Source: an uncultured Bacteroidales bacterium (lineage in GTDB: Bacteria; Bacteroidota; Bacteroidia; Bacteroidales; UBA932). Taken from it: DNA of 64,000 bases. The position numbers and the translations under genes were made by a program. Of the stretch, positions 1 to 64,000 are shown piece after piece; positions within the stretch are counted from its first letter, which is position 1; each line of letters starts with the position of its first letter. Location: the NCBI GenBank assembly GCA_944322815.1, contig CALUQB010000008.1, forward strand, positions 17,935-81,934, read 5' to 3'. The notes beneath the pieces were generated by a model. The model was given only the letters and a program-made list of their open reading frames with translations, was not told the DNA's origin and did not search any database.

Positions 1-783
1 GAGAATGTCATCATCAGGGAAGGGGAGTCTGCCATCAAGGAATGCAGCAACATCGAAGCTGAAAACTGCCGTTTCGAGGGAAACTACCCGTTCTGGCATG
101 TACACGGCTTCATCATCAGGAACTGCTATTTCGCGTTAGGAGGCAGGTCGGCCCTCTGGTACTCCGACCATCTGAAAATGTCGGATACCGTGATAGATGC
201 ACCGAAAATGTTCCGCGAGATGCACGATATCGAAATCGAAAACGTCGTGATCAACGATGCCGACGAGATCTTCTGGAGATGCCGTGACATCAGGGTGAAG
301 GACCTGAAGATCCATGACGGTACATATCCGTTCATGTTCAGCGAGAACATCTGTGTGGACGGACTGGAAAGCGACAGCAAATATGTCTTCCAGTATGTGA
401 AGAATGTCGAGATACATCATGCGAAGATCACTACGAAAGACGCTTTCTGGGAAGTGGAGAATGTCACCATATACGATTCCGAACTGAACGGTGAATATTT
501 AGGCTGGCATTCGAAGAATCTCCGTCTGGTGAACTGTCATATCAGCGGGGAGCAGCCTCTCTGCTATGCACATGACCTGGTCCTGGAGAACTGCACTTTC
601 GACCCGTCATGCGACAGGGCATTCGAATACAGTACGGTGAAAGCCGACATACGCGGAGCCGTCACGAATATCAAGAATCCTATGTCAGGCCATATCGTAG
701 CCGACAGCATCGGTTCGGTGACTATCGATGAAAACATCAAGGCTCCGGCCGACTGTCTGATAGAAATCCGCAGGAATGCCTGA
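1..783 (+). CDS. DUF3737-type right-handed beta-helix protein (5' end cut by window)
   Basis: The reading frame is open from base 1, so the start lies outside the window; 260 codons are visible. The protein is a series of short beta-strand rungs with repeated Asn/Cys/His turns (ENVIIREGES, RNCYF, DIRVKDLKIHDG, NVEIHHAKITTKDAFW, NLRLVNCHISGEQPLCYAHD). This is the pattern of a single-stranded right-handed parallel beta-helix. The order and spacing of the rungs match DUF3737 proteins, which are usually about 280 residues, so only a small N-terminal part is missing. No signal peptide can be judged. Biochemical function is unknown for the family; a carbohydrate-related role is only a guess from the fold. 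A separate gene follows 113 bp downstream on the same strand. Confidence 0.75.
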   Translation, partial: ENVIIREGESAIKECSNIEAENCRFEGNYPFWHVHGFIIRNCYFALGGRSALWYSDHLKMSDTVIDAPKMFREMHDIEIENVVINDADEIFWRCRDIRVKDLKIHDGTYPFMFSENICVDGLESDSKYVFQYVKNVEIHHAKITTKDAFWEVENVTIYDSELNGEYLGWHSKNLRLVNCHISGEQPLCYAHDLVLENCTFDPSCDRAFEYSTVKADIRGAVTNIKNPMSGHIVADSIGSVTIDENIKAPADCLIEIRRNA

Positions 784-896
784 TTCCGTCATGATGGCCA
801 TGACGGCCAATGATTCCGAAGAGATAGTGACGTCAACCCGACGGAATCCCCTGCACCAGACAGAATAATTTTTTGATTGACGTTGAAAACGAATAT

Positions 897-2063
897 ATGC
901 AATACGATTTTGACGAGATAGTCCCGCGCCGCGGGACCAATTCCTATAAATGGGACAATGCCCCCGAGGGCGTATTGCCGCTTTGGGTGGCGGATATGGA
1001 TTTCAGGACGGCGAAGCCTGTGACCGATGCCTTGCAGAAACGTGTCGCCCACGGTATTTTCGGATATACCAAAGTCCCGCAGGAGTATTATGACGCAGTC
1101 ATCGGATGGTTCGGCCGCAGGCATGGGCTGCATATCGAAAAGGACTGGATCATCTATACTTCCGGAGTAGTGCCTGCCGTTTCGGCGATTCTCAAGGCCA
1201 TGACTGTCCCGGGAGACAAGGTTTTGCTTCTGACACCTGTTTACAACTGTTTCTATTCCTCTATCAGAAACAACGGCTGCGAGGCGGTATCCTGTCCGCT
1301 GGTCCGTACGGGAGACACATACGCCATAGATTTCGATGACTTCGAGACGAAAGCTTCGGATCCGAAGGTGAAAGTCTTCATCCTTTGCAGCCCTCACAAT
1401 CCTGCAGGCCGCGTATGGACCAGGGAAGAACTCCTGAGATTCGGCGGAATCTGTCTGAAACACGGTGTCTTCATCATTTCCGATGAGATCCACTGCGAGC
1501 TGGTCTATCCTGGCTGCACGCACATCCCGTTCGCTTCGCTTTCGGAAGATTTCCGCATGAATTCCGCCACTTGCATCTCTCCGAGCAAGGCTTTCAACAT
1601 CGCCGGACTGCAGATCGCGAATATCGTCGCAGCCGATCCGGAAATACGTGCTAAGATAGACCGTGCGATAAACATCAACGAAGTGTGCGACGTGAATCCT
1701 TTCGGAGTCATTGCCACGATAGCGGCCTACAACGAAGGTGAAGAGTGGCTGGAGCAGCTTCTGGCCTATCTGAAAGGGAACTATGACTTCATGCTGGAAT
1801 TCTGCAGGAAGAATCTGCCGGAATTTCCGGTGGCCAAGCTGGAAGGCACATACCTGGCATGGATGGACTGCAGCGTCCTCGGCATGGCATCGGAGGCTCT
1901 GGAGGAAGACCTGAAAGAAAAGGCCGGTATCTGGCTGAATGCCGGAGCCATGTACGGACCGGAAGGCGAGGGATACCAGCGATGGAATCTGGCTTGTCCG
2001 CGCGCACGCCTGGCAGAGGCCCTGGAAAGGTTCCGCACCTATGTCCGGGCGAAAGGCTTATAG
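897..2063 (+). CDS. MalY/PatB-type PLP-dependent aminotransferase (probable cystathionine beta-lyase)
   Basis: A fold-type I PLP enzyme of 388 residues. The N-terminal MQYDFDEIVPRRGTNSYKWD block is the hallmark of the MalY/PatB group, C-S beta-lyases that cleave cystathionine or cysteine to pyruvate, ammonia and thiol/homocysteine; some also modulate transcription. The SPSKAFNIAG segment carries the PLP-binding lysine (about K231). The NPAGRVW and SDEIHCELVY motifs (about 168-205) supply the Asn and Asp contacts to the cofactor ring. I place the start at the ATG at 897 because homologues begin at this residue; an upstream TTG at 873 would add eight non-family residues. The protein is probably cytosolic. 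It stands alone, convergent with the cation transporter. MalY versus another substrate cannot be decided from sequence. Confidence 0.88.
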   Translation: MQYDFDEIVPRRGTNSYKWDNAPEGVLPLWVADMDFRTAKPVTDALQKRVAHGIFGYTKVPQEYYDAVIGWFGRRHGLHIEKDWIIYTSGVVPAVSAILKAMTVPGDKVLLLTPVYNCFYSSIRNNGCEAVSCPLVRTGDTYAIDFDDFETKASDPKVKVFILCSPHNPAGRVWTREELLRFGGICLKHGVFIISDEIHCELVYPGCTHIPFASLSEDFRMNSATCISPSKAFNIAGLQIANIVAADPEIRAKIDRAININEVCDVNPFGVIATIAAYNEGEEWLEQLLAYLKGNYDFMLEFCRKNLPEFPVAKLEGTYLAWMDCSVLGMASEALEEDLKEKAGIWLNAGAMYGPEGEGYQRWNLACPRARLAEALERFRTYVRAKGL

Positions 2064-2100
2064 CAGATTGAATTGCCGGAAGCCGGAGGGCATTCCCGTT

Positions 2101-3054
2101 TCATTTCCGCAAACCGGCCTGCCTGTCCTCAGATTCGGGCTTCGCCGGTTCCACATGGATGCTGATGAAAGCCCCGCTGCCGAGCAGTTCTTTCAGCCTG
2201 GCTTCCATTTCGCGTGTGACGGCATGGGACTGTTCCACCGTCATTTTCCCGTCCATCCTCACGTGCACGTCCATGGCGCAGTTGTTTCCTATGCGTCTGG
2301 TCCTCAGGTTATGGGGACTGCTCACCTCCGGGAATGACAGCAGGATGTCGGTGATCTGTTTTTCCGTCTCGTCAGGCAGGGAAGCCTCTATCAGTTCGTC
2401 TATGCACGGCTTGAACAGCTTGTAGGCCACCTTGATGATGAAAAAGCTCACCACCACGGCAGCTATCGGGTCCAGCACCCTCCATTTCTCTCCCAGAAGG
2501 ATGGCTCCGCCAATGCCTATGGCCGTCCCTATCGACGAGAGCGCATCGCTCCTGTGATGCCAGGCATTCGCCACCACCGACTTCGAATTCATCTTCTCTC
2601 CGGCTATCCTGGTGTACTGGTACAATGCCTCTTTCGATACGATGGAGATCAGTGCAGCCCACAATGCTATCATGCCAGGCTCTTCCAATGCCTGGCCGTG
2701 CAGGAACCCCCAGATCGACTTCGCTCCGTTCCAGAAAATGCCTGCTCCGACGAAAAAAAGCACAAGCCCTATGATGGCTGTCGCCAATGTTTCGTATTTC
2801 CCGTGTCCGAAGTCGTGGTCCTTGTCCTGCGGCTTGTTCGCTATCTTCACGAAAATGATGACTATGATGTCCGTGATGAAATCCGACAGAGAATGTACCG
2901 CATCGGCTATCATCGCGGCACTCTGCCCTATGACGCCAGCTGCGAACTTGAAAACCAGGAGCAGCAGATTCGTGATGCTCCCTGCTATCGTGACCTTGTA
3001 TATCTTCCTTTCTCTGGTCCTTGAGTCCAATTCTTCCATATCATTCATGTCCAA
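2101..3054 (-). CDS. Cation diffusion facilitator family transporter (FieF/CzcD-like)
   Basis: A 317-residue inner-membrane antiporter that exports divalent metals (Zn, Fe, Co or Cd in relatives) against protons. About six hydrophobic segments are visible in the first 210 residues. The metal site of CDF proteins appears twice: MIADAVHSLSD in TM2 and NAWHHRSDA in TM5, the HxxxD/HHxxD pattern typical of Zn-preferring members. A cytoplasmic ferredoxin-like C-terminal domain follows (about 220-300, with MDVHVRMDGKMTVEQSH). Several in-frame Met codons occur at the N-terminus (residues 1, 3 and 6), so the exact start is uncertain by a few codons. The gene is divergent from the sulfatase gene, with under 130 bp between them. 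Metal specificity cannot be read from sequence alone. Confidence 0.9.
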   Translation of the reverse strand: MDMNDMEELDSRTRERKIYKVTIAGSITNLLLLVFKFAAGVIGQSAAMIADAVHSLSDFITDIIVIIFVKIANKPQDKDHDFGHGKYETLATAIIGLVLFFVGAGIFWNGAKSIWGFLHGQALEEPGMIALWAALISIVSKEALYQYTRIAGEKMNSKSVVANAWHHRSDALSSIGTAIGIGGAILLGEKWRVLDPIAAVVVSFFIIKVAYKLFKPCIDELIEASLPDETEKQITDILLSFPEVSSPHNLRTRRIGNNCAMDVHVRMDGKMTVEQSHAVTREMEARLKELLGSGAFISIHVEPAKPESEDRQAGLRK

Positions 3055-3139
3055 TCGGACAGCAAATATAATATTTCCTGCGGTATAATGAAATGCGGAT
3101 TGTAGTCCGGTGCCGGTTTCAGATAATGATTTAATTTTC

Positions 3140-3147
3140 TAAATTTG
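3140..3147 (+). promoter_or_regulatory. Bacteroidetes -7 box for the secreted sulfatase
   Basis: TAAATTTG fits TAnnTTTG, with a weak TTTC at 3117-3120 in the -33 position 19 bases upstream. It lies about 30 bases before the ATG at 3178 and overlaps the TTG that would give a longer ORF, which supports the ATG start. Confidence 0.6.
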
Positions 3148-3177
3148 TCTGGAATTGACACTAAAGACAGCGTGATT

Positions 3178-4584
3178 ATGAAAATGACCGATCAAGGAAT
3201 TACCAGGGCACTGCCGCTTCTCGCAGCAGCCGCAGTGCCGGCTGCATTGCACGCCGAGGCCCCTGCGGATGCCTCCAGGCGTGCCGGAGACAGGCCGAAC
3301 ATCATTTATATCATGACGGACCAGCAATGTGCGACGGCGATGAGCTGTGCCGGAAACATGGACGTATCGACCCCGAATATGGACAGACTGGCCGAACACG
3401 GTATCAGGTTCGTGAATGCATATTGCGCCATGCCTCTGAGCGGACCGGCGAGAGGGGCGATGTTTACAGGTTACATGCCGAGCGAGACCGGTATCATAGA
3501 GAATGATATCCCGATTCCTGATTCCCTGCAGAACAGGACTCTTGGTACTCTCGTTGGTGAGGCCGGGTACGACTGCGCCTACGCCGGCAAGTGGCATGTA
3601 CATACTGTCGATCTGCCGTCGGAGTTCGCTTTCGGATTCAGGAATCTGCACGGGCACACCGACATAGGTCTGGCTGAAGCGTGCATAGACTATCTCAGGG
3701 AAGATCACGACAGCCCGTTCTTTCTCGTGGCTTCGTATATAAACCCTCATAATATCTGCGAGTTTGCCAGGAACCAGAATACTCCGCTCGCACGTATCCC
3801 GGATTTTACTCTTGAAGACTGTCCGACCCTTCCGGCCAATTATGCCGTGAATCCGTATGATGCTTCTGTCCTGCAGTTCGAAAAGCGTCAGAGTTACGCT
3901 CTGTATCCATCGCAGGATTTCAGGCCTGATGACTGGAGACGCTATCGTTATGCCTATTACCGTCTGGTAGAGGCCGTGGATGCGGAGATAGGTAAGATCA
4001 TAGATGAAATCGACAGGCAGAATCTCTGGGAGAATACTGTGATCATCTTCACAAGCGACCATGGTGACGGCTGCGGTGCACATCAGTGGAACCAGAAGAC
4101 CGTACTTTATGAAGAAGTGGCCAATATTCCTCTGATCGTGTGTCTGCCTGGCGGAAAGAATGCCGGTACAGTGCTGCCCCAGCTGATAAACAACGGTGTG
4201 GACCTCATGCCTACTGTCTGCGACTGGGCCGGTGCAGAAGTGCCGGAAGGCAGGTCAGGTCTCAGTATCAGGGCTGTAGCGGAATCGGGAGATGCTTTTC
4301 TTCCGCTGCGTGACTATGTGGTGACGGAGACGAACTTCAACCAGACAGCCGGAACTCTCGGCTGGATGGTCCGCACTCCCAAGTACAAATACGTCCTCTA
4401 TGACAAGGGGCAGTATCGAGAACAGCTTTACGATATGGACACCGACAGGGGCGAAATGGTGAATCTGGCAGTGGATGCACGCTATGCCGACATAGTGAAA
4501 GAGCATCGTGCCATGCTTCGCGAATGGATGGAAACGCATCCCGGTCCAGGCCGCGCCCGCCATTTCCGCTTCATCCCGGAATAG
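3178..4584 (+). CDS. Secreted S1-family sulfatase with Ser-type active site
   Basis: A 468-residue alkaline-phosphatase-fold sulfatase that hydrolyses a sulfate ester, probably from a glycan, in the periplasm. A signal peptide is clear (short basic start, then an Ala/Leu-rich stretch LLAAAAVPAALHA). The metal-binding start of the fold is NIIYIMTDQQ. The nucleophile region reads MPLSGPARGAMFTGYMP, i.e. S-x-P-A-R, so the formylglycine would be made from serine, which in anaerobes needs the radical-SAM enzyme anSME. KWHVH and TSDHGDGCGAH are the other active-site blocks. The start at 3178 gives a proper signal peptide and sits just behind a TAAATTTG promoter box. The gene is not next to the glycosaminoglycan locus, so its substrate is open. 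It is followed by a dispersed repeat. Confidence 0.88.
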   Translation: MKMTDQGITRALPLLAAAAVPAALHAEAPADASRRAGDRPNIIYIMTDQQCATAMSCAGNMDVSTPNMDRLAEHGIRFVNAYCAMPLSGPARGAMFTGYMPSETGIIENDIPIPDSLQNRTLGTLVGEAGYDCAYAGKWHVHTVDLPSEFAFGFRNLHGHTDIGLAEACIDYLREDHDSPFFLVASYINPHNICEFARNQNTPLARIPDFTLEDCPTLPANYAVNPYDASVLQFEKRQSYALYPSQDFRPDDWRRYRYAYYRLVEAVDAEIGKIIDEIDRQNLWENTVIIFTSDHGDGCGAHQWNQKTVLYEEVANIPLIVCLPGGKNAGTVLPQLINNGVDLMPTVCDWAGAEVPEGRSGLSIRAVAESGDAFLPLRDYVVTETNFNQTAGTLGWMVRTPKYKYVLYDKGQYREQLYDMDTDRGEMVNLAVDARYADIVKEHRAMLREWMETHPGPGRARHFRFIPE

Positions 4585-4616
4585 TTTTCCAATCAGCTCA
4601 TCCTGCTGACGCATAT

Positions 4617-4827
4617 TAACGTCAGTTCGACGAATTATTTTACTCAGTACCAGAGACTTCGTCGAACTGACGTTACGATTTCTTCGAAATCTCTTCTTAA
4701 TCTACGTGTCACCCCTCCTAAATCCTCCCCTACGTATGGGAGGACTTGCCTACGGACTCGTAAAACGAATCCTCTACAGAGGTAGTTCTCTGAAATTCAC
4801 TGCGTTCTTTTCATCGAACTCACGTTA
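4617..4827 (+). repeat. Dispersed 211-bp structured repeat, copy A
   Basis: This intergenic segment recurs at 45732-45943 in the same orientation, with only about a dozen differences. It starts TAACGTCAGTTCGACGAA, contains the inverted copy TTCGTCGAACTGACGTTA about 40 bases on, and ends with a slightly diverged inverted copy TTCATCGAACTCACGTTA, so the ends are terminal inverted repeats. Inside are the dyads GATTTCTTCGAAATC, TCCTCCCctacgtatGGGAGGA, a GGAcTCGT/ACGAATCC stem and CCTCTacAGAGG. No coding potential is convincing. It lies just downstream of a plus-strand gene, as copy B also does. It could be a MITE-like element or a structured 3' UTR/RNA module. Confidence 0.9.
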
Positions 4828-4911
4828 TATTAATAAAGAGGACGACCCAAAAGGAATTACTCCTCTTTGAGAATTGAATATTTGAAACCGGACTCCATCA
4901 GGAGTACGAAT

Positions 4912-4952
4912 AAAAAGAGGGCGAGTCTGACTTTTGACCCGCCCTCTTTTTA
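4912..4952 (-). terminator. Rho-independent terminator of ppdK
   Basis: A stem AAAGAGGGCGaGTC / GACcCGCCCTCTTT is followed on the minus strand by a T run, ending 14 bases beyond the ppdK stop codon. The flanking A and T runs make it usable from the plus strand too. Confidence 0.8.
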
Positions 4953-4965
4953 TACCGGTGTCCGG

Positions 4966-7695
4966 TTATTTCCCGGCCTCAGCCTTTACTACGGCCTGTG
5001 CTGCAGCCAGACGTGCGATAGGCACGCGGAACGGCGAGCATGAAACATAGTTCAGACCGATCTTGTAGCAGAATTCCACTGATGCAGGATCACCTCCGTG
5101 CTCTCCGCAGATACCGCATTTGAGGTCAGGACGGGTCTCGCGGCCTGAAGTCACTGCATAGTCGATCAGTTTGCCTACGGCCTTGGTATCCAGAGTCTGG
5201 AACGGATCATTGTCCAGAATCTTGTTCCCGAGATAGTCACCCATGAATGTTCCGACATCATCGCGGGAGAAGCCGAATGTCATCTGAGTCAGGTCATTGG
5301 TTCCGAATGAGAAGAACTCGGCGGTCTTGGCCATCCTGTCGGCAGTCAGAGCGGCACGAGGAATTTCTATCATTGTACCGAACTTATAGTCGATATGCTG
5401 GTTAGTGGCAGCTTCCACCTCGGCTTTTACCTTCACGCAGATAGCTTTCTGGAACTTCAGCTCCCTCTGTGATACGGTCACCGGAATCATGATCTCAGGC
5501 ATAGGATGGAGTCCCTCCTCCTGAAGTTCTGCGGCAGCAGTGAAGATGGCCCTGAACTGTGTCTCGGAAATCATCGGGTAAGTCACATGGAGACGCACGC
5601 CCCTGTGTCCCATCATCGGGTTCACCTCATGGAGGGATGCACCCCTCTTCTCGATTTCACCCTCGCTGATTCCCAGTTCATGGGCGAGTTCTTCTTTCTT
5701 GTCTTTCGTCTGAGGAACGAACTCGTGAAGAGGCGGGTCCAGAAGACGGAATGTCACAGGCTTGCCGTCCATGACTTTCATGGTACCTTTCACAGATGCC
5801 TTGATATATGGTTCAAGCTCATCCAGTGCAGCCCTTCTTTCTTCGTCAGTCTTCGAGAGGATCATCTTGCGGAGCTTGGCGAGAGGGGTCTCTGCGTTCT
5901 TCCCGTAGAACATGTGCTCGATGCGGAATAGTCCGATACCTTCAGCTCCGAAACTGAGAGCCCTCTGGGCATCCTCAGGAGTGTCGGCATTTGTCCTGAC
6001 ACCGAGCTTGCGGTATTTGTCCACTATATTCATGAACTTGATGAAGCGAGGGTTTTCGGAAGCGTCCATCGTATCGATTTCGCTGGCATATACATAGCCT
6101 TTGGCTCCGTTCAGGCTGACGATGTCACCTTCGTGGATTTCGGCTCCGCTCTTGAACCTGGCTACTTTCTTCTCCAGGTCTATATGCATGCTCTCACAGC
6201 CTACGATGCAGCATTTGCCCCATCCGCGGGCTACCAGGGCTGCATGGGAGGTCATTCCTCCTCTCTGTGTGAGGATACCTGCCGCAGCACGCATTCCCTC
6301 TACGTCTTCAGGGGATGTCTCTTCGCGGATCAGGATAGTCTTGATGCCTTTGGCATTGGCCTTCATGGCCGCCTCAGAGGTGAAGACAGCCTTTCCTACT
6401 GCACCGCCCGGACTTGCAGGCAGACCGTTGGCTATCACATCGGCCTTTTTCTCGGAAGCGGAGTCGAGAATAGGGTGGAGGATTTCGTCAAGCTGTGAAG
6501 GGGATACCCTCATGATGGCTGTCTTTTCATCGATCATGCCTTCGTCCAGCATGTCCATGGCCATATTGAGTGCAGCCAGACCGGTCCTCTTGCCGATACG
6601 GCACTGGAGCATCCAGAGTTTGCCGTCCTGGATGGTGAACTCTATGTCCTGCATGTCGTGGAAGTGGTTCTCCAGATGGACCCTGATGGCGTCCAGCTCC
6701 TTGTAAACCTCAGGCATGGCCTTTTCGAGGGATTCGAGCTTCTCGTTGTGCGGGTTCTTCGTAGCCTCGTTCAGAGGGTTCGGGGTACGGATACCTGCCA
6801 CGACATCTTCTCCCTGAGCGTTGATGAGCCATTCGCCGTAGAACTTGTTGTCACCGTTGGCCGGATTCCTGGAGAATGCCACGCCTGTAGCCGAAGTGTT
6901 GCCCATGTTTCCGAACACCATGGACTGTACGTTCACTGCAGTTCCCCAGTCATCAGGAATTTTCTCTATCTTCCTGTATGCTATGGCGCGTTTGCCGTTC
7001 CATGACTTGAACACGCCGCCGATGCTGCCCCAGAGCTGTTCTTCCGCCGAATCAGGGAATTCTACACCGAGAACTTCCTTGATTCTCACCTTGAACTTGT
7101 CGCAGAGTTCCTTCAGTTCTTCGGCCGTGATGTCTGTATCGGACTTGTAGCCCTTGGCCTTTTTCAGCTCTTCCATCATCCTGTCCAGTTGCTGGCGGAT
7201 ACCCTGACCGTCCTCAGGCTCGATTCCTTCGGCTTTTTCCATGACCACATCGGAATACATCATGATGAGACGGCGGTATGCGTCATATACGAAACGCGGA
7301 TTTCCTGTCTTTTTGATCATTCCTGGAATGGTAGCAGAGCAGAGTCCTATGTTCAGGATAGTGTCCATCATACCCGGCATGGAACTGCGGGCGCCGGAAC
7401 GGCAGCTTACCAGAAGCGGATTATCCTTGTCACCGAATTGCATGCCCATTATCTTCTCGGTAGCTCTCATCGCTTCCTTGACTTCGGCTTTCAGAGCTTC
7501 CGTATAACCGCCTCCGAGCTGATAGTACTCCGCACAGCATTCGGTGGTGATGGTGAAACCTGCCGGTACCGGGATGTTCAGCCTGCACATTTCAGCCAGG
7601 TTGGCTCCCTTTCCGCCGAGCAGATTACGCATAGTACCGTCTCCTTCAGCAGTCTTGCCTCCGAAACGGTAGACCCTTTTCTTGTTATCTTCCAT
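4966..7695 (-). CDS. ppdK: Pyruvate, phosphate dikinase
   Basis: A 909-residue cytosolic enzyme interconverting pyruvate + ATP + Pi and phosphoenolpyruvate + AMP + PPi, the PPi-linked glycolytic/gluconeogenic step common in anaerobic Bacteroidales. The domain order is complete: an N-terminal ATP-grasp region (GGKGANLAEM, SCRSGARSSMPGMMDT), the central swivelling phosphohistidine domain with catalytic His in GGMTSHAALVARG (about residue 480), and a C-terminal PEP-binding TIM barrel (FRIEHMF, GTNDLTQMTFGFSRDD) with the catalytic Cys in KCGICGEHGGDP. Length is within the normal range (about 875-910). It is transcribed alone and ends at a strong hairpin terminator. This is one of the clearest assignments in the window. 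Confidence 0.97.
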   Translation of the reverse strand: MEDNKKRVYRFGGKTAEGDGTMRNLLGGKGANLAEMCRLNIPVPAGFTITTECCAEYYQLGGGYTEALKAEVKEAMRATEKIMGMQFGDKDNPLLVSCRSGARSSMPGMMDTILNIGLCSATIPGMIKKTGNPRFVYDAYRRLIMMYSDVVMEKAEGIEPEDGQGIRQQLDRMMEELKKAKGYKSDTDITAEELKELCDKFKVRIKEVLGVEFPDSAEEQLWGSIGGVFKSWNGKRAIAYRKIEKIPDDWGTAVNVQSMVFGNMGNTSATGVAFSRNPANGDNKFYGEWLINAQGEDVVAGIRTPNPLNEATKNPHNEKLESLEKAMPEVYKELDAIRVHLENHFHDMQDIEFTIQDGKLWMLQCRIGKRTGLAALNMAMDMLDEGMIDEKTAIMRVSPSQLDEILHPILDSASEKKADVIANGLPASPGGAVGKAVFTSEAAMKANAKGIKTILIREETSPEDVEGMRAAAGILTQRGGMTSHAALVARGWGKCCIVGCESMHIDLEKKVARFKSGAEIHEGDIVSLNGAKGYVYASEIDTMDASENPRFIKFMNIVDKYRKLGVRTNADTPEDAQRALSFGAEGIGLFRIEHMFYGKNAETPLAKLRKMILSKTDEERRAALDELEPYIKASVKGTMKVMDGKPVTFRLLDPPLHEFVPQTKDKKEELAHELGISEGEIEKRGASLHEVNPMMGHRGVRLHVTYPMISETQFRAIFTAAAELQEEGLHPMPEIMIPVTVSQRELKFQKAICVKVKAEVEAATNQHIDYKFGTMIEIPRAALTADRMAKTAEFFSFGTNDLTQMTFGFSRDDVGTFMGDYLGNKILDNDPFQTLDTKAVGKLIDYAVTSGRETRPDLKCGICGEHGGDPASVEFCYKIGLNYVSCSPFRVPIARLAAAQAVVKAEAGK

Positions 7696-7767
7696 AAGAA
7701 AAAATTAAATTTTGAATATAGTTTTTTACAGATTTTTCCGCGTTAAAAACATGAAAACGACTCAAAA

Positions 7768-7802
7768 GCGGCAACTCGCCGGACTTTCGGATCAAGTGCC
7801 GC
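7768..7802 (-). terminator. Possible terminator after phoH-like gene
   Basis: GCGGCA/TGCCGC arms separated by 23 bases are followed by TTTTGAG on the minus strand, just beyond the stop codon of the PIN-PhoH gene. The stem is short and the T run is broken, so this is tentative. Confidence 0.4.
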
Positions 7803-7826
7803 GAAAATAATATAAATTTTCCATAT

Positions 7827-9212
7827 CTACAACAGCCTGCTGGCTATTTCCGACAGTTCGCTGCGTTCCCCTTTGGTCAGGTTCACGTGCTCGAACAGAT
7901 GCTGTCCGGCCATCTTCTCTCCCAGGTGGGTAAGACCGTTGGAATACATGTCCAGATAAGGCTGGTCGATCTGGAAAATATCTCCGGTAAACACTATCTT
8001 CGTGTCCTCTCCGGCACGAGTGATGATGGTCTTGATTTCATGCGGAGTGAGATTCTGCGCCTCGTCCACGATGAAGAACACCCGGCCGAGACTCCGCCCC
8101 CTGATATACGCCAGAGGGGAAATGAGCAGTTTTTCGTCTTTCAGCATTTCGTCTATCTTCATCGCCTGCTTGCTTCCTGGCTTGAAGCAGTGGCGGATGA
8201 CGCTCAGGTTGTCCATCAGCGGCTGTACGAACGGTCCCATCTTTGTCTTCTGGTCACCAGGCAGGAACCCTATTTCCTGATTTCCGAGGATGACCGTCGG
8301 ACGTGAGAGGATGATCTGTTCGAAATCCCGTTCCTGTTCGAGTGCCGCCGCCAGAGCCAGCAACGTCTTTCCTGTACCGGCTCCGCCGGTCAATGACACC
8401 AGCTTGATTTCAGGATTCAGACATGCGTCGAGGGCGAATTTCTGTTCATCGTTCCGCGGTGAAATGCCGTATGCATATTTGGACTTGACGAGGACTATCT
8501 TCCTGCTCCTGTCATCATAACGGGCGCAGATGTTGGTGGTCTGTCCGTTTTTTTCGGTCCTGAACTTGTAAAGCTGGTTCGGAGCCGGCTTTTCTTTCGT
8601 GAATTTTTCGTACGGCATGCTGCCCTGACCGTATGCGAGCCCCTGAATGGCATTCCAGTCAGGATTTTCCACTATCACGACCTCATTCCGCGTGTATTCG
8701 ACCTTGGATTCCTCGATTCTGTCGGTCAGGTAGTCCTGTGCCTCCATGCCTACTGCCTTCGATTTCATTCTCAGGTTTATGTCCTTGGTCACGAGGGCTA
8801 CGAATCTGTCAGGATTCTGCTCCTTCACCCAGATGGCTGTGGACAGTATCCTGTGGTCCTGGGTGTCGTCCTGGAAACACCCTTTCAAGGCATCAGGGAA
8901 CGGATGGTTCAGCTCCACCTTTATTTTTCCGAGTTTCCTGCCGATGGACACTCCTTCTTTCCCGAACATGCTGTTCCCGCTGAGTTTGTCCAGTTCGCGC
9001 ATGAAGCCCCTGGCATTGAAACTCAGGTTGTCATTCCCTTTCTTGAATTTGTCCAGTTCTTCGAGAACTGCCATCGGGATGACGATGTCATTGTCCTGGA
9101 ATTTTCTGATAGCCATGTAGTCGTGAAGAATGATATTCGTGTCCAGTACGAATATTTTCGGCTTCTTGGCTTTCTTTCCGCCGCTGTCCTGATTCCTGTC
9201 CATATTTTTCAT
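7827..9212 (-). CDS. PIN domain-PhoH family ATPase (PhoH2-type)
   Basis: A 461-residue two-domain protein. The N-terminal PIN nuclease domain (about residues 18-160) begins IFVLDTNIILHD, with conserved acidic residues at D24, in VLEELD and in LVTKDINLR. The C-terminal PhoH P-loop ATPase/helicase domain (about 230-455) has Walker A GGAGTGKTLLALA, Walker B VFFIVDEAQNLTP and the FTGDIFQID sensor. PIN-PhoH proteins unwind and cleave RNA in characterised relatives (PhoH2); their physiological role in Bacteroidetes is not settled. A Lys-rich tail precedes the PIN domain. The unknown gene at 9239-10402 lies only 26 bp upstream in the same direction, so the two are probably co-transcribed. Confidence 0.93.
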   Translation of the reverse strand: MKNMDRNQDSGGKKAKKPKIFVLDTNIILHDYMAIRKFQDNDIVIPMAVLEELDKFKKGNDNLSFNARGFMRELDKLSGNSMFGKEGVSIGRKLGKIKVELNHPFPDALKGCFQDDTQDHRILSTAIWVKEQNPDRFVALVTKDINLRMKSKAVGMEAQDYLTDRIEESKVEYTRNEVVIVENPDWNAIQGLAYGQGSMPYEKFTKEKPAPNQLYKFRTEKNGQTTNICARYDDRSRKIVLVKSKYAYGISPRNDEQKFALDACLNPEIKLVSLTGGAGTGKTLLALAAALEQERDFEQIILSRPTVILGNQEIGFLPGDQKTKMGPFVQPLMDNLSVIRHCFKPGSKQAMKIDEMLKDEKLLISPLAYIRGRSLGRVFFIVDEAQNLTPHEIKTIITRAGEDTKIVFTGDIFQIDQPYLDMYSNGLTHLGEKMAGQHLFEHVNLTKGERSELSEIASRLL

Positions 9213-9238
9213 TTTATAGGGTTCGTGTTATCCGGGAC

Positions 9239-10402
9239 TCATGCATCCTGGTCATCTTCGGGGATGTTTCCCTGAAGCAGGGAGGCGAGAATATCCGATA
9301 CTCCTTTCCTTCCGTGGGTGAAATTTATCTCTCCGGTCTCTGACGGGTGTCCGAGAGGGAAATACGCGATATCCTGCAGGAGCATCTGTGAGTCCACATA
9401 GTCGTAGTCGGAATCCTGGATCTGTATCAGGACCCCCGGTATTTCGGCAAACAGGATTCTCAGGGCATCCGTTTCATTGGTCGCACGTTCGATGCCGCTG
9501 ATGTCGATGCAGATACCTGTACCGTCTCCGCAGATGGTTTTCACTGCTGTTGCCAGACCTCCGGCACCTACAGCCGTTCCTGCCATGATCACCCCGTCTT
9601 CCATCAGTTCCCTGACCACTTCGAAACAGTCTATGAAATAGTCGGGATCCTGTATCTCCGGAGCGTTGTCCCCGCTGATTCCGGCAACTCTTTCGAAAAG
9701 CGAGTCGCCTAAACGGTATTCGCAGGTATCGAACGGAATGTATATCAGCCATGAAGACGGTGATGCCAGAACTTTGTCGCTGCATTTGCATTCATCTGAA
9801 ATCCAGCAGTACCGGAGTTCCTTGCTGTCTTGCTCGTTGAAAAAGTCATAGTCGTTTTCCGTATCTTCATCCTTGATGCTGTCGACTGATATGTCCACAT
9901 TGACATCGGAAGACCCTGATGTTTTCTCGAAAGTATAGCTGTCCAGTCTGATCCCCAGGTCAAAAAGATATCCTGATGCCGCTTCCGCGGAAAAATAGAA
10001 TGCCGCCATGTTCCCGAGCGGAGCACAGTCCCATTCCCACCGCAGTCTGACCCACAGGTCTTCAAGCGTGAAGTGACCTTTTTTCCACAGGGTCGAGAGC
10101 AGTGCGGAAGCTATCTTCCGTAGTGTGCAAGAGCCTGGAGAGACAGTGGCAGGCATCATGGTCTTGTTCCTGATGCAGAGCATCTGCCCGAGGTAGTCCA
10201 GTATTTTGCCGTGATCATAGACAGCTTTCCCGGGGGCATGGTCTGCCACTTCATCCACTATGCTGTCGAAATCTGTTTCGGAAGCTTTTTTGTCACGCCT
10301 GTCGGCAGGTATGCAGTCATCAAGCATCTGTGCCGGCGTGTAATCCATCTGCACCCCGTCGATGATATAGCTGGAATACAGGGCTGATACTGAGCGTTTC
10401 AT
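9239..10402 (-). CDS. Hypothetical 387-residue acidic protein upstream of PIN-PhoH gene
   Basis: I do not recognise a family. The protein has no signal peptide or membrane segment, so it is probably cytosolic, and it is strongly acidic in the middle (about residues 165-205, rich in Asp/Ser/Glu: VDSIKDEDTENDYDFFNEQD). The first third has a helical character with TLRKIASALLSTLWKKGHFTLEDLWVRLRWEWD. The C-terminal part carries GVLIQIQDSDYDYVDSQ and a conserved-looking ETGEINFTHGRKG. The start ATG (minus strand, 10402) follows an A/T-rich region suitable for a promoter. It lies 26 bp before the PIN-PhoH gene in the same direction, suggesting a shared transcript and possibly a shared role, but nothing in the sequence defines that role. 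Confidence 0.75.
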   Translation of the reverse strand: MKRSVSALYSSYIIDGVQMDYTPAQMLDDCIPADRRDKKASETDFDSIVDEVADHAPGKAVYDHGKILDYLGQMLCIRNKTMMPATVSPGSCTLRKIASALLSTLWKKGHFTLEDLWVRLRWEWDCAPLGNMAAFYFSAEAASGYLFDLGIRLDSYTFEKTSGSSDVNVDISVDSIKDEDTENDYDFFNEQDSKELRYCWISDECKCSDKVLASPSSWLIYIPFDTCEYRLGDSLFERVAGISGDNAPEIQDPDYFIDCFEVVRELMEDGVIMAGTAVGAGGLATAVKTICGDGTGICIDISGIERATNETDALRILFAEIPGVLIQIQDSDYDYVDSQMLLQDIAYFPLGHPSETGEINFTHGRKGVSDILASLLQGNIPEDDQDA

Positions 10403-10604
10403 AAAAGTGAATTTTCGTAAAGATAAATAAAAATCGGGACTTTGGTATCAGAAATTATTGTAATTTTGCAGTGCGGCAAATGCTATCTTATGAAGTGTGT
10501 CTATCATAAAGGTGTTGGAAATCAGTCATTTCTCCATGGATTTCTTTGTAAATATTTGGAAATCCGGTAAAATCGTGTAAACACACACAAGGCTCGCGCG
10601 TTAA
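10403..10604. other. Non-coding A/T-rich stretch before the fimbrial fragment
   Basis: No gene is visible. TAATTTTG at 10460-10467 (plus strand) resembles a -7 box and has no intact gene behind it, so it may be a remnant promoter of the decayed fimbrial gene downstream. In the following frame-open stretch, a perfect 7-bp dyad TTGCCGGttCCGGCAA lies at 10652-10667. Confidence 0.4.
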
Positions 10605-10699
10605 GATACTTCAAAACATTTAATCTACAAACAATTAGCGGAATATTTCCGTTGCCGGTTCCGGCAATATCCGTTTTCCCGATCGATACTCAATCACTT

Positions 10700-11107
10700 C
10701 TGGGATGGTCAGGAGGAGGGATTTCAAGGCCTGCAAGTACCCTTTTCAGCCACCCTCATCAGCAATGCCCCCGGCTGGCTTCTGACTTCCGTGCAGGAAA
10801 TGACCGTCGAGGCCGACACCGACCATGAGCTGACGGCGGCCATGCACCAGCAGGTGCGCCAACTCACCCTCGTCATCGAGCCGACGGGCGATGCGGCGGA
10901 CAGGATAGAGAGCATAGAAGGCAGCCTGAGCGGAGCGGCAGGCACGCTGGATTTCGCCACCGGAACCTACGGAGCGACCTCCGATGTCGCCCTGCATTTC
11001 ACCAGGATAACTGAAGGCAGTGATGCCGGCAAGTGGATCGCCACCGTGCGGCTTTTAGGCATCACCGGAAACACACAGACACTGACCGTCACCACCCTCA
11101 CTTCCGT
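10700..11107 (+). pseudogene. Internal fragment of a FimB/Mfa2-like fimbrial subunit gene
   Basis: The frame is open from 10605 to a stop at 11195, but only the middle looks like a protein family. The stretch from GWLLTSVQEMTVEAD through DRIESIEGSLSGAAGTLDFATGTYG to KWIATVRLLGITG resembles the beta-sandwich of FimB/Mfa2-type fimbrial anchor subunits (surface lipoproteins of type V pili). There is no signal peptide or lipobox upstream and no second half of the domain downstream. After TLTVTTLT the frame runs into sequence that includes the folC promoter and stops inside the folC start region. I read it as a gene remnant left after deletion or recombination. A GTG at 10791 could in principle start a short product of 134 residues, but without a secretion signal it would not be functional as a fimbrial protein. 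Confidence 0.6.
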
Positions 11108-11159
11108 TTTCCGGTGTGCAGTGGATATCCCATGCAGAACAGAAGTCTGGGAAAAATCA

Positions 11160-11167
11160 TATATTTG
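11160..11167 (+). promoter_or_regulatory. -7 promoter box of folC
   Basis: TATATTTG is an exact match to the Bacteroidetes TAnnTTTG element, 24 bases before the ATG at 11192. It lies within the tail of the fimbrial fragment frame, which supports a folC start downstream of it rather than at the earlier in-frame codons. Confidence 0.65.
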
Positions 11168-11191
11168 TGCGACAGTAAAGATTTGCACGAA

Positions 11192-12646
11192 ATGATGGAC
11201 GAATACTCCGATGCGGCATACGATGCCATGATAGAAAAACTTTTTGTCCGTTTCCCGTCATTCCAGAAAGTAGGGGGACAGGCATACAAGCCGGGAATAG
11301 ACCACATGGTCTTCTTCGATCAGCTGGCCGGCCACCCTCACAGGAAATACGCCGCGGTACACATTGCCGGAACGAACGGGAAAGGCTCAGTGTCGAACAT
11401 GCTTGCCTCAGCCCTGGCAGCCTCAGGGCTCAGGACAGGCCTGTACACCTCTCCCCACATCCATGATTTCCGTGAAAGGATGCGTCTTCTCGACGGGAGG
11501 ACAGGGGCGGAACGGCCTGAATACATTACGAAAGAAGAGGTCTGGGATTTCATCCGGAAATGGCACAGTACATTCGACCACCTGGATCTTTCCTTCTTCG
11601 AAATCACCACCATGATGGCTTTCGACTGGTTCGCCGCGCGTGAAGTGGATGTCGCTGTCATTGAGACAGGTCTGGGAGGCCGGTTCGACAGCACGAACAT
11701 CATCTCGCCGGTTCTGGGCATCATCACGAACATCGGCCTGGACCACTGCGACATGCTCGGAAATACCTTGCCTGAAATAGCTTTTGAAAAAGCCGGGATC
11801 ATCAAGCCGAAAACTCCGGTCGTGGTGGGTGAATCCGACACTGAAACCGATCCTGTTTTCGAACGCAAGGTCCTGTACACGAATCTTCCGGAACCAGACT
11901 ATATGGGAGACCGGCAGAAAATCATGTCCCTGCTGACGTTTGCAGACCGTACGGTGCCGACCCTGTGGCCGCAGAAAGACATCCTGCTGAAGAACATGGA
12001 TCTGCAGGGAAGTTACCAGGCGAAAAACCTCAGGACCGTACTCGCGGCTCTCGATATCCTCGCTTCGGACGACCTGACCGCTGCCCATCCCTTGTTTTCC
12101 GGACTTTCACGCCTCTGGCATCATGCCGATGGCTCTTTTTCAGATGGCCTTCCGGCCAATGCCATTGTCTCAGCCATAGAGCATACCGCTTCTCGCATGG
12201 ATTTTCACGGACGATGGGAAAAAATCTGCAGTGATCCTCTCGCTATCGCTGACATAGGCCACAATGCCCATGGCCTGAAATATAATTTTGCCCAGCTCGA
12301 ACAATACATCGCAGACGGAGTCTGCACTGACCTCATCATAATATACGGAGTGGCTGCTGACAAGGATGTCGAAGCCATATTTCCACTGATGCCGGAAAAA
12401 GCCGGATATATCTTCACCAATGCCTCCGGAAAACGGGCCATGCCTGCCGCTACCCTGCTGGAACGATATTTGACATTCTGTACCGGCTCCGGACGTAAAC
12501 CTTCTCCGGCCACTGCATGCGACAGCGTGGAAGAGGCTGTGAACATGGCTTTTCAAAGAGCGGCGGATATCAGGAAAGATTCTCCTGATGCCGTGCCGTT
12601 GATTTATATCGGCGGAAGCACCTATGTCGTGGCGGAGATCCGATAA
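11192..12646 (+). CDS. folC: Bifunctional folylpolyglutamate synthase / dihydrofolate synthase
   Basis: A 484-residue cytosolic Mur-ligase-fold enzyme that adds glutamate to dihydropteroate and to reduced folates using ATP. The P-loop HIAGTNGKGSVSNMLASAL (about residues 56-74), the VIETGLGGRFDSTN metal/folate block, ITNIGLDHCDMLGNT and EKAGIIK are all intact. The C-terminal domain has IADIGHNAHGLK and IIYGVAADKD. The open frame extends upstream to 11033, but the added residues are His/Arg-rich non-family sequence and the -7 box at 11160 argues for the tandem ATGs at 11192/11195. The A2M-like gene starts 28 bp after its stop, so the two may share a transcript. Confidence 0.94.
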   Translation: MMDEYSDAAYDAMIEKLFVRFPSFQKVGGQAYKPGIDHMVFFDQLAGHPHRKYAAVHIAGTNGKGSVSNMLASALAASGLRTGLYTSPHIHDFRERMRLLDGRTGAERPEYITKEEVWDFIRKWHSTFDHLDLSFFEITTMMAFDWFAAREVDVAVIETGLGGRFDSTNIISPVLGIITNIGLDHCDMLGNTLPEIAFEKAGIIKPKTPVVVGESDTETDPVFERKVLYTNLPEPDYMGDRQKIMSLLTFADRTVPTLWPQKDILLKNMDLQGSYQAKNLRTVLAALDILASDDLTAAHPLFSGLSRLWHHADGSFSDGLPANAIVSAIEHTASRMDFHGRWEKICSDPLAIADIGHNAHGLKYNFAQLEQYIADGVCTDLIIIYGVAADKDVEAIFPLMPEKAGYIFTNASGKRAMPAATLLERYLTFCTGSGRKPSPATACDSVEEAVNMAFQRAADIRKDSPDAVPLIYIGGSTYVVAEIR

Positions 12647-12674
12647 ACATAAAGGAAATCCGATAAACGTAATT

Positions 12675-15600
12675 ATGATTATGCGAAAAATGAAGATGTT
12701 TTCCAAATTCGCTGGCATGACGGCAATGGCAGTATCCCTGCTGCTTTCAGTCAGCCTGTCAGCCATGACTGACAAGCATGATCCGGAAGGACATGTGCTC
12801 GTCAGAGAATGGAAAAAGTATTCGGATGCGGTCAGCAAGGATCTTCCGCAGTCTCGTGCGGATATTCTCGAAGACATCATGGACAAGGCGGAATCTCGTC
12901 GTCTGACCTGGGATTTCTACGATGCGGTGAGAAAGTACTACGGTACAGTCAGATCGTACGACTGGAAAAAGGCGCAGACATTGGACGAAGTCCTGAAAGA
13001 AAGGGTGCTGGAATACGGCAGCCCGGTATTGGTCTGGAATTTTGCCGAAGTCTGGCCGCTTTATACGGACAGGGCTGATGTCACGGACATTGCAGCGATG
13101 AAAGAGCTGCTTCAGGAAAGAAATTGTCCGTTTTACGGTCAGGACAGGTATATCGGGAACGGCCGGATTCCGGAGTATATTGCCGCCAATATCGGCAACG
13201 ATTACGAATACCTCCTGTGGTCGGCGCTGATGTACGGATATTATTCGGAACCTCTGTCCGTCGGGGAAGGCTCTGCGGCTTTCGATACGGCGGCTGACAT
13301 TCTGGAAAAGCATCTCGGGGGCCGGTATCCTGAGGCTGCGTATCTGGAATTTCTTAGGATGATGCGTATTCCGGAGGATTCTGCAGGACGGAAAAAGTCC
13401 GCGTTGGAAGCTTTCGTGGCAGAATATCAGGAATATGCGGTCAGATTTTTCGCACAACAGGAGCTGCTGCGTATGGAGTCGGACAGTCTGAGGTCTTCCG
13501 GAAGTGCGGTTTCCGATGATTATTCGGCACTGAGAGAAAAGTGCGAGGCTTTCATGAAAGCCGTGAAATCGGAGAAGGGAAGCGAGTCTGAACTTGTGAA
13601 ATCATGTACATATCCGTCCCGGCTGGTGGAGGAAATGGATTTCAGCAGGATAAAGGGTGAGATAGCCGAAAATACGGATACGTTGCGGGTCATCCTGCAG
13701 AATCTCGACAAGGCTGAGGTGAAAGTGCAGGCGGAAGACAGCACGTATGTTCTGGAAACGGTTCTCGAAAATGCCGCCGGAAGCTATTTTCTTCCGGATA
13801 CTCTGTGCATCGTCCTTCCGGAGACAGATGACGGAAGATATCGGGTGACATGTATCGGCGGAGACAGGAAGGCTTCTTTCAATTATGACAGATACACTCT
13901 TTCCATGGCCTGGCAGAAGCAGAAGGACGGCTATGCCTTGTATCTTGCAGATTTCAAGACCGGACGGCCTGTGAAAAAGGCGGATGTGGCCGTGTATTAT
14001 CGTGACAGTCTGGTCAGGACTATCCCGAATATGGAGTTCGACGGCTTCACTCTCGTGGATATGGATTTTCCGGAAGAAAACGGCCGTTATTATCTGCAGT
14101 GCAGCTGCACGGATGACGGAGGCCTGGTCAGGAAAACTGAAAAATACCACATAGGTACATACGGATATGCCGGATCACGGGTTCCTGAAGGTCCGTCTGC
14201 CCTGTTGTACAAGAACATGGCTGCTTTCCACCCCGGTGATACGCTGAAATTCAAGGCAGTGCTGTTCGAGACGTATCGTGACAGTTCTTCCGGACATTCC
14301 GTGGCGGGCTATCGTGTCCTGACAGGAAAAGAGCCTGTAGTCGCGGAACTTCTGGACCCGTTGCGCAATACAGTGGTTGCGGATACTCTGTATGCCAACG
14401 ATTTCGGGTCGGTTTCAGGATGGTTCCGGCTGCCTGTCGACAGGATGAACGGCTGGTACACACTCAGTGTCAAGTCGGAAGGACAGACTCTGGCAAGCGA
14501 TGCCCTGTCAGTCGATGATTTCGTCCTGCCTACGTTTTCCGTATCGTTCGATCCTGTCGGTGAGATATATTTCCCGGGTGATTCGGTCACGGTCAAGGGG
14601 CGTATCGAAAGCTATGCCGGCGTTTCCCTCGCTGCCGCCAGGACCACCTGCAGCGTCAGCCTGTGGAATGAAAAGATACAGGAAAACGGGCTGGAAATAG
14701 CCGAAGACGGGACATTCTCCGTTACTTTCAAGACACAAGGCCCGAAAAACGGGGGAGAGTATTTCCATTACAATATCGACGTCACGGTGACTGAGGCTAC
14801 AGGTGAGTCTCATGTTTTCAGCAAGGGGCTGGCAGTGCATGATTTCTCGTTCGGTGCAGAGGTGGAAAATGAGGCTGGAATGTCTGTTTCCGTACCGGAC
14901 GATGCGGTAATGGATGCGGAAGCCGATTCGGCCGATGTTTATGAGATCAAGGCATTGGAAGGCGATTTCGCCGTACTTTCTTTTATCCTGAGAAATGCGT
15001 CTTACGAAGAAGTGCCTGGCAGGGACATAACATATACGGTGTACAGGGAAGGCGTACTGGTCCACTCTGGCGAGGCAAAGTCCGGAGAAAAGGTGTGGAT
15101 AGACCTTTCTTCCTGGCCGTCAGGGATTTTCAGGCTCAAGGCTGTAGTCAGTGTGGACGGAAGGGAAAAGACCTGCGTCTGCGATCTGGTCAAGACTTCT
15201 GAAAACGATACGTCATTGGCCGGCAATTTCCGGCATTTCATCAAGGTGTTGCCTGCCGGAGACATCTGTGTGCAGTTCGGAGCTTCTGCCGGTCCGGTAT
15301 GGGCCGCGGTACAGCTTTTCGGAGACCGCAATACCTGTCTTCTTTCCGATATGCTGTATCTGGATGGTAAAAGCGGCCGCGACGGTTCGTTGAGGCTTCT
15401 GGAATATGATTTCAAGGACGGATATCCTGATGTCGTGCAGATGAAGATCACATATTTCAGGGATGGAAGCATTTTCCGTTTCGACCATGATTTCAAGCGC
15501 CAGGCTTCGGATCTGATGCTTCCTCTGACATTTTCGAGATTCACGGACAAGTCCATACCGGGAGCAGTGTGCCGCTACGAAATCCGGACTCTGCCTGGAG

Positions 15601-18113
15601 TGGAATGCGCCGTGTCCGTATTCGACATGACCACGGAGACTGTCAGCATGAACTGGTGGAACAGGTTCGAGCCTTATTTCCTGTATCCGTCAGTTCAGAG
15701 TTCCTATGTCACAGGCGGCAAACATGGTTATGGAAGCTCGTCAGGGTATCATTATTACGGAAACGGTGCTGTCCCGTTCCAGCTGGCGGAGGCGGCACCG
15801 CGTTTTGCTGCATCTTCTGCGGTGGAGGATGCGGAGTCGGCATTGACGAATTCAGTCATGAAGAAAGATGTTCTGACCAGGTCTCAGGCAGACGGAGTGT
15901 CAGGAGTACAGTCCGTGACTGTCAGGGACGATTTTTCGGAAACGCTGGCTTTTTATCCGTTCCTCCGTTCCGATGAAGACGGTAAGATATCGTTCGAATT
16001 TACGGCAGGGGACAAGCTTTCGACATATTATGTGTCGGTATTCGCCCATGACCGGTCGATGAACAACAATGCTCTCCGCAGGAAGATGCAGATAAGCCTG
16101 CCGGTGACTGTATCGGTGGCGCAGCCGGCCTATCTGTTTTCCGGAGACAGGTACGACATGCAGGTGGCTCTTTCTAATGTTTCCGGGGAGGACTCGGAAG
16201 GTATGCTGTCTCTATACCTGTACGACGGGACCGACTATGTGGAAGCCATGCCGTTCCTTGTGAAAAGCCGTCCTGTAAAGGTCAGTGCAGGTTCGGCAGT
16301 TTCGGCTGGATTTTCACTGGATATCCCTGCCGGTATCGACACCCTGGGGATGAAAGTCATATATCAGGCCCATTCCGTGACTTCGGCTGAAACCGGGAAA
16401 CTCATGCCCGGAGCTTCCGACGGACTTTTCGTGGCCGTACCGGTCCGTGCTCCGGAACAGATTCTGTATGAATCGCATTCCGCCCTTCTGCTGCATGGCA
16501 TGTCAAGGGATTCCCTGTACCGGGCACTGCAGTCGGAATTCGTGAATGTTTCAGGATACGGCGCTGTTTCGGAAGAGATTTCCATCCTTGACATGCTTCG
16601 GGAATCCATACCGGGACATGTCGTACCGGAATCTCCGGATGTGATATCGGCGATGAGTGCTTGTCTGGCTTCATATCTGGCATCTGCACTCGAAGTCAGA
16701 TCCGGCAGCGGCAGTGATATGTCTGCTGCAGTTTCCGGATCATCCGGAGCGGAGGAGTTGGCCGGACAGGTGCTTTCATACCAGAATGCCGGCGGCGGAT
16801 TCGCATGGCTGAAAGGAGGACAGTCTTCGCCTCTGGTCACGGCCGTCGTGCTTGAGTATATTTCCATATTGGAGGATAAAGGTCTTCTGGTAGAGGATTC
16901 TCCGCTGACGGTTGCCGCTGAACGGGCTGTGGCTTATCTGGACGCTTCGTACTTCGCCGGAGACAAGTCGTGGAGCAGCCTGTCGCTTCCGCAGTACCTT
17001 TTCATCCGTTCGCTCTACAATGACCTGCCCCTGACTGACGGACCAGACCGCATGACGCTGAAATCTTTCCGGAAGTCGGTCAGAAACTATCTCCTCGACA
17101 GGAAACCCGATGCTCCGGGATATATTCTTTACAAGGCCCGTCGGGCAATGACGTTGTTGAATTTCCTTTCCGGTTCCGATTCCGGCATGACTTTCCTGAA
17201 GTCAGCCAATGTCAGAGCCAATGCCGGCTTCATCTCGTCTCTTGACCGCTATATGGCATCCCTGAAAGAATATGCGGTGGATCACAGGTCCGGCGGACAA
17301 TATTTTCCCAATGCTGTCATGCCTTTCAGAGGGCTGCTGGAGAGCGAACTCTATGCGCATTCGGTACTTTGCAGACTGATGTCCCGGTATGCGGAATATG
17401 CCGGAGATGAGGAGGCTTCCCGAATCGCCGATGGAGTCCGGCTATGGATCATGGTCCAGAAGGAGACGCAGGAGTGGGATGATGATCCTGCATATCTTCT
17501 GGCTCTGGATGCAGTCATGGACGGTTCTTCCGGACTTCTGGATTCCAGGGTGCTGGTCCTGACACGGAAGTATATGAAACCGTTCGGTGAGATCAGGGCG
17601 GCAGGCAACGATGTTTCTGTCAGATGCCGTTATCTGGTGGAGGATGCTTCTGCTTCCGGGGTTTCTTCGGGAAGTGCTTCATCTGCAGTGGCAGAGTATC
17701 CGAGCTACAGGGAGATGGCAGAAGGGGAGGTGCTCAGGATCGGGGAGAGGATTCTGGCGGTTTATGAGATATGGAGTGCGGAAAACCGGAGTTATGTGCG
17801 TCTTTCCGCTCCGCGACCTGCTTCGCTGAGGCCGGAAAACCAATTGTCAGGCATGTATCGTGTGCCGGTGAGGTCGCGGACGCGGGCCGGAGTTCCGGCA
17901 GCGGCATTTCCGTATTCGTACAGGGAGGTGAAGCAGGATTGTTGCAGATGGTTCCTGGAGGTGCTGCCTGAAGAGAAGACTGTCCTGACTGAGGTGCTGA
18001 CTGTCACTCAGGCCGGTGTATTTTCCAGTCCTGTGGCCGAGGTCGAATGCTTGTATGCTCCGCACTATCGTGCCAATGACGGTAGTCTGCCGCAGTTTGT
18101 GTCTGAAAAATAA
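12675..18113 (+). CDS. Large alpha-2-macroglobulin-like secreted protein
   Basis: About 1812 residues with an N-terminal signal peptide (MRKMKMFSKFAGMTAMAVSL then LLSVSLSA). The architecture matches bacterial A2M-like proteins of Bacteroidetes: an alpha-helical N-terminal region (to about 330); macroglobulin domains including an MG2 region with PGDTLKFKAVLFET and DDFVLPTFSVSFDP (about 520-680); an A2M core block FYPFLRSDEDGKISFEFTAGDKLSTYYVSVFAHDRS, which is given here only as positions about 1095-1130; and a terpenoid-cyclase-like helical domain with GGFAWLKGGQSSPLVTAVV (about 1380). No CxEQ thioester motif is visible, so it would trap proteases without covalent capture, or act in another way. 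An earlier TTG at 12624 overlaps folC and is rejected. The gene ends facing purC, with two hairpins between them. Confidence 0.85.
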   Translation: MIMRKMKMFSKFAGMTAMAVSLLLSVSLSAMTDKHDPEGHVLVREWKKYSDAVSKDLPQSRADILEDIMDKAESRRLTWDFYDAVRKYYGTVRSYDWKKAQTLDEVLKERVLEYGSPVLVWNFAEVWPLYTDRADVTDIAAMKELLQERNCPFYGQDRYIGNGRIPEYIAANIGNDYEYLLWSALMYGYYSEPLSVGEGSAAFDTAADILEKHLGGRYPEAAYLEFLRMMRIPEDSAGRKKSALEAFVAEYQEYAVRFFAQQELLRMESDSLRSSGSAVSDDYSALREKCEAFMKAVKSEKGSESELVKSCTYPSRLVEEMDFSRIKGEIAENTDTLRVILQNLDKAEVKVQAEDSTYVLETVLENAAGSYFLPDTLCIVLPETDDGRYRVTCIGGDRKASFNYDRYTLSMAWQKQKDGYALYLADFKTGRPVKKADVAVYYRDSLVRTIPNMEFDGFTLVDMDFPEENGRYYLQCSCTDDGGLVRKTEKYHIGTYGYAGSRVPEGPSALLYKNMAAFHPGDTLKFKAVLFETYRDSSSGHSVAGYRVLTGKEPVVAELLDPLRNTVVADTLYANDFGSVSGWFRLPVDRMNGWYTLSVKSEGQTLASDALSVDDFVLPTFSVSFDPVGEIYFPGDSVTVKGRIESYAGVSLAAARTTCSVSLWNEKIQENGLEIAEDGTFSVTFKTQGPKNGGEYFHYNIDVTVTEATGESHVFSKGLAVHDFSFGAEVENEAGMSVSVPDDAVMDAEADSADVYEIKALEGDFAVLSFILRNASYEEVPGRDITYTVYREGVLVHSGEAKSGEKVWIDLSSWPSGIFRLKAVVSVDGREKTCVCDLVKTSENDTSLAGNFRHFIKVLPAGDICVQFGASAGPVWAAVQLFGDRNTCLLSDMLYLDGKSGRDGSLRLLEYDFKDGYPDVVQMKITYFRDGSIFRFDHDFKRQASDLMLPLTFSRFTDKSIPGAVCRYEIRTLPGVECAVSVFDMTTETVSMNWWNRFEPYFLYPSVQSSYVTGGKHGYGSSSGYHYYGNGAVPFQLAEAAPRFAASSAVEDAESALTNSVMKKDVLTRSQADGVSGVQSVTVRDDFSETLAFYPFLRSDEDGKISFEFTAGDKLSTYYVSVFAHDRSMNNNALRRKMQISLPVTVSVAQPAYLFSGDRYDMQVALSNVSGEDSEGMLSLYLYDGTDYVEAMPFLVKSRPVKVSAGSAVSAGFSLDIPAGIDTLGMKVIYQAHSVTSAETGKLMPGASDGLFVAVPVRAPEQILYESHSALLLHGMSRDSLYRALQSEFVNVSGYGAVSEEISILDMLRESIPGHVVPESPDVISAMSACLASYLASALEVRSGSGSDMSAAVSGSSGAEELAGQVLSYQNAGGGFAWLKGGQSSPLVTAVVLEYISILEDKGLLVEDSPLTVAAERAVAYLDASYFAGDKSWSSLSLPQYLFIRSLYNDLPLTDGPDRMTLKSFRKSVRNYLLDRKPDAPGYILYKARRAMTLLNFLSGSDSGMTFLKSANVRANAGFISSLDRYMASLKEYAVDHRSGGQYFPNAVMPFRGLLESELYAHSVLCRLMSRYAEYAGDEEASRIADGVRLWIMVQKETQEWDDDPAYLLALDAVMDGSSGLLDSRVLVLTRKYMKPFGEIRAAGNDVSVRCRYLVEDASASGVSSGSASSAVAEYPSYREMAEGEVLRIGERILAVYEIWSAENRSYVRLSAPRPASLRPENQLSGMYRVPVRSRTRAGVPAAAFPYSYREVKQDCCRWFLEVLPEEKTVLTEVLTVTQAGVFSSPVAEVECLYAPHYRANDGSLPQFVSEK

Positions 18114-18130
18114 TCTGCCGTCTACACATA

Positions 18131-18232
18131 AATTACCGGACTAACAACGCTACAGGGCGAAAATGCGGTTAGTCCAAACAAGAATTACCGGACTAACGAC
18201 GTTATAGGCGAATATCGTAGTTAGTCCGGTAT
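18131..18232. repeat. Tandem pair of inverted-repeat hairpins between convergent genes
   Basis: Two units share the direct repeat AATTACCGGACTAAC followed by R-ACG at 18131 and 18183 (52-bp period), each folding back onto GTTAGTCC. Unit 1 spans 18138-18175 (GGACTAAC/GTTAGTCC). Unit 2 spans 18187-18230, with longer arms ACCGGACTAAC/GTTAGTCCGGT and a TATTTT tail. They lie between the A2M-like gene and purC and probably act as a bidirectional terminator, but the duplication is more repeat-like than usual. Confidence 0.75.
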
Positions 18233-18269
18233 TTTCAAGTGTGACTGTGCTGTTGGTCCAGCCGTTTTG

Positions 18270-19220
18270 TCATTTCAGAGATGCGAGGCAATTCGTGACA
18301 TTGGTGAAAATCCGGTCCCTGACATTCTGGGAATCCTCTGCCTTCACGAACTTTTCACCGGTGATATGTTCGTACAGTTCGATATACCTGTCAGTGATGC
18401 TGCTGACTATTTCAGGAGTCATTTCAGGTACAGTCTGACCCTCTTTCCCCTGGAAACCGTTGGCCATCAGCCATTCGCGTACGAATTCCTTCGAAAGCTG
18501 CTTCTGCTTCTCACCTTTGGCCAGCCTCTCCTCGTATCCGTCGGCATAGAAGTAACGTGAAGAATCAGGAGTGTGGATCTCATCCATCAGGTAGATGATC
18601 CCGTTTTTCTTTCCGAACTCGTATTTGGTATCCACCAGGATGAGTCCCATTTTCGCTGCTATCTCCGTGCCTCTCTGGAAAATGGCTCTGGTATATTTTT
18701 CCAGCTGCTCGTAGTCTTCGCGGCTTACCAGTCCTGATGCGATGATATCCTCCTTCGAGATGTCCTCGTCATGCCCTTCCGCAGCCTTGGTGGTCGGTGT
18801 GATGATAGGCTCAGGGAATTTCTGGTTTTCGACCATGCCTTCAGGCAGAGTGATTCCGCACAGAGTCCTCTTGCCGGCCTTGTACTCTCTCCAGGCATGT
18901 CCTGAAAGATAACCCCTGATGACCATCTCCACCTTGAAAGGCTCGCACTTGTGGCCTATGGTCACCATAGGATCCGCCTCGGCGATCTTCCAGTTCGGGA
19001 GGATGTCGGTAGTCGCATCCAGGAATTTTGAAGCTATCTGGTTCAGCACCTGCCCCTTGTATGGGATCCCTTTCGGCAGTACCACATCGAATGCTGAAAT
19101 TCTGTCAGTGACAATCATCACCAGATACTCGTTGTCGATGTCATATACATCGCGTACTTTCCCGACATATTTGCTTGTCTGTCCCGGGAAATTGAAATCG
19201 GTTTTGGTAATAGCTTCCAT
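18270..19220 (-). CDS. purC: Phosphoribosylaminoimidazole-succinocarboxamide synthase (SAICAR synthetase)
   Basis: A 316-residue cytosolic enzyme of de novo purine synthesis, ligating aspartate to CAIR with [33 protein letters not shown] covers the nucleotide-binding loop and first strands (about residues 15-45). [20 protein letters not shown], the acidic block EGHDEDIS, and LVDTKYEFG are the other family signatures. The C-terminal extension of about 60 residues is typical of the longer Bacteroidetes/eukaryote-like form. The start is the ATG at 19220 ([20 protein letters not shown]). A longer frame to 19367 adds non-family sequence and covers the promoter region; a CAAAGGTA (TACCTTTG on the minus strand) lies at 19253-19260. 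Confidence 0.95.
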
Positions 19221-19252
19221 TATGTTTTGTGATTTGATCCAGTTTTGACATG

Positions 19253-19260
19253 CAAAGGTA
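19253..19260 (-). promoter_or_regulatory. -7 promoter box of purC
   Basis: TACCTTTG on the minus strand fits TAnnTTTG exactly and lies 33 bases upstream of the chosen purC ATG, giving a short untranslated leader. Confidence 0.6.
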
Positions 19261-19423
19261 TGAAAACTCTCGGAAATTGATACCTGTTTTGGAATATTCC
19301 TCTCCTCCCGTGCAAGATTTCGGCTCCGGAAGGATTTAATCTGATGAAATGGCAGTTTTACCGACACTTACGGGATGTGGCATACACTTTGACAATATGC
19401 CCGCGACATAAAAATCTGAAATT

Positions 19424-20020
19424 ATGAAAAAGATCATGTTTATACTGATGTTGATATCAGTCTGGGTATCAGGGTCAGCCCAGAATAAAGAGACCCTGCA
19501 GGAGAGGATCGACCGCTGGAAGAGCGATATGGCCGAATTCAACGAAGGCCGCAGGGGAGTCGAACAGAAGCAGGCCGTACTGGATACATTGGCATGGCTG
19601 CAAGCCGACCAGGCTCTGAGAGATTCTTCGTTTGTGGTCGAAGCCGATGCAGTGACATTCAAGTACGGGACCAGAGTCCAGGTGAATTCCACGACCAATT
19701 TCATTTCCATGGAAGGGGACAGGGCTGTGATCCAGATTTCTCCGAGCTATGTGTACGGAGGGCCTAACGGTGTCGGAGGCATCACGGTCGACGGGGTCGT
19801 CTCGAATGTCAGCCTTACTTCCGACAAGAAAGGGCGTATCCATTATTCCATGTATGTGACGGGCAGGGCAGTGAGCGCTACCGTGTCCATCAGCATGACT
19901 CCTGGCTCGAACAGGGCTGTCGTGGTGGTCTCTCCTACTTTCAACTCGAATGACGTACGTCTGGAAGGCTATCTGGTCCCGGCCGGGCATTCCCGCGTAT
20001 TTGAAGGTACAACTCTCTGA
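19424..20020 (+). CDS. DUF4251 domain secreted protein
   Basis: A 198-residue protein with a cleavable signal peptide (MKKIMFILMLISVWVSGSAQ). The body has the DUF4251 pattern: a charged helical start, then FVVEADAVTFKYGTRVQVNS, NFISMEGDRAVIQISPS, a Gly-rich GGPNGVGGITVDGVV loop and YMYVTGRAVSATVSISMTPG-type strands. The family is found widely in Bacteroidetes envelopes, and its function is unknown. It is the first of three short exported proteins (11-bp then 18-bp gaps), so the cluster is very probably an operon for an envelope-associated function. Nothing in the protein suggests catalysis. Confidence 0.85.
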   Translation: MKKIMFILMLISVWVSGSAQNKETLQERIDRWKSDMAEFNEGRRGVEQKQAVLDTLAWLQADQALRDSSFVVEADAVTFKYGTRVQVNSTTNFISMEGDRAVIQISPSYVYGGPNGVGGITVDGVVSNVSLTSDKKGRIHYSMYVTGRAVSATVSISMTPGSNRAVVVVSPTFNSNDVRLEGYLVPAGHSRVFEGTTL

Positions 20021-20031
20021 AACAAAAGGAT

Positions 20032-20694
20032 ATGAAAAAGTTTATATTGATGTTTTTTGCATTGGCAGGTACAGCAGCTGTATCCTGCCAGAAATTACCG
20101 GCGGTAGTGGATGCCGACGGGGAGTTCCTGGTTTCCACTTCGTATGATCAGGAGACGGATTTCAGCAAATATTCGACTTTTACGGTGGCTGACAGCGTAC
20201 TGGTGCTGGATTCTTATTTCCGCTGCGATACTGTGAAAAATTCTTTCACGGACAAGCTGGTGGAGAAGTTCCGCCAGAAGATGGAAAGCCGCGGCTACAC
20301 TTACGTGCCTGCGGATGAAGTCCGGGACGGGAATTCCGCAGCTGATCTGGCCCTCCAGATGACATATGTAGGTGATACGGATTATTACGTGGATTATGTG
20401 GATCCGTACTGGTGGCTGGACTATCCTGGCTACTGGTCTTCATACTACTGGGGCAGCTGGGGCGGCGGCTGGTACTATCCGTATCCTGTGGTCTATCAGT
20501 TCTCCACGCACTCGCTTATGGTGGATATGGCGGATCTGACCTCTTCTGAGGGAGAGGATGCCAGGCTGCCGGTAGTATGGAGCTGTATGATAAACGGGGA
20601 AGCCGGCTACGCCAATGTCGACTACCGCAGATTCATGATAGCCATCGACCAGGCGTTCACCCAGTCGGAATATATCGGGAAGGACGCGAACTGA
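20032..20694 (+). CDS. DUF4136 domain lipoprotein
   Basis: A 220-residue lipoprotein. The signal peptide ends in a lipobox AAVSC with the lipidated Cys at residue 19. DUF4136 features are present: the FSKYSTFTVADS strand near the start, a helix with KLVEKFRQKMESRGYTYV, DLALQMTY, and a striking aromatic/Gly segment (about 118-150) with repeated Tyr/Trp/Gly (DPYWWLDYPGYWSSYYWGSW). That segment could be flexible or membrane-surface seeking. The family has no defined function; members sit in Gram-negative envelopes. It lies between the DUF4251 gene and a small beta-barrel gene in one apparent operon. Confidence 0.85.
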   Translation: MKKFILMFFALAGTAAVSCQKLPAVVDADGEFLVSTSYDQETDFSKYSTFTVADSVLVLDSYFRCDTVKNSFTDKLVEKFRQKMESRGYTYVPADEVRDGNSAADLALQMTYVGDTDYYVDYVDPYWWLDYPGYWSSYYWGSWGGGWYYPYPVVYQFSTHSLMVDMADLTSSEGEDARLPVVWSCMINGEAGYANVDYRRFMIAIDQAFTQSEYIGKDAN

Positions 20695-20712
20695 TTCATG
20701 GGAGGATAAAAG

Positions 20713-21315
20713 ATGAAAAAGTTTGTAATAATGACGGTAGCCGTGATTCTCACGGCAATATGTGCTGATGCACAGGTAGGAAGAAGGTTTTATGTGGATG
20801 CAGGATGGCAGTTCAACGGTACTGTGTCAAACAGTTTCTCCGACAATGCCAGCGGTTGGGGCGGCTATGTCGAAGGAGGGTATTATGTCCTTCCGCGCGT
20901 GGCTGTCGGGGCCTTTGCCAGTTTCAATACGAACAACGAGTATTTCCCGAAACAGACCTATGATACGGGAGACGGTACGTCAGTGACGACCGATATGTAC
21001 CATTCTCTGTATCAGGTTCCGTTCGGAGCCACGCTCCGCTACAGATTCGCCTGGAAAAAGGTGCAGCCGTATGTGGAAGCCAAGCTCGGGGCAAATTATG
21101 CGAGGGAATATGAACTGTACTCCACTTTCGGAGCCAGGGACTCTCAGTGGGGCTTCTATGTCTCTCCTGAGGCGGGTGTGGTCTTCCATCCTTTCAACAA
21201 GAGCAATCTCGGTCTGCAGTTGTCTGCATACTACAGCTATGCTACGAACAGAAGCAAGGCTTTCGGAATCGACGGATTGAACAACCTCGGTTTCAAAGTG
21301 GGCCTTTCATTCTGA
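20713..21315 (+). CDS. Small outer-membrane beta-barrel protein
   Basis: A 200-residue protein with a signal peptide (MKKFVIMTVAVILTAICADA). The remainder is made of alternating amphipathic strands with aromatic residues at strand ends (FYVDAGWQFNGTV, GGYVEGGYYVLPRVAVGAFA, GATLRYRFAWKKVQPYVEAK, WGFYVSPEAGVVFHPF, LGLQLSAYYSYA) and a C-terminal LGFKVGLSF. The terminal Phe is the usual signal for the BAM machinery. This suits an eight-stranded barrel of the OmpW/OmpX-like class. Its role is unknown. It is the last gene of the three-gene envelope cluster. Confidence 0.85.
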   Translation: MKKFVIMTVAVILTAICADAQVGRRFYVDAGWQFNGTVSNSFSDNASGWGGYVEGGYYVLPRVAVGAFASFNTNNEYFPKQTYDTGDGTSVTTDMYHSLYQVPFGATLRYRFAWKKVQPYVEAKLGANYAREYELYSTFGARDSQWGFYVSPEAGVVFHPFNKSNLGLQLSAYYSYATNRSKAFGIDGLNNLGFKVGLSF

Positions 21316-21400
21316 TCTCGTCCCGGTCTCATGCCTTGTCCGGGACGGATGGGATGAAGATAAAAATGAGATTTTGTCTTCCCCATCAGAAAAAAAACCT

Positions 21401-21446
21401 TATATTTGAGGATGTGTCAGGATTCTGGCACATCCTTGTTTTTTTA
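21401..21446 (+). promoter_or_regulatory. Overlapping -7 box and terminator-like hairpin before manC
   Basis: TATATTTG (21401-21408) fits the -7 consensus for the manC operon. It is immediately followed by GGATGTGTC/GGCACATCC (21410-21435) and TTGTTTTTTT, the form of an intrinsic terminator. The hairpin could end the upstream barrel-protein transcript, or form at the 5' end of the manC message. Confidence 0.5.
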
Positions 21447-21471
21447 CTGATCCGTCGAAACGGCGTTTTTT

Positions 21472-22524
21472 ATGGACAAGAATACACATGTCGTCATAAT
21501 GGCCGGAGGTGTCGGCAGCAGACTCTGGCCGGCCAGCACACCTCAGACTCCGAAACAGTTCATAGATGTGCTGGGAGTGGGCAAGTCTCTGATACAGCTT
21601 ACTGTGGACAGATTCAGGCCTGTCTGCCCTATGTCCCATTTCTGGGTGGTGACTTCCTCCAGGTATGTGGATATGGTGAGAGCACAGCTTCCGGACATTC
21701 CTTCTGAAAATATTCTCGCAGAGCCTGAGGCCAGGAACACTGCGCCATGTATAGCTTATTCATGCTGGAAGATAGCGGCAAGGTTCCCGGATGCGAACAT
21801 TGTGGTGACTCCGGCAGATGCTCTGGTACTGGAAAAGGAGGTTTTCGTGAATGTCGTTTCGACAGCCCTTTCCTTTTCCGCTTCGAATCCTGCAGTGGTT
21901 ACAGTCGGGATTGTTCCTACCAGACCTGAGACCGGCTACGGATATATCTGTGCAGGGAAAGCTGAATATGGGAAGGTGACCAAAGTGCAGGCTTTCAAGG
22001 AGAAGCCCGATGCCGTCACCGCTGAAAAATATTTGTCGGAAGGAAATTATTTCTGGAATGCCGGTATTTTCGTATGGAATGTAAGGACCATAGTTTCGCA
22101 GTTCCGGCAGTTTTCTCCAGGCATAGCCGGGGTGATGGACAGGCTGGCTCCTCATCTGTATACGGACACCGAGACTACGGCGCTGAAGGAACTTTTCCCT
22201 CAGTGCGAGAAGATATCCATTGACTATGCCGTGATGGAGAAATCTCCCGACATCTTCGTGATAGCGGCGGATCTCGGATGGAGCGATCTGGGAAGCTGGG
22301 GTTCCGTAAAGTCGCATATAGCAAGGGATGATGACGGAAATGCCGTAGTCGGGGATGATGTGAGGCTTTTCCACTGCAGGGAATGCGTGGTCCATCTGCC
22401 TTCGGTGAAATCTGCTATACTTGAAGGACTTGACGGGTATATCGTGGCGGAGAAAAACGGTGCGCTTCTGGTATGCCGTCTTTCCGATGAACAGCATATA
22501 AGGGAATATTCTTCCGGGAAATGA
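21472..22524 (+). CDS. manC: Mannose-1-phosphate guanylyltransferase
   Basis: A 350-residue nucleotidyltransferase making GDP-mannose from GTP and mannose-1-phosphate, the precursor for GDP-fucose and mannosylated surface glycans. The N-terminal signature GGVGSRLWPAS and PKQF (residues 11-29) binds the nucleotide. Further on are TPADALVLE, the FKEKP catalytic loop (about 181) and NYFWNAGIFVWN (about 194), then DYAVMEKS and LGWSDLGSW (about 250-280). The length corresponds to the mono-functional form without the C-terminal isomerase domain; a separate phosphomannose isomerase is at 60015. It starts a tight three-gene cluster (4-bp gap to the next gene). Confidence 0.93.
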   Translation: MDKNTHVVIMAGGVGSRLWPASTPQTPKQFIDVLGVGKSLIQLTVDRFRPVCPMSHFWVVTSSRYVDMVRAQLPDIPSENILAEPEARNTAPCIAYSCWKIAARFPDANIVVTPADALVLEKEVFVNVVSTALSFSASNPAVVTVGIVPTRPETGYGYICAGKAEYGKVTKVQAFKEKPDAVTAEKYLSEGNYFWNAGIFVWNVRTIVSQFRQFSPGIAGVMDRLAPHLYTDTETTALKELFPQCEKISIDYAVMEKSPDIFVIAADLGWSDLGSWGSVKSHIARDDDGNAVVGDDVRLFHCRECVVHLPSVKSAILEGLDGYIVAEKNGALLVCRLSDEQHIREYSSGK

Positions 22525-22528
22525 GGCT

Positions 22529-23293
22529 ATGGAACAGAACGAAAGAATACACTACCGGACAGTGATCATATCCGATGTCCACATAGGTTCAGCCCATTCC
22601 AAGGTGAAAGAGGCGGCTGATTTCCTGAGCAGGGTAGACTGTGACAGGCTGATATTGAACGGAGACATCATAGACGGATGGCAGCTGCAGAAAAAGTCGT
22701 CCGGAAAGAAATGGAATCCTGAATATACCAGATTCACGAAGGTGATCATGAAGATGATGGAAGTCCATGATACGGAAGTGATTTATCTGCGGGGAAACCA
22801 TGACGACTTTCTGGAGAATCTGGTACCTCTCAGGCTTGGGAACATCAGCGTCTTGCAGGATTATATACTGGAATCGGGGCAGCACCGTTTCTTCGTGACC
22901 CATGGTGATGTTTTCGACAGTGTGACATCGAAGATGGAGTGGCTGGCCAAGCTCGGCGATGTGAGCTATACTGCGCTGCTTCGTTTCAACAGCATATACA
23001 ACAAATTCCGCAGCCGTCAGGGCAAGCCGTATTTTTCCCTGTCCCAGGCTTTGAAACACAAGGTGAAGCAGGCTGTCTCGTTCATTTCGGGATTCGAGCG
23101 CATGCTTACGGATCTGGCAAGGTCGAAGCGGTGTGACGGTGTCATCTGCGGCCATATACATTATCCTGAAGACAGGATGATAGACGGGATCTGGTATCTG
23201 AATTCGGGAGACTGGGTCGAGTCCATGTCGGCATTGCTCGAAGACGAGCAAGGAAACTGGAGAATAATGAGATACAGGGAAGAATATCTTTGA
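22529..23293 (+). CDS. Calcineurin-like phosphoesterase, UDP-2,3-diacylglucosamine diphosphatase-like
   Basis: A 254-residue metallophosphoesterase with all five motif blocks in order: SDVHIGS (about 14), NGDIIDGW (about 45), RGNHDD (about 84), THGDVFDS (about 117) and CGHIHYPEDR (about 206). Motif order and the WNSGDWVES-like tail (LNSGDWVESMSALLE) resemble the LpxH-like group that hydrolyses UDP-2,3-diacylglucosamine in lipid A synthesis. In Bacteroidetes such proteins are commonly annotated that way, but paralogues exist, so the substrate is inferred. Its position between manC and a glycosyltransferase fits a cell-envelope glycan or glycolipid role. Confidence 0.85.
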   Translation: MEQNERIHYRTVIISDVHIGSAHSKVKEAADFLSRVDCDRLILNGDIIDGWQLQKKSSGKKWNPEYTRFTKVIMKMMEVHDTEVIYLRGNHDDFLENLVPLRLGNISVLQDYILESGQHRFFVTHGDVFDSVTSKMEWLAKLGDVSYTALLRFNSIYNKFRSRQGKPYFSLSQALKHKVKQAVSFISGFERMLTDLARSKRCDGVICGHIHYPEDRMIDGIWYLNSGDWVESMSALLEDEQGNWRIMRYREEYL

Positions 23294-23330
23294 TTTCATT
23301 GGCCGGAAGGCCGGTAAAAATATTTTCAGT

Positions 23331-24413
23331 ATGGGAAAAGGTCTGAAATATCTGTTCATAGTACAGGGTGAGGGAAGGGGGCATCTGACCCAGGCCATGG
23401 CTCTGGAAAAGCTTCTGACGGAGAACGGACATCAGGTCGTGGGGATTCTGGTAGGGAAGAGCCAGGCCCGGCAGTTGCCGGAGTTTTTCGTCAGGGGCGT
23501 GTCGGCTCCTGTACGGCAGTTCGACAGCGTGAATTTCCAGCCGTCATCTGAAAACAGGACTGTCAACATGCTCAGGAGCGTGCTGTACAATATAGAAAAG
23601 TTTCCTCAGTACCTGAAAAGCATCCTGTTCCTGAAAGATGCTATCCGTGATTCGGAGGCTGATGTCGTAGTGAATTTTTATGAGCTGCTGACCGGCATTA
23701 CTTATTTCAATTTCAAGATAGATATTCCGAATATCAGTATCGGCCATCAGTATCTGTTCCATCATTCCGATTTTCATCTTGGCGATTCCGGTATCATCGG
23801 TACGGAGGGACTGCAGATTTTTACCAAAATCACTGCGATAGGGGCGCACAAGAGGCTTGCGCTGTCTTTCCGCAGCATGGATGACGATGAGCAGAAACGC
23901 ATCCGGGTGGTCCCTCCGATCCTCCGGGAGTCAGTGCTGGAGACGGAGCCGTCGAAGGGAAACTATATTCATGGATATATGCTGAATTCCGGTTTCTCGG
24001 AGGATGTGATGAAGTGGCATGCCGCGCATCCGGAGGTAGAGCTGCGCTTCTTCTGGGACCGCTGGTCCGAGACTCCGGTGAAAAGGATAGACGATACTCT
24101 GAGTTTCTATCTTCTGGACGATGTGGAGTTCCTGAAGCAGATGGCCGGATGCATGGCATTTGCGAGTACGGCCGGTTTCGAGTCTGTATGCGAGGCGATG
24201 TATTTCGGCAAGCCGATACTCATGGTGCCGTCTCATATAGAGCAGAGGTGCAATGCGTTTGATGCTGTCAGAAGCGGTGTGGGGATAAGTTCCGATTTCT
24301 TTGATTTGTCCGCATTGCTGGAGTTCGCCGGAAGATTTACTCCCGATCCTGCGTTCCCTGACTGGGCACGTTCCGCCAGACGACGGATACTTCAGGAGCT
24401 GATCGAACTTTAG
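23331..24413 (+). CDS. GT-B type glycosyltransferase family protein (MurG-like fold)
   Basis: A 360-residue protein beginning FIVQGEGRGHLTQAMALEKLL, the Gly-rich N-terminal acceptor-site loop typical of GT-B enzymes related to family 28 (MurG, diacylglycerol glucosyltransferases). The C-terminal half has AFASTAGFESVCEAMYFGKPILMVP and QRCNAFDA (about 275-315), matching the donor-binding GGxxS/E region in which a conserved Glu contacts the nucleotide sugar. No membrane segment is seen; a peripheral inner-membrane protein is likely. It follows the phosphoesterase gene by 37 bp in the same direction. The donor and acceptor sugars cannot be told from the sequence. Confidence 0.8.
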   Translation: MGKGLKYLFIVQGEGRGHLTQAMALEKLLTENGHQVVGILVGKSQARQLPEFFVRGVSAPVRQFDSVNFQPSSENRTVNMLRSVLYNIEKFPQYLKSILFLKDAIRDSEADVVVNFYELLTGITYFNFKIDIPNISIGHQYLFHHSDFHLGDSGIIGTEGLQIFTKITAIGAHKRLALSFRSMDDDEQKRIRVVPPILRESVLETEPSKGNYIHGYMLNSGFSEDVMKWHAAHPEVELRFFWDRWSETPVKRIDDTLSFYLLDDVEFLKQMAGCMAFASTAGFESVCEAMYFGKPILMVPSHIEQRCNAFDAVRSGVGISSDFFDLSALLEFAGRFTPDPAFPDWARSARRRILQELIEL

Positions 24414-24457
24414 TATTTGTCTTCAAGTGAAAATTTATCGAATTTTCTATAGAAAAA

Positions 24458-24489
24458 TTTGGAGAATTCGAATTTAAGACATACCTTTG
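24458..24489 (+). promoter_or_regulatory. Promoter of the tRNA-Lys pair
   Basis: TTTG (24458-24461), a 20-base spacer and TACCTTTG (24482-24489) match the primary sigma consensus of Bacteroidetes. The following CAATCCC is shared with the rRNA promoter at 63462-63492, so both stable-RNA promoters use the same extended form. Confidence 0.8.
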
Positions 24490-24536
24490 CAATCCCAATT
24501 CAGAAACAGCGCGTTTCTGATCCGGGAAAATGGGAA

Positions 24537-24609
24537 GATTCGTTAGCTCAGCTGGTAGAGCACAACACTTTTAATGTTGGGGTCTTGGGTTCGAATCCCA
24601 AACGGATCA
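24537..24609 (+). tRNA. tRNA-Lys (anticodon TTT)
   Basis: A full cloverleaf: acceptor GATTCGT/ACGGATC with one T-G pair, D arm GCTC-AGCTGGTA-GAGC, anticodon stem CAACA/TGTTG around loop CTTTTAA (anticodon TTT), and T arm TTGGG-TTCGAAT-CCCAA. The discriminator is A, and no CCA is encoded. Confidence 0.96.
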
Positions 24610-24642
24610 CAGAGTAGCTGTTCTGACAGTATTTGAAATCTT

Positions 24643-24715
24643 GCTTCCTTAGCTCAGTTGGTAGAGCACGACACTCTTAATGTTGGGGTCCAGGGTTCGA
24701 GCCCCTGAGGGAGCA
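24643..24715 (+). tRNA. tRNA-Lys (anticodon CTT)
   Basis: Acceptor GCTTCCT/AGGGAGC, D arm GCTC/GAGC, anticodon loop CTCTTAA (anticodon CTT) on stem CGACA/TGTTG, and T arm CAGGG-TTCGAGC-CCCTG. It lies 33 bases after the first tRNA-Lys and shares its promoter, so together the pair reads AAA and AAG. Confidence 0.96.
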
Positions 24716-24722
24716 CATCTTT

Positions 24723-24766
24723 AAAAGGCTAATTCAGTATTTAACACTGAGTTAGCCTTTATTTGT
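24723..24766 (+). terminator. Terminator of the tRNA-Lys transcript
   Basis: AAAGGCTAATTCAGT and ACTGAGTTAGCCTTT form a 15-bp stem with one wobble pair, followed by ATTTG. It directly follows the second tRNA. Confidence 0.75.
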
Positions 24767-24798
24767 GTCTGAAAATTGCCGACTTTTTAAAAAAGCAT

Positions 24799-24838
24799 TA
24801 TATTTGTACCGATTTAAGTACATCAAAAGTACAGCACT
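24799..24838 (+). promoter_or_regulatory. Promoter and possible operator of the toxin-antitoxin operon
   Basis: TATATTTG (24799-24806) is a consensus -7 box. The region between it and the ATG holds three spaced GTAC half-sites (TTGTACC, AAGTACA, AAGTACAG), of the kind bound by the antitoxin in autoregulated YefM/YoeB operons. Binding is inferred. Confidence 0.5.
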
Positions 24839-25117
24839 ATGAAAACAGTAAATTTTACAGAGTTGAGGAAAAACCTACGCTCATACCTGGACGGGGTAAT
24901 AAACGACACCGACACGGTGGTAATAAGCCGGGAAAACGGCACGGCCGCCGTCATTATCTCCATGGATGAGTATAACGCCATAAAAGAAACGGAATATATC
25001 ATGCAATCCCCGGCGACAGTGGAAGCGATACGGAGGGCATCAGATGAGCTGGACAGGGGAGAATCTGTTAGACAGGAAGACGGGGAATCGGTAGAGGATT
25101 TTTTGGCACGCATCTGA
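24839..25117 (+). CDS. Phd/YefM family antitoxin
   Basis: A 92-residue DNA-binding antitoxin. The N-terminal half has the Phd/YefM fold: MKTVNFTELRKNLRSYLDGV, then VVISRENGTAAVIISMDEYNAIKET, the standard pattern of this family. The acidic C-terminal tail (about 60-92, SDELDRGESVRQEDGESVED) is the flexible part that wraps the toxin. It would neutralise the YoeB-like toxin encoded one base after its stop codon and repress its own promoter. The pair sits immediately downstream of two tRNA-Lys genes, a common landing area for acquired DNA. I am confident of the family. Confidence 0.93.
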   Translation: MKTVNFTELRKNLRSYLDGVINDTDTVVISRENGTAAVIISMDEYNAIKETEYIMQSPATVEAIRRASDELDRGESVRQEDGESVEDFLARI

Positions 25118-25118
25118 T

Positions 25119-25388
25119 ATGTACCGTTTAGTCTTTTCAATGCAGGCAAAATCCGATTGGGACTATTGGAAACAGTCGGGGAATACCGCCATAATGAGAA
25201 AAATTGCCGCTCTGCTTGAGGATATGACGGCACACCCATATACGGGCATCGGAAAACCGGAGCAGCTGAAATACGGGTTGTCCGGCTGCTGGTCAAGGCG
25301 TATAAACAGGGAACACCGGATTATTTACCGTGTGAAAGAAACTGAAATTGAGGTTGAAGTACTGTCTATGCGGTATCATTACAGATAA
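25119..25388 (+). CDS. Txe/YoeB family addiction-module toxin (mRNA interferase)
   Basis: An 89-residue RelE-fold endoribonuclease that cleaves mRNA in the ribosomal A site. It has the YoeB-specific blocks: MTAHPYTGIGKPEQLKYGLSG-type centre (HPYTGIGKPEQLK, about 46-58), CWSRRINREHRIIYRV (about 64-79) and the C-terminal MRYHY. Conserved Glu near residue 51, Arg at about 67, and the final His/Tyr pair (RYHYR) correspond to the E. coli YoeB catalytic residues, so the toxin looks active. The start ATG is one base after the antitoxin stop, giving tight translational coupling. Confidence 0.94.
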   Translation: MYRLVFSMQAKSDWDYWKQSGNTAIMRKIAALLEDMTAHPYTGIGKPEQLKYGLSGCWSRRINREHRIIYRVKETEIEVEVLSMRYHYR

Positions 25389-25397
25389 TCCCAAATT

Positions 25398-25508
25398 ATG
25401 GAACTGATTTATTTGTTTGCCATTCTTGCCGTGCTCGGCATCATAGGCATAATATACGCGGCCTTTGAATTTCACAGGCAGAACAACCGCCCGACAAAAA
25501 AGGAGTGA
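25398..25508 (+). CDS. Putative 36-residue single-span membrane peptide
   Basis: A short ORF starting 9 bp after the YoeB stop. It encodes Met-Glu, a hydrophobic segment (LIYLFAILAVLGIIGIIY, residues 3-20) and a polar basic tail ending RPTKKE. That is one transmembrane helix with a charged C-terminus, and the coding stretch ends shortly before a strong terminator. It is on the same transcript as the toxin-antitoxin pair, which is the main support that it is real. I do not recognise a family; a third component of the module or an unrelated microprotein are both possible. Confidence 0.45.
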   Translation: MELIYLFAILAVLGIIGIIYAAFEFHRQNNRPTKKE

Positions 25509-25532
25509 GGAAATACAATTGGTATAATGCCA

Positions 25533-25574
25533 AATTAAGCCGGCACGGGAATCTTCTTCCCGGCCGGCTTAATC
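25533..25574. terminator. Strong bidirectional terminator
   Basis: AATTAAGCCGGC-a-CGGGAA / TTCCCG-GCCGGCTTAAT forms a long GC-rich stem flanked by A/T. It separates the plus-strand toxin-antitoxin transcript from the minus-strand end of the glycosaminoglycan operon. Confidence 0.85.
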
Positions 25575-25592
25575 GTACGTGTCAGGTCAGGG

Positions 25593-27902
25593 CTATCTGC
25601 CGATAGTCGAACCGTAGCTTGAATATGTGCTGTTAGGAGTAAATGTGGCGATGTTTCCGCCGGAGAACGGATCAGCCGAGATCAATTCAAATTCTTCTGC
25701 AGCACCTGTTGTCGGTTTGAAGCTATTGTTCTGGAATATCCTGAAATAGTATCGTCCACCTGCATTGTTTCCAGTGACGCCTGTAGCTATGGACTGGTCG
25801 TAGTAGGCGATATTGTCTACGCAGTTTGCAGTGGCAGGATAATTCCCGTATGCCCTCAGAATGCAGTGATACTGTTGTGTAACGCCTGACCATGAATCAG
25901 TGTCGAAATAAACCAGGTTCTTGGTTATCGTAGCCTGATTGATATTCAAAGCTATCACCATTGCTGAATTGTTGTAGCAGATATTGGACAATGTGTTGCT
26001 TTCGAATACAATGTTGTTTATGGTCGTCTTAGTCTGGTCATTCTGGCTGTTTACAAGTCTGAATGTCGTAACCATACCGTTGTTGCAATACACAACATTG
26101 TTTTTGAAATTCAGGTTGTCAATAGTAGTCTCGACTCCGGCAGTACTTGCAATGTATCTGCTTGCATTCCCCGCAGGTATATGGATTTTGCAGTCTTCTA
26201 TGTTTATGCTGCTGATAGCTCTGCCTGCAGCTGTAATATTAATCAGCGGATTGGTTTCATTCATGAGGATATCGCAGTTCCACATGGTAAGCTCAGCGAA
26301 TGCTGAATTTGCAACGAATCCGTTTTTAACAGCACCACCCTTGTTGTCTACACTGTTCGGCATGTCAATGATCAGGTTTGCCAGAACAAGTCTCTTGTTT
26401 CCTTCGTCATTGAGGTTTGCTGCGGAACGGATCACAGTAGGTTTCTTGTCAGGATTGTTTCCTATCACTATGATATCACCTGCATTTCCGATGGATACAG
26501 GTTTTTCCTGATTCTCGATGTCAATGAAGATGATGGTACCGTTACCGTACTGGGCGGATGTATTGTAAATTGAGGAATTGGCATTCTCCATCAATTTGAT
26601 TTTATCATCGGCAAACTGAGACTTGTTGTATATCTTGCCGCATATTTCAATATCCTGACCATCCATGAATGCTGCATAATAGTCATTGATAGGCGCTTTC
26701 TCAGTAGTGGCATCGCATTTTGCAATAGCTCCGTTCTTCTCATCTCCGACAGGAAGAACGTAGAGAGTATAGGCAGTTTCGGCTTCAAGTTTCCCGATGG
26801 TGAGCGTCGTCCCTGTTCCCTCTGTCCATGCTGTGCATTCTGCAGTAGGGGCCTCCTCACTTGAGAGCTGATGGATATACTTCCATGAAGTCACCAGATC
26901 GTTAGGCGTGATGGTATATGTGATGCTGGCATCGGTGATGTCGGCAGCGGAAACAGATACTTCAGGTTCCGTGACGATCACTATGGCCACGGCTATTTTC
27001 GAATAGATGGAACGGTCGTCTGCACCTGAAAATGCATGAAGCACGAGGTCCTTATCAGTATCAGCGCTGATCTTGGTTTCTATTTCAGTTTCCGGGGCGG
27101 TCACAGTGAGTTTCGCGATGATCTCGGTGGAAGGATCGGACGCATCTTCTCCCTCAAGCGATGCTGACCATCCGGCAGGCTTGGTGAGATATACATCCTT
27201 TACTCCTCTCATCTTGACATCGAATACCCTGGTCTGTCCAGGAGAGAACGGTTCCGGATTATTTTCTGAGACAATCGAGCATACGAAGTCCGTGGATACT
27301 GTAAAACTGTAGGTTTTGCCGTCAGCAAGTGTCAGGCTGAGTTCTCCGTTTTCTTCGTTGTATTCTATGTTCTGGAAGAAGTTACCGCCTTCACCGACAG
27401 CCGGTACCGGATTGCCTTCAGTATCGGATACGGTCTCATAGTTTTTCCCGTCTGTGCTGATCTCCCAGTTTCCGTCTGCATTTACTCTGAACAGAGGAGC
27501 TGCCGTCACAGGGACATTCTCTCCGTTTACTTTTACCTGGGAGAAGGTGGCACCGTTGTCATAGCTGACGATCCAGTAGCCGTCTTCTACGGATATCTGA
27601 GGTGTGTTTCCTATCTTGCCCTGTTTGATGGTATATGGGTTTCCGTCGGACATTTTCAGAGTGTATTCATCGCCAGCTTCATTGACGGTGATTTCAGTGA
27701 TGAATATCTGACCGCCAAGCAATGCCTGGACGGCATCGATATTGTCCTGCAGGGCAGGAAGCTGGGTTTCAAGTGCTGTTATTCTGCTGTCGAGTGAATC
27801 CACTCTTTCTTCCAGTTCGCTCAGGTCATTGCAGGCGAACAGGCTTGCTCCGCAGAAAACGGCTGCGGTGCATTTTATAATACTGTTGAAATGCAGTTTC
27901 AT
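25593..27902 (-). CDS. Surface lipoprotein with PL29-type N-terminal domain and beta-helix C-terminus (DUF4957-like)
   Basis: A 769-residue lipoprotein with lipobox LFAC (Cys at about 24). Next comes a short heptad coiled coil (LSELEERVDSLDSRITALE), then repeated TVNEAGDEYTLKMSDGNPY and WIVSYDNGATFSQV units. This coiled-coil plus beta arrangement is what is annotated as the PL29-lyase N-terminal domain (DUF4988). Middle: Ig/FnIII-like strands (about 215-400). C-terminus: Asn-rich rungs (IYNTSAQYGNGTIIFIDIEN, NLIIDMPNSVDN, SINIEDCKIHI, NLNFKNNVVYCNN) characteristic of a right-handed beta-helix of the DUF4957/DUF5123 kind. It is the last gene of the minus-strand operon. It may bind or cleave the glycan at the cell surface; catalytic activity is not evident. 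Confidence 0.78.
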   Translation of the reverse strand: MKLHFNSIIKCTAAVFCGASLFACNDLSELEERVDSLDSRITALETQLPALQDNIDAVQALLGGQIFITEITVNEAGDEYTLKMSDGNPYTIKQGKIGNTPQISVEDGYWIVSYDNGATFSQVKVNGENVPVTAAPLFRVNADGNWEISTDGKNYETVSDTEGNPVPAVGEGGNFFQNIEYNEENGELSLTLADGKTYSFTVSTDFVCSIVSENNPEPFSPGQTRVFDVKMRGVKDVYLTKPAGWSASLEGEDASDPSTEIIAKLTVTAPETEIETKISADTDKDLVLHAFSGADDRSIYSKIAVAIVIVTEPEVSVSAADITDASITYTITPNDLVTSWKYIHQLSSEEAPTAECTAWTEGTGTTLTIGKLEAETAYTLYVLPVGDEKNGAIAKCDATTEKAPINDYYAAFMDGQDIEICGKIYNKSQFADDKIKLMENANSSIYNTSAQYGNGTIIFIDIENQEKPVSIGNAGDIIVIGNNPDKKPTVIRSAANLNDEGNKRLVLANLIIDMPNSVDNKGGAVKNGFVANSAFAELTMWNCDILMNETNPLINITAAGRAISSINIEDCKIHIPAGNASRYIASTAGVETTIDNLNFKNNVVYCNNGMVTTFRLVNSQNDQTKTTINNIVFESNTLSNICYNNSAMVIALNINQATITKNLVYFDTDSWSGVTQQYHCILRAYGNYPATANCVDNIAYYDQSIATGVTGNNAGGRYYFRIFQNNSFKPTTGAAEEFELISADPFSGGNIATFTPNSTYSSYGSTIGR

Positions 27903-27941
27903 TGCTTATATGATTTTAATTGTTATTGTCTTGGTGTTATA

Positions 27942-30512
27942 TCAGTTTGCGGTTTTTGCCTTGAGTTCCAGCAGCCATCCCGGGACATATCCCAGACGTT
28001 TCTTCAATTGCTCTTCGTACAGAGATTCAGGCTGCACGGATGTACCGTTGCTTTCCATATATTTGGTCTGGGTCTCATCGAAAGTGACAGAATGCCCATG
28101 AAATCCGACCACTACAGGCGGAAGGAATTTCCACCAGCGGTCATTCTGGTCCCACCATATCCAGGTGCCCGAGAACGATGTGGCGTTTTCGAAGTTCCAA
28201 ATGGTAAGGTCTGCCAGATGATTAGGCATCTGATTCTCGTCACCGCCCTGTCTCCATCTTCTGAACGAACCTTCGCAGCAGTCTATCAGTGTGGCTCGCG
28301 GCTGTGAAGCATGAGCCTCGAAGCATCCGTCGCTTCCCCATGTATTTCTCCACAGAACGGCACCCATGCTTTCTTTCGATACCCCGACAGCATGATACTG
28401 GCCTGTTACTTCATTCGGATCGGAACCGGTGACATCATGTCCTTTCTCGTCCATGCTGCAGCCTTGCGCAATGTCCCTGATACCTCCGATGAATACTCTG
28501 GATGATCCCTGTGATCTGATGGACGAGTGGCCCCTGTTTCCGGATATCTCACAGTCGTATACAGATACGTTTGCGCTTTCGATGATGGAGCATGCTTCGC
28601 TTACGCTCTTGAAGTTTACTCTTCTCATCCATGAGTTTACGGCTCTGGTCATGCTTACAGGCTTGTAAGCCCCGTCATCTTCCCATGAATCATGGTGATC
28701 GAAGTTTTCCTTCGCGTTTCCGATGAAAGTCAGATCTTCTATTCCGATATTCTCATAGTGGTCATATCTGAGTATCTGCCAGCCCCACTGCGGATCTACT
28801 TCATGCATGATAGGTTCGTGGAAAGTCACGGTATTTCCGGATACTTCCGCTATCTGATGAATATCCTTGACGATCACTCCATCGGATTTTACTATCACCC
28901 AGTCGGATGACGGATTCACATAGTAAGGCGCCAGTTCTTCAGTGACGAGATCTATGTCTTTGTTCTTCAGGTACAGACACACCCAGTCACCTTCCTTCAG
29001 CCCGGACGTGCTTCCCACTTCCACCGAGAATTCACCTTTCGCGGCTTCGCCGGTCACATTGGCCAGCACTGCATCATACTTGATGCCTGTATTGTGTTTC
29101 AGCTGGATCATATCAGGAGAAGAATACAGTACATTTTCATCATCCGGAAGATTCGGGTCTTCCATGATCAGCCTGGTCTTGTCGGCTCCGGCACCTTTCA
29201 AGATGAAGTTCCCGGCACGTATGATTATGGACTGGCTGGTCCCGTTCTTATTGTCGGCCTCTGAATGCAGGACATAATCTCCTTCAGGGAAATATACTAT
29301 GGCATTAGCCTGATTTTTCGATCCGAACAGGATATCGCCATTCTTGTCATCTGAATAATTCTGTCCGGTCGCCGCTTTTACGGCTTCCAGAAATGCCTGC
29401 CTGTAACTGTTCCCGTCAGTCTTGTAAGACTTGACATTATAGACCTTGTACCCGTTGCTGGCGGTGCATGTCCCGTCAGAATGTTCTGTGACGGTGACTT
29501 CTGCAGGGGCCGTGTTTCCATGGTCGTAACCTGCATAGGAGAAATCAAGGAGTACGTTTTCCTCAGATTCTTCTACAAAATGCTTCCAGGCATTACAGGC
29601 GTTAGGGTCAAGGTCGTAGGACGAAAAAACGAATGAGAATCTGTATTTCCTTATGTATTTTTCAGGTTCAGCTGATTGAAGCCAGATTTCCACTATATGT
29701 TCACCTTCTTCAGAGACTGAAGGGGTTATGATGAATTTGCCTTCTTCAGTGATCTGAATGCGCCATCCGTCAGGATATGCCATGACTACCGCATCGGTGA
29801 CATCTTCCGAGAATGTCACATCGAGTTCGAGAGATGTTCCCGCAGAAATTGCCATACCTTCTTCATATCCTTCTACCGTCATGCTCAGAGCCTGGCTGAC
29901 GGTGATTTCCACCTCTTCTCCTGTCGCCAGTCCCAGAACAAGTTTTCCGTTGGTTTCATCGTACTTTACCGATTCGAAGAACGAATCCGAGAAGCCGCCT
30001 GTGTTGGCCGGCACCTTGTTTCCGTCAGCGTCAGTCACTTCAGTCCAAGTGATGCCGCCATCAGTACTGAATTCCCATACGGAATCATCGTTTACCCTGA
30101 TCTGCGGAGGTACGGTGGCTGGTTCGGTATTACCTGTAGCTTCCATTTTCATGAAAGTACTCCCTCCGTCGACAGAATAAATCCAGTTTCCGTCTTCATC
30201 CACGCCAACGATCGGTGTGATTCCTTCATCATTTTCTGTCAGGTAGATGTCTATGGTAGAGCCATCGCTCAGATCGAGACTGTAGACTGTCCCGTTTTCA
30301 TGGGCATTGACAGCCATCACGAGCTGCCCTTCCTTGATTATCTTGTATGCGGATATCGCATTCGAGTTGATTTCGGCAGCCCTTTGTTCAAGTGCTTCAG
30401 CCTTGCCTTCGAGATCAGTCAGCTTGGATTCGAGGGCTTCCGTATCCACACAGGAAGTCCATCCGAGCGCTCCTGCCCCGAGACAGGCTATTGTCATAAA
30501 AATTTTTCTCAT
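27942..30512 (-). CDS. PL29-like surface lipoprotein, probable glycosaminoglycan lyase
   Basis: An 856-residue lipoprotein (lipobox GWTSC, Cys about 21). The N-terminal part has a coiled coil (ALESKLTDLEGKAEALEQRA) and the same VDEDGNWIYSVDGGSTF and WEFSTDGGITWTEV repeats as its downstream paralogue, i.e. the PL29-type N-terminal domain. The C-terminal about 520 residues form a right-handed beta-helix resembling DUF4955: ILFGSKNQANAIVYFPEGDY, LKGAGADKTRLIMEDPN, SVYDCEISGNRGHSSIRSQG, GAVLWRNTWGSDGCFEAHAS. The B. thetaiotaomicron founding PL29 enzyme is a chondroitin/hyaluronan lyase from a comparable locus, which together with PL8 and GH88 neighbours supports the same role here. Its position 39 bp before the paralogous gene suggests co-transcription. 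Confidence 0.75.
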   Translation of the reverse strand: MRKIFMTIACLGAGALGWTSCVDTEALESKLTDLEGKAEALEQRAAEINSNAISAYKIIKEGQLVMAVNAHENGTVYSLDLSDGSTIDIYLTENDEGITPIVGVDEDGNWIYSVDGGSTFMKMEATGNTEPATVPPQIRVNDDSVWEFSTDGGITWTEVTDADGNKVPANTGGFSDSFFESVKYDETNGKLVLGLATGEEVEITVSQALSMTVEGYEEGMAISAGTSLELDVTFSEDVTDAVVMAYPDGWRIQITEEGKFIITPSVSEEGEHIVEIWLQSAEPEKYIRKYRFSFVFSSYDLDPNACNAWKHFVEESEENVLLDFSYAGYDHGNTAPAEVTVTEHSDGTCTASNGYKVYNVKSYKTDGNSYRQAFLEAVKAATGQNYSDDKNGDILFGSKNQANAIVYFPEGDYVLHSEADNKNGTSQSIIIRAGNFILKGAGADKTRLIMEDPNLPDDENVLYSSPDMIQLKHNTGIKYDAVLANVTGEAAKGEFSVEVGSTSGLKEGDWVCLYLKNKDIDLVTEELAPYYVNPSSDWVIVKSDGVIVKDIHQIAEVSGNTVTFHEPIMHEVDPQWGWQILRYDHYENIGIEDLTFIGNAKENFDHHDSWEDDGAYKPVSMTRAVNSWMRRVNFKSVSEACSIIESANVSVYDCEISGNRGHSSIRSQGSSRVFIGGIRDIAQGCSMDEKGHDVTGSDPNEVTGQYHAVGVSKESMGAVLWRNTWGSDGCFEAHASQPRATLIDCCEGSFRRWRQGGDENQMPNHLADLTIWNFENATSFSGTWIWWDQNDRWWKFLPPVVVGFHGHSVTFDETQTKYMESNGTSVQPESLYEEQLKKRLGYVPGWLLELKAKTAN

Positions 30513-30536
30513 ATAGTAATAGTGTTAATAATGTTT

Positions 30537-32084
30537 CTATTTCTTTCCGGAGTCGCCGTCCTGCAGCAGATGCTCCATGATGCCTTCACGGTACCAGATA
30601 TCATTCGCTTCTTCCAGTTTTCCGCGCAAAACATCGCAGAGTTCCGCAAACAGCTCCTGATTTTCCTGATACGGAATATTCTGCATCTGGTACGGATCGT
30701 TCCAGTCATCGAAGATCAGGACCCTCTGCAGTTCCTTGTCCCGGTTTATGGCGATTTCCATAGTGTATCTGTCGGTCTTGATGCCGCGGGCTGCCGGGAA
30801 GAATCCGCTGACGATGCCATCTGCATCTTTCTCTCCGTCCATATTCCTGATATACAGAGCAGCTTCGGGAATGTCGCAGTCCTCTCCGTTTTCCAGTAAG
30901 ACAGGGGCCAGATTACGTCCTTCGGCAGATTCAGGTATCTCTTCCTCCAGTCCGGCGAGAGCCAGCATGGTAGGCATGATATCGACAGCACTCAGAAGTG
31001 TCGAATCCACCCTGTGCCTTATCCTGTCAGGATACCTGATCAGGAACGGGACGTTGAAAGATTCCGTATAGATGGAATTCTTCGGATCAAGTGTCCCCTG
31101 GCTGCACATGGTTTCCCCATGGTCGGAAGTGAACACTACGATGGTATTCTTTTCCAGCCCGAGACGTTCCAGTTCTGTGAGAAGACGTCCGAACTCCCTG
31201 TCCACACCTGTCACGTTCGCGAAATAGTATCTTGCTGAAGGCGCTTTCGACAGGGTAGTGTCTGCATTCGGCCTTACGTAAAGCTCTGAATAGCCCATGT
31301 CCCGATACAAGGCATAGTCTTCCTCCATACAGTCGTCCAGGCTTTCGTACGGGCTGTGAGGCGGGTTATAGGCCAGGGCCAGGAAGAACGGTGCGCCTTC
31401 CTTCCGTTCTCCGTTTTCGTTTCTCAGGAACTCTATAGCCCGGTCAGTCTCATGCTTTACGGAATATTCATGCGGATCATGCCGTACGCCTTCCGTATCC
31501 CAATAATGCGGGTTCTTGTGGACATCGAATGTACCGTATGAATACCAGTATGAGAAACCGTGCCGTCTCTCAGGCGGAGTGTAGGCATCCCATTCAGGAT
31601 CGCGGTCGCTTACATAGTGTCCCGGATTTGCCGGGTCGTTCTTCATCGGGGTCTCGGCATGAAGTTTCCCGATATATCCGCAGCTGTACCCGTTAGCCGC
31701 CAGGACATCAGAAATGCAGGTCGCATCAGGATTCAGCGTGCTTTCCGGCCTGAGTGCCATGCAGTTAAGTGTTATGCCGCTTCTTTCGGGATACATTCCT
31801 GACAGGAATATGCCACGATAGGGGCTGCTCAGCGGGCAGTTGCTCATGGCTCTCGACAATACAGCCGCTTCATCTGCGAAAGCATTCAGATTCGGAGTAT
31901 GCACAGGGTCTGCCTGCCATTTGACTGCATCGGAATACTCTTCTTTGTTCCAGAATCCGAGTGACTGGTTGCGGAACTGGTCGGGGAAGACATATATGAT
32001 GTTCGGCTTTTCCTGTGCCACATTTCCGCACGCCGCCAGAGCCAGACCCGAAAGCGGTGCGAGATATTTTTTGGTATCCATCAT
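30537..32084 (-). CDS. S1-family sulfatase lipoprotein of the glycosaminoglycan locus
   Basis: About 515 residues with lipobox LALAAC close to the N-terminus, so it is anchored in the periplasm or at the surface. Family blocks are present: NIIYVFPDQFRNQSLGFW at the metal site, NCPLSSPYRGIFLSGMYPERSG with nucleophile S-x-P-Y-R (a serine to be converted to formylglycine by anSME), YIGKLHAE, and VVFTSDHGETMCSQG. It lies between PL8 and the PL29-like gene, so it most probably removes 4-O- or 6-O-sulfate from chondroitin oligosaccharides; which position cannot be told. The start is set at 32084 (or the next ATG at 32081), because an earlier ATG at 32102 overlaps the PL8 stop and adds residues before the signal sequence. 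Confidence 0.9.
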   Translation of the reverse strand: MMDTKKYLAPLSGLALAACGNVAQEKPNIIYVFPDQFRNQSLGFWNKEEYSDAVKWQADPVHTPNLNAFADEAAVLSRAMSNCPLSSPYRGIFLSGMYPERSGITLNCMALRPESTLNPDATCISDVLAANGYSCGYIGKLHAETPMKNDPANPGHYVSDRDPEWDAYTPPERRHGFSYWYSYGTFDVHKNPHYWDTEGVRHDPHEYSVKHETDRAIEFLRNENGERKEGAPFFLALAYNPPHSPYESLDDCMEEDYALYRDMGYSELYVRPNADTTLSKAPSARYYFANVTGVDREFGRLLTELERLGLEKNTIVVFTSDHGETMCSQGTLDPKNSIYTESFNVPFLIRYPDRIRHRVDSTLLSAVDIMPTMLALAGLEEEIPESAEGRNLAPVLLENGEDCDIPEAALYIRNMDGEKDADGIVSGFFPAARGIKTDRYTMEIAINRDKELQRVLIFDDWNDPYQMQNIPYQENQELFAELCDVLRGKLEEANDIWYREGIMEHLLQDGDSGKK

Positions 32085-32094
32085 TTCAGAAGTT

Positions 32095-35000
32095 TTATTC
32101 AACTGACTTACGCAATATCATTTCCTCCGTCCTGGCTTCACGCGGCATGATCATGAGCACGGTCTTGCCGTCTTCATGCCAGGACTTGACCATCGAATCG
32201 CCGCAGTCGCTTACTGTCCATTCTCCGTTCAGCGTAAGGACGACGGATGTCGGCTGGCAGTGGTCATTCACCCATGTACGGCTGTATATACTCCGTTCGA
32301 CCCTCTTTCCGTCAGCGTCGAAAACTTCATCGCTCGGTCCGGAATAAATCGCCAGATCCGGATTGCTGACGCTCAATGTCATTTTTCCATCGTTGCAGCT
32401 GTACATGATGAGACTTGGGGTGGCTTCCGCCAATATTTCATCATCGCCTTCGGCAATGTTTTCGAAAACTGCGAACCCTTTCGCCCCGCTCACCTTGTCT
32501 TCGACAATGTGTGCCTGCAGATCACACCTTACTACGGCATAAGGCTGTTCGCCCATATACTCTTCTATCTGTTCAGGTGTGGCATGAATGACGGCCATGT
32601 ATTCATAATCTCCGTTCTTCACCTGGCTGCCGTGACGGATGTAAGCTTTCTCGAATCTTCCCGAAGTCGGTTCCCCGGTCTCTTCATGGAATGAATGCTG
32701 GGTCCCGCGGGAAAGGGCTATCAGGGCCTCTTTCACGAAGAAAGCATTCCCGAACCTGTCACACACTATGGTCAGACTGTCGGCTATCGTACGGAAAGTA
32801 TCCGAAACATTATCCGGGATACTGTTCTGGAAGAGGGTAGTGTGAAGCTCGGAGCCTGGCAGTCCGTTCTCCAGACCTGAACCAAGTGCCACGATCCTGT
32901 CCCCGAAAGCGAAGAATGATTTTCTTGCGCGGAGCGTGCCGTTGTACTTGTCATGCTCATGCAGTTTCATGGCGAAAATGCCGTCCATACCTTTGTGGCT
33001 TACCCCTCCTGCGAACCATTCGTCGGACAGAAGCATTTCTTCATATCCGGAGAATTCATCCACGTTGAGGACGTCTGCTTTCATATCTTCCATAGGGATG
33101 ACTGCAGCCGTAGTGCCCGGAATGTGGCACCAGTCCCACCCGTCTACACTGTAGCCGGAGCCTGCAGCGGATACGTGCTCCAGAGGGTCACCCATGATCT
33201 GCATGCTGCCGTGTGTGAGATAACGGCCGTAAAGATTCGCCCCGTTGTATATTTCTGCGGACCAAAGGTAGCGGCTGTGCCCGGCAAAAGTCACGAGCCA
33301 TTCGTCCCGTCTCAGAGACATAGAGCAGTCATATGGATAGACATGACATCCGACAGGGGCATTCTCGGCGGAGATTCCGGCTTCGGTAAATTTTTTCCCG
33401 AACTTTCCGGTTCCGTCCACTCTCATATATGCTGCAGCCAGTTCATGATCGACAGGCTCGCTTCCGTCAGGAGAACCGGCATCGGCGAGAAGAGCGTATT
33501 GCCCTGGAATCAGGGCACCCTTGCCGTCAGGATGGCGTCCGGACATGGCGAGAGGGAAAGATTCCCTGTTGCAGTAGAATCTCATTTCGAGAAGAGCGTT
33601 TTTCAGGATGGAATGGCTTTCTTCCGATATGGCGAAATCCGTTCCGTGCAGCATCCAGACTGCCTTGACCGCTCCGTCGAAGCCGCCTGTAGCATACGCC
33701 GGATACGCTTTTCTGTGGTGCATCACCGTCCCGTCGGACTTGAAGCACGGGTTCAGCCCGTCAGCGTATTTGAAACCGTTGTCTATCCAGCGTGACAGAG
33801 CCTTCATGTATGCCACCTTGTACGGAGTATCCTGAAGCATAAGAAGAGAGGCCACGCGTCCCATCAGCGAGGTGTTGAAAGCGTCTATGTCCATTCCAGG
33901 AACTTCAGGAGCCGTCTTCACTTCACCTACGCCTGAGAACCATTCCATTGCGGCCTGTACCTGAGTGCAGAGCCCCGCTTTTTCCAAAACCTCCTTCATG
34001 ATGACCGGAGCAGTGTAGAAGTTTCTCATGCTGTAGCCGAGATGATGAACTGTACCCAGTCCGCTACCGGCTGCAAAACCCTGATCCAGCAGATGTCTTG
34101 TGAGCATGACGTACATTCCTGCGATTCCGGCTTTTCTCTCAGGATCCGTTTCGGCTTTCCATGCCAACGCCATCTGCAGCAGATGGTCGTTTGCCTGTCT
34201 CAGCAGCTGGCCGTTCCGGCTGAACTGCCTGGATGCATCCGTGATGCCAAGATTGATATACGTTTCACCGTATCTGGTGAAGAATATCGGTTTTCCCTTG
34301 ATGGTTCCGTCCCGGTTTTCCGTAATGCCGTAGCTGTCGAAAGCCTTTTCGGCCTGTTCGTATGTCCATGCTTTTTTCCCTCCGGAGACGAGTTCCATAA
34401 ACCTTTCCCTGATGGTGTCCAACTCATCTTTTTCTTCACCGGTGATGGATTCTGCCGGCATGATGTCCAGATCGAGTTTCCAGCTGCGGTTCAGGACAAG
34501 CCAGTGGGATTCGGTATCCTTGTTTATGAACGGTGCCTGCCAGTCGGGAGTGTGATGGCGGACATCTTCGAAGGCGGAAGTGATGATGCCGTCGAAATAC
34601 AGGCATCCCTTCCTGCAGTTTTCAGGTGCGGAGATTACCACCCTGTCCATCCCTGTTTCTGGTGTTCCTTCCATATCCCTGTCGAAAGCCACCCAGGCTC
34701 CTCTCCAGCCGGAAAATCCGAGTCCGTACACGAAACTGCAGCATTCTTTGTCTCCTTTATGGAATGTGATGGTCAGGTTTCCGTCAATGGCTTCGGGAGA
34801 ATATATCCAGAATACGAATGTAGATACCGAAGTCTCTTTCGGATTCGGGTTTTCAGGAAGATAAGGTATTTCGCCCGGGATGACTATCTCGGCGCCTTTT
34901 TTCTTCCACTGCCATTTCAATGAATTTTCTCCAAACTTGTAATGGTCTGAAGATACGGAAATTATGGAAGACTTGCCCGCAGTGATTCCTGATGTCCCGT

Positions 35001-35103
35001 CTTCAAAAGACATCACTCCGGTCTGCGGGTCGAAATCCACGACCTTGGCACCCGCTGAAACGAAGAGTGCCAAGGCCGATATGATACAGATGATTTTATG
35101 CAT
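32095..35103 (-). CDS. Polysaccharide lyase family 8 (chondroitin/hyaluronan lyase)
   Basis: A 1002-residue secreted enzyme with signal peptide MHKIICIISALALFVSAGA. The layout matches chondroitin ABC-type lyases: an N-terminal jelly-roll domain (about 20-190, SVSTFVFWIYSPEAIDGNL), an alpha/alpha-toroid (about 220-560) with GLGTVHHLGYSMRNFY and MHHRKAYPAYATGGF (the catalytic His and Tyr region), then antiparallel beta domains with RRDEWLVTFAGHSRYLWSAE and NLYGRYLTHGS. It cleaves by beta-elimination, giving unsaturated disaccharides, the substrate of the neighbouring GH88. It is second in the minus-strand operon, one base after GH88 ends. It shares its layout with the PL8 on the opposite arm but is clearly diverged, suggesting different glycan preferences. 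Confidence 0.92.
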   Translation of the reverse strand: MHKIICIISALALFVSAGAKVVDFDPQTGVMSFEDGTSGITAGKSSIISVSSDHYKFGENSLKWQWKKKGAEIVIPGEIPYLPENPNPKETSVSTFVFWIYSPEAIDGNLTITFHKGDKECCSFVYGLGFSGWRGAWVAFDRDMEGTPETGMDRVVISAPENCRKGCLYFDGIITSAFEDVRHHTPDWQAPFINKDTESHWLVLNRSWKLDLDIMPAESITGEEKDELDTIRERFMELVSGGKKAWTYEQAEKAFDSYGITENRDGTIKGKPIFFTRYGETYINLGITDASRQFSRNGQLLRQANDHLLQMALAWKAETDPERKAGIAGMYVMLTRHLLDQGFAAGSGLGTVHHLGYSMRNFYTAPVIMKEVLEKAGLCTQVQAAMEWFSGVGEVKTAPEVPGMDIDAFNTSLMGRVASLLMLQDTPYKVAYMKALSRWIDNGFKYADGLNPCFKSDGTVMHHRKAYPAYATGGFDGAVKAVWMLHGTDFAISEESHSILKNALLEMRFYCNRESFPLAMSGRHPDGKGALIPGQYALLADAGSPDGSEPVDHELAAAYMRVDGTGKFGKKFTEAGISAENAPVGCHVYPYDCSMSLRRDEWLVTFAGHSRYLWSAEIYNGANLYGRYLTHGSMQIMGDPLEHVSAAGSGYSVDGWDWCHIPGTTAAVIPMEDMKADVLNVDEFSGYEEMLLSDEWFAGGVSHKGMDGIFAMKLHEHDKYNGTLRARKSFFAFGDRIVALGSGLENGLPGSELHTTLFQNSIPDNVSDTFRTIADSLTIVCDRFGNAFFVKEALIALSRGTQHSFHEETGEPTSGRFEKAYIRHGSQVKNGDYEYMAVIHATPEQIEEYMGEQPYAVVRCDLQAHIVEDKVSGAKGFAVFENIAEGDDEILAEATPSLIMYSCNDGKMTLSVSNPDLAIYSGPSDEVFDADGKRVERSIYSRTWVNDHCQPTSVVLTLNGEWTVSDCGDSMVKSWHEDGKTVLMIMPREARTEEMILRKSVE

Positions 35104-35104
35104 G

Positions 35105-36307
35105 TTATTTTACAGGCGCTTCGCCTTTTTCGATATGCCCTTTTCTGATCAGTGCTTCGAGGAAATAGTAGTCGGCGTAGTTCAGAGGTACGTCGATGTT
35201 GCTGCCATGTGGAATGCTTCCTACGGAATGCATCAGGATAAAGCCTCCGTTCGTTCCCTGGGCTGCCCTGTATGCAGGAGTGGACAGGGATTCGATCATC
35301 TTGTCAGCCTTTTCCTTGTACAGGTCGGTCTTGGTGTACCAGTAAAGTTCATAAAGCGCGGACGCTATGATGGCTGCAGAAGATGCATCGCGCGGAGTAT
35401 CCGGAATGTCAGGACAGTCGAAGTCCCAGTATGGTACGAGGTCTTCCGGCATGTTAGGATTGTTGAAAAGGAAGTCTGCGACTTTCTCGGCCTGTTCAAG
35501 ATATTTCTTGTCTCCGGTGAATCTGTACATCACCGTGTAGCCGTAGATAGACCAGGCCTGTCCTCTGGCCCATGCCGATTCGTCAGCATATCCCTGAGCA
35601 GTGCATCTTCCCCTGACTTCACCGGTCTCGAGGTCATAATCCACTACATGATATGTGCTGTAGTCAGGACGATAGTGGTTTTTCATGGTCTGGTCCGCGT
35701 GGCTGATCGCTATATTCGCGTATGTGGAATCGCCGGTGAATTCCGTAGCCTTGAACAGCAGCTCCAGATTCATCATATTGTCGATGATGACAGGGCATTC
35801 CCAGCCTCTTTCAGCCTGCCAGCCCCTGTCCACGTTCCATGACTGGATGACGCCTGCTCCTGGTCTGAATCTGGTGGAGAGGGATTTCGCCGTATTTATG
35901 ATGACATCCTTGTATCCGTCGATGTTTTTCAGTCTGAGCCCGTTTCCGTAGCTGTCATAGATCATGAAACCTACATCGTGATGCCATTTGAGGTACTGGA
36001 TGGTATCGAGAACTTCGGTCTGTTTCTGTGCATGTTCTGCCCAGTACTCGTCGCCTGTCAGTTCATACATGTACCATAATGTTCCTGCGAAGAATCCGCT
36101 TACCCAGTCATCGGTAGGGACAAAGTCGATTTCTCCGTTCTTGAATGTAGAAGGTATCCGTACGGTGTCACCGGCTTCGGATGCGTCTACCAGATATTTC
36201 AGCTGGACTTTTGCATTTTCTACATTTTCCTGGATGATGTCTGGCTTTGGCGCGCACTGCACGGCTATTACTGTCAGTGCCAGTGCCGAGAGAAATTTGA
36301 ATTTCAT
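35105..36307 (-). CDS. GH88 unsaturated glucuronyl hydrolase lipoprotein
   Basis: A 400-residue (alpha/alpha)6-barrel enzyme that removes the 4,5-unsaturated glucuronic acid from disaccharides released by PL8/PL29 lyases. The two catalytic aspartates are recognisable: D111 in LKWHHDVGFMIYDSYGNG and D176 in ECPVIIDNMMNLELL, matching the Asp pair of the Bacillus UGL enzyme. An early Cys in VIAVQC (residue 18) looks like a lipobox, so it is membrane-anchored, most probably facing the periplasm. It is the first gene of the five-gene minus-strand operon, and a candidate promoter lies 70-100 bp upstream in the divergent region. Confidence 0.94.
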   Translation of the reverse strand: MKFKFLSALALTVIAVQCAPKPDIIQENVENAKVQLKYLVDASEAGDTVRIPSTFKNGEIDFVPTDDWVSGFFAGTLWYMYELTGDEYWAEHAQKQTEVLDTIQYLKWHHDVGFMIYDSYGNGLRLKNIDGYKDVIINTAKSLSTRFRPGAGVIQSWNVDRGWQAERGWECPVIIDNMMNLELLFKATEFTGDSTYANIAISHADQTMKNHYRPDYSTYHVVDYDLETGEVRGRCTAQGYADESAWARGQAWSIYGYTVMYRFTGDKKYLEQAEKVADFLFNNPNMPEDLVPYWDFDCPDIPDTPRDASSAAIIASALYELYWYTKTDLYKEKADKMIESLSTPAYRAAQGTNGGFILMHSVGSIPHGSNIDVPLNYADYYFLEALIRKGHIEKGEAPVK

Positions 36308-36374
36308 TTCAGTTATAGTTTGAGTTATTAGTTATGCGGGTCATTGTCATCAGTACACACGTACAATGATTTTG

Positions 36375-36405
36375 CGAAAATAGTCAAAAATCTCATCGAA
36401 TCAAA
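36375..36405 (-). promoter_or_regulatory. Promoter of the minus-strand glycosaminoglycan operon
   Basis: On the minus strand TTTG (36402-36405), a 19-base spacer and TATTTTCG (36375-36382), which deviates from TAnnTTTG at one position. It lies about 70 bp before the GH88 start and back-to-back with the plus-strand promoter at 36441-36472. Confidence 0.55.
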
Positions 36406-36440
36406 ATATTATTTCGGCCTTTATAATTATTTCCAAAAAC

Positions 36441-36472
36441 TTTGGAACGTTTGAAAATTAATGGTATATTTG
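36441..36472 (+). promoter_or_regulatory. Promoter of the PL8-susC-susD operon
   Basis: TTTG (36441-36444), a 20-base spacer and TATATTTG (36465-36472) match the Bacteroidetes consensus perfectly, 27 bases before the ATG at 36499. No obvious long dyad for a regulator is seen between the two divergent promoters. Confidence 0.75.
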
Positions 36473-36498
36473 CCGAATACATTATAACTAATAACCGG

Positions 36499-39400
36499 AT
36501 GAAGCGATTTTTCGTAGTGATTTTCTGCGCTCTTTTCTGTATCATCGAGGGCCGCGCGGCCATCAATTCCCAATATAATTTTGAAAAGGGTGTACCAGGT
36601 TTTGTGCGTGTCATAGGAAACGGTGAAGTCGTGTCGTCGACAGACAAGTTCAAGGACGGCCGTTCTTCTCTCAAATTTTCATGGAAAGGCCAGGCTGCAC
36701 TGGCTTTCAACAACTGTACGGACATCGAGGCTTCCATGAAGGTGAACAGGGCCGGACTGATGATCTGGATTTACAATACTGTTCCGATGGATGCCCCTCT
36801 TACCTTTACTTTCCTGAACTGGAATGATGAGGAGATCTGCCATTTCGATTTCAACATGAACTTCAAGGGATGGCGTACCGCATGGATAAAGTATGAAGAC
36901 ATGCTGTCCCCTTATGGCCATTACGGAGACAAGAAGTTGAAGGAACGTGCCACGAATGTGGCCAGAATGACCGTCACTCCTCCGGCTACTGTTCCGGAAG
37001 GTGTCATTTATATAGACAGGGTCACTTTTTCCACGAAACAGCTCCATGCCCAGATCACTCCGGACATGCAGATCCCTGACAACAACTATAATCTTCAGCG
37101 CAACATGTGGCACTGGTGCCGCCTGTGGGAGTGGGAACAGTATCCGCAGCTGGAGGTAGAACCGATTTCTTCTGATCAGGAGAAAGTGCTCGAACTGGTG
37201 GAGAGCCGTATGGACGAGGCTATAAAGGCAGGAAGGTCCAGCGACAACTACGTGAAAAATACCTTGCTCAAAAGAGCGGATGACTCCTATGGCAAATATT
37301 ATATCCAGAGGCTGCCTGACGGATCTGTCACGGGTGCACCGCTGCTGAGCGATGACGAGTTCAACAATTCTCTCGGAGAGATGCGTATCCGCTTCGTCGG
37401 ACAGATGATCGACTATTATGCCCAGGACTATTCCTATACCGGGAATACCGCGAATCTCGAAAGGGTGATTAACATTATGGATCACGCCATCGATCAGGGA
37501 TTCGCATACGGAAGCGGTCAGGGAACGAACCATCACTACGGGTATCAGATACGGGAACTTTACAGGGGCATGTGGCTTCTGCGCGATGAACTGGCGAAAG
37601 CCGGAAAGCTGGATGAGTATCAGCAGGTGCTTGAGTACTGGAGCGGTCTGCAGGAGACCAGACTGCCGTTCCAGAAAGGACGCGACGAGATACTGGACAG
37701 CTGGCACACCCTTCTGGATGCCAAGCTTATCGCGGCGATGATGACTTCCGATCCTGCTGCCAGATATGCTAAGATGGCCGCTCTTTCAAGATGGATGTCA
37801 GGTTCTTTGAGCTATTCTCCGGGTACTCTGGGCGGATTCAAGCCTGACGGGACTTCTTTCCATCACGGCGGGCATTATCCTGCATATTCCGTTGGAGCCT
37901 TTGCAGCAGTAGGGGATTTCTGCCGTTATACTCAGGGGACCGAGTTCGTGATTTCGGAAGATGCCAGGAAGACTTTCAAGCATGTCCTCATGACCATGTG
38001 CGAGTATTGCAACCTCACGGACTGGGGTGTGGGCGTCTGCGGACGTCATCCTTTCAACGGTTTCATACCGAAAGCCGATATCGAAGCTTTCGCTTCGCTG
38101 GCGCTCCTCGGCGATCTGACGGGTTCCGGTCTGGATGCGGATCCGGAACTTGGCGGGGCGTATCTGTATCTTGGAGGGGCGAATCCGGAAACTGTCGCCG
38201 CTCTCAGAAATGCGGGAGTGTCAGGGGCATCTGCTGCACCGCAGGGGTTCTTCGTGCTGAATTATGCCGCTCTCGGCATACACAGGAGGGATAACTGGAT
38301 GCTGTCGCTGAAGGCTTATAATTCCGATGTGTGGAGTGCCGAGATATATGCGGCCGACAACCGTTTCGGACGTTACCAAAGCTACGGTACCGCCCAGTTC
38401 ATCGGCTCCGGCAAGCCTGTTTCGGCGAAAGCCAGCGGATTCTCGCAGGAAGGATGGGACTGGAACAGAATGCCTGGCGCCACTACCGTCCATCTCCCGT
38501 TCGAGATGCTGGACAGCCCTCTCAAAGGTACTCTGATGGAAAGAAACGACTCCAGATTTCCTGGAGTGTCTTCTCTGGAAGGCATGAACGGAATGATGGC
38601 CTTTACATACGTGGAAAAAGACAGGGAGAATTTCTGTGCAGGCGCCACTGCGACGAAGAGCGTCTTCTGCTTCGACAACAGGATAGTGTACACCGGTTCA
38701 GGCATATCGAACACGAAGAACTACGGCTATCCTACCGAAACGACTCTGTATCAGCTCAGACTCGACAGCCGCGAAGGAATGATTCTGGATATCAATGATG
38801 ACTATTTCGGAGATTTTCCTTTCCCGTCTACGTACAGGTTCGCAGGTGAAGGGCAGGCCGTGCTCAATGACATCATGGGGAATTACTATATCCTTCCGGA
38901 TGCGAAAGGTCTGACAGTCGTGAAGCAGTCCCAGACTTCTCCTTCGGATACGAAGAAAAAGGAAGGTACGGCCGATTTCGTCACAGCCTATATCGATCAT
39001 GGCGTTTCTCCTCAGAACGCATCCTATGAATATATGATGCTTATACAGCCTTCGGCCAAGGAAGTCAAGCAGTATTCTAAGAAGCTTCCGTATACAGTCA
39101 TCCGCTGCGATGATGCCGCGCATGTAGTGAACGACCATGTTACAGGCATCACGGCATACGCCTGCTACAAGGCATATGACGGCGCGGCTTCTGCAGAAGC
39201 TTTCGCCGCCCTGCCGAAAGGCAAGGAAGCCAGGCCTTGTCTACCGGTATCTTCAATCGATGCCGAAACCATGGTGATGGAGCGTACTTCTGAAGACGGT
39301 ACTGTGGTTATGAGTATCTGTACCCCTGATCTGGGTATCACACAGAAAGCATATACGACTCCTCAGCCGAGCCAGCCTCTGCTCAGGACCGTGGTCATAG

Positions 39401-39525
39401 ACGGAAGCTGGGATATCGTCACCCCTGCTGAAAATGTCAGGATCAGCCGTGACGGCGGAAAGACTTCGGTCACAGCCACATGTCTGGACGGTCAGCCTGT
39501 GGAGTTCCATCTGAAAAAGATCTGA
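36499..39525 (+). CDS. Polysaccharide lyase family 8, second paralogue
   Basis: About 1008 residues with signal peptide MKRFFVVIFCALFCIIEGRA. It has the same domain order as the minus-strand PL8: an N-terminal jelly roll (FNMNFKGWRTAWIKYED), a helical toroid with GSGQGTNHHYGYQIRELYRG and SFHHGGHYPAYSVGAFAA (catalytic His/Tyr region), and beta domains with RRDNWMLSLKAYNSDVWSAE and NRFGRYQSYGTAQF. The start at 36499 sits behind the consensus promoter; a TTG/ATG further up at 36442 would place coding sequence over the -33/-7 boxes. It is the first gene of the susCD arm. The two PL8 enzymes are likely to have complementary preferences (for example sulfated versus non-sulfated chains), which is inference. 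Confidence 0.92.
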   Translation: MKRFFVVIFCALFCIIEGRAAINSQYNFEKGVPGFVRVIGNGEVVSSTDKFKDGRSSLKFSWKGQAALAFNNCTDIEASMKVNRAGLMIWIYNTVPMDAPLTFTFLNWNDEEICHFDFNMNFKGWRTAWIKYEDMLSPYGHYGDKKLKERATNVARMTVTPPATVPEGVIYIDRVTFSTKQLHAQITPDMQIPDNNYNLQRNMWHWCRLWEWEQYPQLEVEPISSDQEKVLELVESRMDEAIKAGRSSDNYVKNTLLKRADDSYGKYYIQRLPDGSVTGAPLLSDDEFNNSLGEMRIRFVGQMIDYYAQDYSYTGNTANLERVINIMDHAIDQGFAYGSGQGTNHHYGYQIRELYRGMWLLRDELAKAGKLDEYQQVLEYWSGLQETRLPFQKGRDEILDSWHTLLDAKLIAAMMTSDPAARYAKMAALSRWMSGSLSYSPGTLGGFKPDGTSFHHGGHYPAYSVGAFAAVGDFCRYTQGTEFVISEDARKTFKHVLMTMCEYCNLTDWGVGVCGRHPFNGFIPKADIEAFASLALLGDLTGSGLDADPELGGAYLYLGGANPETVAALRNAGVSGASAAPQGFFVLNYAALGIHRRDNWMLSLKAYNSDVWSAEIYAADNRFGRYQSYGTAQFIGSGKPVSAKASGFSQEGWDWNRMPGATTVHLPFEMLDSPLKGTLMERNDSRFPGVSSLEGMNGMMAFTYVEKDRENFCAGATATKSVFCFDNRIVYTGSGISNTKNYGYPTETTLYQLRLDSREGMILDINDDYFGDFPFPSTYRFAGEGQAVLNDIMGNYYILPDAKGLTVVKQSQTSPSDTKKKEGTADFVTAYIDHGVSPQNASYEYMMLIQPSAKEVKQYSKKLPYTVIRCDDAAHVVNDHVTGITAYACYKAYDGAASAEAFAALPKGKEARPCLPVSSIDAETMVMERTSEDGTVVMSICTPDLGITQKAYTTPQPSQPLLRTVVIDGSWDIVTPAENVRISRDGGKTSVTATCLDGQPVEFHLKKI

Positions 39526-39576
39526 AACCGGAAAACACCAACTATTAACTAATAACTATCATTAATCCTTAAACTG

Positions 39577-42500
39577 ATGTATAAACTAACTGTACTAATG
39601 ACATCGCTGGCTATTTCGCTCGCAAGTGTGTGGAATATGTCAGCCCAGAATACTGAGGTCAAAGGTCGTGTTACCGATACAGCAGGCGAGCCGCTCGTGG
39701 CTGTGACCGTATATGAATCGGGCAACACTTCAAACGGAACGGTGACGGACATTGATGGTAACTACACCATTTCCGTACCTCCTACCGCGACCCTGATATT
39801 CTCCTGCCTGGGCTTCGAGGAAGTTCAGGAAGTGGTTGCCAAGCGCAATACCATCAACGTAACATTGGCTGAAGAACAGCTTTCCATCGATGCGGCCGAA
39901 GTGGTAAGTATCGGTTACGGTACCGTTTCGAGACGAGACCTGACAGGATCCGTCAGCAAGGTGGATATGGGCGAAATCATGAAGGCTCCGGTGACTACAT
40001 TCGACCAGGCTCTGACAGGTCGTGTAGCCGGTGTGGTAGTTTCCACGTCCGACGGTGCCCTCGGTACAGAGGCGAATATCACCATCCGTGGTAACAACTC
40101 CCTCACCCAGAGTTCCGCACCTCTCTACATCATCGACGGTTTCCCTTCAGAGAGTTCCATGGCTACATCCCTGAACTCTGCCGATATCGAGTCCATCGAC
40201 ATTCTGAAGGATGCCTCCGCTACGGCTATCTATGGAGCCCGCGGTGCGAACGGTGTCATCGTGATCACTACCAAGCAGGGTGTGGAAGGCAAGCCGAAGA
40301 TCAATTTCTCGGCTTCGTGGACCGGAAACAAGATAGCCAACAAGGTGGATCTGATGGACGGCTATGAATTCGTGGAGTTCCAGACAGACAGGTATGCAGT
40401 TTACGGTGGTACGAACCCTTATCTCGACGGATATACTCTCGAGGATTACCGGACAGCTGACTGGGTGGACTGGCAGGATGACGTATATCGTCCGGCATTG
40501 ACACAGAACTACAACATTTCCCTTTCGGGAGGTAGCAAGGAGATGGGAAACAGGTACAATATCAGTTTCTCCGCCCTTGACCAGGACGGTATCATCGTGA
40601 AGTCCAACTTCCAGAGATACCAGGGAAAGATCAACTTCATCCAGAAGATAGGAAAGAAGATAGAACTGAATGTGCTGGCCAACTACTCAAGGGCTGTCAC
40701 CAACGGTGTGACCCCTACGGACGCGCAGCAGTCTTCTTCAGCATCAGGATGGCTCATCTACTCTCTCTGGGGTTACAGGCCTGTGAAGCCGCTCAAAAAC
40801 GGAAGTATCCTGGATGATTCCGATGAACTTATCGATGCGGACATCGCCAGTGCCGATGACTACCGTTTCAATCCTGCGAAGACTGTCCGCAACGAGTACA
40901 GGAAGACTATCGTCGACTATCTGAATGCAAATGCAAGTCTTTCATGGACCATCATCGATGACCTCGTGCTGAAGGTATCCGGCGGTTATACCATGAACAA
41001 GCGCCGCAGAGAGGAATTCAACGGCAGCCAGACCTATACCGGATATGCAGGTTCTCCTTCAGGAAAGGGTATAAACGGCGCCATCTACTGGACTGACCAG
41101 ACTACATGGCTGAACGAAAATACCTTGACATGGACAAAGCATATCAGGAGGAACCATCATCTGAATCTCCTCGCCGGTGTGACATTCCAGGGCCAGAACA
41201 TGGACTACAAGGGTGTCAGGGCTGAACAGCTCAGTACTGAAGCTCTCGGTCTGAACGGACTGAATACAGGTCAGTATCAGAACGTGACTCCGTACGAAAG
41301 GAACTGGACTCTCATGTCAGGTCTCTTCCGACTGAACTACAATTATAAATACAAATATTATCTGACGGCTTCGTTCCGTGCGGACGGTTCGTCGAAGTTC
41401 CCTGCAGACAACAGATGGGGTTATTTCCCTTCTGCAGGTCTCTCATGGAACTTCAACAGGGAGGAAGCCCTGAAGAACAGCAGCTGGCTGAAAAACGGTA
41501 AGCTCCGTCTCTCATGGGGTCTGACCGGTAACAACAGGACATCCACTCCGTACGACTACTATTCACAGATAACCACGCTCCCTGGTGATCCTGACTCTTT
41601 CGACTATGTATTCAACGGGCAGCATGTTGCAGGTTATTTCCCTGACAATATGGCCAACCAGAAGCTAAGATGGGAGACTACGGAACAGTGGAATGTGGGT
41701 GTCGACCTGAGCTTCTTCCAGAACGACAGGATCAAGGTCACTGCAGACTGGTATCTTAAGAACACATACGACCTGCTCCTCCAGGCTACCATGCCTGCAT
41801 CATCAGGTTATACTTCCGCCATGATGAACATCGGTTCCATGAGAAACACCGGATGGGAACTCTCTCTGGAGACTCTGAACATAAACCACAAGAATTTCCA
41901 GTGGACGACTTCGTTCAACATAGCCTTCAACAGGAACAAGGTTACAGCCCTGACACAGGACCAGTATTCACTCTTCTCCGCTGTCAGCTGGGATCAGAGG
42001 TTCAACAGCCAGTATCCTTACGTGACTCAGGTTGGCAAGCCTTCAGGTCTGATGTACGGTTACATATACGAAGGTACCTACAAGGCCGATGAGTTCAAGA
42101 ACGGCACTCTCCTGAAAGAAGGAATACCTTACAGCGCTTCTACCGGACGTGCCAACGTCGAGCCTGGCGATCCTAAATACAAGGACGTGAACGGAGACGG
42201 TGTGATAGATGACAACGACCGTACGGTCATCGGCTGCGGCCAGCCTATCCATACCGGAGGTTTCGGAAACACGTTCTATTTCTACGGCTTCGATGTGAAC
42301 ATCTTCTTCTCCTGGAGTTATGGAAACGATATCCTGAATGCGAACAGGCTTATCTTCGAAAACGGAAATATCTCCAACCTGAATCTGCTCACATCATATA
42401 AGGGACATTATGATGTGGTGAAGAATCCGACGAGCGACATACCTGCCATCGGTGCGAATGACATGTTCGTATATTCTTCAAGAGTCGTGGAAGACGGTTC

Positions 42501-42738
42501 CTTCCTGAAACTGAGAAATATTTCCATCGGATATACCCTTCCGAGAAATGTCCTCAGAAAGATGAAATTCGATACCATGAGGGTATATGTTTCAGCTGAT
42601 AACGTATGGACATGGACCAAATATACCGGTCCTGATCCGGAAGTATCTACCAGAAACTCAGTCCTCACTCCAGGTTTCGACTGGTCAGCCTATCCGAGAG
42701 CCATCGGTGTGACTGCCGGCGTTTCATTCACATTCTAA
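39577..42738 (+). CDS. SusC-like TonB-dependent outer-membrane transporter
   Basis: 1053 residues. After the signal peptide (ending NMSAQ), a carboxypeptidase-like regulatory domain (VKGRVTDTAGEPLVAVTVYE, about 28-105) is followed by the plug domain with VSIGYGTVSRRDLTGSVSKV, the SusC signature block (about 112-131), and IDILKDASATAIYGARGANGVI-type plug sequence (about 208-230). The rest is a 22-strand barrel (many alternating aromatic strands) ending in VTAGVSFTF with terminal Phe. It would import glycosaminoglycan oligosaccharides with energy from TonB-ExbBD, forming a pedal-bin complex with the SusD encoded 13 bp downstream. Confidence 0.96.
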   Translation: MYKLTVLMTSLAISLASVWNMSAQNTEVKGRVTDTAGEPLVAVTVYESGNTSNGTVTDIDGNYTISVPPTATLIFSCLGFEEVQEVVAKRNTINVTLAEEQLSIDAAEVVSIGYGTVSRRDLTGSVSKVDMGEIMKAPVTTFDQALTGRVAGVVVSTSDGALGTEANITIRGNNSLTQSSAPLYIIDGFPSESSMATSLNSADIESIDILKDASATAIYGARGANGVIVITTKQGVEGKPKINFSASWTGNKIANKVDLMDGYEFVEFQTDRYAVYGGTNPYLDGYTLEDYRTADWVDWQDDVYRPALTQNYNISLSGGSKEMGNRYNISFSALDQDGIIVKSNFQRYQGKINFIQKIGKKIELNVLANYSRAVTNGVTPTDAQQSSSASGWLIYSLWGYRPVKPLKNGSILDDSDELIDADIASADDYRFNPAKTVRNEYRKTIVDYLNANASLSWTIIDDLVLKVSGGYTMNKRRREEFNGSQTYTGYAGSPSGKGINGAIYWTDQTTWLNENTLTWTKHIRRNHHLNLLAGVTFQGQNMDYKGVRAEQLSTEALGLNGLNTGQYQNVTPYERNWTLMSGLFRLNYNYKYKYYLTASFRADGSSKFPADNRWGYFPSAGLSWNFNREEALKNSSWLKNGKLRLSWGLTGNNRTSTPYDYYSQITTLPGDPDSFDYVFNGQHVAGYFPDNMANQKLRWETTEQWNVGVDLSFFQNDRIKVTADWYLKNTYDLLLQATMPASSGYTSAMMNIGSMRNTGWELSLETLNINHKNFQWTTSFNIAFNRNKVTALTQDQYSLFSAVSWDQRFNSQYPYVTQVGKPSGLMYGYIYEGTYKADEFKNGTLLKEGIPYSASTGRANVEPGDPKYKDVNGDGVIDDNDRTVIGCGQPIHTGGFGNTFYFYGFDVNIFFSWSYGNDILNANRLIFENGNISNLNLLTSYKGHYDVVKNPTSDIPAIGANDMFVYSSRVVEDGSFLKLRNISIGYTLPRNVLRKMKFDTMRVYVSADNVWTWTKYTGPDPEVSTRNSVLTPGFDWSAYPRAIGVTAGVSFTF

Positions 42739-42751
42739 ATTGTATAACACT

Positions 42752-44593
42752 ATGAGAAATAAGATAAATCATATTGTATTGGGATCCGCACTTTCTCTGC
42801 TCATATCTTCCTGCAGTTTTCTGGAACTGGAGCCGAATGTGATAGAGGCAAGCACATTCTACAACAGTGAGGAGGAAGTCATCAGAGGACTGGCCGGAGT
42901 CTACGGTGCACTGGGCAGCGAGGCTGTCTACGGGAACTATTATTCCCTCATGCTTTCAAATATCGATGATCTGAGCTATGCGAACAGAACATCCACGAAC
43001 AACTTCTCTCAGCTTTATGCCCATGATGCAAGTTCGACTGAAATCTATCAGGCGTGGACAAAACTCTATGCCGGTATCGGAAATGCGAACTCTTTCATGG
43101 AAGCTGTAGAAAACTCGGAATATGACCCTGAACATAAATATTACAACGAAGCCAGGTTCATGAGAGCCTACTATCATTTCATTCTGGCACAGGCGTGGGG
43201 AGATGTTCCCAAAAAGGATCATTCTACCAAGACTCCGGAAGAAGTGATGAGTGCGGCTACTCCTCAGTATGAACTCCTCAAATGGGTCGCATCAGAGATG
43301 GAGGCTTGTCTTCCTCTTGCTGCCGAGACTCTGGAAAACGCTCCTTCACGTGTAGTGAAAGTGACCATGCAGGGTATTCTGGCCAGAGTTTATCTCTTTA
43401 TGGCCGGGGCTTCGATAGAAGGTAACGAGGCTTTCAAGTCCGAATATTACGGAAAGGCACGTGATTTCGCGTGGGAAGTGATCAAGAGCGCAAGAGGTCT
43501 CGAAGGCGCTGCCTCACTGAATATCCAGCTGAATCCAAGCTACTCTCAGGTCTTCATAAACATGATAAAGGATACTTATGACAAGACTTACAACGAGTCT
43601 CTCTGGGAGGTGGACTTCCTGGGTGACCGTTCCAGCTCCGCTGCCTGGACGAACGGCCGTATCGGTGATCTCATCGGTCTCCAGAGCAACGGTTCGGACG
43701 GATTCTCCGAGTGGGCTTGCAACTATTCCTATGCATATTATAACGGCTCTCTCAAACTCTTCAATCTGTACTATGAGAAAGACAGGACTGACGAGGATAT
43801 CGCTCTCATGTCTACCATCGCCACGGATATAGCGGCATCAGGCAAGGTCGGAGTGGATCTTACGGATGAGACCGTTGCGGCGAAGTATCACTGGGATCAG
43901 AGGCAGGCATGGAACATGTGTCCTTACAATTATAACGGAAATACTCATGTGCCTCCATATCCAGTACCTGAATATGATGACGGTACTCATCCTGATCAGG
44001 CTGTGAGAAGCTATGACAAGACTCCGTACATAGGGTTCCAGAAAAAAAGTTCGGCAATAGATCCTGCAACTGCAAGAGGGATAAGGAATTGCGGGAAATG
44101 GCGCAGGGAGACTATTTACGAAGCCCAGATGTCAGCAAAGGACCTGTACACCTGCATAAACTATCCGTTGCTCCGCTATTCCGACGTGCTTCTGATGTTT
44201 GCCGAAGCCGACAACGAGTTCAAGGGATCTCCTTCACAGGAAGCTTATGACTGCGTGAAGGAAGTCCGCGACAGGGCAGGTATCGAAACTCCGGAATTCA
44301 GCAATTATTCAGATTATACATCATTCCAGACTTTCGTCAGGAATGAGCGTGGAAGGGAACTCTGCTTCGAATCTCTCAGAAAGTATGACCTGATCCGCTG
44401 GGGTATCTTCGTGGACTCCATGAAAGGCTATCTGACTGATACAGGCAGCCAGGACTGGCCTACAGGTAATGCCACAGCTACCCAGGCTGCGCAGATCATC
44501 GGTCAGAATGTGTCTGAAAGGCATGTGCTTCTGCCAATACCTTCCATAGAGCTGGGAGTGAATACGAGTCTGACTCAGAACAAACTTTGGTAA
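42752..44593 (+). CDS. SusD-like (RagB/SusD) surface glycan-binding lipoprotein
   Basis: 613 residues. Lipobox LLISSC with Cys near residue 21, followed by FLELEPN, the usual start of SusD proteins. TPR-like helices run through the first half (RFMRAYYHFILAQAWGDVP is the conserved helix, about 130-148), and NERGRELCFESLRKYDLIRWG (about 530-550) is the C-terminal family motif. It caps the SusC barrel and delivers glycan to it at the outer face of the outer membrane. The start is the ATG at 42752; a TTG 12 bases earlier is less likely. It belongs to the PL8-susC-susD-DUF5017 operon. Confidence 0.95.
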   Translation: MRNKINHIVLGSALSLLISSCSFLELEPNVIEASTFYNSEEEVIRGLAGVYGALGSEAVYGNYYSLMLSNIDDLSYANRTSTNNFSQLYAHDASSTEIYQAWTKLYAGIGNANSFMEAVENSEYDPEHKYYNEARFMRAYYHFILAQAWGDVPKKDHSTKTPEEVMSAATPQYELLKWVASEMEACLPLAAETLENAPSRVVKVTMQGILARVYLFMAGASIEGNEAFKSEYYGKARDFAWEVIKSARGLEGAASLNIQLNPSYSQVFINMIKDTYDKTYNESLWEVDFLGDRSSSAAWTNGRIGDLIGLQSNGSDGFSEWACNYSYAYYNGSLKLFNLYYEKDRTDEDIALMSTIATDIAASGKVGVDLTDETVAAKYHWDQRQAWNMCPYNYNGNTHVPPYPVPEYDDGTHPDQAVRSYDKTPYIGFQKKSSAIDPATARGIRNCGKWRRETIYEAQMSAKDLYTCINYPLLRYSDVLLMFAEADNEFKGSPSQEAYDCVKEVRDRAGIETPEFSNYSDYTSFQTFVRNERGRELCFESLRKYDLIRWGIFVDSMKGYLTDTGSQDWPTGNATATQAAQIIGQNVSERHVLLPIPSIELGVNTSLTQNKLW

Positions 44594-44611
44594 TAAAACG
44601 ATATTACACTC

Positions 44612-45649
44612 ATGAAAAAGTCAATATTATTATATTTAACCGTATCTTTGGCCGTGCCTGCGCTTTTCCCGGCCTGCACGCAGAATGATATATTGTACGA
44701 TGTGGACTTCAATGTCACTCTGGCTCCGGAGAATACATATTATGCGGGAGATCCCGTGACTTTCAATTTCGAGGGCGAGGTGGACAACTTGCTTTTCTAC
44801 AGCGGAGAATCAGGACATGAATACCGGTATCGTGACAGATACTCTATAGATCACTCGCTGATAAAGTCTGCTACACTTCATCTTGAAATTCAGCCTCGTT
44901 ATGGTGCAGGTACGCTTGGTGTATGGTATTCCAGCTCCTTTACCGGTCTTGCCGGAAATGACGGAGAGGCGGACCGTGCTACGATGGCTCAGCTCGAAGA
45001 AGGCGGGATGTCCGGATGGACTCCTTTGACTATTTGGGATGATGAGAATAAAGAGACATCTACGGTAACCAGGATAGTGGAATTTGATATCACTCAGGCT
45101 GTAGAGAATTTTGCTCTGGCTTTTCTGTGGGACCACGAAGGTGTTGATCCGGCAGCAGGAACACAGAGGCATTATTGGGTAAACGGAAGCGTATCCATCG
45201 AGGCCGAAGGTTTCGGTACGATAAATACTGACCTCAGCAGTCTGCTTATGACTAGTGTCATGATGAATGAAGAGGAAGAAGATCCGTACCGCAAGAATGA
45301 CGGGAACGGCTCTATCAGATTCGATACTGACCAGGATATCAACTTCCAGGGCTGTGGCGCTAAGGAAAAGTCTTACGCACTGAAAGGCTGGGTAGTCACG
45401 ACTCCGCAGATGCTGAATGCTGTTTCAAATGACACGGGAACAGTCATCAAGAACATGCAGAACTATATGGAGTCGTATTCTTATACTTTTGCAGAGCCTG
45501 GTACCTACACCGTGACTTTCGTCGGCAGGAATGTGAACTATGTCGGCTCCAGCGAACAAATCAAGGAGATGACAGTCACTATTCTCGACAGACCGCTGGA
45601 TGGCGGTGATGGCGCCGGTGAGACAGATCCGGAGACCCCTGCCGAGTAG
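44612..45649 (+). CDS. DUF5017-like surface lipoprotein (probable surface glycan-binding protein)
   Basis: 345 residues with lipobox LFPAC (Cys about 22). The first domain begins DVDFNVTLAPENTYYAGDPVTFNFEGEVDNLLFYSGE, a PKD/Ig-like strand pattern followed by a jelly-roll-like region. This arrangement is seen in DUF5017 proteins encoded after susD in chondroitin-type loci. The C-terminal domain ends EPGTYTVTFVGRNVNYVGSSEQIKEM, another Ig-like repeat, and a flexible Gly/Asp/Glu-rich tail. It is the last gene of the plus-strand arm, closed by a strong terminator. It probably binds glycosaminoglycan at the surface alongside SusD; direct ligand evidence is absent. Confidence 0.78.
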   Translation: MKKSILLYLTVSLAVPALFPACTQNDILYDVDFNVTLAPENTYYAGDPVTFNFEGEVDNLLFYSGESGHEYRYRDRYSIDHSLIKSATLHLEIQPRYGAGTLGVWYSSSFTGLAGNDGEADRATMAQLEEGGMSGWTPLTIWDDENKETSTVTRIVEFDITQAVENFALAFLWDHEGVDPAAGTQRHYWVNGSVSIEAEGFGTINTDLSSLLMTSVMMNEEEEDPYRKNDGNGSIRFDTDQDINFQGCGAKEKSYALKGWVVTTPQMLNAVSNDTGTVIKNMQNYMESYSYTFAEPGTYTVTFVGRNVNYVGSSEQIKEMTVTILDRPLDGGDGAGETDPETPAE

Positions 45650-45680
45650 GCGGACTGACTCTGTTGAGAGTAATTAATAC

Positions 45681-45724
45681 ATTGTTCCGGCAGATCGATA
45701 ATCTGCCGGAACAATCTTTTTATA
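45681..45724 (+). terminator. Terminator of the PL8-susCD operon
   Basis: ATTGTTCCGGCAGAT and its perfect complement, separated by a short loop and followed by CTTTTTAT, 31 bases after the stop of the DUF5017-like gene. Confidence 0.9.
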
Positions 45725-45731
45725 TGCTATT

Positions 45732-45943
45732 TAACGTCAGTTCGACGAATTATTTTACTCAGTACCAGAGACTCCGTCGAACTGACGTTACGATTTCTTC
45801 GAAATCTCTTTACCTTTTACGTGTCACCCCACCTAAATCCTCCCCTACGTATGGGAGGACTTGCCTACGGATTCGTTCCACGAATCCTCTAAAAGAGGTA
45901 GTTCTCTGAAATTCACTCCGTTCTTTTCATCGAACTCACGTTA
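45732..45943 (+). repeat. Dispersed 212-bp structured repeat, copy B
   Basis: Second copy of the element at 4617-4827, same orientation. Differences from copy A are concentrated in predicted loops or make stems better: GGATTCGT/ACGAATCC is perfectly paired here, and CCTCT/AGAGG has an altered loop. That hints at selection on structure rather than on sequence. The 3' end (TTCATCGAACTCACGTTA) runs directly into the 27-bp direct repeat that starts the ATPase cassette, sharing one base. Short frames through this stretch are not credible genes. Confidence 0.9.
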
Positions 45944-45989
45944 TTTATCCGATTCTTTATCGCTAACTCAATATTTTTATGAGTTAGCG
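45943..45989 (+). repeat. Left palindrome / 27-bp direct repeat bracketing the ATPase gene
   Basis: Bases 45943-45969 are identical to 47481-47507. The last part folds back on itself as CGCTAACTC-N11-GAGTTAGCG (45961-45989). Beyond this the right-hand half is degenerate compared with the copy after the gene. It lies upstream of the gene's -7 box. Confidence 0.85.
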
Positions 45990-46011
45990 CGCAAAAATCG
46001 CGAATTTTTCC

Positions 46012-46019
46012 TATTTTTG
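46012..46019 (+). promoter_or_regulatory. -7 box of the ATPase/nuclease gene
   Basis: TATTTTTG fits TAnnTTTG and lies 21 bases before the ATG at 46041, immediately downstream of the left palindrome. This leaves a very short leader and argues against coding sequence extending further upstream. Confidence 0.6.
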
Positions 46020-46040
46020 TACTATGAAAATAGGAAAGCG

Positions 46041-47453
46041 ATGGCAGATACAATTATTGGCAGAGCCACAGAACGGGAAATCTTGCGCCGGTGTATGGAC
46101 TCTGGCGCTCCGGAATTTATAGCCATTTACGGCAGGCGCAGAGTCGGCAAGACATTTCTGATACGTCAGTTTTTCAATGATGCTTTCAGTTTTTATTCCA
46201 CCGGTATCTATCAGGGCACGAAGAGAGAGCAGCTTGGAGCATTCTGTCGTCAACTCAAATATTATTCAGGACGGGAATGGGGGATTCCGAAAGACTGGTT
46301 TGAAGCTTTTGCTCAGCTGAAGGAGTATCTTGAATCTGTCGAAGGTACTGCTCCTGTAGTAGTCTTTCTTGATGAACTGCCGTGGATGGACACGCAGAAA
46401 AGCCGTTTTGTCAAGGCTTTAGAGTATTTTTGGAATTCATGGGGAGCATCGAACGACCGTCTGAAACTGGTAGTTTGTGGCAGCGCAACTACATGGATGC
46501 GTGAAAATGTGCTTTCAGACAAGGGTGGTCTGTACAACAGGACTACGCGCAGCATCTACCTGGCTCCTTTTACCTTGCATGAGACAGAGCAGTACCTCCT
46601 TTCGCGCGGATTCATCTGGAACCGGTATCAGATAGCCGAGTGTTATATGGTTCTCGGTGGTACACCTCTTTATCTCCGGATGCTTGAACGGAATCAAAGC
46701 CTTTCACAGAATGTGGACAGCCTCTTTTTTATCCCTAATGCACCGTTGGCAAGAGAATATGATTTTCTGTTCCGTTCGCTGTTCAAGGACGCTGTCTTGC
46801 ATCGTCAGGTTATAGAAACGTTGGCAGGCAAAGCCTCGGGAATGACGCGTGAAGAGATAGTGAAAGCTACAAAAATTGATGACGGAGGAACATTGACCAA
46901 GGTCTTGCGGAACTTGTGCGATTGTGATTTTATCCGTCAGTATACTGCTTTCGGCAAGAAGGAGCGCGGTATAATCTTTCAATTGACTGATTTGTTTTCC
47001 CTGTTCCACTTGCGGTATGTCAAAGGATATCGCGGACAGGATGAACATCATTGGCAGAATATGATAGATTCACCGTCCCGCAGGGCTTGGAGCGGATATG
47101 CTTTTGAGCAGCTGTGTTTGCACCACATTCGTCAGATCAAGAAGAAACTGGGTATCAGCGGTGTACAAAGCGATGTCTGTGCTTGGAAAGGAGAAAACTG
47201 CCAGATAGATCTGCTGATAGACCGCAGAGACCAGACTGTCAATCTCTGTGAGATGAAGTTTTCTCAGGGTGAGTTTGAAATTACCAGGCAGTATGATGAA
47301 CAATTGCGTAGGCGCGCGGAAATATTCCGCACAGCTACCAAGACCCGCAAGGCTCTGCATAAGACATTTGTCACTACATATGGGTTGAAAAAAAACATGT
47401 ACAGCGGGAATATTCAGAGTGAGGTGGTGCTCGATGATTTGTTCGAAGTGTAA
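46041..47453 (+). CDS. AAA-type ATPase with C-terminal PD-(D/E)XK nuclease-like domain (archaeal-ATPase/DUF234 type)
   Basis: 470 residues. N-terminal ATPase: Walker A GRRRVGKT (31-38) after IIGRATEREILRR, Walker B VVVFLDELPWMD (about 106-117), sensor-like LVVCGSATTWM. A winged-helix linker (about 265-330, with SGMTREEIVKATKIDDGGTLT) follows. The C-terminal domain has GENCQIDLLID and VNLCEMKFS: D390, E404 and K406 in the spacing of a PD-(D/E)XK active site, so it may be a nuclease. Such proteins are multi-copy in many archaea and Bacteroidetes and their function is not established; a link to mobile elements has been proposed for the archaeal ones. A longer frame to 45861 runs through repeat B and is rejected. 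It is bracketed by a direct repeat and lower in GC than its neighbours. Confidence 0.88.
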   Translation: MADTIIGRATEREILRRCMDSGAPEFIAIYGRRRVGKTFLIRQFFNDAFSFYSTGIYQGTKREQLGAFCRQLKYYSGREWGIPKDWFEAFAQLKEYLESVEGTAPVVVFLDELPWMDTQKSRFVKALEYFWNSWGASNDRLKLVVCGSATTWMRENVLSDKGGLYNRTTRSIYLAPFTLHETEQYLLSRGFIWNRYQIAECYMVLGGTPLYLRMLERNQSLSQNVDSLFFIPNAPLAREYDFLFRSLFKDAVLHRQVIETLAGKASGMTREEIVKATKIDDGGTLTKVLRNLCDCDFIRQYTAFGKKERGIIFQLTDLFSLFHLRYVKGYRGQDEHHWQNMIDSPSRRAWSGYAFEQLCLHHIRQIKKKLGISGVQSDVCAWKGENCQIDLLIDRRDQTVNLCEMKFSQGEFEITRQYDEQLRRRAEIFRTATKTRKALHKTFVTTYGLKKNMYSGNIQSEVVLDDLFEV

Positions 47454-47480
47454 ATCTGAAAAAACGCCTTTTTGCATACT

Positions 47481-47548
47481 ATTTATCCGATTCTTTATCG
47501 CTAACTCTGAAAAATAAGGAGTTACCGATAAAAAATCGGATATTTTTC
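47481..47548 (+). repeat. Right palindrome / 27-bp direct repeat after the ATPase gene
   Basis: A nearly perfect inverted repeat: arm TATCCGATTCTTTATCG-CTAACTC (47485-47507) pairs with GAGTTAC-CGATAAAAAATCGGATA (47519-47542) around an 11-base loop and ends in TTTTT, so it can terminate the ATPase transcript. Its first 27 bases repeat exactly at 45943-45969 on the other side of the gene. Confidence 0.85.
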
Positions 47549-47577
47549 TGTTTGATTGTGTCTGTTACAACATTATT

Positions 47578-49179
47578 TTACCACACGAAATCGAACTTGA
47601 TGTCGCGAGGGATATTGTGCGCGTTTACATTGGCGATGTCGGCAGACAGAGCCTCCGGTACGACGGCATATTTTTCGGAGAATGAACGGGCGAAGTCTAT
47701 GTCTCCGGTAGCCTGTGTCTTGATGATCAGACCGGCCCATGCATCGATGGCTTCAAGAGCCTTGTCGTAGTCGATATGATACTGCCCGTCGCTGTTCCTG
47801 GAGAAAGCCCCGTTTTCTTTCATGAAATTGTAGCACATCATGTTGGCCTTTCCGTGCGAAGAAGCCGAGCCGAAGCGCACCGAACGTACAAGTCCGGCTA
47901 TGAAAGTCGTGATGGCATCCTCTTTCGATATCAGCGGAATCTCTTCCATGTCTATAAGACGGCAAACCATGAACAGCCCCAGAATATCGGCTTTCGCCTC
48001 TTCCCAGGTGGTCTTTTCCGCTCCCATGGCTTCATCGACAGAGCCTTTCCCGTTCACTGTCTCCTTCACACCCAGTCCGTGAGCTACTTCATGGAAGGTC
48101 ACGTTCCAGAAGAAAGCCTCGGAGCGCAGGTGTTTCTGCTGGTCAGGTTCGATGAGCAGACGTCCTATAGGCAGGAGAATCTTTCCGAACTTGGCATCCA
48201 TGCTGTTGTGCAGCTGCAGTCTGCGGGCGCCCTTGAGTGCCTGCACCCTGTCATCGTTCGGCAGGTTTATGGCAATGGTCTTGCTTCCGCAGTTGCAGTC
48301 TCCCGAATAGTAGATGGCATCATAAACATTCAGGTCTGAAGACGTTCCTGGCACGAAAGTCTTGTATTCTTCAGGGCAAGGCAGCATCTTCTGCAGCTCG
48401 GGCAGCATCGATACGTATTTGGCCAGCTCCTGACTTCTCTTTTCGTCTTTCAGCAGGATGAAGCATTCGTAAGAAGTCTTCAGCTCGTTCAGTTTGTCAT
48501 CATAGCTTTCTATAGGGCCGATCACTACATCTATCTGGCTGTCTTTCATGTCCATCCATGCCAGGTCACTCTCGAAATAGTCATCCGTGAGGAATGCTTC
48601 GACCCTCTTTGTCAGGTAGTTTTTCAGCCCCTCGTTCTCGGTGATGGCAGCTGCCTCAGTCAGATAGCGGCACACCAGATCCAGGTCCTCCCGATACTCG
48701 TCACGGTACCATACGCATTTCAGCGCCCCGTTTTCATCCCTTCTGATGACAGTGTACGGGCTGAGTTTGTCAGGATCATCGAAAGCCTCCCATTCCTCGG
48801 CTGTCATGTCTGCCGGGTAGTAGTTCGCCCCGAGAGGCTTCTCGCCGTAGCCAGGAACGAACGGAGCATTGTCCTCCAGCCTGTCCCATGGTCCGTAATT
48901 GATCATGGCGAAATCTTTCATTGCCTGCCGGTCGATCACATCCATCTCTTCCTTGTCGCCGAAAGTCTGTTTCCAGAACATCCCGTCGATCACTTTCCCG
49001 GCTTCGCGAAGCAGGTTCAGCACTTGTCTGTCCTTGTCGGACAATCCGTCTATCAGAGCCGATTTCACTTCGAAAGTCGCGTACTCGTCGACCTTCGCCT
49101 GCAAAGCGGTATCTTCCTGAGTCTGGCAGGACGCAGCCAGTGCAACTGCTCCTGCCAATGTCAAAATGATTTTGTTCAT
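47578..49179 (-). CDS. M49-like (dipeptidyl-peptidase III family) lipoprotein metallopeptidase
   Basis: 533 residues with lipobox LAASC near the start. The zinc site is FHEVAHGLG (about 362-370) and the third ligand region EEAKADILGLF lies about 30 residues later, the arrangement of family M49/Nudix-associated Bacteroidetes peptidases. The His-Glu motif here is the five-residue HEVAH form rather than the six-residue HEXXGH of classical DPP III. YPADMTAEEWEAF and SPYTVIRRDENG in the N-terminal half are shared with that group. It probably removes dipeptides from peptides in the periplasm. The gene is convergent with the ATPase gene and divergent from nothing nearby; tpiA lies 88 bp upstream in the same direction. 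Confidence 0.83.
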   Translation of the reverse strand: MNKIILTLAGAVALAASCQTQEDTALQAKVDEYATFEVKSALIDGLSDKDRQVLNLLREAGKVIDGMFWKQTFGDKEEMDVIDRQAMKDFAMINYGPWDRLEDNAPFVPGYGEKPLGANYYPADMTAEEWEAFDDPDKLSPYTVIRRDENGALKCVWYRDEYREDLDLVCRYLTEAAAITENEGLKNYLTKRVEAFLTDDYFESDLAWMDMKDSQIDVVIGPIESYDDKLNELKTSYECFILLKDEKRSQELAKYVSMLPELQKMLPCPEEYKTFVPGTSSDLNVYDAIYYSGDCNCGSKTIAINLPNDDRVQALKGARRLQLHNSMDAKFGKILLPIGRLLIEPDQQKHLRSEAFFWNVTFHEVAHGLGVKETVNGKGSVDEAMGAEKTTWEEAKADILGLFMVCRLIDMEEIPLISKEDAITTFIAGLVRSVRFGSASSHGKANMMCYNFMKENGAFSRNSDGQYHIDYDKALEAIDAWAGLIIKTQATGDIDFARSFSEKYAVVPEALSADIANVNAHNIPRDIKFDFVW

Positions 49180-49198
49180 GATTCCTTTTCTTTTTGAA

Positions 49199-49242
49199 AA
49201 ATTCAGAGGCTGGTCAAAACCTGAATTTTGGCGCAGCCTCTG
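49199..49242 (-). terminator. Terminator of tpiA
   Basis: On the minus strand CAGAGGCTG, inner CCAAAA/TTTTG pairing and CAGCCTCTG, followed by AATTTTT. It lies 25 bases after the tpiA stop codon, so the M49 gene downstream probably has its own promoter. Confidence 0.75.
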
Positions 49243-49266
49243 GAAATCTTCACGGGGTATCCGCTT

Positions 49267-50019
49267 TTAGTATGACAACGCGATGGCGATGAAGTCATCG
49301 GCTTTCAGAGCCGCACCTCCGATCAGGCCACCGTCGATATCAGGGCATGCGAACAGTTCCTTTGCGTTGGACGGTTTGCAGCTGCCGCCGTAGAGAATGG
49401 TGATTTCCTCGGCGAGGGTTCCGAATTTCTCTGCCACGACTTTCCTGATGCATGCGTGGATCTCCTGAGCCTGCTCTGCAGTAGCGGTCTTGCCGGTACC
49501 GATAGCCCATACCGGCTCGTAAGCGATGATCACTTTGGCCATTTCTTCTGCAGAAAGAGTGTAGAGCACATTCTTTATCTGTTCTGTGACTACGTCGAAA
49601 TGACGGCCGGCCTCACGCTCGTCCAGGTTCTCGCCTACACAGAAGATAGGGGAGAGGCCGTGCGCGATGGCGAGTTTCACTTTCTCCACGAGAGTTGTGT
49701 CCGTTTCTCCATAGTACTGCCTTCTCTCTGAGTGTCCCAGAATAGTATATTCGCATCCTGCCGATACGAGCATGTCGGCAGAGACTTCTCCTGTATATGC
49801 TCCTTTCTCCTTATCTGCGCAGTTCTGTGCAGACAGCCCTATTACCGAACCTTTGATGGCTTCGGCCACAGGTACCAGATGAGTGAACGGCGGAGCGATG
49901 ATGAGTTTTACCGAAGCAGGAACTTCGGATGATTTGGCTGCTACAGCCTTTGCAAGTTCGACACCTTCGGCCACTGTCGTGTTCATTTTCCAGTTGCCGG
50001 CTACAATTTTCTTTCTCAT
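49267..50019 (-). CDS. tpiA: Triosephosphate isomerase
   Basis: A 250-residue TIM-barrel glycolytic enzyme interconverting dihydroxyacetone phosphate and glyceraldehyde-3-phosphate. Catalytic residues are all present: GNWKMN (Lys, about 12), ILGHSERR (His, about 96), [15 protein letters not shown] with the general base Glu (about 169) and the phosphate loop, then YGGSCKPSN. Length is standard. A TAAATTTG box (minus strand) lies about 60 bp upstream. There are no related glycolytic genes beside it. Confidence 0.98.
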
Positions 50020-50078
50020 GATTATGATTACCTTAATACTTAAATATAGTTTGATATTGTATTTCTGTTTTCCGCGCG

Positions 50079-50086
50079 CAAATTTA
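50079..50086 (-). promoter_or_regulatory. -7 promoter box of tpiA
   Basis: TAAATTTG on the minus strand matches TAnnTTTG, about 60 bases upstream of the tpiA ATG. The -33 partner is weak. Confidence 0.5.
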
Positions 50087-50117
50087 ATAATTTATTTGAG
50101 AAATCGGATTCCCTGTA

Positions 50118-50543
50118 TCATCTCAGAACCCTGACTATTACTCCGATCCTGTATGACTGGTTCCACAGTCTGATCACATCCGCATCCGTCCCCGGTTCCT
50201 GGACCTCGAATTTCAGTCCTGTCCTGGATTTGGTATCCGTATCCGTAGTGTAAACTATGTCTGCCTGGATTTCGGTCCCGGGTTCCGGCATGCTGTAGCA
50301 CCTGAGTACGAAATAGTCTGCCATATTGTCGTCAGTCACCCAGAATTCCTTCCGTTCTTCATTGAAGCCGGTCTGGAAATTCCTTTCATCATATTTCACC
50401 ACATAGTTTCCCTTGACCATCAGTCCGATATCGTTGTTGTTACGGAGCTTGTCGATTTCTGGCCCTTTTACGCATCCGGCGATTGCCGTCAGGCCGAAGG
50501 CCAATATTGCCGCAGGCAGTATGTTTTTAATAGCAGTTTTCAT
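50118..50543 (-). CDS. Small hypothetical lipoprotein
   Basis: 141 residues with a clear lipoprotein signal (MKTAIKNILPAAILAFGLTA then IAGC, Cys about 23). The mature part is short beta-strands (GLMVKGNYVVKYDERN, FWVTDDNMADYFVLRCYS, IQADIVYTTDTDT, GLKFEVQEPG, YRIGVIVRVLR), suggesting a small beta-sandwich. I do not recognise a family. The start is placed at the ATG at 50543; an earlier start at 50576 would put a charged non-signal segment in front and overlap the metalloprotease gene. It follows the M6 metalloprotease gene by 29 bp, so the two are probably one operon and possibly one surface system. Confidence 0.72.
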   Translation of the reverse strand: MKTAIKNILPAAILAFGLTAIAGCVKGPEIDKLRNNNDIGLMVKGNYVVKYDERNFQTGFNEERKEFWVTDDNMADYFVLRCYSMPEPGTEIQADIVYTTDTDTKSRTGLKFEVQEPGTDADVIRLWNQSYRIGVIVRVLR

Positions 50544-50572
50544 ATCCGAAATCGTGTATTTTCTCCGGCATG

Positions 50573-52816
50573 TCATTTTCCGTCAGCTATGGTTATGGTT
50601 TTGGTGACGATGCTTTTGCTGCCGTCATCGTAGAATATTTCCGCTTTCATTTCCCCGGATGCGGCAGGAGTATAGTAGCAGCTGCCGTCCACGGAAATTT
50701 CATGCCCGTCCATGTACCAGACGATTTCTTCGGCATCGTATGCATTGTACAGTCTCAGAGGGAATCCCGTTCCTGCAGGGTAGGTCCCGTCGCTGTTCTT
50801 CTCCACATAGCCGAGATAAATGAACGGACAGTTCTGGTCGCGTGAACGTCTGGTGGTGAAGTTGCATGCCGTTTCCTTGCTTTGCGAGCCGTTCCCTTCG
50901 AACATGATGTCGCATCTGTAAGGAGTCAGGGGCGTGAGTCCTTCGATGACGACGGCATACCGGTTCCCTTGATACGGGCTGACTTTCACTGTCCTGTATT
51001 CATCGTTCCCTGAGCTTTTCTTCCATCTTACAGTCGCTTCTCCGGTGTATCCTGCATCCGATGTCCATGAAATGATGGCAGCATCCTGGTAAATCTCCGA
51101 TGATACTTCAGCCGGACTTGGCAGTTCTCCGGTGAATTCGCTGACAGTCAGTCTGATGCTGTCGCCGTCACGTTCTATTCCGGAAATGGCCAGCGGAGAA
51201 GCTGTCCCGCTCCAGAAGACGAATGCCGGGTCGGTGAGGGCTGAGAAAGACGTGTACTCAGATGATGCCGTTATGTACGGGTAGAATACTTTGGATACGT
51301 TCTGCGGAAGACGGTATGCTGTATTGCGTACGGACGGATCGGCTTCTATCAGATCGGCGCACTGGTGCTGCGGGTTGCAGTTCACTTCGTTGTATTTCCA
51401 TCTGTCTTCTGCAGTCAGGCTGCCGTATGTTGACGAAAAATCCGCATTGTTCACGGATCTGTCCATGTGGTATATGAGCAGTCCGCTTCCTCCTATGTAT
51501 TCGTCCCATCCTTCTGCCGCCCGGCATTCGAAAAGGAAATATTCGCCGTCCGTGTCGGTCTCCATTTTATAGTATTGACCGTTCCGGTCAATGGGTTCGA
51601 GTACGTGCGTGCCTGCGGTAAGGGGGATGGCCTCGAATATGCCGAGTTCATCGCGTTCGGGGGCGTTGAAATTCGGAGGAGTGTTCCCTCCGTTGTTCAG
51701 GTTCCCTCCATCCATCAGTGCGGTGGAGCCCCATAGTGCATCCGCCTGGCCTCCGCTCTGCTCATAGTCCGTGTCGTAATAGTCCGACAGCCCGAGTGTG
51801 TGGCTGAACTCGTGGCAGAAAGTGCCTATGCCTGCTATCCGGTACTGGTTCGACGAGCCTGAAATGCGGCTGAGTTCTGCCGTGCAGGCGTATCTGTTGA
51901 TGGTCTTCCCGTCCAATGTCAGGTTTATTCCGGCTCCGTCCTTTATGTACCAGGCATGGGACCATATATGGTTTTCTCCTGCTCCTTCGGCTTCATCGCC
52001 TCCGGCGAAAAATACGAAGACATTGTCTACCTCCCCGTCTCCGTCATCATCGTATTTCGAAAAATCTATCCGGGTGTCAGCCAGCTTGCAGGCTTCAGCT
52101 ACCATGTCGGCGGCGTGCATATCGCTGCCATTTCCGTCATTCGCCCCGTAGTAGGCATAGCCTTGGGAAAGGGTGACGATTTCGCTTACGTCGAAAGAGA
52201 AAGAGAACAGGCCTTTGAACTGGTCGTTGAAATAGTCCATGGCCGACCCTGTAGCTCCGTTCTGGCTGTAGCCGGGTTCGGTGAGCATTTTCACGAAGGA
52301 TTCCCTGGTATTCGAAGCATCGAATTTCAGGTCGGCGAACTGGGCGAGAATGACTATGCCGTGTTTCCCGGTGGCGGCATTTTCATTTTTGGTGACCGGC
52401 CCGCAGGCAGCTTTCGTGCGGACCAGGATATTGTCTCCGGACCGGACATCGGCCGTGCGTCTTGCGGCGGAGGCCGCAGTCCTGAGCTTGTCATACGGGA
52501 TGATACGGCTGGCAGCCATGATTCCGGCCGGGACGCTGCCTCCGATGCGGTAGTCCGTCAGGGCTTTCATCCCGTCACTGTCGTAGACGGCATAATGATA
52601 CCATCCGTCGGCAGTCTGGCCTATGGCACATCCGTCCGCCGTAGTGAATATTTTCATGAATTCATCTCCGGCAAGCCGTGCCGTGAAACAGGTCCCGTCA
52701 GGCTGGTATACCGTGAAGTCTCCATGTATGGCAGGGCGAGCACAGATGTCCAGGGCCGTCAGCAGTCCTGTGGCAACGATCAATGCAAGCCCTGTTTTCA
52801 GCAACCGATTCTTCAT
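50573..52816 (-). CDS. Secreted M6-family metalloprotease
   Basis: About 747 residues with signal peptide MKNRLLKTGLALIVATGLLT. The catalytic domain has a M6 (immune inhibitor A-like) zinc motif GTFCHEFSHTLGLSDYYD (about 332-349), preceded by the DDDGDGEVDNVFVFFAG calcium/strand block (about 262-278) and followed by ALWGSTALMDGGNL. This fits a zincin secreted outside the cell. The C-terminal third holds a FnIII-like domain (AAIISWTSDAGYTGEATVRW) and a second Ig-like region. The start is set to the ATG at 52816; the longer frame to 52867 lacks a signal peptide and crosses the divergent promoter. It could process surface or host proteins; that is inference. Confidence 0.88.
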   Translation of the reverse strand: MKNRLLKTGLALIVATGLLTALDICARPAIHGDFTVYQPDGTCFTARLAGDEFMKIFTTADGCAIGQTADGWYHYAVYDSDGMKALTDYRIGGSVPAGIMAASRIIPYDKLRTAASAARRTADVRSGDNILVRTKAACGPVTKNENAATGKHGIVILAQFADLKFDASNTRESFVKMLTEPGYSQNGATGSAMDYFNDQFKGLFSFSFDVSEIVTLSQGYAYYGANDGNGSDMHAADMVAEACKLADTRIDFSKYDDDGDGEVDNVFVFFAGGDEAEGAGENHIWSHAWYIKDGAGINLTLDGKTINRYACTAELSRISGSSNQYRIAGIGTFCHEFSHTLGLSDYYDTDYEQSGGQADALWGSTALMDGGNLNNGGNTPPNFNAPERDELGIFEAIPLTAGTHVLEPIDRNGQYYKMETDTDGEYFLFECRAAEGWDEYIGGSGLLIYHMDRSVNNADFSSTYGSLTAEDRWKYNEVNCNPQHQCADLIEADPSVRNTAYRLPQNVSKVFYPYITASSEYTSFSALTDPAFVFWSGTASPLAISGIERDGDSIRLTVSEFTGELPSPAEVSSEIYQDAAIISWTSDAGYTGEATVRWKKSSGNDEYRTVKVSPYQGNRYAVVIEGLTPLTPYRCDIMFEGNGSQSKETACNFTTRRSRDQNCPFIYLGYVEKNSDGTYPAGTGFPLRLYNAYDAEEIVWYMDGHEISVDGSCYYTPAASGEMKAEIFYDDGSKSIVTKTITIADGK

Positions 52817-52830
52817 AATGAAAAAAATAT

Positions 52831-52838
52831 TACCTTTG
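52831..52838 (+). promoter_or_regulatory. -7 promoter box of the PCMD-like gene
   Basis: TACCTTTG on the plus strand, exact consensus, 34 bases before the ATG at 52873 and divergent from the M6 metalloprotease gene. Confidence 0.55.
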
Positions 52839-52872
52839 TCATGGCAACCATCTGCATATTTAGTCATTTTTT

Positions 52873-53883
52873 ATGAGACGGACAATTATTTTTTTCTTGA
52901 CCATTCTTGTTTTGCAGACAGGGTCTGCATCTTATGTGTCTGCTCAGGAGCCGGATCCGTTATCCTGCGGCACGGCCGGTTCTGAAAAAGTCATCGAGGC
53001 CATAAACTCTTACGGTACTCTGGACAGGTGGTCTGCCAGAGAGGTGAAGGAGTCAGGCATCATCGGAGGAAAGGTTGCCCACCTTTTCGAATTTTACGGG
53101 AATCAGGAGACTGTGAAGACCAGAAAACCGTATGAGGCGCCGGAAGGGTATCTGTGGAGGACGAACAATGTCCTGGCAGTCGTGGCCGGGGTGACCAAGA
53201 CGAGCAATACGGTGTATCCGGAGAAGAGGGGAGAAGGGTATTGCGCCCGTCTGGAAACTCACATGGAATCCGTGAAAGTCATGGGGATGATCAATATGGA
53301 TGTGACCTGTCAGGGTGCGTTCTTTATCGGCAGTCTGGAGGAACCTATCAAGGATACGAAAGCCCCGATGACCAAAGTGCTTTATGGAGTACCTTTTGAC
53401 GGCAGGCTGTCAGCACTGGTCTTCGACTATAAGGCGGATGTGGGACATGAGGTGATACGCGGGACAGGATTTTCCCCGAAAAAGGAAATGGGATATCCGG
53501 ACTATCCTATGGTGTTCCTGATGCTGCAGAAGCGGTGGGAGGAGGCCGACGGGTCCGTACATGCGCTCAGGGTGGGTTCAGCCATCCATCGTTTCGATGA
53601 AGATGTTCCCGAATGGGTGAACGCTTTCCGGGTGGAAGTAGCATACGGTGACATCACCGGAGAACCGTTCTATCAGGATTATATGGGGTTGAAGAACGAC
53701 CCTGAGACAGGTTTCTATACTCTGAACAGCGAGGGAAAGCAGGTACTTGTGGAGGAGGAAGGATGGGCTTCTGCCGATGAGGAGCCTAATTATCTGATTC
53801 TTACTTTTCTGGCCAGTTCCCAGCCAGCCTTTTACGGTGGTGTCGGCAATATCCTCTGGCTGGACAATATCCGCATCGAATAG
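52873..53883 (+). CDS. Secreted PCMD-type (putative carbohydrate metabolism domain) protein
   Basis: 336 residues with a signal peptide (ending SYVSAQ). The C-terminal two thirds show a jelly-roll strand pattern. FDGRLSALVFDYKADVGHE, YPDYPMVFLMLQKRW, ALRVGSAIHRFDEDVPEWVNAFRVEVAYGD-type blocks and the terminal GNILWLDNIRIE are typical of the PCMD domain found in Bacteroidetes surface proteins. The exact biochemical role of PCMD is unknown; carbohydrate binding or cleavage is suggested by its fold. It stands alone between the M6 gene and the xylose cluster and ends at a shared terminator. Confidence 0.78.
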   Translation: MRRTIIFFLTILVLQTGSASYVSAQEPDPLSCGTAGSEKVIEAINSYGTLDRWSAREVKESGIIGGKVAHLFEFYGNQETVKTRKPYEAPEGYLWRTNNVLAVVAGVTKTSNTVYPEKRGEGYCARLETHMESVKVMGMINMDVTCQGAFFIGSLEEPIKDTKAPMTKVLYGVPFDGRLSALVFDYKADVGHEVIRGTGFSPKKEMGYPDYPMVFLMLQKRWEEADGSVHALRVGSAIHRFDEDVPEWVNAFRVEVAYGDITGEPFYQDYMGLKNDPETGFYTLNSEGKQVLVEEEGWASADEEPNYLILTFLASSQPAFYGGVGNILWLDNIRIE

Positions 53884-53934
53884 CTTCCTGTTACTGCAGA
53901 TTCGTTTGTTTCCGTTCCTGCGGATTCATGTAGA

Positions 53935-53977
53935 CAAAATGCTTCCGGCCGATTGCAAATCAGCCGGAAGCATTTTG
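53935..53977. terminator. Bidirectional terminator between PCMD-like gene and xylE
   Basis: CAAAATGCTTCCGGC and its perfect complement GCCGGAAGCATTTTG surround a 13-base loop. It serves both convergent transcripts. Confidence 0.88.
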
Positions 53978-54018
53978 TAGAGGGTGCCCAAAAGGAGGGA
54001 AATCACCCTTTTGAGTCG

Positions 54019-55428
54019 TTATTTTTTCCACAGAGCCGACATGTCCTCAAGCGTCTTTCCTTTCGTCTCAGGGACGAATTTCCAGACGAATACGATGGAC
54101 AGCAGCGCCATGATCGCATAAATCAGATATGTCCCGCCGACACTCCACGCACTCAGGGACGGGAAAGTAGAGGATACGAGGAAATTGGCCACCCATTGCA
54201 TCGCGACAGCGATGGCCACGGCCTGTGACCTGATCGTATTAGGGAATATTTCCGAAATGAGTACCCAGCAGATCGGTCCCCATGACATCATGAATGAAGC
54301 TGTGTAGATGATGATGAATATCAGCGCCCCTATGCCTATCATGTCGGTGAACGAGAAGACCGCCAGGGCGATCATGCCGATCATCATGCCGGTGGAGCCT
54401 ATGATCAGCAGAGGTTTCCTGCCGAACTTGTCCACTGTGAAGATAGCCACGAGAGTGAAGATGATGTTTACTATACCCATCACGATGGTCTGCATCATGG
54501 ACGCGTCACCGCTGGCTCCGAGACTTTCGAATATCCTTGGTGCATAGTACAGCACTACATTGATGCCTATGGCCTGCTGGAAGAAAGAAAGCATGACACC
54601 GATGATGATGACACCTATGCCGTATGACAGCAGTTTCTCTTTCTTTTCCACGATGTTGGACTTGATTTCATCAAGCACCCTTGCACCTTCTTCGGCTCCG
54701 TTGATCCTGGTCAGGATTCCGAGGGCCTTGTCCGCCTTGCCTTTCATCACCAGATATCGCGGGGTTTCCGGAACGAGGAATACCAGCAGGAAGAAAAGCC
54801 CTGCAGGGAATGCTTCGCTCAGGAACATTCTTCTCCAGCCAATTTCCACCATGGCAGCCTGGATGCCTTCCGGAGTATCTGCCAGATTGTTCCTGATGAG
54901 ATAGTTCACGAAGTAGACTACGAGCATACCGAAGATGATGGCGAACTGGTTGCAGGATACCAGGGTACCCCTGATGTTCGCAGGAGATATTTCCGCTATG
55001 TACATCGGACAGATGGCGGATGCCAGACCTACTCCCACACCTCCGATTATACGGTATATGTTGAATGCGATCAGCAGACTCAAGGACGGTTCTCCGTATG
55101 GCAGTATGCCGCTTTCAGGTCCCCACGATCCCACTGCTGAGATGAAAAACAGCGCACCTGCTATCAGCAGGGATTTTTTCCTTCCCAGAGATGATGCCAG
55201 CACTCCTGAAATGGCCCCGCCTATTACGCAGCCTATGAGTGCACTTGACGCCGTGAAGCCGTGAATCAGCTTCGTGTATGTGAAATCTTTCGCCCCCTTG
55301 AAAAAAGTATCCAAGGCCTGCTCGGCTCCGGATATGACGGCTGTGTCATATCCGAAGAGCAGGCCTCCGATGACGGCGATGAGCACTATCGAAAACAGAT
55401 AGGCCCTGTTCTGACCGTTTGAATTCAT
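54019..55428 (-). CDS. xylE: MFS sugar:proton symporter, xylose-type
   Basis: 469 residues, 12 predicted membrane segments. Sugar-porter signatures are complete: GGLLFGYDTAVISGAEQAL in TM1, GRKKSLL after TM2, the PMYIAEISPANIRGTLVS block with its Arg before the 6/7 loop, PETPRYLVMKGK after TM6, VDKFGRKPLLIIG, and PETKGKTLEDM at the C-terminus. The position 2 bp behind xylA and the XylE-like motifs argue for D-xylose import by proton symport at the inner membrane. It is the last gene of the xylose operon. Confidence 0.92.
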   Translation of the reverse strand: MNSNGQNRAYLFSIVLIAVIGGLLFGYDTAVISGAEQALDTFFKGAKDFTYTKLIHGFTASSALIGCVIGGAISGVLASSLGRKKSLLIAGALFFISAVGSWGPESGILPYGEPSLSLLIAFNIYRIIGGVGVGLASAICPMYIAEISPANIRGTLVSCNQFAIIFGMLVVYFVNYLIRNNLADTPEGIQAAMVEIGWRRMFLSEAFPAGLFFLLVFLVPETPRYLVMKGKADKALGILTRINGAEEGARVLDEIKSNIVEKKEKLLSYGIGVIIIGVMLSFFQQAIGINVVLYYAPRIFESLGASGDASMMQTIVMGIVNIIFTLVAIFTVDKFGRKPLLIIGSTGMMIGMIALAVFSFTDMIGIGALIFIIIYTASFMMSWGPICWVLISEIFPNTIRSQAVAIAVAMQWVANFLVSSTFPSLSAWSVGGTYLIYAIMALLSIVFVWKFVPETKGKTLEDMSALWKK

Positions 55429-55430
55429 GA

Positions 55431-56750
55431 TTATCGGATATAGAGGTTTACGAGTGTTTCGTAAAGTTCCTGTTTCCCGCTTATCATCTCAGGCTCGCCA
55501 TGTTTGCGTGCATAGTCAGCCACTTCTTCAAGACTCATTTCTCCGTTTTCGAATTTCTTTCCCTCGCCTGAGTCGTATGAAGCATATCTGTCATGAAGCA
55601 TCTTTTCGTAGTCCGAGTTTTCGAGCAGGTCGGCAGCTATCAGAAGTGCCCTGGCCATGATATCCATGCCTGAAATGTGTGCTATGAAGATATCTTCCAG
55701 GTCTGTAGAGTTCCTTCTGGTCTTCGCGTCGAAGTTGGATCCTCCGCCCATATATCCGCCTCCGCGGATGATGACCATCATGGCCTGAACGAGTTCGTAG
55801 AGGTCCACAGGGAACTGGTCGGTGTCCCATCCGTTCTGGTAGTCTCCTCTGTTCGCATCGATGGATCCGAGCATTCCTGCGTCTACGGCGCACTGAAGCT
55901 CATGCTCGAAAGTATGCCCTGCGAGGATGGCATGGTTCACCTCGATATTGACCTTGAAATCCTTGTCGAGTCCGTTGGCGCGGAGGAAGCCGATGACTGT
56001 CTCGGTATCCACGTCATACTGATGCTTCATCGGCTCCATAGGCTTAGGCTCGATGAGGAAGTTCCCCTTGAAACCTTTGGCCCTGGCATAGTCGCGTGCC
56101 TTTGTGAGCATGGTAGCCAGATGGGCCTTTTCCCTTTTCATGTCAGTGTTCAGGAGAGACATGTAGCCCTCGCGTCCGCCCCAGAAGACGTAGTTTTCAC
56201 CGCCGAGTTCGATAGTGGCATCGATGGCGTTCTTTATCTGGAGCATTGCTCTGGCTGCAGTAGGGAAGTCCGGGTTTGTAGCCGCGCCGTTCATGTACCT
56301 TGGATGGCCGAATACATTGGCTGTTCCCCACAGAAGCTTGATGCCGGTCTCTGCCTGTTTCTGTTTGGCGTAAGCCACTATCTCCTTCATGTTCTTCTCG
56401 TACTCTTCCGGAGTCTTGCCTTCCTCTATGAGGTCCACATCGTGGAAGCAATAGTATTCGAAACCGATTTTCTGCATGATTTCGAAGCCGGCGTCCATTT
56501 TGGCCTTGGCCCTGTCCAGAGCCGTAGCGCCTTCATTCCAAGGGAATTTCTTCGTTCCGCTTCCGAACTGGTCGGAGCCGTCAGCTCCCAGGGTATGCCA
56601 CCAGGCCATTGAAAACCTGAGCCAGTCTTTCATTTTCTTGCCGTGGACCATTCTTTCCGGCTCATAGTAGTGGAATGCCATAGGGTTCTTGCTGGCAGTA
56701 CCTTCGAAAGGTATCTTGCCGATGTTCGGGAAAAATTCTTTTGTTGCCAT
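55431..56750 (-). CDS. xylA: Xylose isomerase
   Basis: 439 residues, typical length of class II enzymes. It converts D-xylose to D-xylulose using two divalent metals. [12 protein letters not shown] (catalytic His-Asp, about 101-112), [17 protein letters not shown] (about 184-200), [18 protein letters not shown] (metal-binding Glu and carboxylates, about 230-248), [16 protein letters not shown] and [20 protein letters not shown] are all intact. The gene lies 55 bp downstream of xylB and 2 bp upstream of xylE in the same direction. Confidence 0.98.
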
Positions 56751-56805
56751 AATCCTGTTTATTTTAAGTTATTTTATTACTTTATTTTAAGTTATTCCGT
56801 TACTG

Positions 56806-58281
56806 TCACAATAGCTTTCCGACCAGGTTTTTCCATCTCTCGAAGCCATCTTCCAGAGCCGCCTTGTCCTTTCTGTCGGGAGTCACGGTTTCCAGTTTTT
56901 CGAGAGAGGCGAAAGTTTCTTCCCTGTTCCTGTACAGGCCGGCACCGAGCGCTGCCCCACGTGCCGCTCCGAGTGCTCCGTCAGTGTCGTATAGTTCTAT
57001 GTCCGCTCCAGTCAGGGTGGAAAGAGTCTGGCGGAACAGAGGGGACAGGAAAAGATTTGCTTTGCCTGCCCTTATTATATTGGGCTTCAGCCCAATTCCT
57101 TTCATGATATCGATACCGTACCGGAACGAGTATGCGATTCCTTCCTGTGTGGCTCTGAGTACGTGGGCGAGCGTGTGGCGGTTCAGGTCCAGACCGCTGA
57201 CTGACGCTCCCGTGAATCTGTTTTCGAGCACCCGTTCGGCGCCGTTGCCGAAAGGCAGGACAGACACTCCTTCGGAGCCTGCCGGCGCAGTGGCTGCCAA
57301 AGAGTTGATTTCGTCATAGCCGAGACCGCTGCAGAAATTCCTTCTGATCCATGCGTTCATGATACCGGTTCCGTTGATGCACAGGAGTATGCCGTATCTC
57401 GGAGCTTCGTGTTTGTGGCTGACATGGACGAATGTGTTCACTCTTGACAGCCTGTCGGCTTCCGGTGTATCGGTCACTCCGTAAACCACACCGCTGGTCC
57501 CTCCGGTGGCGGCGATTTCTCCCGGATCGAGTACGTTCAGGGAGAACGCGTTGTTCGGCTGGTCTCCGGCCCTGTATGATATCGGTGTCCCGGCAGGTAT
57601 ACCCAGAAGTTTTTCCGTTTCATGGTTTGTTACTGCCTGGATTCCTATGGCAGGGACTGTTTCCGGTATCATGTCTGCCGGTATGCCGTAGCAGTCTGCC
57701 ACGAAATCCGCTCTCTTCTCTTCCTTGAAGTCCCAGAGAATCTGTTCTGAAAGCCCTGTTTCCGTAGTGTGGATGTCTCCGGACAGCATCCAGGCTATAT
57801 AGTCTCCCGGAAGGAAGAATTTGTCCACCTTGTCGAAAGTTTCCTTTTCGTTGCTGATCACCCATGCCAGTTTGGAAGCGGTGAAGTTTCCAGGCGAATT
57901 CAGCAGATGTTCCAGACATTTTTCATGGCCTATTTCATCCATGGCCCTGCGGCCGATTTCCACTGCCCTGGAGTCGCACCAGATGATGGCATCCCTGACC
58001 GGATTCCCGTCTTTCCCCATGCAGACGAGTCCGTGCATCTGATATGTGATGCCGATGCATTTAACGTCGGATAGACCGTGTCCGCTTCCGACTTTCCTGA
58101 TGCCGTCGCATGCATATTGCCACCACATGCGCGGATCCTGCTCCGCCCATCCGTTCTTTAAAGCCTTGATCGGCATTTCGGATGACGGGTTGGTAGAAGA
58201 TGCCAGACATTTTCCGCTTTCAATGTCCAGCAGCGATACTTTTACTGATGATGATCCGATGTCTATTCCCAGACTTTTCAT
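56806..58281 (-). CDS. xylB: Xylulokinase
   Basis: 491-residue FGGY-family sugar kinase that phosphorylates D-xylulose for entry into the pentose phosphate pathway. The N-terminal phosphate-1 motif is SLGIDIGSSSVKVSLLD. The catalytic Asp lies in SYRAGDQPNNAF (about 240), and ATGGTSGVVYG follows the second domain start; GAARGAALGAGLY is the C-terminal nucleotide site. It is the first structural gene after the Nudix regulator (100 bp gap). No dyad with the regulator's candidate site is seen in that gap. Confidence 0.96.
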   Translation of the reverse strand: MKSLGIDIGSSSVKVSLLDIESGKCLASSTNPSSEMPIKALKNGWAEQDPRMWWQYACDGIRKVGSGHGLSDVKCIGITYQMHGLVCMGKDGNPVRDAIIWCDSRAVEIGRRAMDEIGHEKCLEHLLNSPGNFTASKLAWVISNEKETFDKVDKFFLPGDYIAWMLSGDIHTTETGLSEQILWDFKEEKRADFVADCYGIPADMIPETVPAIGIQAVTNHETEKLLGIPAGTPISYRAGDQPNNAFSLNVLDPGEIAATGGTSGVVYGVTDTPEADRLSRVNTFVHVSHKHEAPRYGILLCINGTGIMNAWIRRNFCSGLGYDEINSLAATAPAGSEGVSVLPFGNGAERVLENRFTGASVSGLDLNRHTLAHVLRATQEGIAYSFRYGIDIMKGIGLKPNIIRAGKANLFLSPLFRQTLSTLTGADIELYDTDGALGAARGAALGAGLYRNREETFASLEKLETVTPDRKDKAALEDGFERWKNLVGKLL

Positions 58282-58381
58282 TTTATCCGTTGTTTTTCGT
58301 TTTCCTGTTCCTGTTGCACGGGTGGGGCAAAAGAAGGAATTTCAAGGCATCTTTTGATTCGCTTCTTTCCCCGTCCTGCTG

Positions 58382-59140
58382 TCAGTATGTCCAGTTGTTT
58401 ATGAAATTTAGCTTGAACTTCTCTTTCATGGCTTTCTGGAAGACGCTCTTGTTGAAAACGTAGAACTGCGCCGGCTTGTGCGAGACATTTTTCTCGAATT
58501 CTCCTGTCGGGGATATGATGCCTGACGAGAGAATCTTTTTCCGGAAGTTCCTGTTGTCTATGCTGACTCCCGAGACCGCTTCGAAAAGACTCTGAAGCTG
58601 ATGGATGGTGAATTTCCGTGGCAAGAGTTCGAATGCCACAGGCGTGTGCGTGATTTCCGCCTGCAGGGCTGCCAGAGCATCCGCCAGTATTTCCATGTGG
58701 TCCATGATCAGTTTTCTGACAGAGTCCACTTCCACCCATCGTGCACCTTTTCTCGTGGTGTAGTTTATGATGCCCGGATTCAGTTTCACCAGTGCGTAAT
58801 ATCCTACGGTCACCACACGTCTGGTGTTGATGCCGTGGAACCTGCAGATCCATTCCATCTCTTTTTCGCTTACTCTGTGAGGGTTCGAGAATATCCTGGT
58901 CTGCTTCAGGTATATGTTGCTCAGTCCTGTGAATTCCTCCAATACGCGGCTTGCCGCTTCCGGAAGCGTCTCGTTTTCGAGGATCATGGCTCCGGGAAGT
59001 TTGGGATCGTCGGCCAAAAGGTCATCGTACTGGTATCTTCGTTTTATAAGCAGGACTTTCAGGCTCTTGCCGTCGAATCCGAACACTGCGCAGTCCACTG
59101 ACAGCGCCGAACTGGTCTCGATACTTTTGTTGCTGGTCAT
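58382..59140 (-). CDS. Nudix-domain transcriptional regulator of xylose genes (NrtR/XylR type)
   Basis: 252 residues: an N-terminal degenerate Nudix domain (about 15-150, DCAVFGFDGKSLKVLLIKRRY, then LPGAMILENETLPEAASRVLEEFTG, in which the usual REEL Glu pattern is partly kept) and a C-terminal winged helix (about 165-225, LPRKFTIHQLQSLFEAVSGVSIDNRNFRKKIL). In Bacteroidetes this NrtR-like architecture regulates pentose genes, and here it lies directly upstream of xylBAE. The Nudix domain probably senses a sugar-derived nucleotide or phosphate rather than catalysing. The start is put at the ATG at 59140, behind a -33/-7 promoter. Confidence 0.9.
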   Translation of the reverse strand: MTSNKSIETSSALSVDCAVFGFDGKSLKVLLIKRRYQYDDLLADDPKLPGAMILENETLPEAASRVLEEFTGLSNIYLKQTRIFSNPHRVSEKEMEWICRFHGINTRRVVTVGYYALVKLNPGIINYTTRKGARWVEVDSVRKLIMDHMEILADALAALQAEITHTPVAFELLPRKFTIHQLQSLFEAVSGVSIDNRNFRKKILSSGIISPTGEFEKNVSHKPAQFYVFNKSVFQKAMKEKFKLNFINNWTY

Positions 59141-59161
59141 GTCTTTTCTTATGTGGCAATA

Positions 59162-59193
59162 CAAAATTAGGCTTATTGCCTCAGAATGGCAAA
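59162..59193 (-). promoter_or_regulatory. Promoter and candidate operator of the Nudix regulator
   Basis: On the minus strand TTTG (59190-59193), a 20-base spacer and TAATTTTG (59162-59169). Between and over them lies the dyad TTGCC-N7-GGCAA (59176-59192), well placed for repression by the regulator itself. Autoregulation is an inference from position. Confidence 0.65.
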
Positions 59194-59404
59194 CAAAGAG
59201 TAATATTTACGCTAAGTCGGAGCGGAAGTGTTGAATGTTAATGTATTATATCTTGTGTGCGAACACGGGCAAATACAGTTTACCGTAATTTTTACTTTTA
59301 GTGACGAGGGCTCTGTCAGATTCCGGAAATTTCGCCGGACTGTGTCATTCGGCCCGAACGGTTTGGCCGGCCGGCTGGAGGGGAGAAGAGCGTGGAAAAG
59401 AAAA
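59194..59404. other. Non-coding region upstream of the regulator
   Basis: Nothing beyond the promoter of the Nudix regulator at its left edge. The sequence has no convincing frame and no strong dyad until the terminator at 59405. Confidence 0.4.
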
Positions 59405-59433
59405 GACGCCGGTCCTTTTTTGGAACCGACGCC
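59405..59433 (-). terminator. Terminator of the S4-domain gene
   Basis: GGCGTCGGTTCC and GGACCGGCGTC pair on the minus strand with two G-T pairs and one bulge, then TTTTCTTTT. It lies about 75 bases after the S4-gene stop codon. The bases in between (59434-59508) show nothing. Confidence 0.6.
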
Positions 59434-59508
59434 TGAACGTGTACTAAAACCTAAACCTGGCCTAAAGATGCGGGCCGGTACAAATTTGTTGCAGGGTTTC
59501 CGGAAAAA

Positions 59509-59976
59509 TCATTCTTCATCGGAATCGTAGCCGCCGTCATCGTCAAAACCGAATTCTGCTGCAAACCTGTCTGCCACATCGTCCGGAACATCGAAACTGA
59601 GAGCATCCCACAGCGAATCCATCTGTCTCCGTTCCTTTTTCGTAGGTCTTCCGCTGCCCCTGTCCCTTTTCAGGAAGAAGGTCTCCACCGGAGATTTGAG
59701 TTTGTCCAGTTCTTCCTGAGGAGTGATGTTTTCGGCATACTGTGGTACCAGTTTCGCTCCCTGGCGTTTGTCTATCGGCGCGATGACTCTGTACTGATAC
59801 GATATCGCCCCTTTTCTGACAGTGATCACGTCTCCCGGCCTGACAGCGCGTGCAGGTTTGATGTCATTCCCGTTGATCCTGACTTTCCCGCCTTTGCAGG
59901 CATCCGTAGCATCGCTTCTGGTCTTGAATACCCTTATCGACCAAAGATATTTGTCTATCCTTACTTCTTCTGCCAT
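59509..59976 (-). CDS. S4-domain RNA-binding protein (Hsp15/RqcP-like)
   Basis: 155 residues. An N-terminal S4 domain (about 1-70): VRIDKYLWSIRVFKTRSDATDACKGGKVRINGNDIKPARAVRPGDVITV-type layout, of which DKYLWSIRVFKTRSDA and GGKVRINGND are the recognition blocks. The C-terminus has a basic GSGRPTKKERR stretch and a very acidic tail ending in DDDGGYDSDEE, an unusual feature. Relatives bind 50S subunits carrying nascent chains (Hsp15) or act in ribosome quality control. It is followed by a mannose-6-phosphate isomerase gene upstream by 38 bp, probably the same transcript. Confidence 0.9.
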   Translation of the reverse strand: MAEEVRIDKYLWSIRVFKTRSDATDACKGGKVRINGNDIKPARAVRPGDVITVRKGAISYQYRVIAPIDKRQGAKLVPQYAENITPQEELDKLKSPVETFFLKRDRGSGRPTKKERRQMDSLWDALSFDVPDDVADRFAAEFGFDDDGGYDSDEE

Positions 59977-60014
59977 TTTCCCTTATTACGATTTACCGGA
60001 ATCATTCTCCGATG

Positions 60015-61184
60015 TCAGTTCCATTTCATATTGTGGCGTCCTGCCGGACCGCCAATTTCGCCGGCGCCTTTCTCCGGCTGGCCTCCGTTCCCGGCAGTCC
60101 CGGTATCGCCCGACCCTGTCTCTCCCTCTTCCTCATCTTCCAGACCTTCGTAGTCTTCACCTTCGAGGAAAGGTTCCGTGTCGGGATCAATGTATTCATC
60201 TATATCATTGCGTTTTCCTGCCGTGACCTCCAGCAGTATGGTATTTCTGTCTGTGGGCACTACGAAAAAGTCCTGTACTTCGGCAGGAACCAGCATCACT
60301 TCTCCTTTCCGCAGCCGGTATTCTTCCATGCTTTTCTTTCCGTCTTTATCCGTGGCCGATACCTGGAAGGAAGCTTCGCCTTCTATACCTATATATAATA
60401 TAAAGCCGGTCTCCTCTTCGCTGAAGCTGTGTATCGGATCTTTCAGAACAAGTTTCCCCACATCGAATTCCTGGCTTTCCATGAGCTTGTCAGCCACTTC
60501 TTGCCGGCTGTCATCCGACACAGTCCTGCCGTCAGGTTTTCCGTATGCATGGTAGACTATGAAGTCCATGGCTTCGGCCAGATGTTCCGCTACGGATTCC
60601 AGATCATGGTCCATGTCTGACGAAAGGCTGAAAGGCAGTTCAGAAGCTTCTTTCACGACGGCTGCTTTCATATGTCCTCCTGCCGAGTGCACGAGACCGG
60701 GCTCTATGCACAGGACATCGCCTTTTTTCGGCCTGATGACATTCATGAGTTCCCTGACGGTCCCGTTCAGACACCTGTCATACAGTTCTTTGGCCGTAAC
60801 ATCATGGCAGAATCCCAGATAGATTCTCGCATCGTCTTCCGCTTCGGTTATGTACCAAAGCTCTTTCCCTCCGAGAGCGTCATATCTCTGCTCGGCGACT
60901 TCGTCGTCCGGGTGGACATGCACAGGCATCTCCCCGTTTATTTCCAGAAATTTGACCGCAACGGGGAACAGTCTGCCGTAATACCCGAAAACACCTTCGC
61001 CTACGACTCTTTCCAGATAAGTTTCCATGATGTCGCCTATCGGATTATCTGCCAGCCATCCTTCCGCGACTACCGAATCTTCCACTCCCAGATCAGCTAT
61101 CGCTATCGTTTCTTTCCCCCACGGATACCCGGTAGCGACAGGGATAAATCTCATCGGATATAATTTTCTCCTTTTCTCTTCCAT
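60015..61184 (-). CDS. Mannose-6-phosphate isomerase, type I cupin fold
   Basis: 389 residues. The zinc site is recognisable: [13 protein letters not shown] (about 95-107) with ELWYI, then the [18 protein letters not shown] region (about 175-190). FVGYPWG-like start [14 protein letters not shown] and the C-terminal cupin half with [12 protein letters not shown] and [16 protein letters not shown] are consistent with phosphomannose isomerase, interconverting fructose-6-P and mannose-6-P to feed the ManC step (GDP-mannose) encoded at 21472. The C-terminal about 55 residues are low-complexity Asp/Glu/Gly ([20 protein letters not shown]), an unusual extra. Confidence 0.85.
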
Positions 61185-61246
61185 GACAATCTTACTTCCA
61201 TTAGTGCCAATCCTTTATTGGCCGGAGGCAAAATTAGCAAAAAATA

Positions 61247-61290
61247 TGGCACTGACAATTGTTCAGCCTGTTTTGTGACAATATGTCAGT
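61247..61290 (+). promoter_or_regulatory. Paired dyads and sigma-54-like element upstream of groES
   Basis: Two similar imperfect dyads follow each other: CTGACAATTGTTCAG (61252-61266) and TGACAATATGTCA (61276-61288). The first overlaps TGGCAC (61247-61252), the -24-like half of a sigma-54 promoter. The arrangement looks like an operator region for heat-shock control, but it is not the CIRCE sequence. Confidence 0.4.
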
Positions 61291-61379
61291 CTCCTGCGAT
61301 GGCATTTCTTTTGCCGAAAGGGAAGGCGATTGCACCGGCAGGTGCATCAAAACAGACAAAATTCAAAAACTATAAAATT

Positions 61380-61646
61380 ATGATCAAACCATTAGCAGAC
61401 AGAGTTCTGGTCGAGCCTAAAGAGGCCGAGACCAAGACAGCAGGCGGATTGTATATCCCTGACACCGCGAAAGAAAAACCTCAGCAGGGTACAGTATTGG
61501 CCGCAGGCCCGGGAAAAAAGGATGAGCCGATGGAGGTTAAGGTCGGTGACGTGGTTCTTTACGGCAAATATTCCGGAACCGAGATTACGGTTGACGGCAA
61601 GAACTATCTTATCATGAAACAGTCGGATATTCTGGCTACACTTTAA
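61380..61646 (+). CDS. groES: Co-chaperonin GroES
   Basis: 88 residues: [22 protein letters not shown]-type start, mobile loop [16 protein letters not shown] and the conserved [15 protein letters not shown] stretch. It caps the GroEL ring in protein folding. The frame is open to 61218, but the family start is the ATG at 61380, and the upstream part is the regulatory region. groEL starts 19 bp later. Confidence 0.98.
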
Positions 61647-61653
61647 TCAATAG

Positions 61654-63294
<1,641 letters not shown>

Positions 63295-63320
63295 TCTTTC
63301 GCTGACAATTTCAAGTGTTT

Positions 63321-63359
63321 TTGGAGGGCGGCTGTTTTCAGTCGCCCTCCAATGTTTTT
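63321..63359 (+). terminator. Terminator of groESL
   Basis: TTGGAGGGCGgCTG/CAGtCGCCCTCCAA with a TTTT loop, then TGTTTTTG, 27 bases after the groEL stop. Confidence 0.85.
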
Positions 63360-63461
63360 GTTTGTCCGGAACGCGCATTTTTGTCGGGATTCATAAAAAA
63401 TTAACTGTCAACAGAATGGCGTTTTCCTCCTGAAAAAAGATGAAAAAAAGATTAAAAAAAG

Positions 63462-63492
63462 TTTGGAGGGAAATAAAAAAAGCGTACCTTTG
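63462..63492 (+). promoter_or_regulatory. rRNA operon promoter
   Basis: TTTG (63462-63465), 19-base spacer and TACCTTTG (63485-63492), followed by CAATCCC. The -33 flank TTTGGAG and the downstream CAATCCC are shared with the tRNA-Lys promoter. A strong A tract just upstream (63432-63460) is typical of high-output promoters. Confidence 0.85.
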
Positions 63493-63498
63493 CAATCC

Positions 63499-63939
63499 CC
63501 AAATGAAAAGGGGGTCTCCGAAAGGTACTGAGGTGCGCGAGGAGACAAGTTATTTGAGTTTGGAACGGGCAGTGCCCGGGAGAAATTAAGGTGTCGGTCA
63601 GGCATCCTGGAATATCCCGGAGCAGATGCAAGGAAGTCAAGGCGCGATGTTCCGCAGTTACCTTCCGGTAATGAGGAAACGAGCGACCGCAGACAGATGC
63701 GGCAGGTGCCCGGGAGAAACAGAATTTGAAGTTCATTTCGAGTTGATGTCAAGGCGGACGAGTGAGGAGGGAAGGAATTTACTGGAGTAAATGACTGACA
63801 GACGAGACGAAGTCCAACGCAGAGATCGGCCGAAAGGGACGAAAAGGATGAAAGTTGTTTGAAAAGACTGGAAGTACAAGCAAGCAAAGCAATAAAGTTA
63901 ATTCCGAAAAGCCGGACAGACAAAGAGATAAAGAAATAT
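63499..63939 (+). ncRNA. rRNA operon leader region
   Basis: About 440 bases between the promoter and the 16S start, with no credible gene. It begins with a GTCTCC/GGAGAC hairpin (63513-63545 region). It contains GTGCCCGGGAGAAA twice, at 63572-63585 and 63706-63719, and a purine-rich second half. This is the leader transcript that normally carries antitermination and RNase III processing signals. The pairing partner downstream of 16S is outside the window. Confidence 0.7.
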
Positions 63940-64000
63940 ACAAAGAAGAGTTTGATCCTGGCTCAGGATGAACGCTAGCGGCAGGCTTAACACATGCAAG
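63940..64000 (+). rRNA. rrs: 16S ribosomal RNA (5' end only)
   Basis: AGAGTTTGATCCTGGCTCAG (from 63947), the universal 5' site, is followed by GATGAACGCTAGCGGCAGGC and TTAACACATGCAAG, characteristic of Bacteroidetes. About 60 bases are visible; the mature 5' end is estimated 7 bases before the universal site. The operon runs out of the window. Confidence 0.97.

Follow-up and report, generated by a model that had tools for sequence, protein, structure and literature searches.

A PDC-S27 ATPase-nuclease gene between matching palindromes in an uncultured Bacteroidales bacterium: a possible compact mobile unit

In the IS200/IS605 and RAYT/REP systems, a single gene is accompanied by hairpins that lie near its ends and are specific for the enzyme that it encodes. 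Integron cassettes consist of a single ORF and a palindromic recombination site, which gives a palindrome-gene-palindrome order and empty sites with one palindrome. In Tn7-like elements, TnsC is an AAA+ protein and TnsA a restriction-type nuclease.

A gene that joins the latter two activities in one protein has so far been met in a different context. According to the accessible part of a defence survey, PDC-S27 is an ATPase fused to a domain of the PD-(D/E)XK superfamily, which was proposed by a guilt-by-embedding approach, is a prevalent putative defence candidate (3503 in Archaea and 4562 in Bacteria) and belongs to the PDCs, most of which still await experimental validation (PMC12988326). 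What is available of this survey and of a second paper treats PDC-S27 as a putative defence gene, and palindromic ends, unit boundaries and gene-less sites go unmentioned in those parts (PMC12988326; PMC13356809). No description of palindromes or mobility for the PDC-S27/DUF234 family was found in the literature outside subscription papers and preprints. As discussed below, a gene listed as an anti-virus candidate may be a small self-moving element instead of, or besides, a defence gene.

The gene lies in a window (the whole stretch of DNA that was analysed) of 64,000 nucleotides from contig CALUQB010000008.1 of an uncultured Bacteroidales bacterium. Its features, in window positions, are as follows.

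45732 to 45943, no strand: MITE-like repeat of ~212 bp, inserted at the outer edge of the left repeat, outside the unit
45942 to 45969, plus strand: left copy of the exact 28-nt repeat, from sequence comparison and genome search
45950 to 46000, no strand: left palindrome, with 21-nt arms that are 81% complementary and a 9-nt loop
46012 to 46019, plus strand: TATTTTTG, presumably a Bacteroidota-type -7 promoter box, between the left palindrome and the ATG
46041 to 47453, plus strand: gene for a 470-aa AAA+ ATPase (ATPase_2) fused to a PD-(D/E)XK nuclease domain, PADLOC PDC-S27
47480 to 47507, plus strand: right copy of the exact 28-nt repeat, from sequence comparison and genome search
47484 to 47542, no strand: right palindrome, with 24-nt arms that are 92% complementary and an 11-nt loop

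The initial annotation had read a P-loop ATPase and a D-ExK nuclease-like motif in the ORF at 46041-47453, and profile matches and invariant residues bear out both. ATPase_2 (PF01637) is matched at E 5e-14 (53.1 bits for a Pfam cut-off of 33.2), DUF234 (PF03008) falls just below its cut-off (21.2 vs 22.5 bits) and the PADLOC profile PDLC04984 (PDC-S27) is matched at E 4.9e-200, with residues 4-468 on positions 3-473 of 474. The catalytic motifs are intact, Walker A (GRRRxGKT) and Walker B (FxDE) being invariant in a 22-member alignment, as are the nuclease residues E356, Q388, D390, E404 and K406. No Pfam family other than ATPases and DUF234 is matched up to E 0.001 (five matches), the PDB profile matches include 2fna (3.7e-9), VchTnsC (E 1.6e-4) and ORC4 (0.0025), and searches of PHROGs and NCBIfam with the window protein gave no family in either. 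A relationship to TnsA-TnsC was considered and rejected, the PDB match to TnsC being weak, near that to ORC4 and weaker than that to 2fna.

A 27-bp direct repeat around the gene, with each copy entering a hairpin that is near perfect on the right and has one degenerate half on the left, had been pointed out from the sequence. It is present and exact over 28 nt (45942-45969 and 47480-47507), with one copy on each side of the gene, while the 69-nt stretches 45942-46010 and 47480-47548 are 78% identical. Each copy is the 5' half of a palindrome, whose arms are 92% complementary on the right (47484-47507 and 47519-47542) and 81% complementary on the left (45950-45970 and 45980-46000); the downstream match starts 26 nt past the stop codon. 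A chance match is unlikely, since the upstream/downstream match score of 69 in the window compares with a maximum of 38 in 394 mismatched upstream/downstream pairs. In the genome's own assembly (94% complete), there are no further copies of the 27-mer at up to three mismatches. The left palindrome is directly upstream of TATTTTTG at 46012-46019, which we take to be a Bacteroidota-type -7 box. Given this closeness to the promoter, autoregulation is likely whichever of the readings discussed below is adopted. On its other side, the left repeat abuts the end of the ~212-bp MITE-like repeat at 45732-45943, which also occurs at 4617-4827 of the window (ends TAACGTCAGTTCGA and TCGAACTCACGTTA). This repeat has at least 26 matches of at least 200 nt in its own genome, with 40 of 87 candidates scored, plus half copies, and several copies have their two halves ~95 bp apart. 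The neighbours of the window gene are presumably a SusE-like gene and a peptidase gene.

Matches to the protein at E <= 0.001 were found in 63 of 150 related genomes, some of which have distant ATPases only (21-28% identity), and a genome scan yielded at least 580 relatives, of which 80 were kept. Their contigs are labelled, for example, Bacteroidales, Lachnospiraceae, Fibrobacter, Treponema, Propionibacteriaceae and Flexilinea, labels that may be wrong because many of these are MAG contigs. Bracketing of the gene by matching repeats turned out to be a recurring form. In a first set, repeats matching within 160 nt up- and downstream flank 21 of 72 close homologues, none of 13 distant ATPase homologues and 2 of 256 neighbour ORFs; in an enlarged set, up/down matches flank 39 of 159 homologues vs 9 of 533 neighbour ORFs and 20 of 2000 mismatched pairs, the homologues not being phylogenetically independent and a few duplicates being kept. 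An upstream palindrome with a score of at least 14 is associated with 50% of 161 homologues vs 5% of 533 neighbour ORFs, and a strong downstream palindrome with 21% of 162 homologues vs 11% of neighbour ORFs, at thresholds of our own choice and with most loci coming from fragmented MAGs. Seven loci with identical genes (L186, L036, L211, L064, L075, L126 and L143) were removed before the count of 39/159. The counts keep L009/L188, which have 100% identical proteins, and the assembly duplicates L052 and L053, both of which are included in the 39/159 and in the 21/72; the set of 72 also kept the pairs L010/L036, L063/L064 and L074/L075. Loci without a stop codon or with too-short flanks were left out of the flank tests and, owing to internal stops, L007 and L015 were left out of alignment A1 and L165 out of A4.

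Across the family, the repeat sequence varies from gene to gene. The idea that other copies would be framed by the same 27 bp had to be abandoned: the one other member in the same genome (51% identity) has no matching repeat pair (score 15), and in L150, which at 80% is the nearest homologue of the window gene, the pair is of another sequence altogether and again matches up- and downstream. The 39 pairs comprise 21 direct and 6 inverted ones, with 12 undecided in orientation, and the inverted ones led us to reject direct target duplication as a general explanation that would by itself account for the pair. On either side, the match overlaps a called palindrome in 24 of the 39, and in 30 the downstream match sets in at most 12 nt from the stop codon. 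Tandem arrangement is frequent among the upstream palindromes, which immediately precede or span the -7 box (as judged by eye).

Gene and upstream palindrome are inherited together, and the arms of the palindrome have changed in a compensatory way. The similarity of upstream regions goes in step with that of the proteins down to ~65-70% identity, and downstream sequence is mostly lost below ~90% identity. Among 27 independent pairs, there were 27 two-sided arm changes, of which 22 preserved the base pair vs ~3.3 expected by chance; one-sided changes broke a pair 73 times, 16 of them to G-T, and covariation according to structure tools is weak in two small alignments.

Gene and upstream palindrome stay together in close copies, the flanks of which differ. 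Six pairs are alike in both and unrelated beyond: L066/L068 (99% nucleotide identity), L078/L080 (92%), L049/L050 (91%), L022/L023 (90%), L017/L019 (85%) and L027/L031 (82%). Their boundaries are sharp, with left limits at -70 to -118 (-179 for L078/L080) and right limits at -10 to +105. In the enlarged set, 13 pairs share 82-99% nucleotide identity. In 8 of them, similarity stops between 70 and 197 nt before the ATG and between 10 nt before and 172 nt after the stop; the five pairs with long common flanks (L170/L173, L127/L144 and three among L154-L156) are at one locus or are binning duplicates. The left limit falls within 5 nt of the script-called palindrome edge in 18 of 48 pairs and farther off in 30, partly because of tandem palindromes. 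A stretch upstream of L066/L068 is orthologous (84.5%), so this pair may represent a shared site with rearranged surroundings. In L049/L050, L017/L019 and the L171/L177/L178/L179 group, similarity ends just past the final D-L-F codons, and the last residues and the stop differ; the gene end is common to both partners in L066/L068, L022/L023 and L078/L080, so variable C-termini are not general. As for terminal repeats as unit ends, the boundaries lie near palindrome and stop in several pairs, with a right copy in only 39 of 159 and with varying orientation. An ORF resembling a tyrosine integrase ends immediately before the units of L078 and L080, and L078 has another integrase-like stretch downstream; we take these ORFs to be integrase-like from their motifs.

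The empty site with a single palindrome that the cassette interpretation predicted was found in the relative G475, where both flanks of the window site are matched (86% and 89%, ~140 bp apart) around one palindrome and no gene. This palindrome has the same ATTTATCCGATTCTTTATCGCTAACTC, and the site keeps promoter-side sequence down to TATTTTTTG and also the stretch leading to TATTTTTG. In loop and right arm the palindrome is like the right window copy and on its promoter side it is like the left one, a mixed likeness that would not result from a simple crossover of the two window copies. In G041, judged from two neighbouring genes, neither gene nor palindrome is present at the window site.

Other loci offer both kinds of gene-less site. 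With both flanks compared, G605 and G600 have neither the gene nor either of the palindromes at the L039 site, and the same is true of G600 at the L055 site (flanks 78 bp apart); such palindrome-less sites fit insertion of a whole unit. G033 has no counterpart of a larger stretch that includes the unit of L051. From the left flank only, L140 carries, for L138, a palindrome (84% over 64 nt) beside the orthologous flank, and so do, for L020, G081 and G589, which are nearly the same in sequence; ~2.2 kb farther on, G081 also contains a broken 5' portion of a unit of this kind. One flank, with no palindrome seen, was matched in G435 and G478 (L023), G588 (L015), G559 (L025), G447 (L017), G054 (L011), G042 and G002 (L051), G036, G064 and G003 (L046) and G605 (L055). 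By locus, gene-less sites with a palindrome number four and those without nine, the window having one of each, with orthology defined by blastn flanks, often one only, as for most sites without a palindrome. Outside this tally are L264, L266, L267 and L274 (filled copies cut at contig ends), L265 (filled), L273 (right flank match only), L279/L280 (other gene) and L269 (different homologue nearby). For the copies on a Phocaeicola plasmid and in fecal phage, no near-identical relative usable as a source of empty sites was found. When the filled sites of L039 and of the window were set by eye against their gene-less counterparts, no clear short target duplication emerged. Since gene-less sites occur with and without palindrome, palindrome and gene seem to have been gained together, and the palindrome can exist alone.

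A comparable situation is found in the Wolbachia phage WO, one record of which (MN180249) carries the gene behind two tandem hairpins. In the six relatives fetched out of 12 other WO records (L132-L137), compared over both flanks, there are hairpins of the same type and no gene, and two of the six have another mobile gene at that place. These ACCGC(C/G)G...GCGGT-type hairpins (one to three; L127 3880-4000 and the gene-less L132-L137) separate the minor capsid gene from the following one. L140 has an array-like arrangement at ~3750-5600, with a solo L138-type palindrome, the L140 gene and a solo L145-type palindrome, as if different units had landed side by side. Close to the place occupied by L023 in G082, G589 carries another PDC-S27 gene (L269; G589:C9, 2914-4320), which is oppositely oriented and has palindromes of its own at either end, so that this place may be a hot spot for insertion.

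The best real within-genome pair is 61% identical (93 pairs, 54 listed loci; assembly duplicate excepted), so this is no ordinary multicopy IS, and a replicative IS is disfavoured on the same figure. Such a lack of recent duplicates would suit conservative movement as well as spread by other vehicles; 136 plasmid and 7 phage records contain relatives, which are mostly distant. Dispersal was followed with 13 upstream regions (10 from G144 and 3 from G055) against G144, G055 and G019, the latter without a query of its own. Matches below E 1e-5 lie beside the genes themselves, in G144 (10 copies, 40 of 132 candidates scored) as tandem or downstream copies, with the exception of a tandem pair on C69 of G144, which has no homologue in the 4 kb fetched. 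Solo palindrome copies do occur (G475, L140, G081 and G589). REP-like dispersal as a rule was rejected, the 27-mer being found twice in its own genome and the other matches, C69 apart, beside the genes themselves. One L138 hairpin pattern matched nothing in 295 order-level genomes and, among viral contigs, the L138 contig only, a null that is uninformative because L140 carries a variant.

Taken together, the results speak for a compact mobile unit that has palindromic cis sites private to it and that its own enzyme may move. The cassette of the initial annotation survives in its recurring form, its empty site and its gene-palindrome linkage and loses its framing by the same 27 bp and its always-direct pairs (6 of 39 are inverted). 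To the fuller reading we give about even odds: a compact mobile unit of low copy number, with palindromes that serve as its ends and as its operator and are probably acted on by its own enzyme. Such a unit of ~1.5-1.7 kb would comprise palindrome(s), promoter and ORF and end at or near the stop codon, with a second palindrome copy after the ORF in about a quarter of cases. The palindrome would be the cognate cis site of the encoded protein, with a double role as operator (it abuts or overlaps the promoter) and as unit end or attachment site. The AAA+ domain would form ATP-dependent oligomers on it and the PD-(D/E)XK domain would cut there, releasing or joining the unit without amplifying it. 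Movement could be by cut-and-paste, or by a circle of palindrome and ORF that integrates beside a resident palindrome, and the outcome would be palindrome-gene-palindrome, or a single palindrome after loss. Protein binding, cutting, autoregulation and movement by the unit's own enzyme are what we infer. It is also conceivable, and we advance this tentatively as somewhat short of probable, that PDC-S27 genes are the transposase or recombinase genes of a new class of minimal elements, non-amplifying, with private fast-evolving palindromes and with single-palindrome scars or landing sites.

Several observations count against a mobile unit: (i) 120 of 159 homologues have no up/down match at threshold, (ii) the downstream palindrome is only twice as frequent as at neighbour ORFs (21% vs 11%), (iii) flanks are long and common in 5 of 13 pairs and the left limit is off the palindrome edge in 30 of 48, (iv) 73 arm changes break a pair and covariation is weak, (v) orientation is varied, no target duplication is established and, unlike with active insertion sequences, recent within-genome duplicates are absent, (vi) gene-less sites are commoner without palindrome (nine loci and, at the window site, G041, vs four) and (vii) promoter overlap is equally expected of a mere operator, and the family is listed as a defence candidate. 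The main rival of the mobile unit is an autoregulated defence gene spread by other means. An anti-phage PDC-S27 gene would have palindromes as operators and be carried around by phages, plasmids and homologous recombination, which is possible although we doubt it; equally doubtful are its corollaries that the downstream copy is a second operator (for loop repression or insulation) and that gene and operator alone are recognisable because they alone are under selection. The PADLOC match at 5e-200, the description as a prevalent putative defence candidate in the accessible part of the survey and the occurrence on plasmids and in phage records are what a defence gene would lead one to expect, as are palindromes that occur in tandem and abut or overlap the promoter and the absence of recent intragenomic copies. 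However, breaks at 91-99% nucleotide identity (L066/L068, L078/L080 and L049/L050) are too sharp for loss of neutral similarity, downstream copies mostly begin at the stop codon and the window neighbours (presumably SusE-like and peptidase) are not defence genes. The possibility that the repeat is merely the gene's own operator, already considered in the sequence-based reading, agrees with an upstream palindrome that abuts or overlaps the promoter (by eye), but some gene-less sites keep one palindrome, as G475 does.

Gene-less alleles with a single cognate palindrome, together with an active-looking nuclease, would also suit a homing or addiction element, in which the nuclease cuts such alleles and recombination copies the gene in. 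We find this improbable, as the palindrome is missing from other gene-less alleles, movement must have been non-allelic for pairs at unrelated loci and the filled site still has a palindrome and would need protection. More improbable still are ordinary rho-independent terminators or signals of neighbouring genes that match by chance or local duplication: the L011 match lies in a hairpin that resembles a terminator and recurs on either side, which places some of the 39 in this class, but the excess over neighbour ORFs and mismatched pairs, the compensatory arm changes and an upstream copy that lies before a promoter and not behind a gene end all argue against it.

If the unit is self-moving, PDC-S27 survey counts mix defence with mobile DNA, part of the counted single-gene defence is mobile DNA, and the palindrome is a ready substrate for testing the action of the enzyme. 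Should the gene serve defence, its operator is likely to be the palindrome, which then still shows how the gene is kept silent.

How, then, does the unit compare with known systems? The closest is PDC-S27 itself, a PADLOC candidate and the same protein family as the window gene, with a full-length match. Classical insertion sequences have recent multiple copies per genome, whereas PDC-S27 units do not (best pair 61%). IS200/IS605 and RAYT/REP are alike in having one gene between hairpins, but they use a Y1/HUH enzyme, none of which is among the Pfam matches of the window protein, and REP palindromes are scattered, whereas those of PDC-S27 are not in the genomes tested. The combination of AAA+ and nuclease recalls TnsA/TnsC of Tn7, in the window as one fused protein with no further gene. 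With integron cassettes, PDC-S27 units share the palindrome-gene-palindrome order and empty sites with one palindrome, but their palindromes differ from gene to gene and apparently have no shared core, and their enzyme, which is not a tyrosine recombinase, is inside the unit, unlike in integron cassettes.
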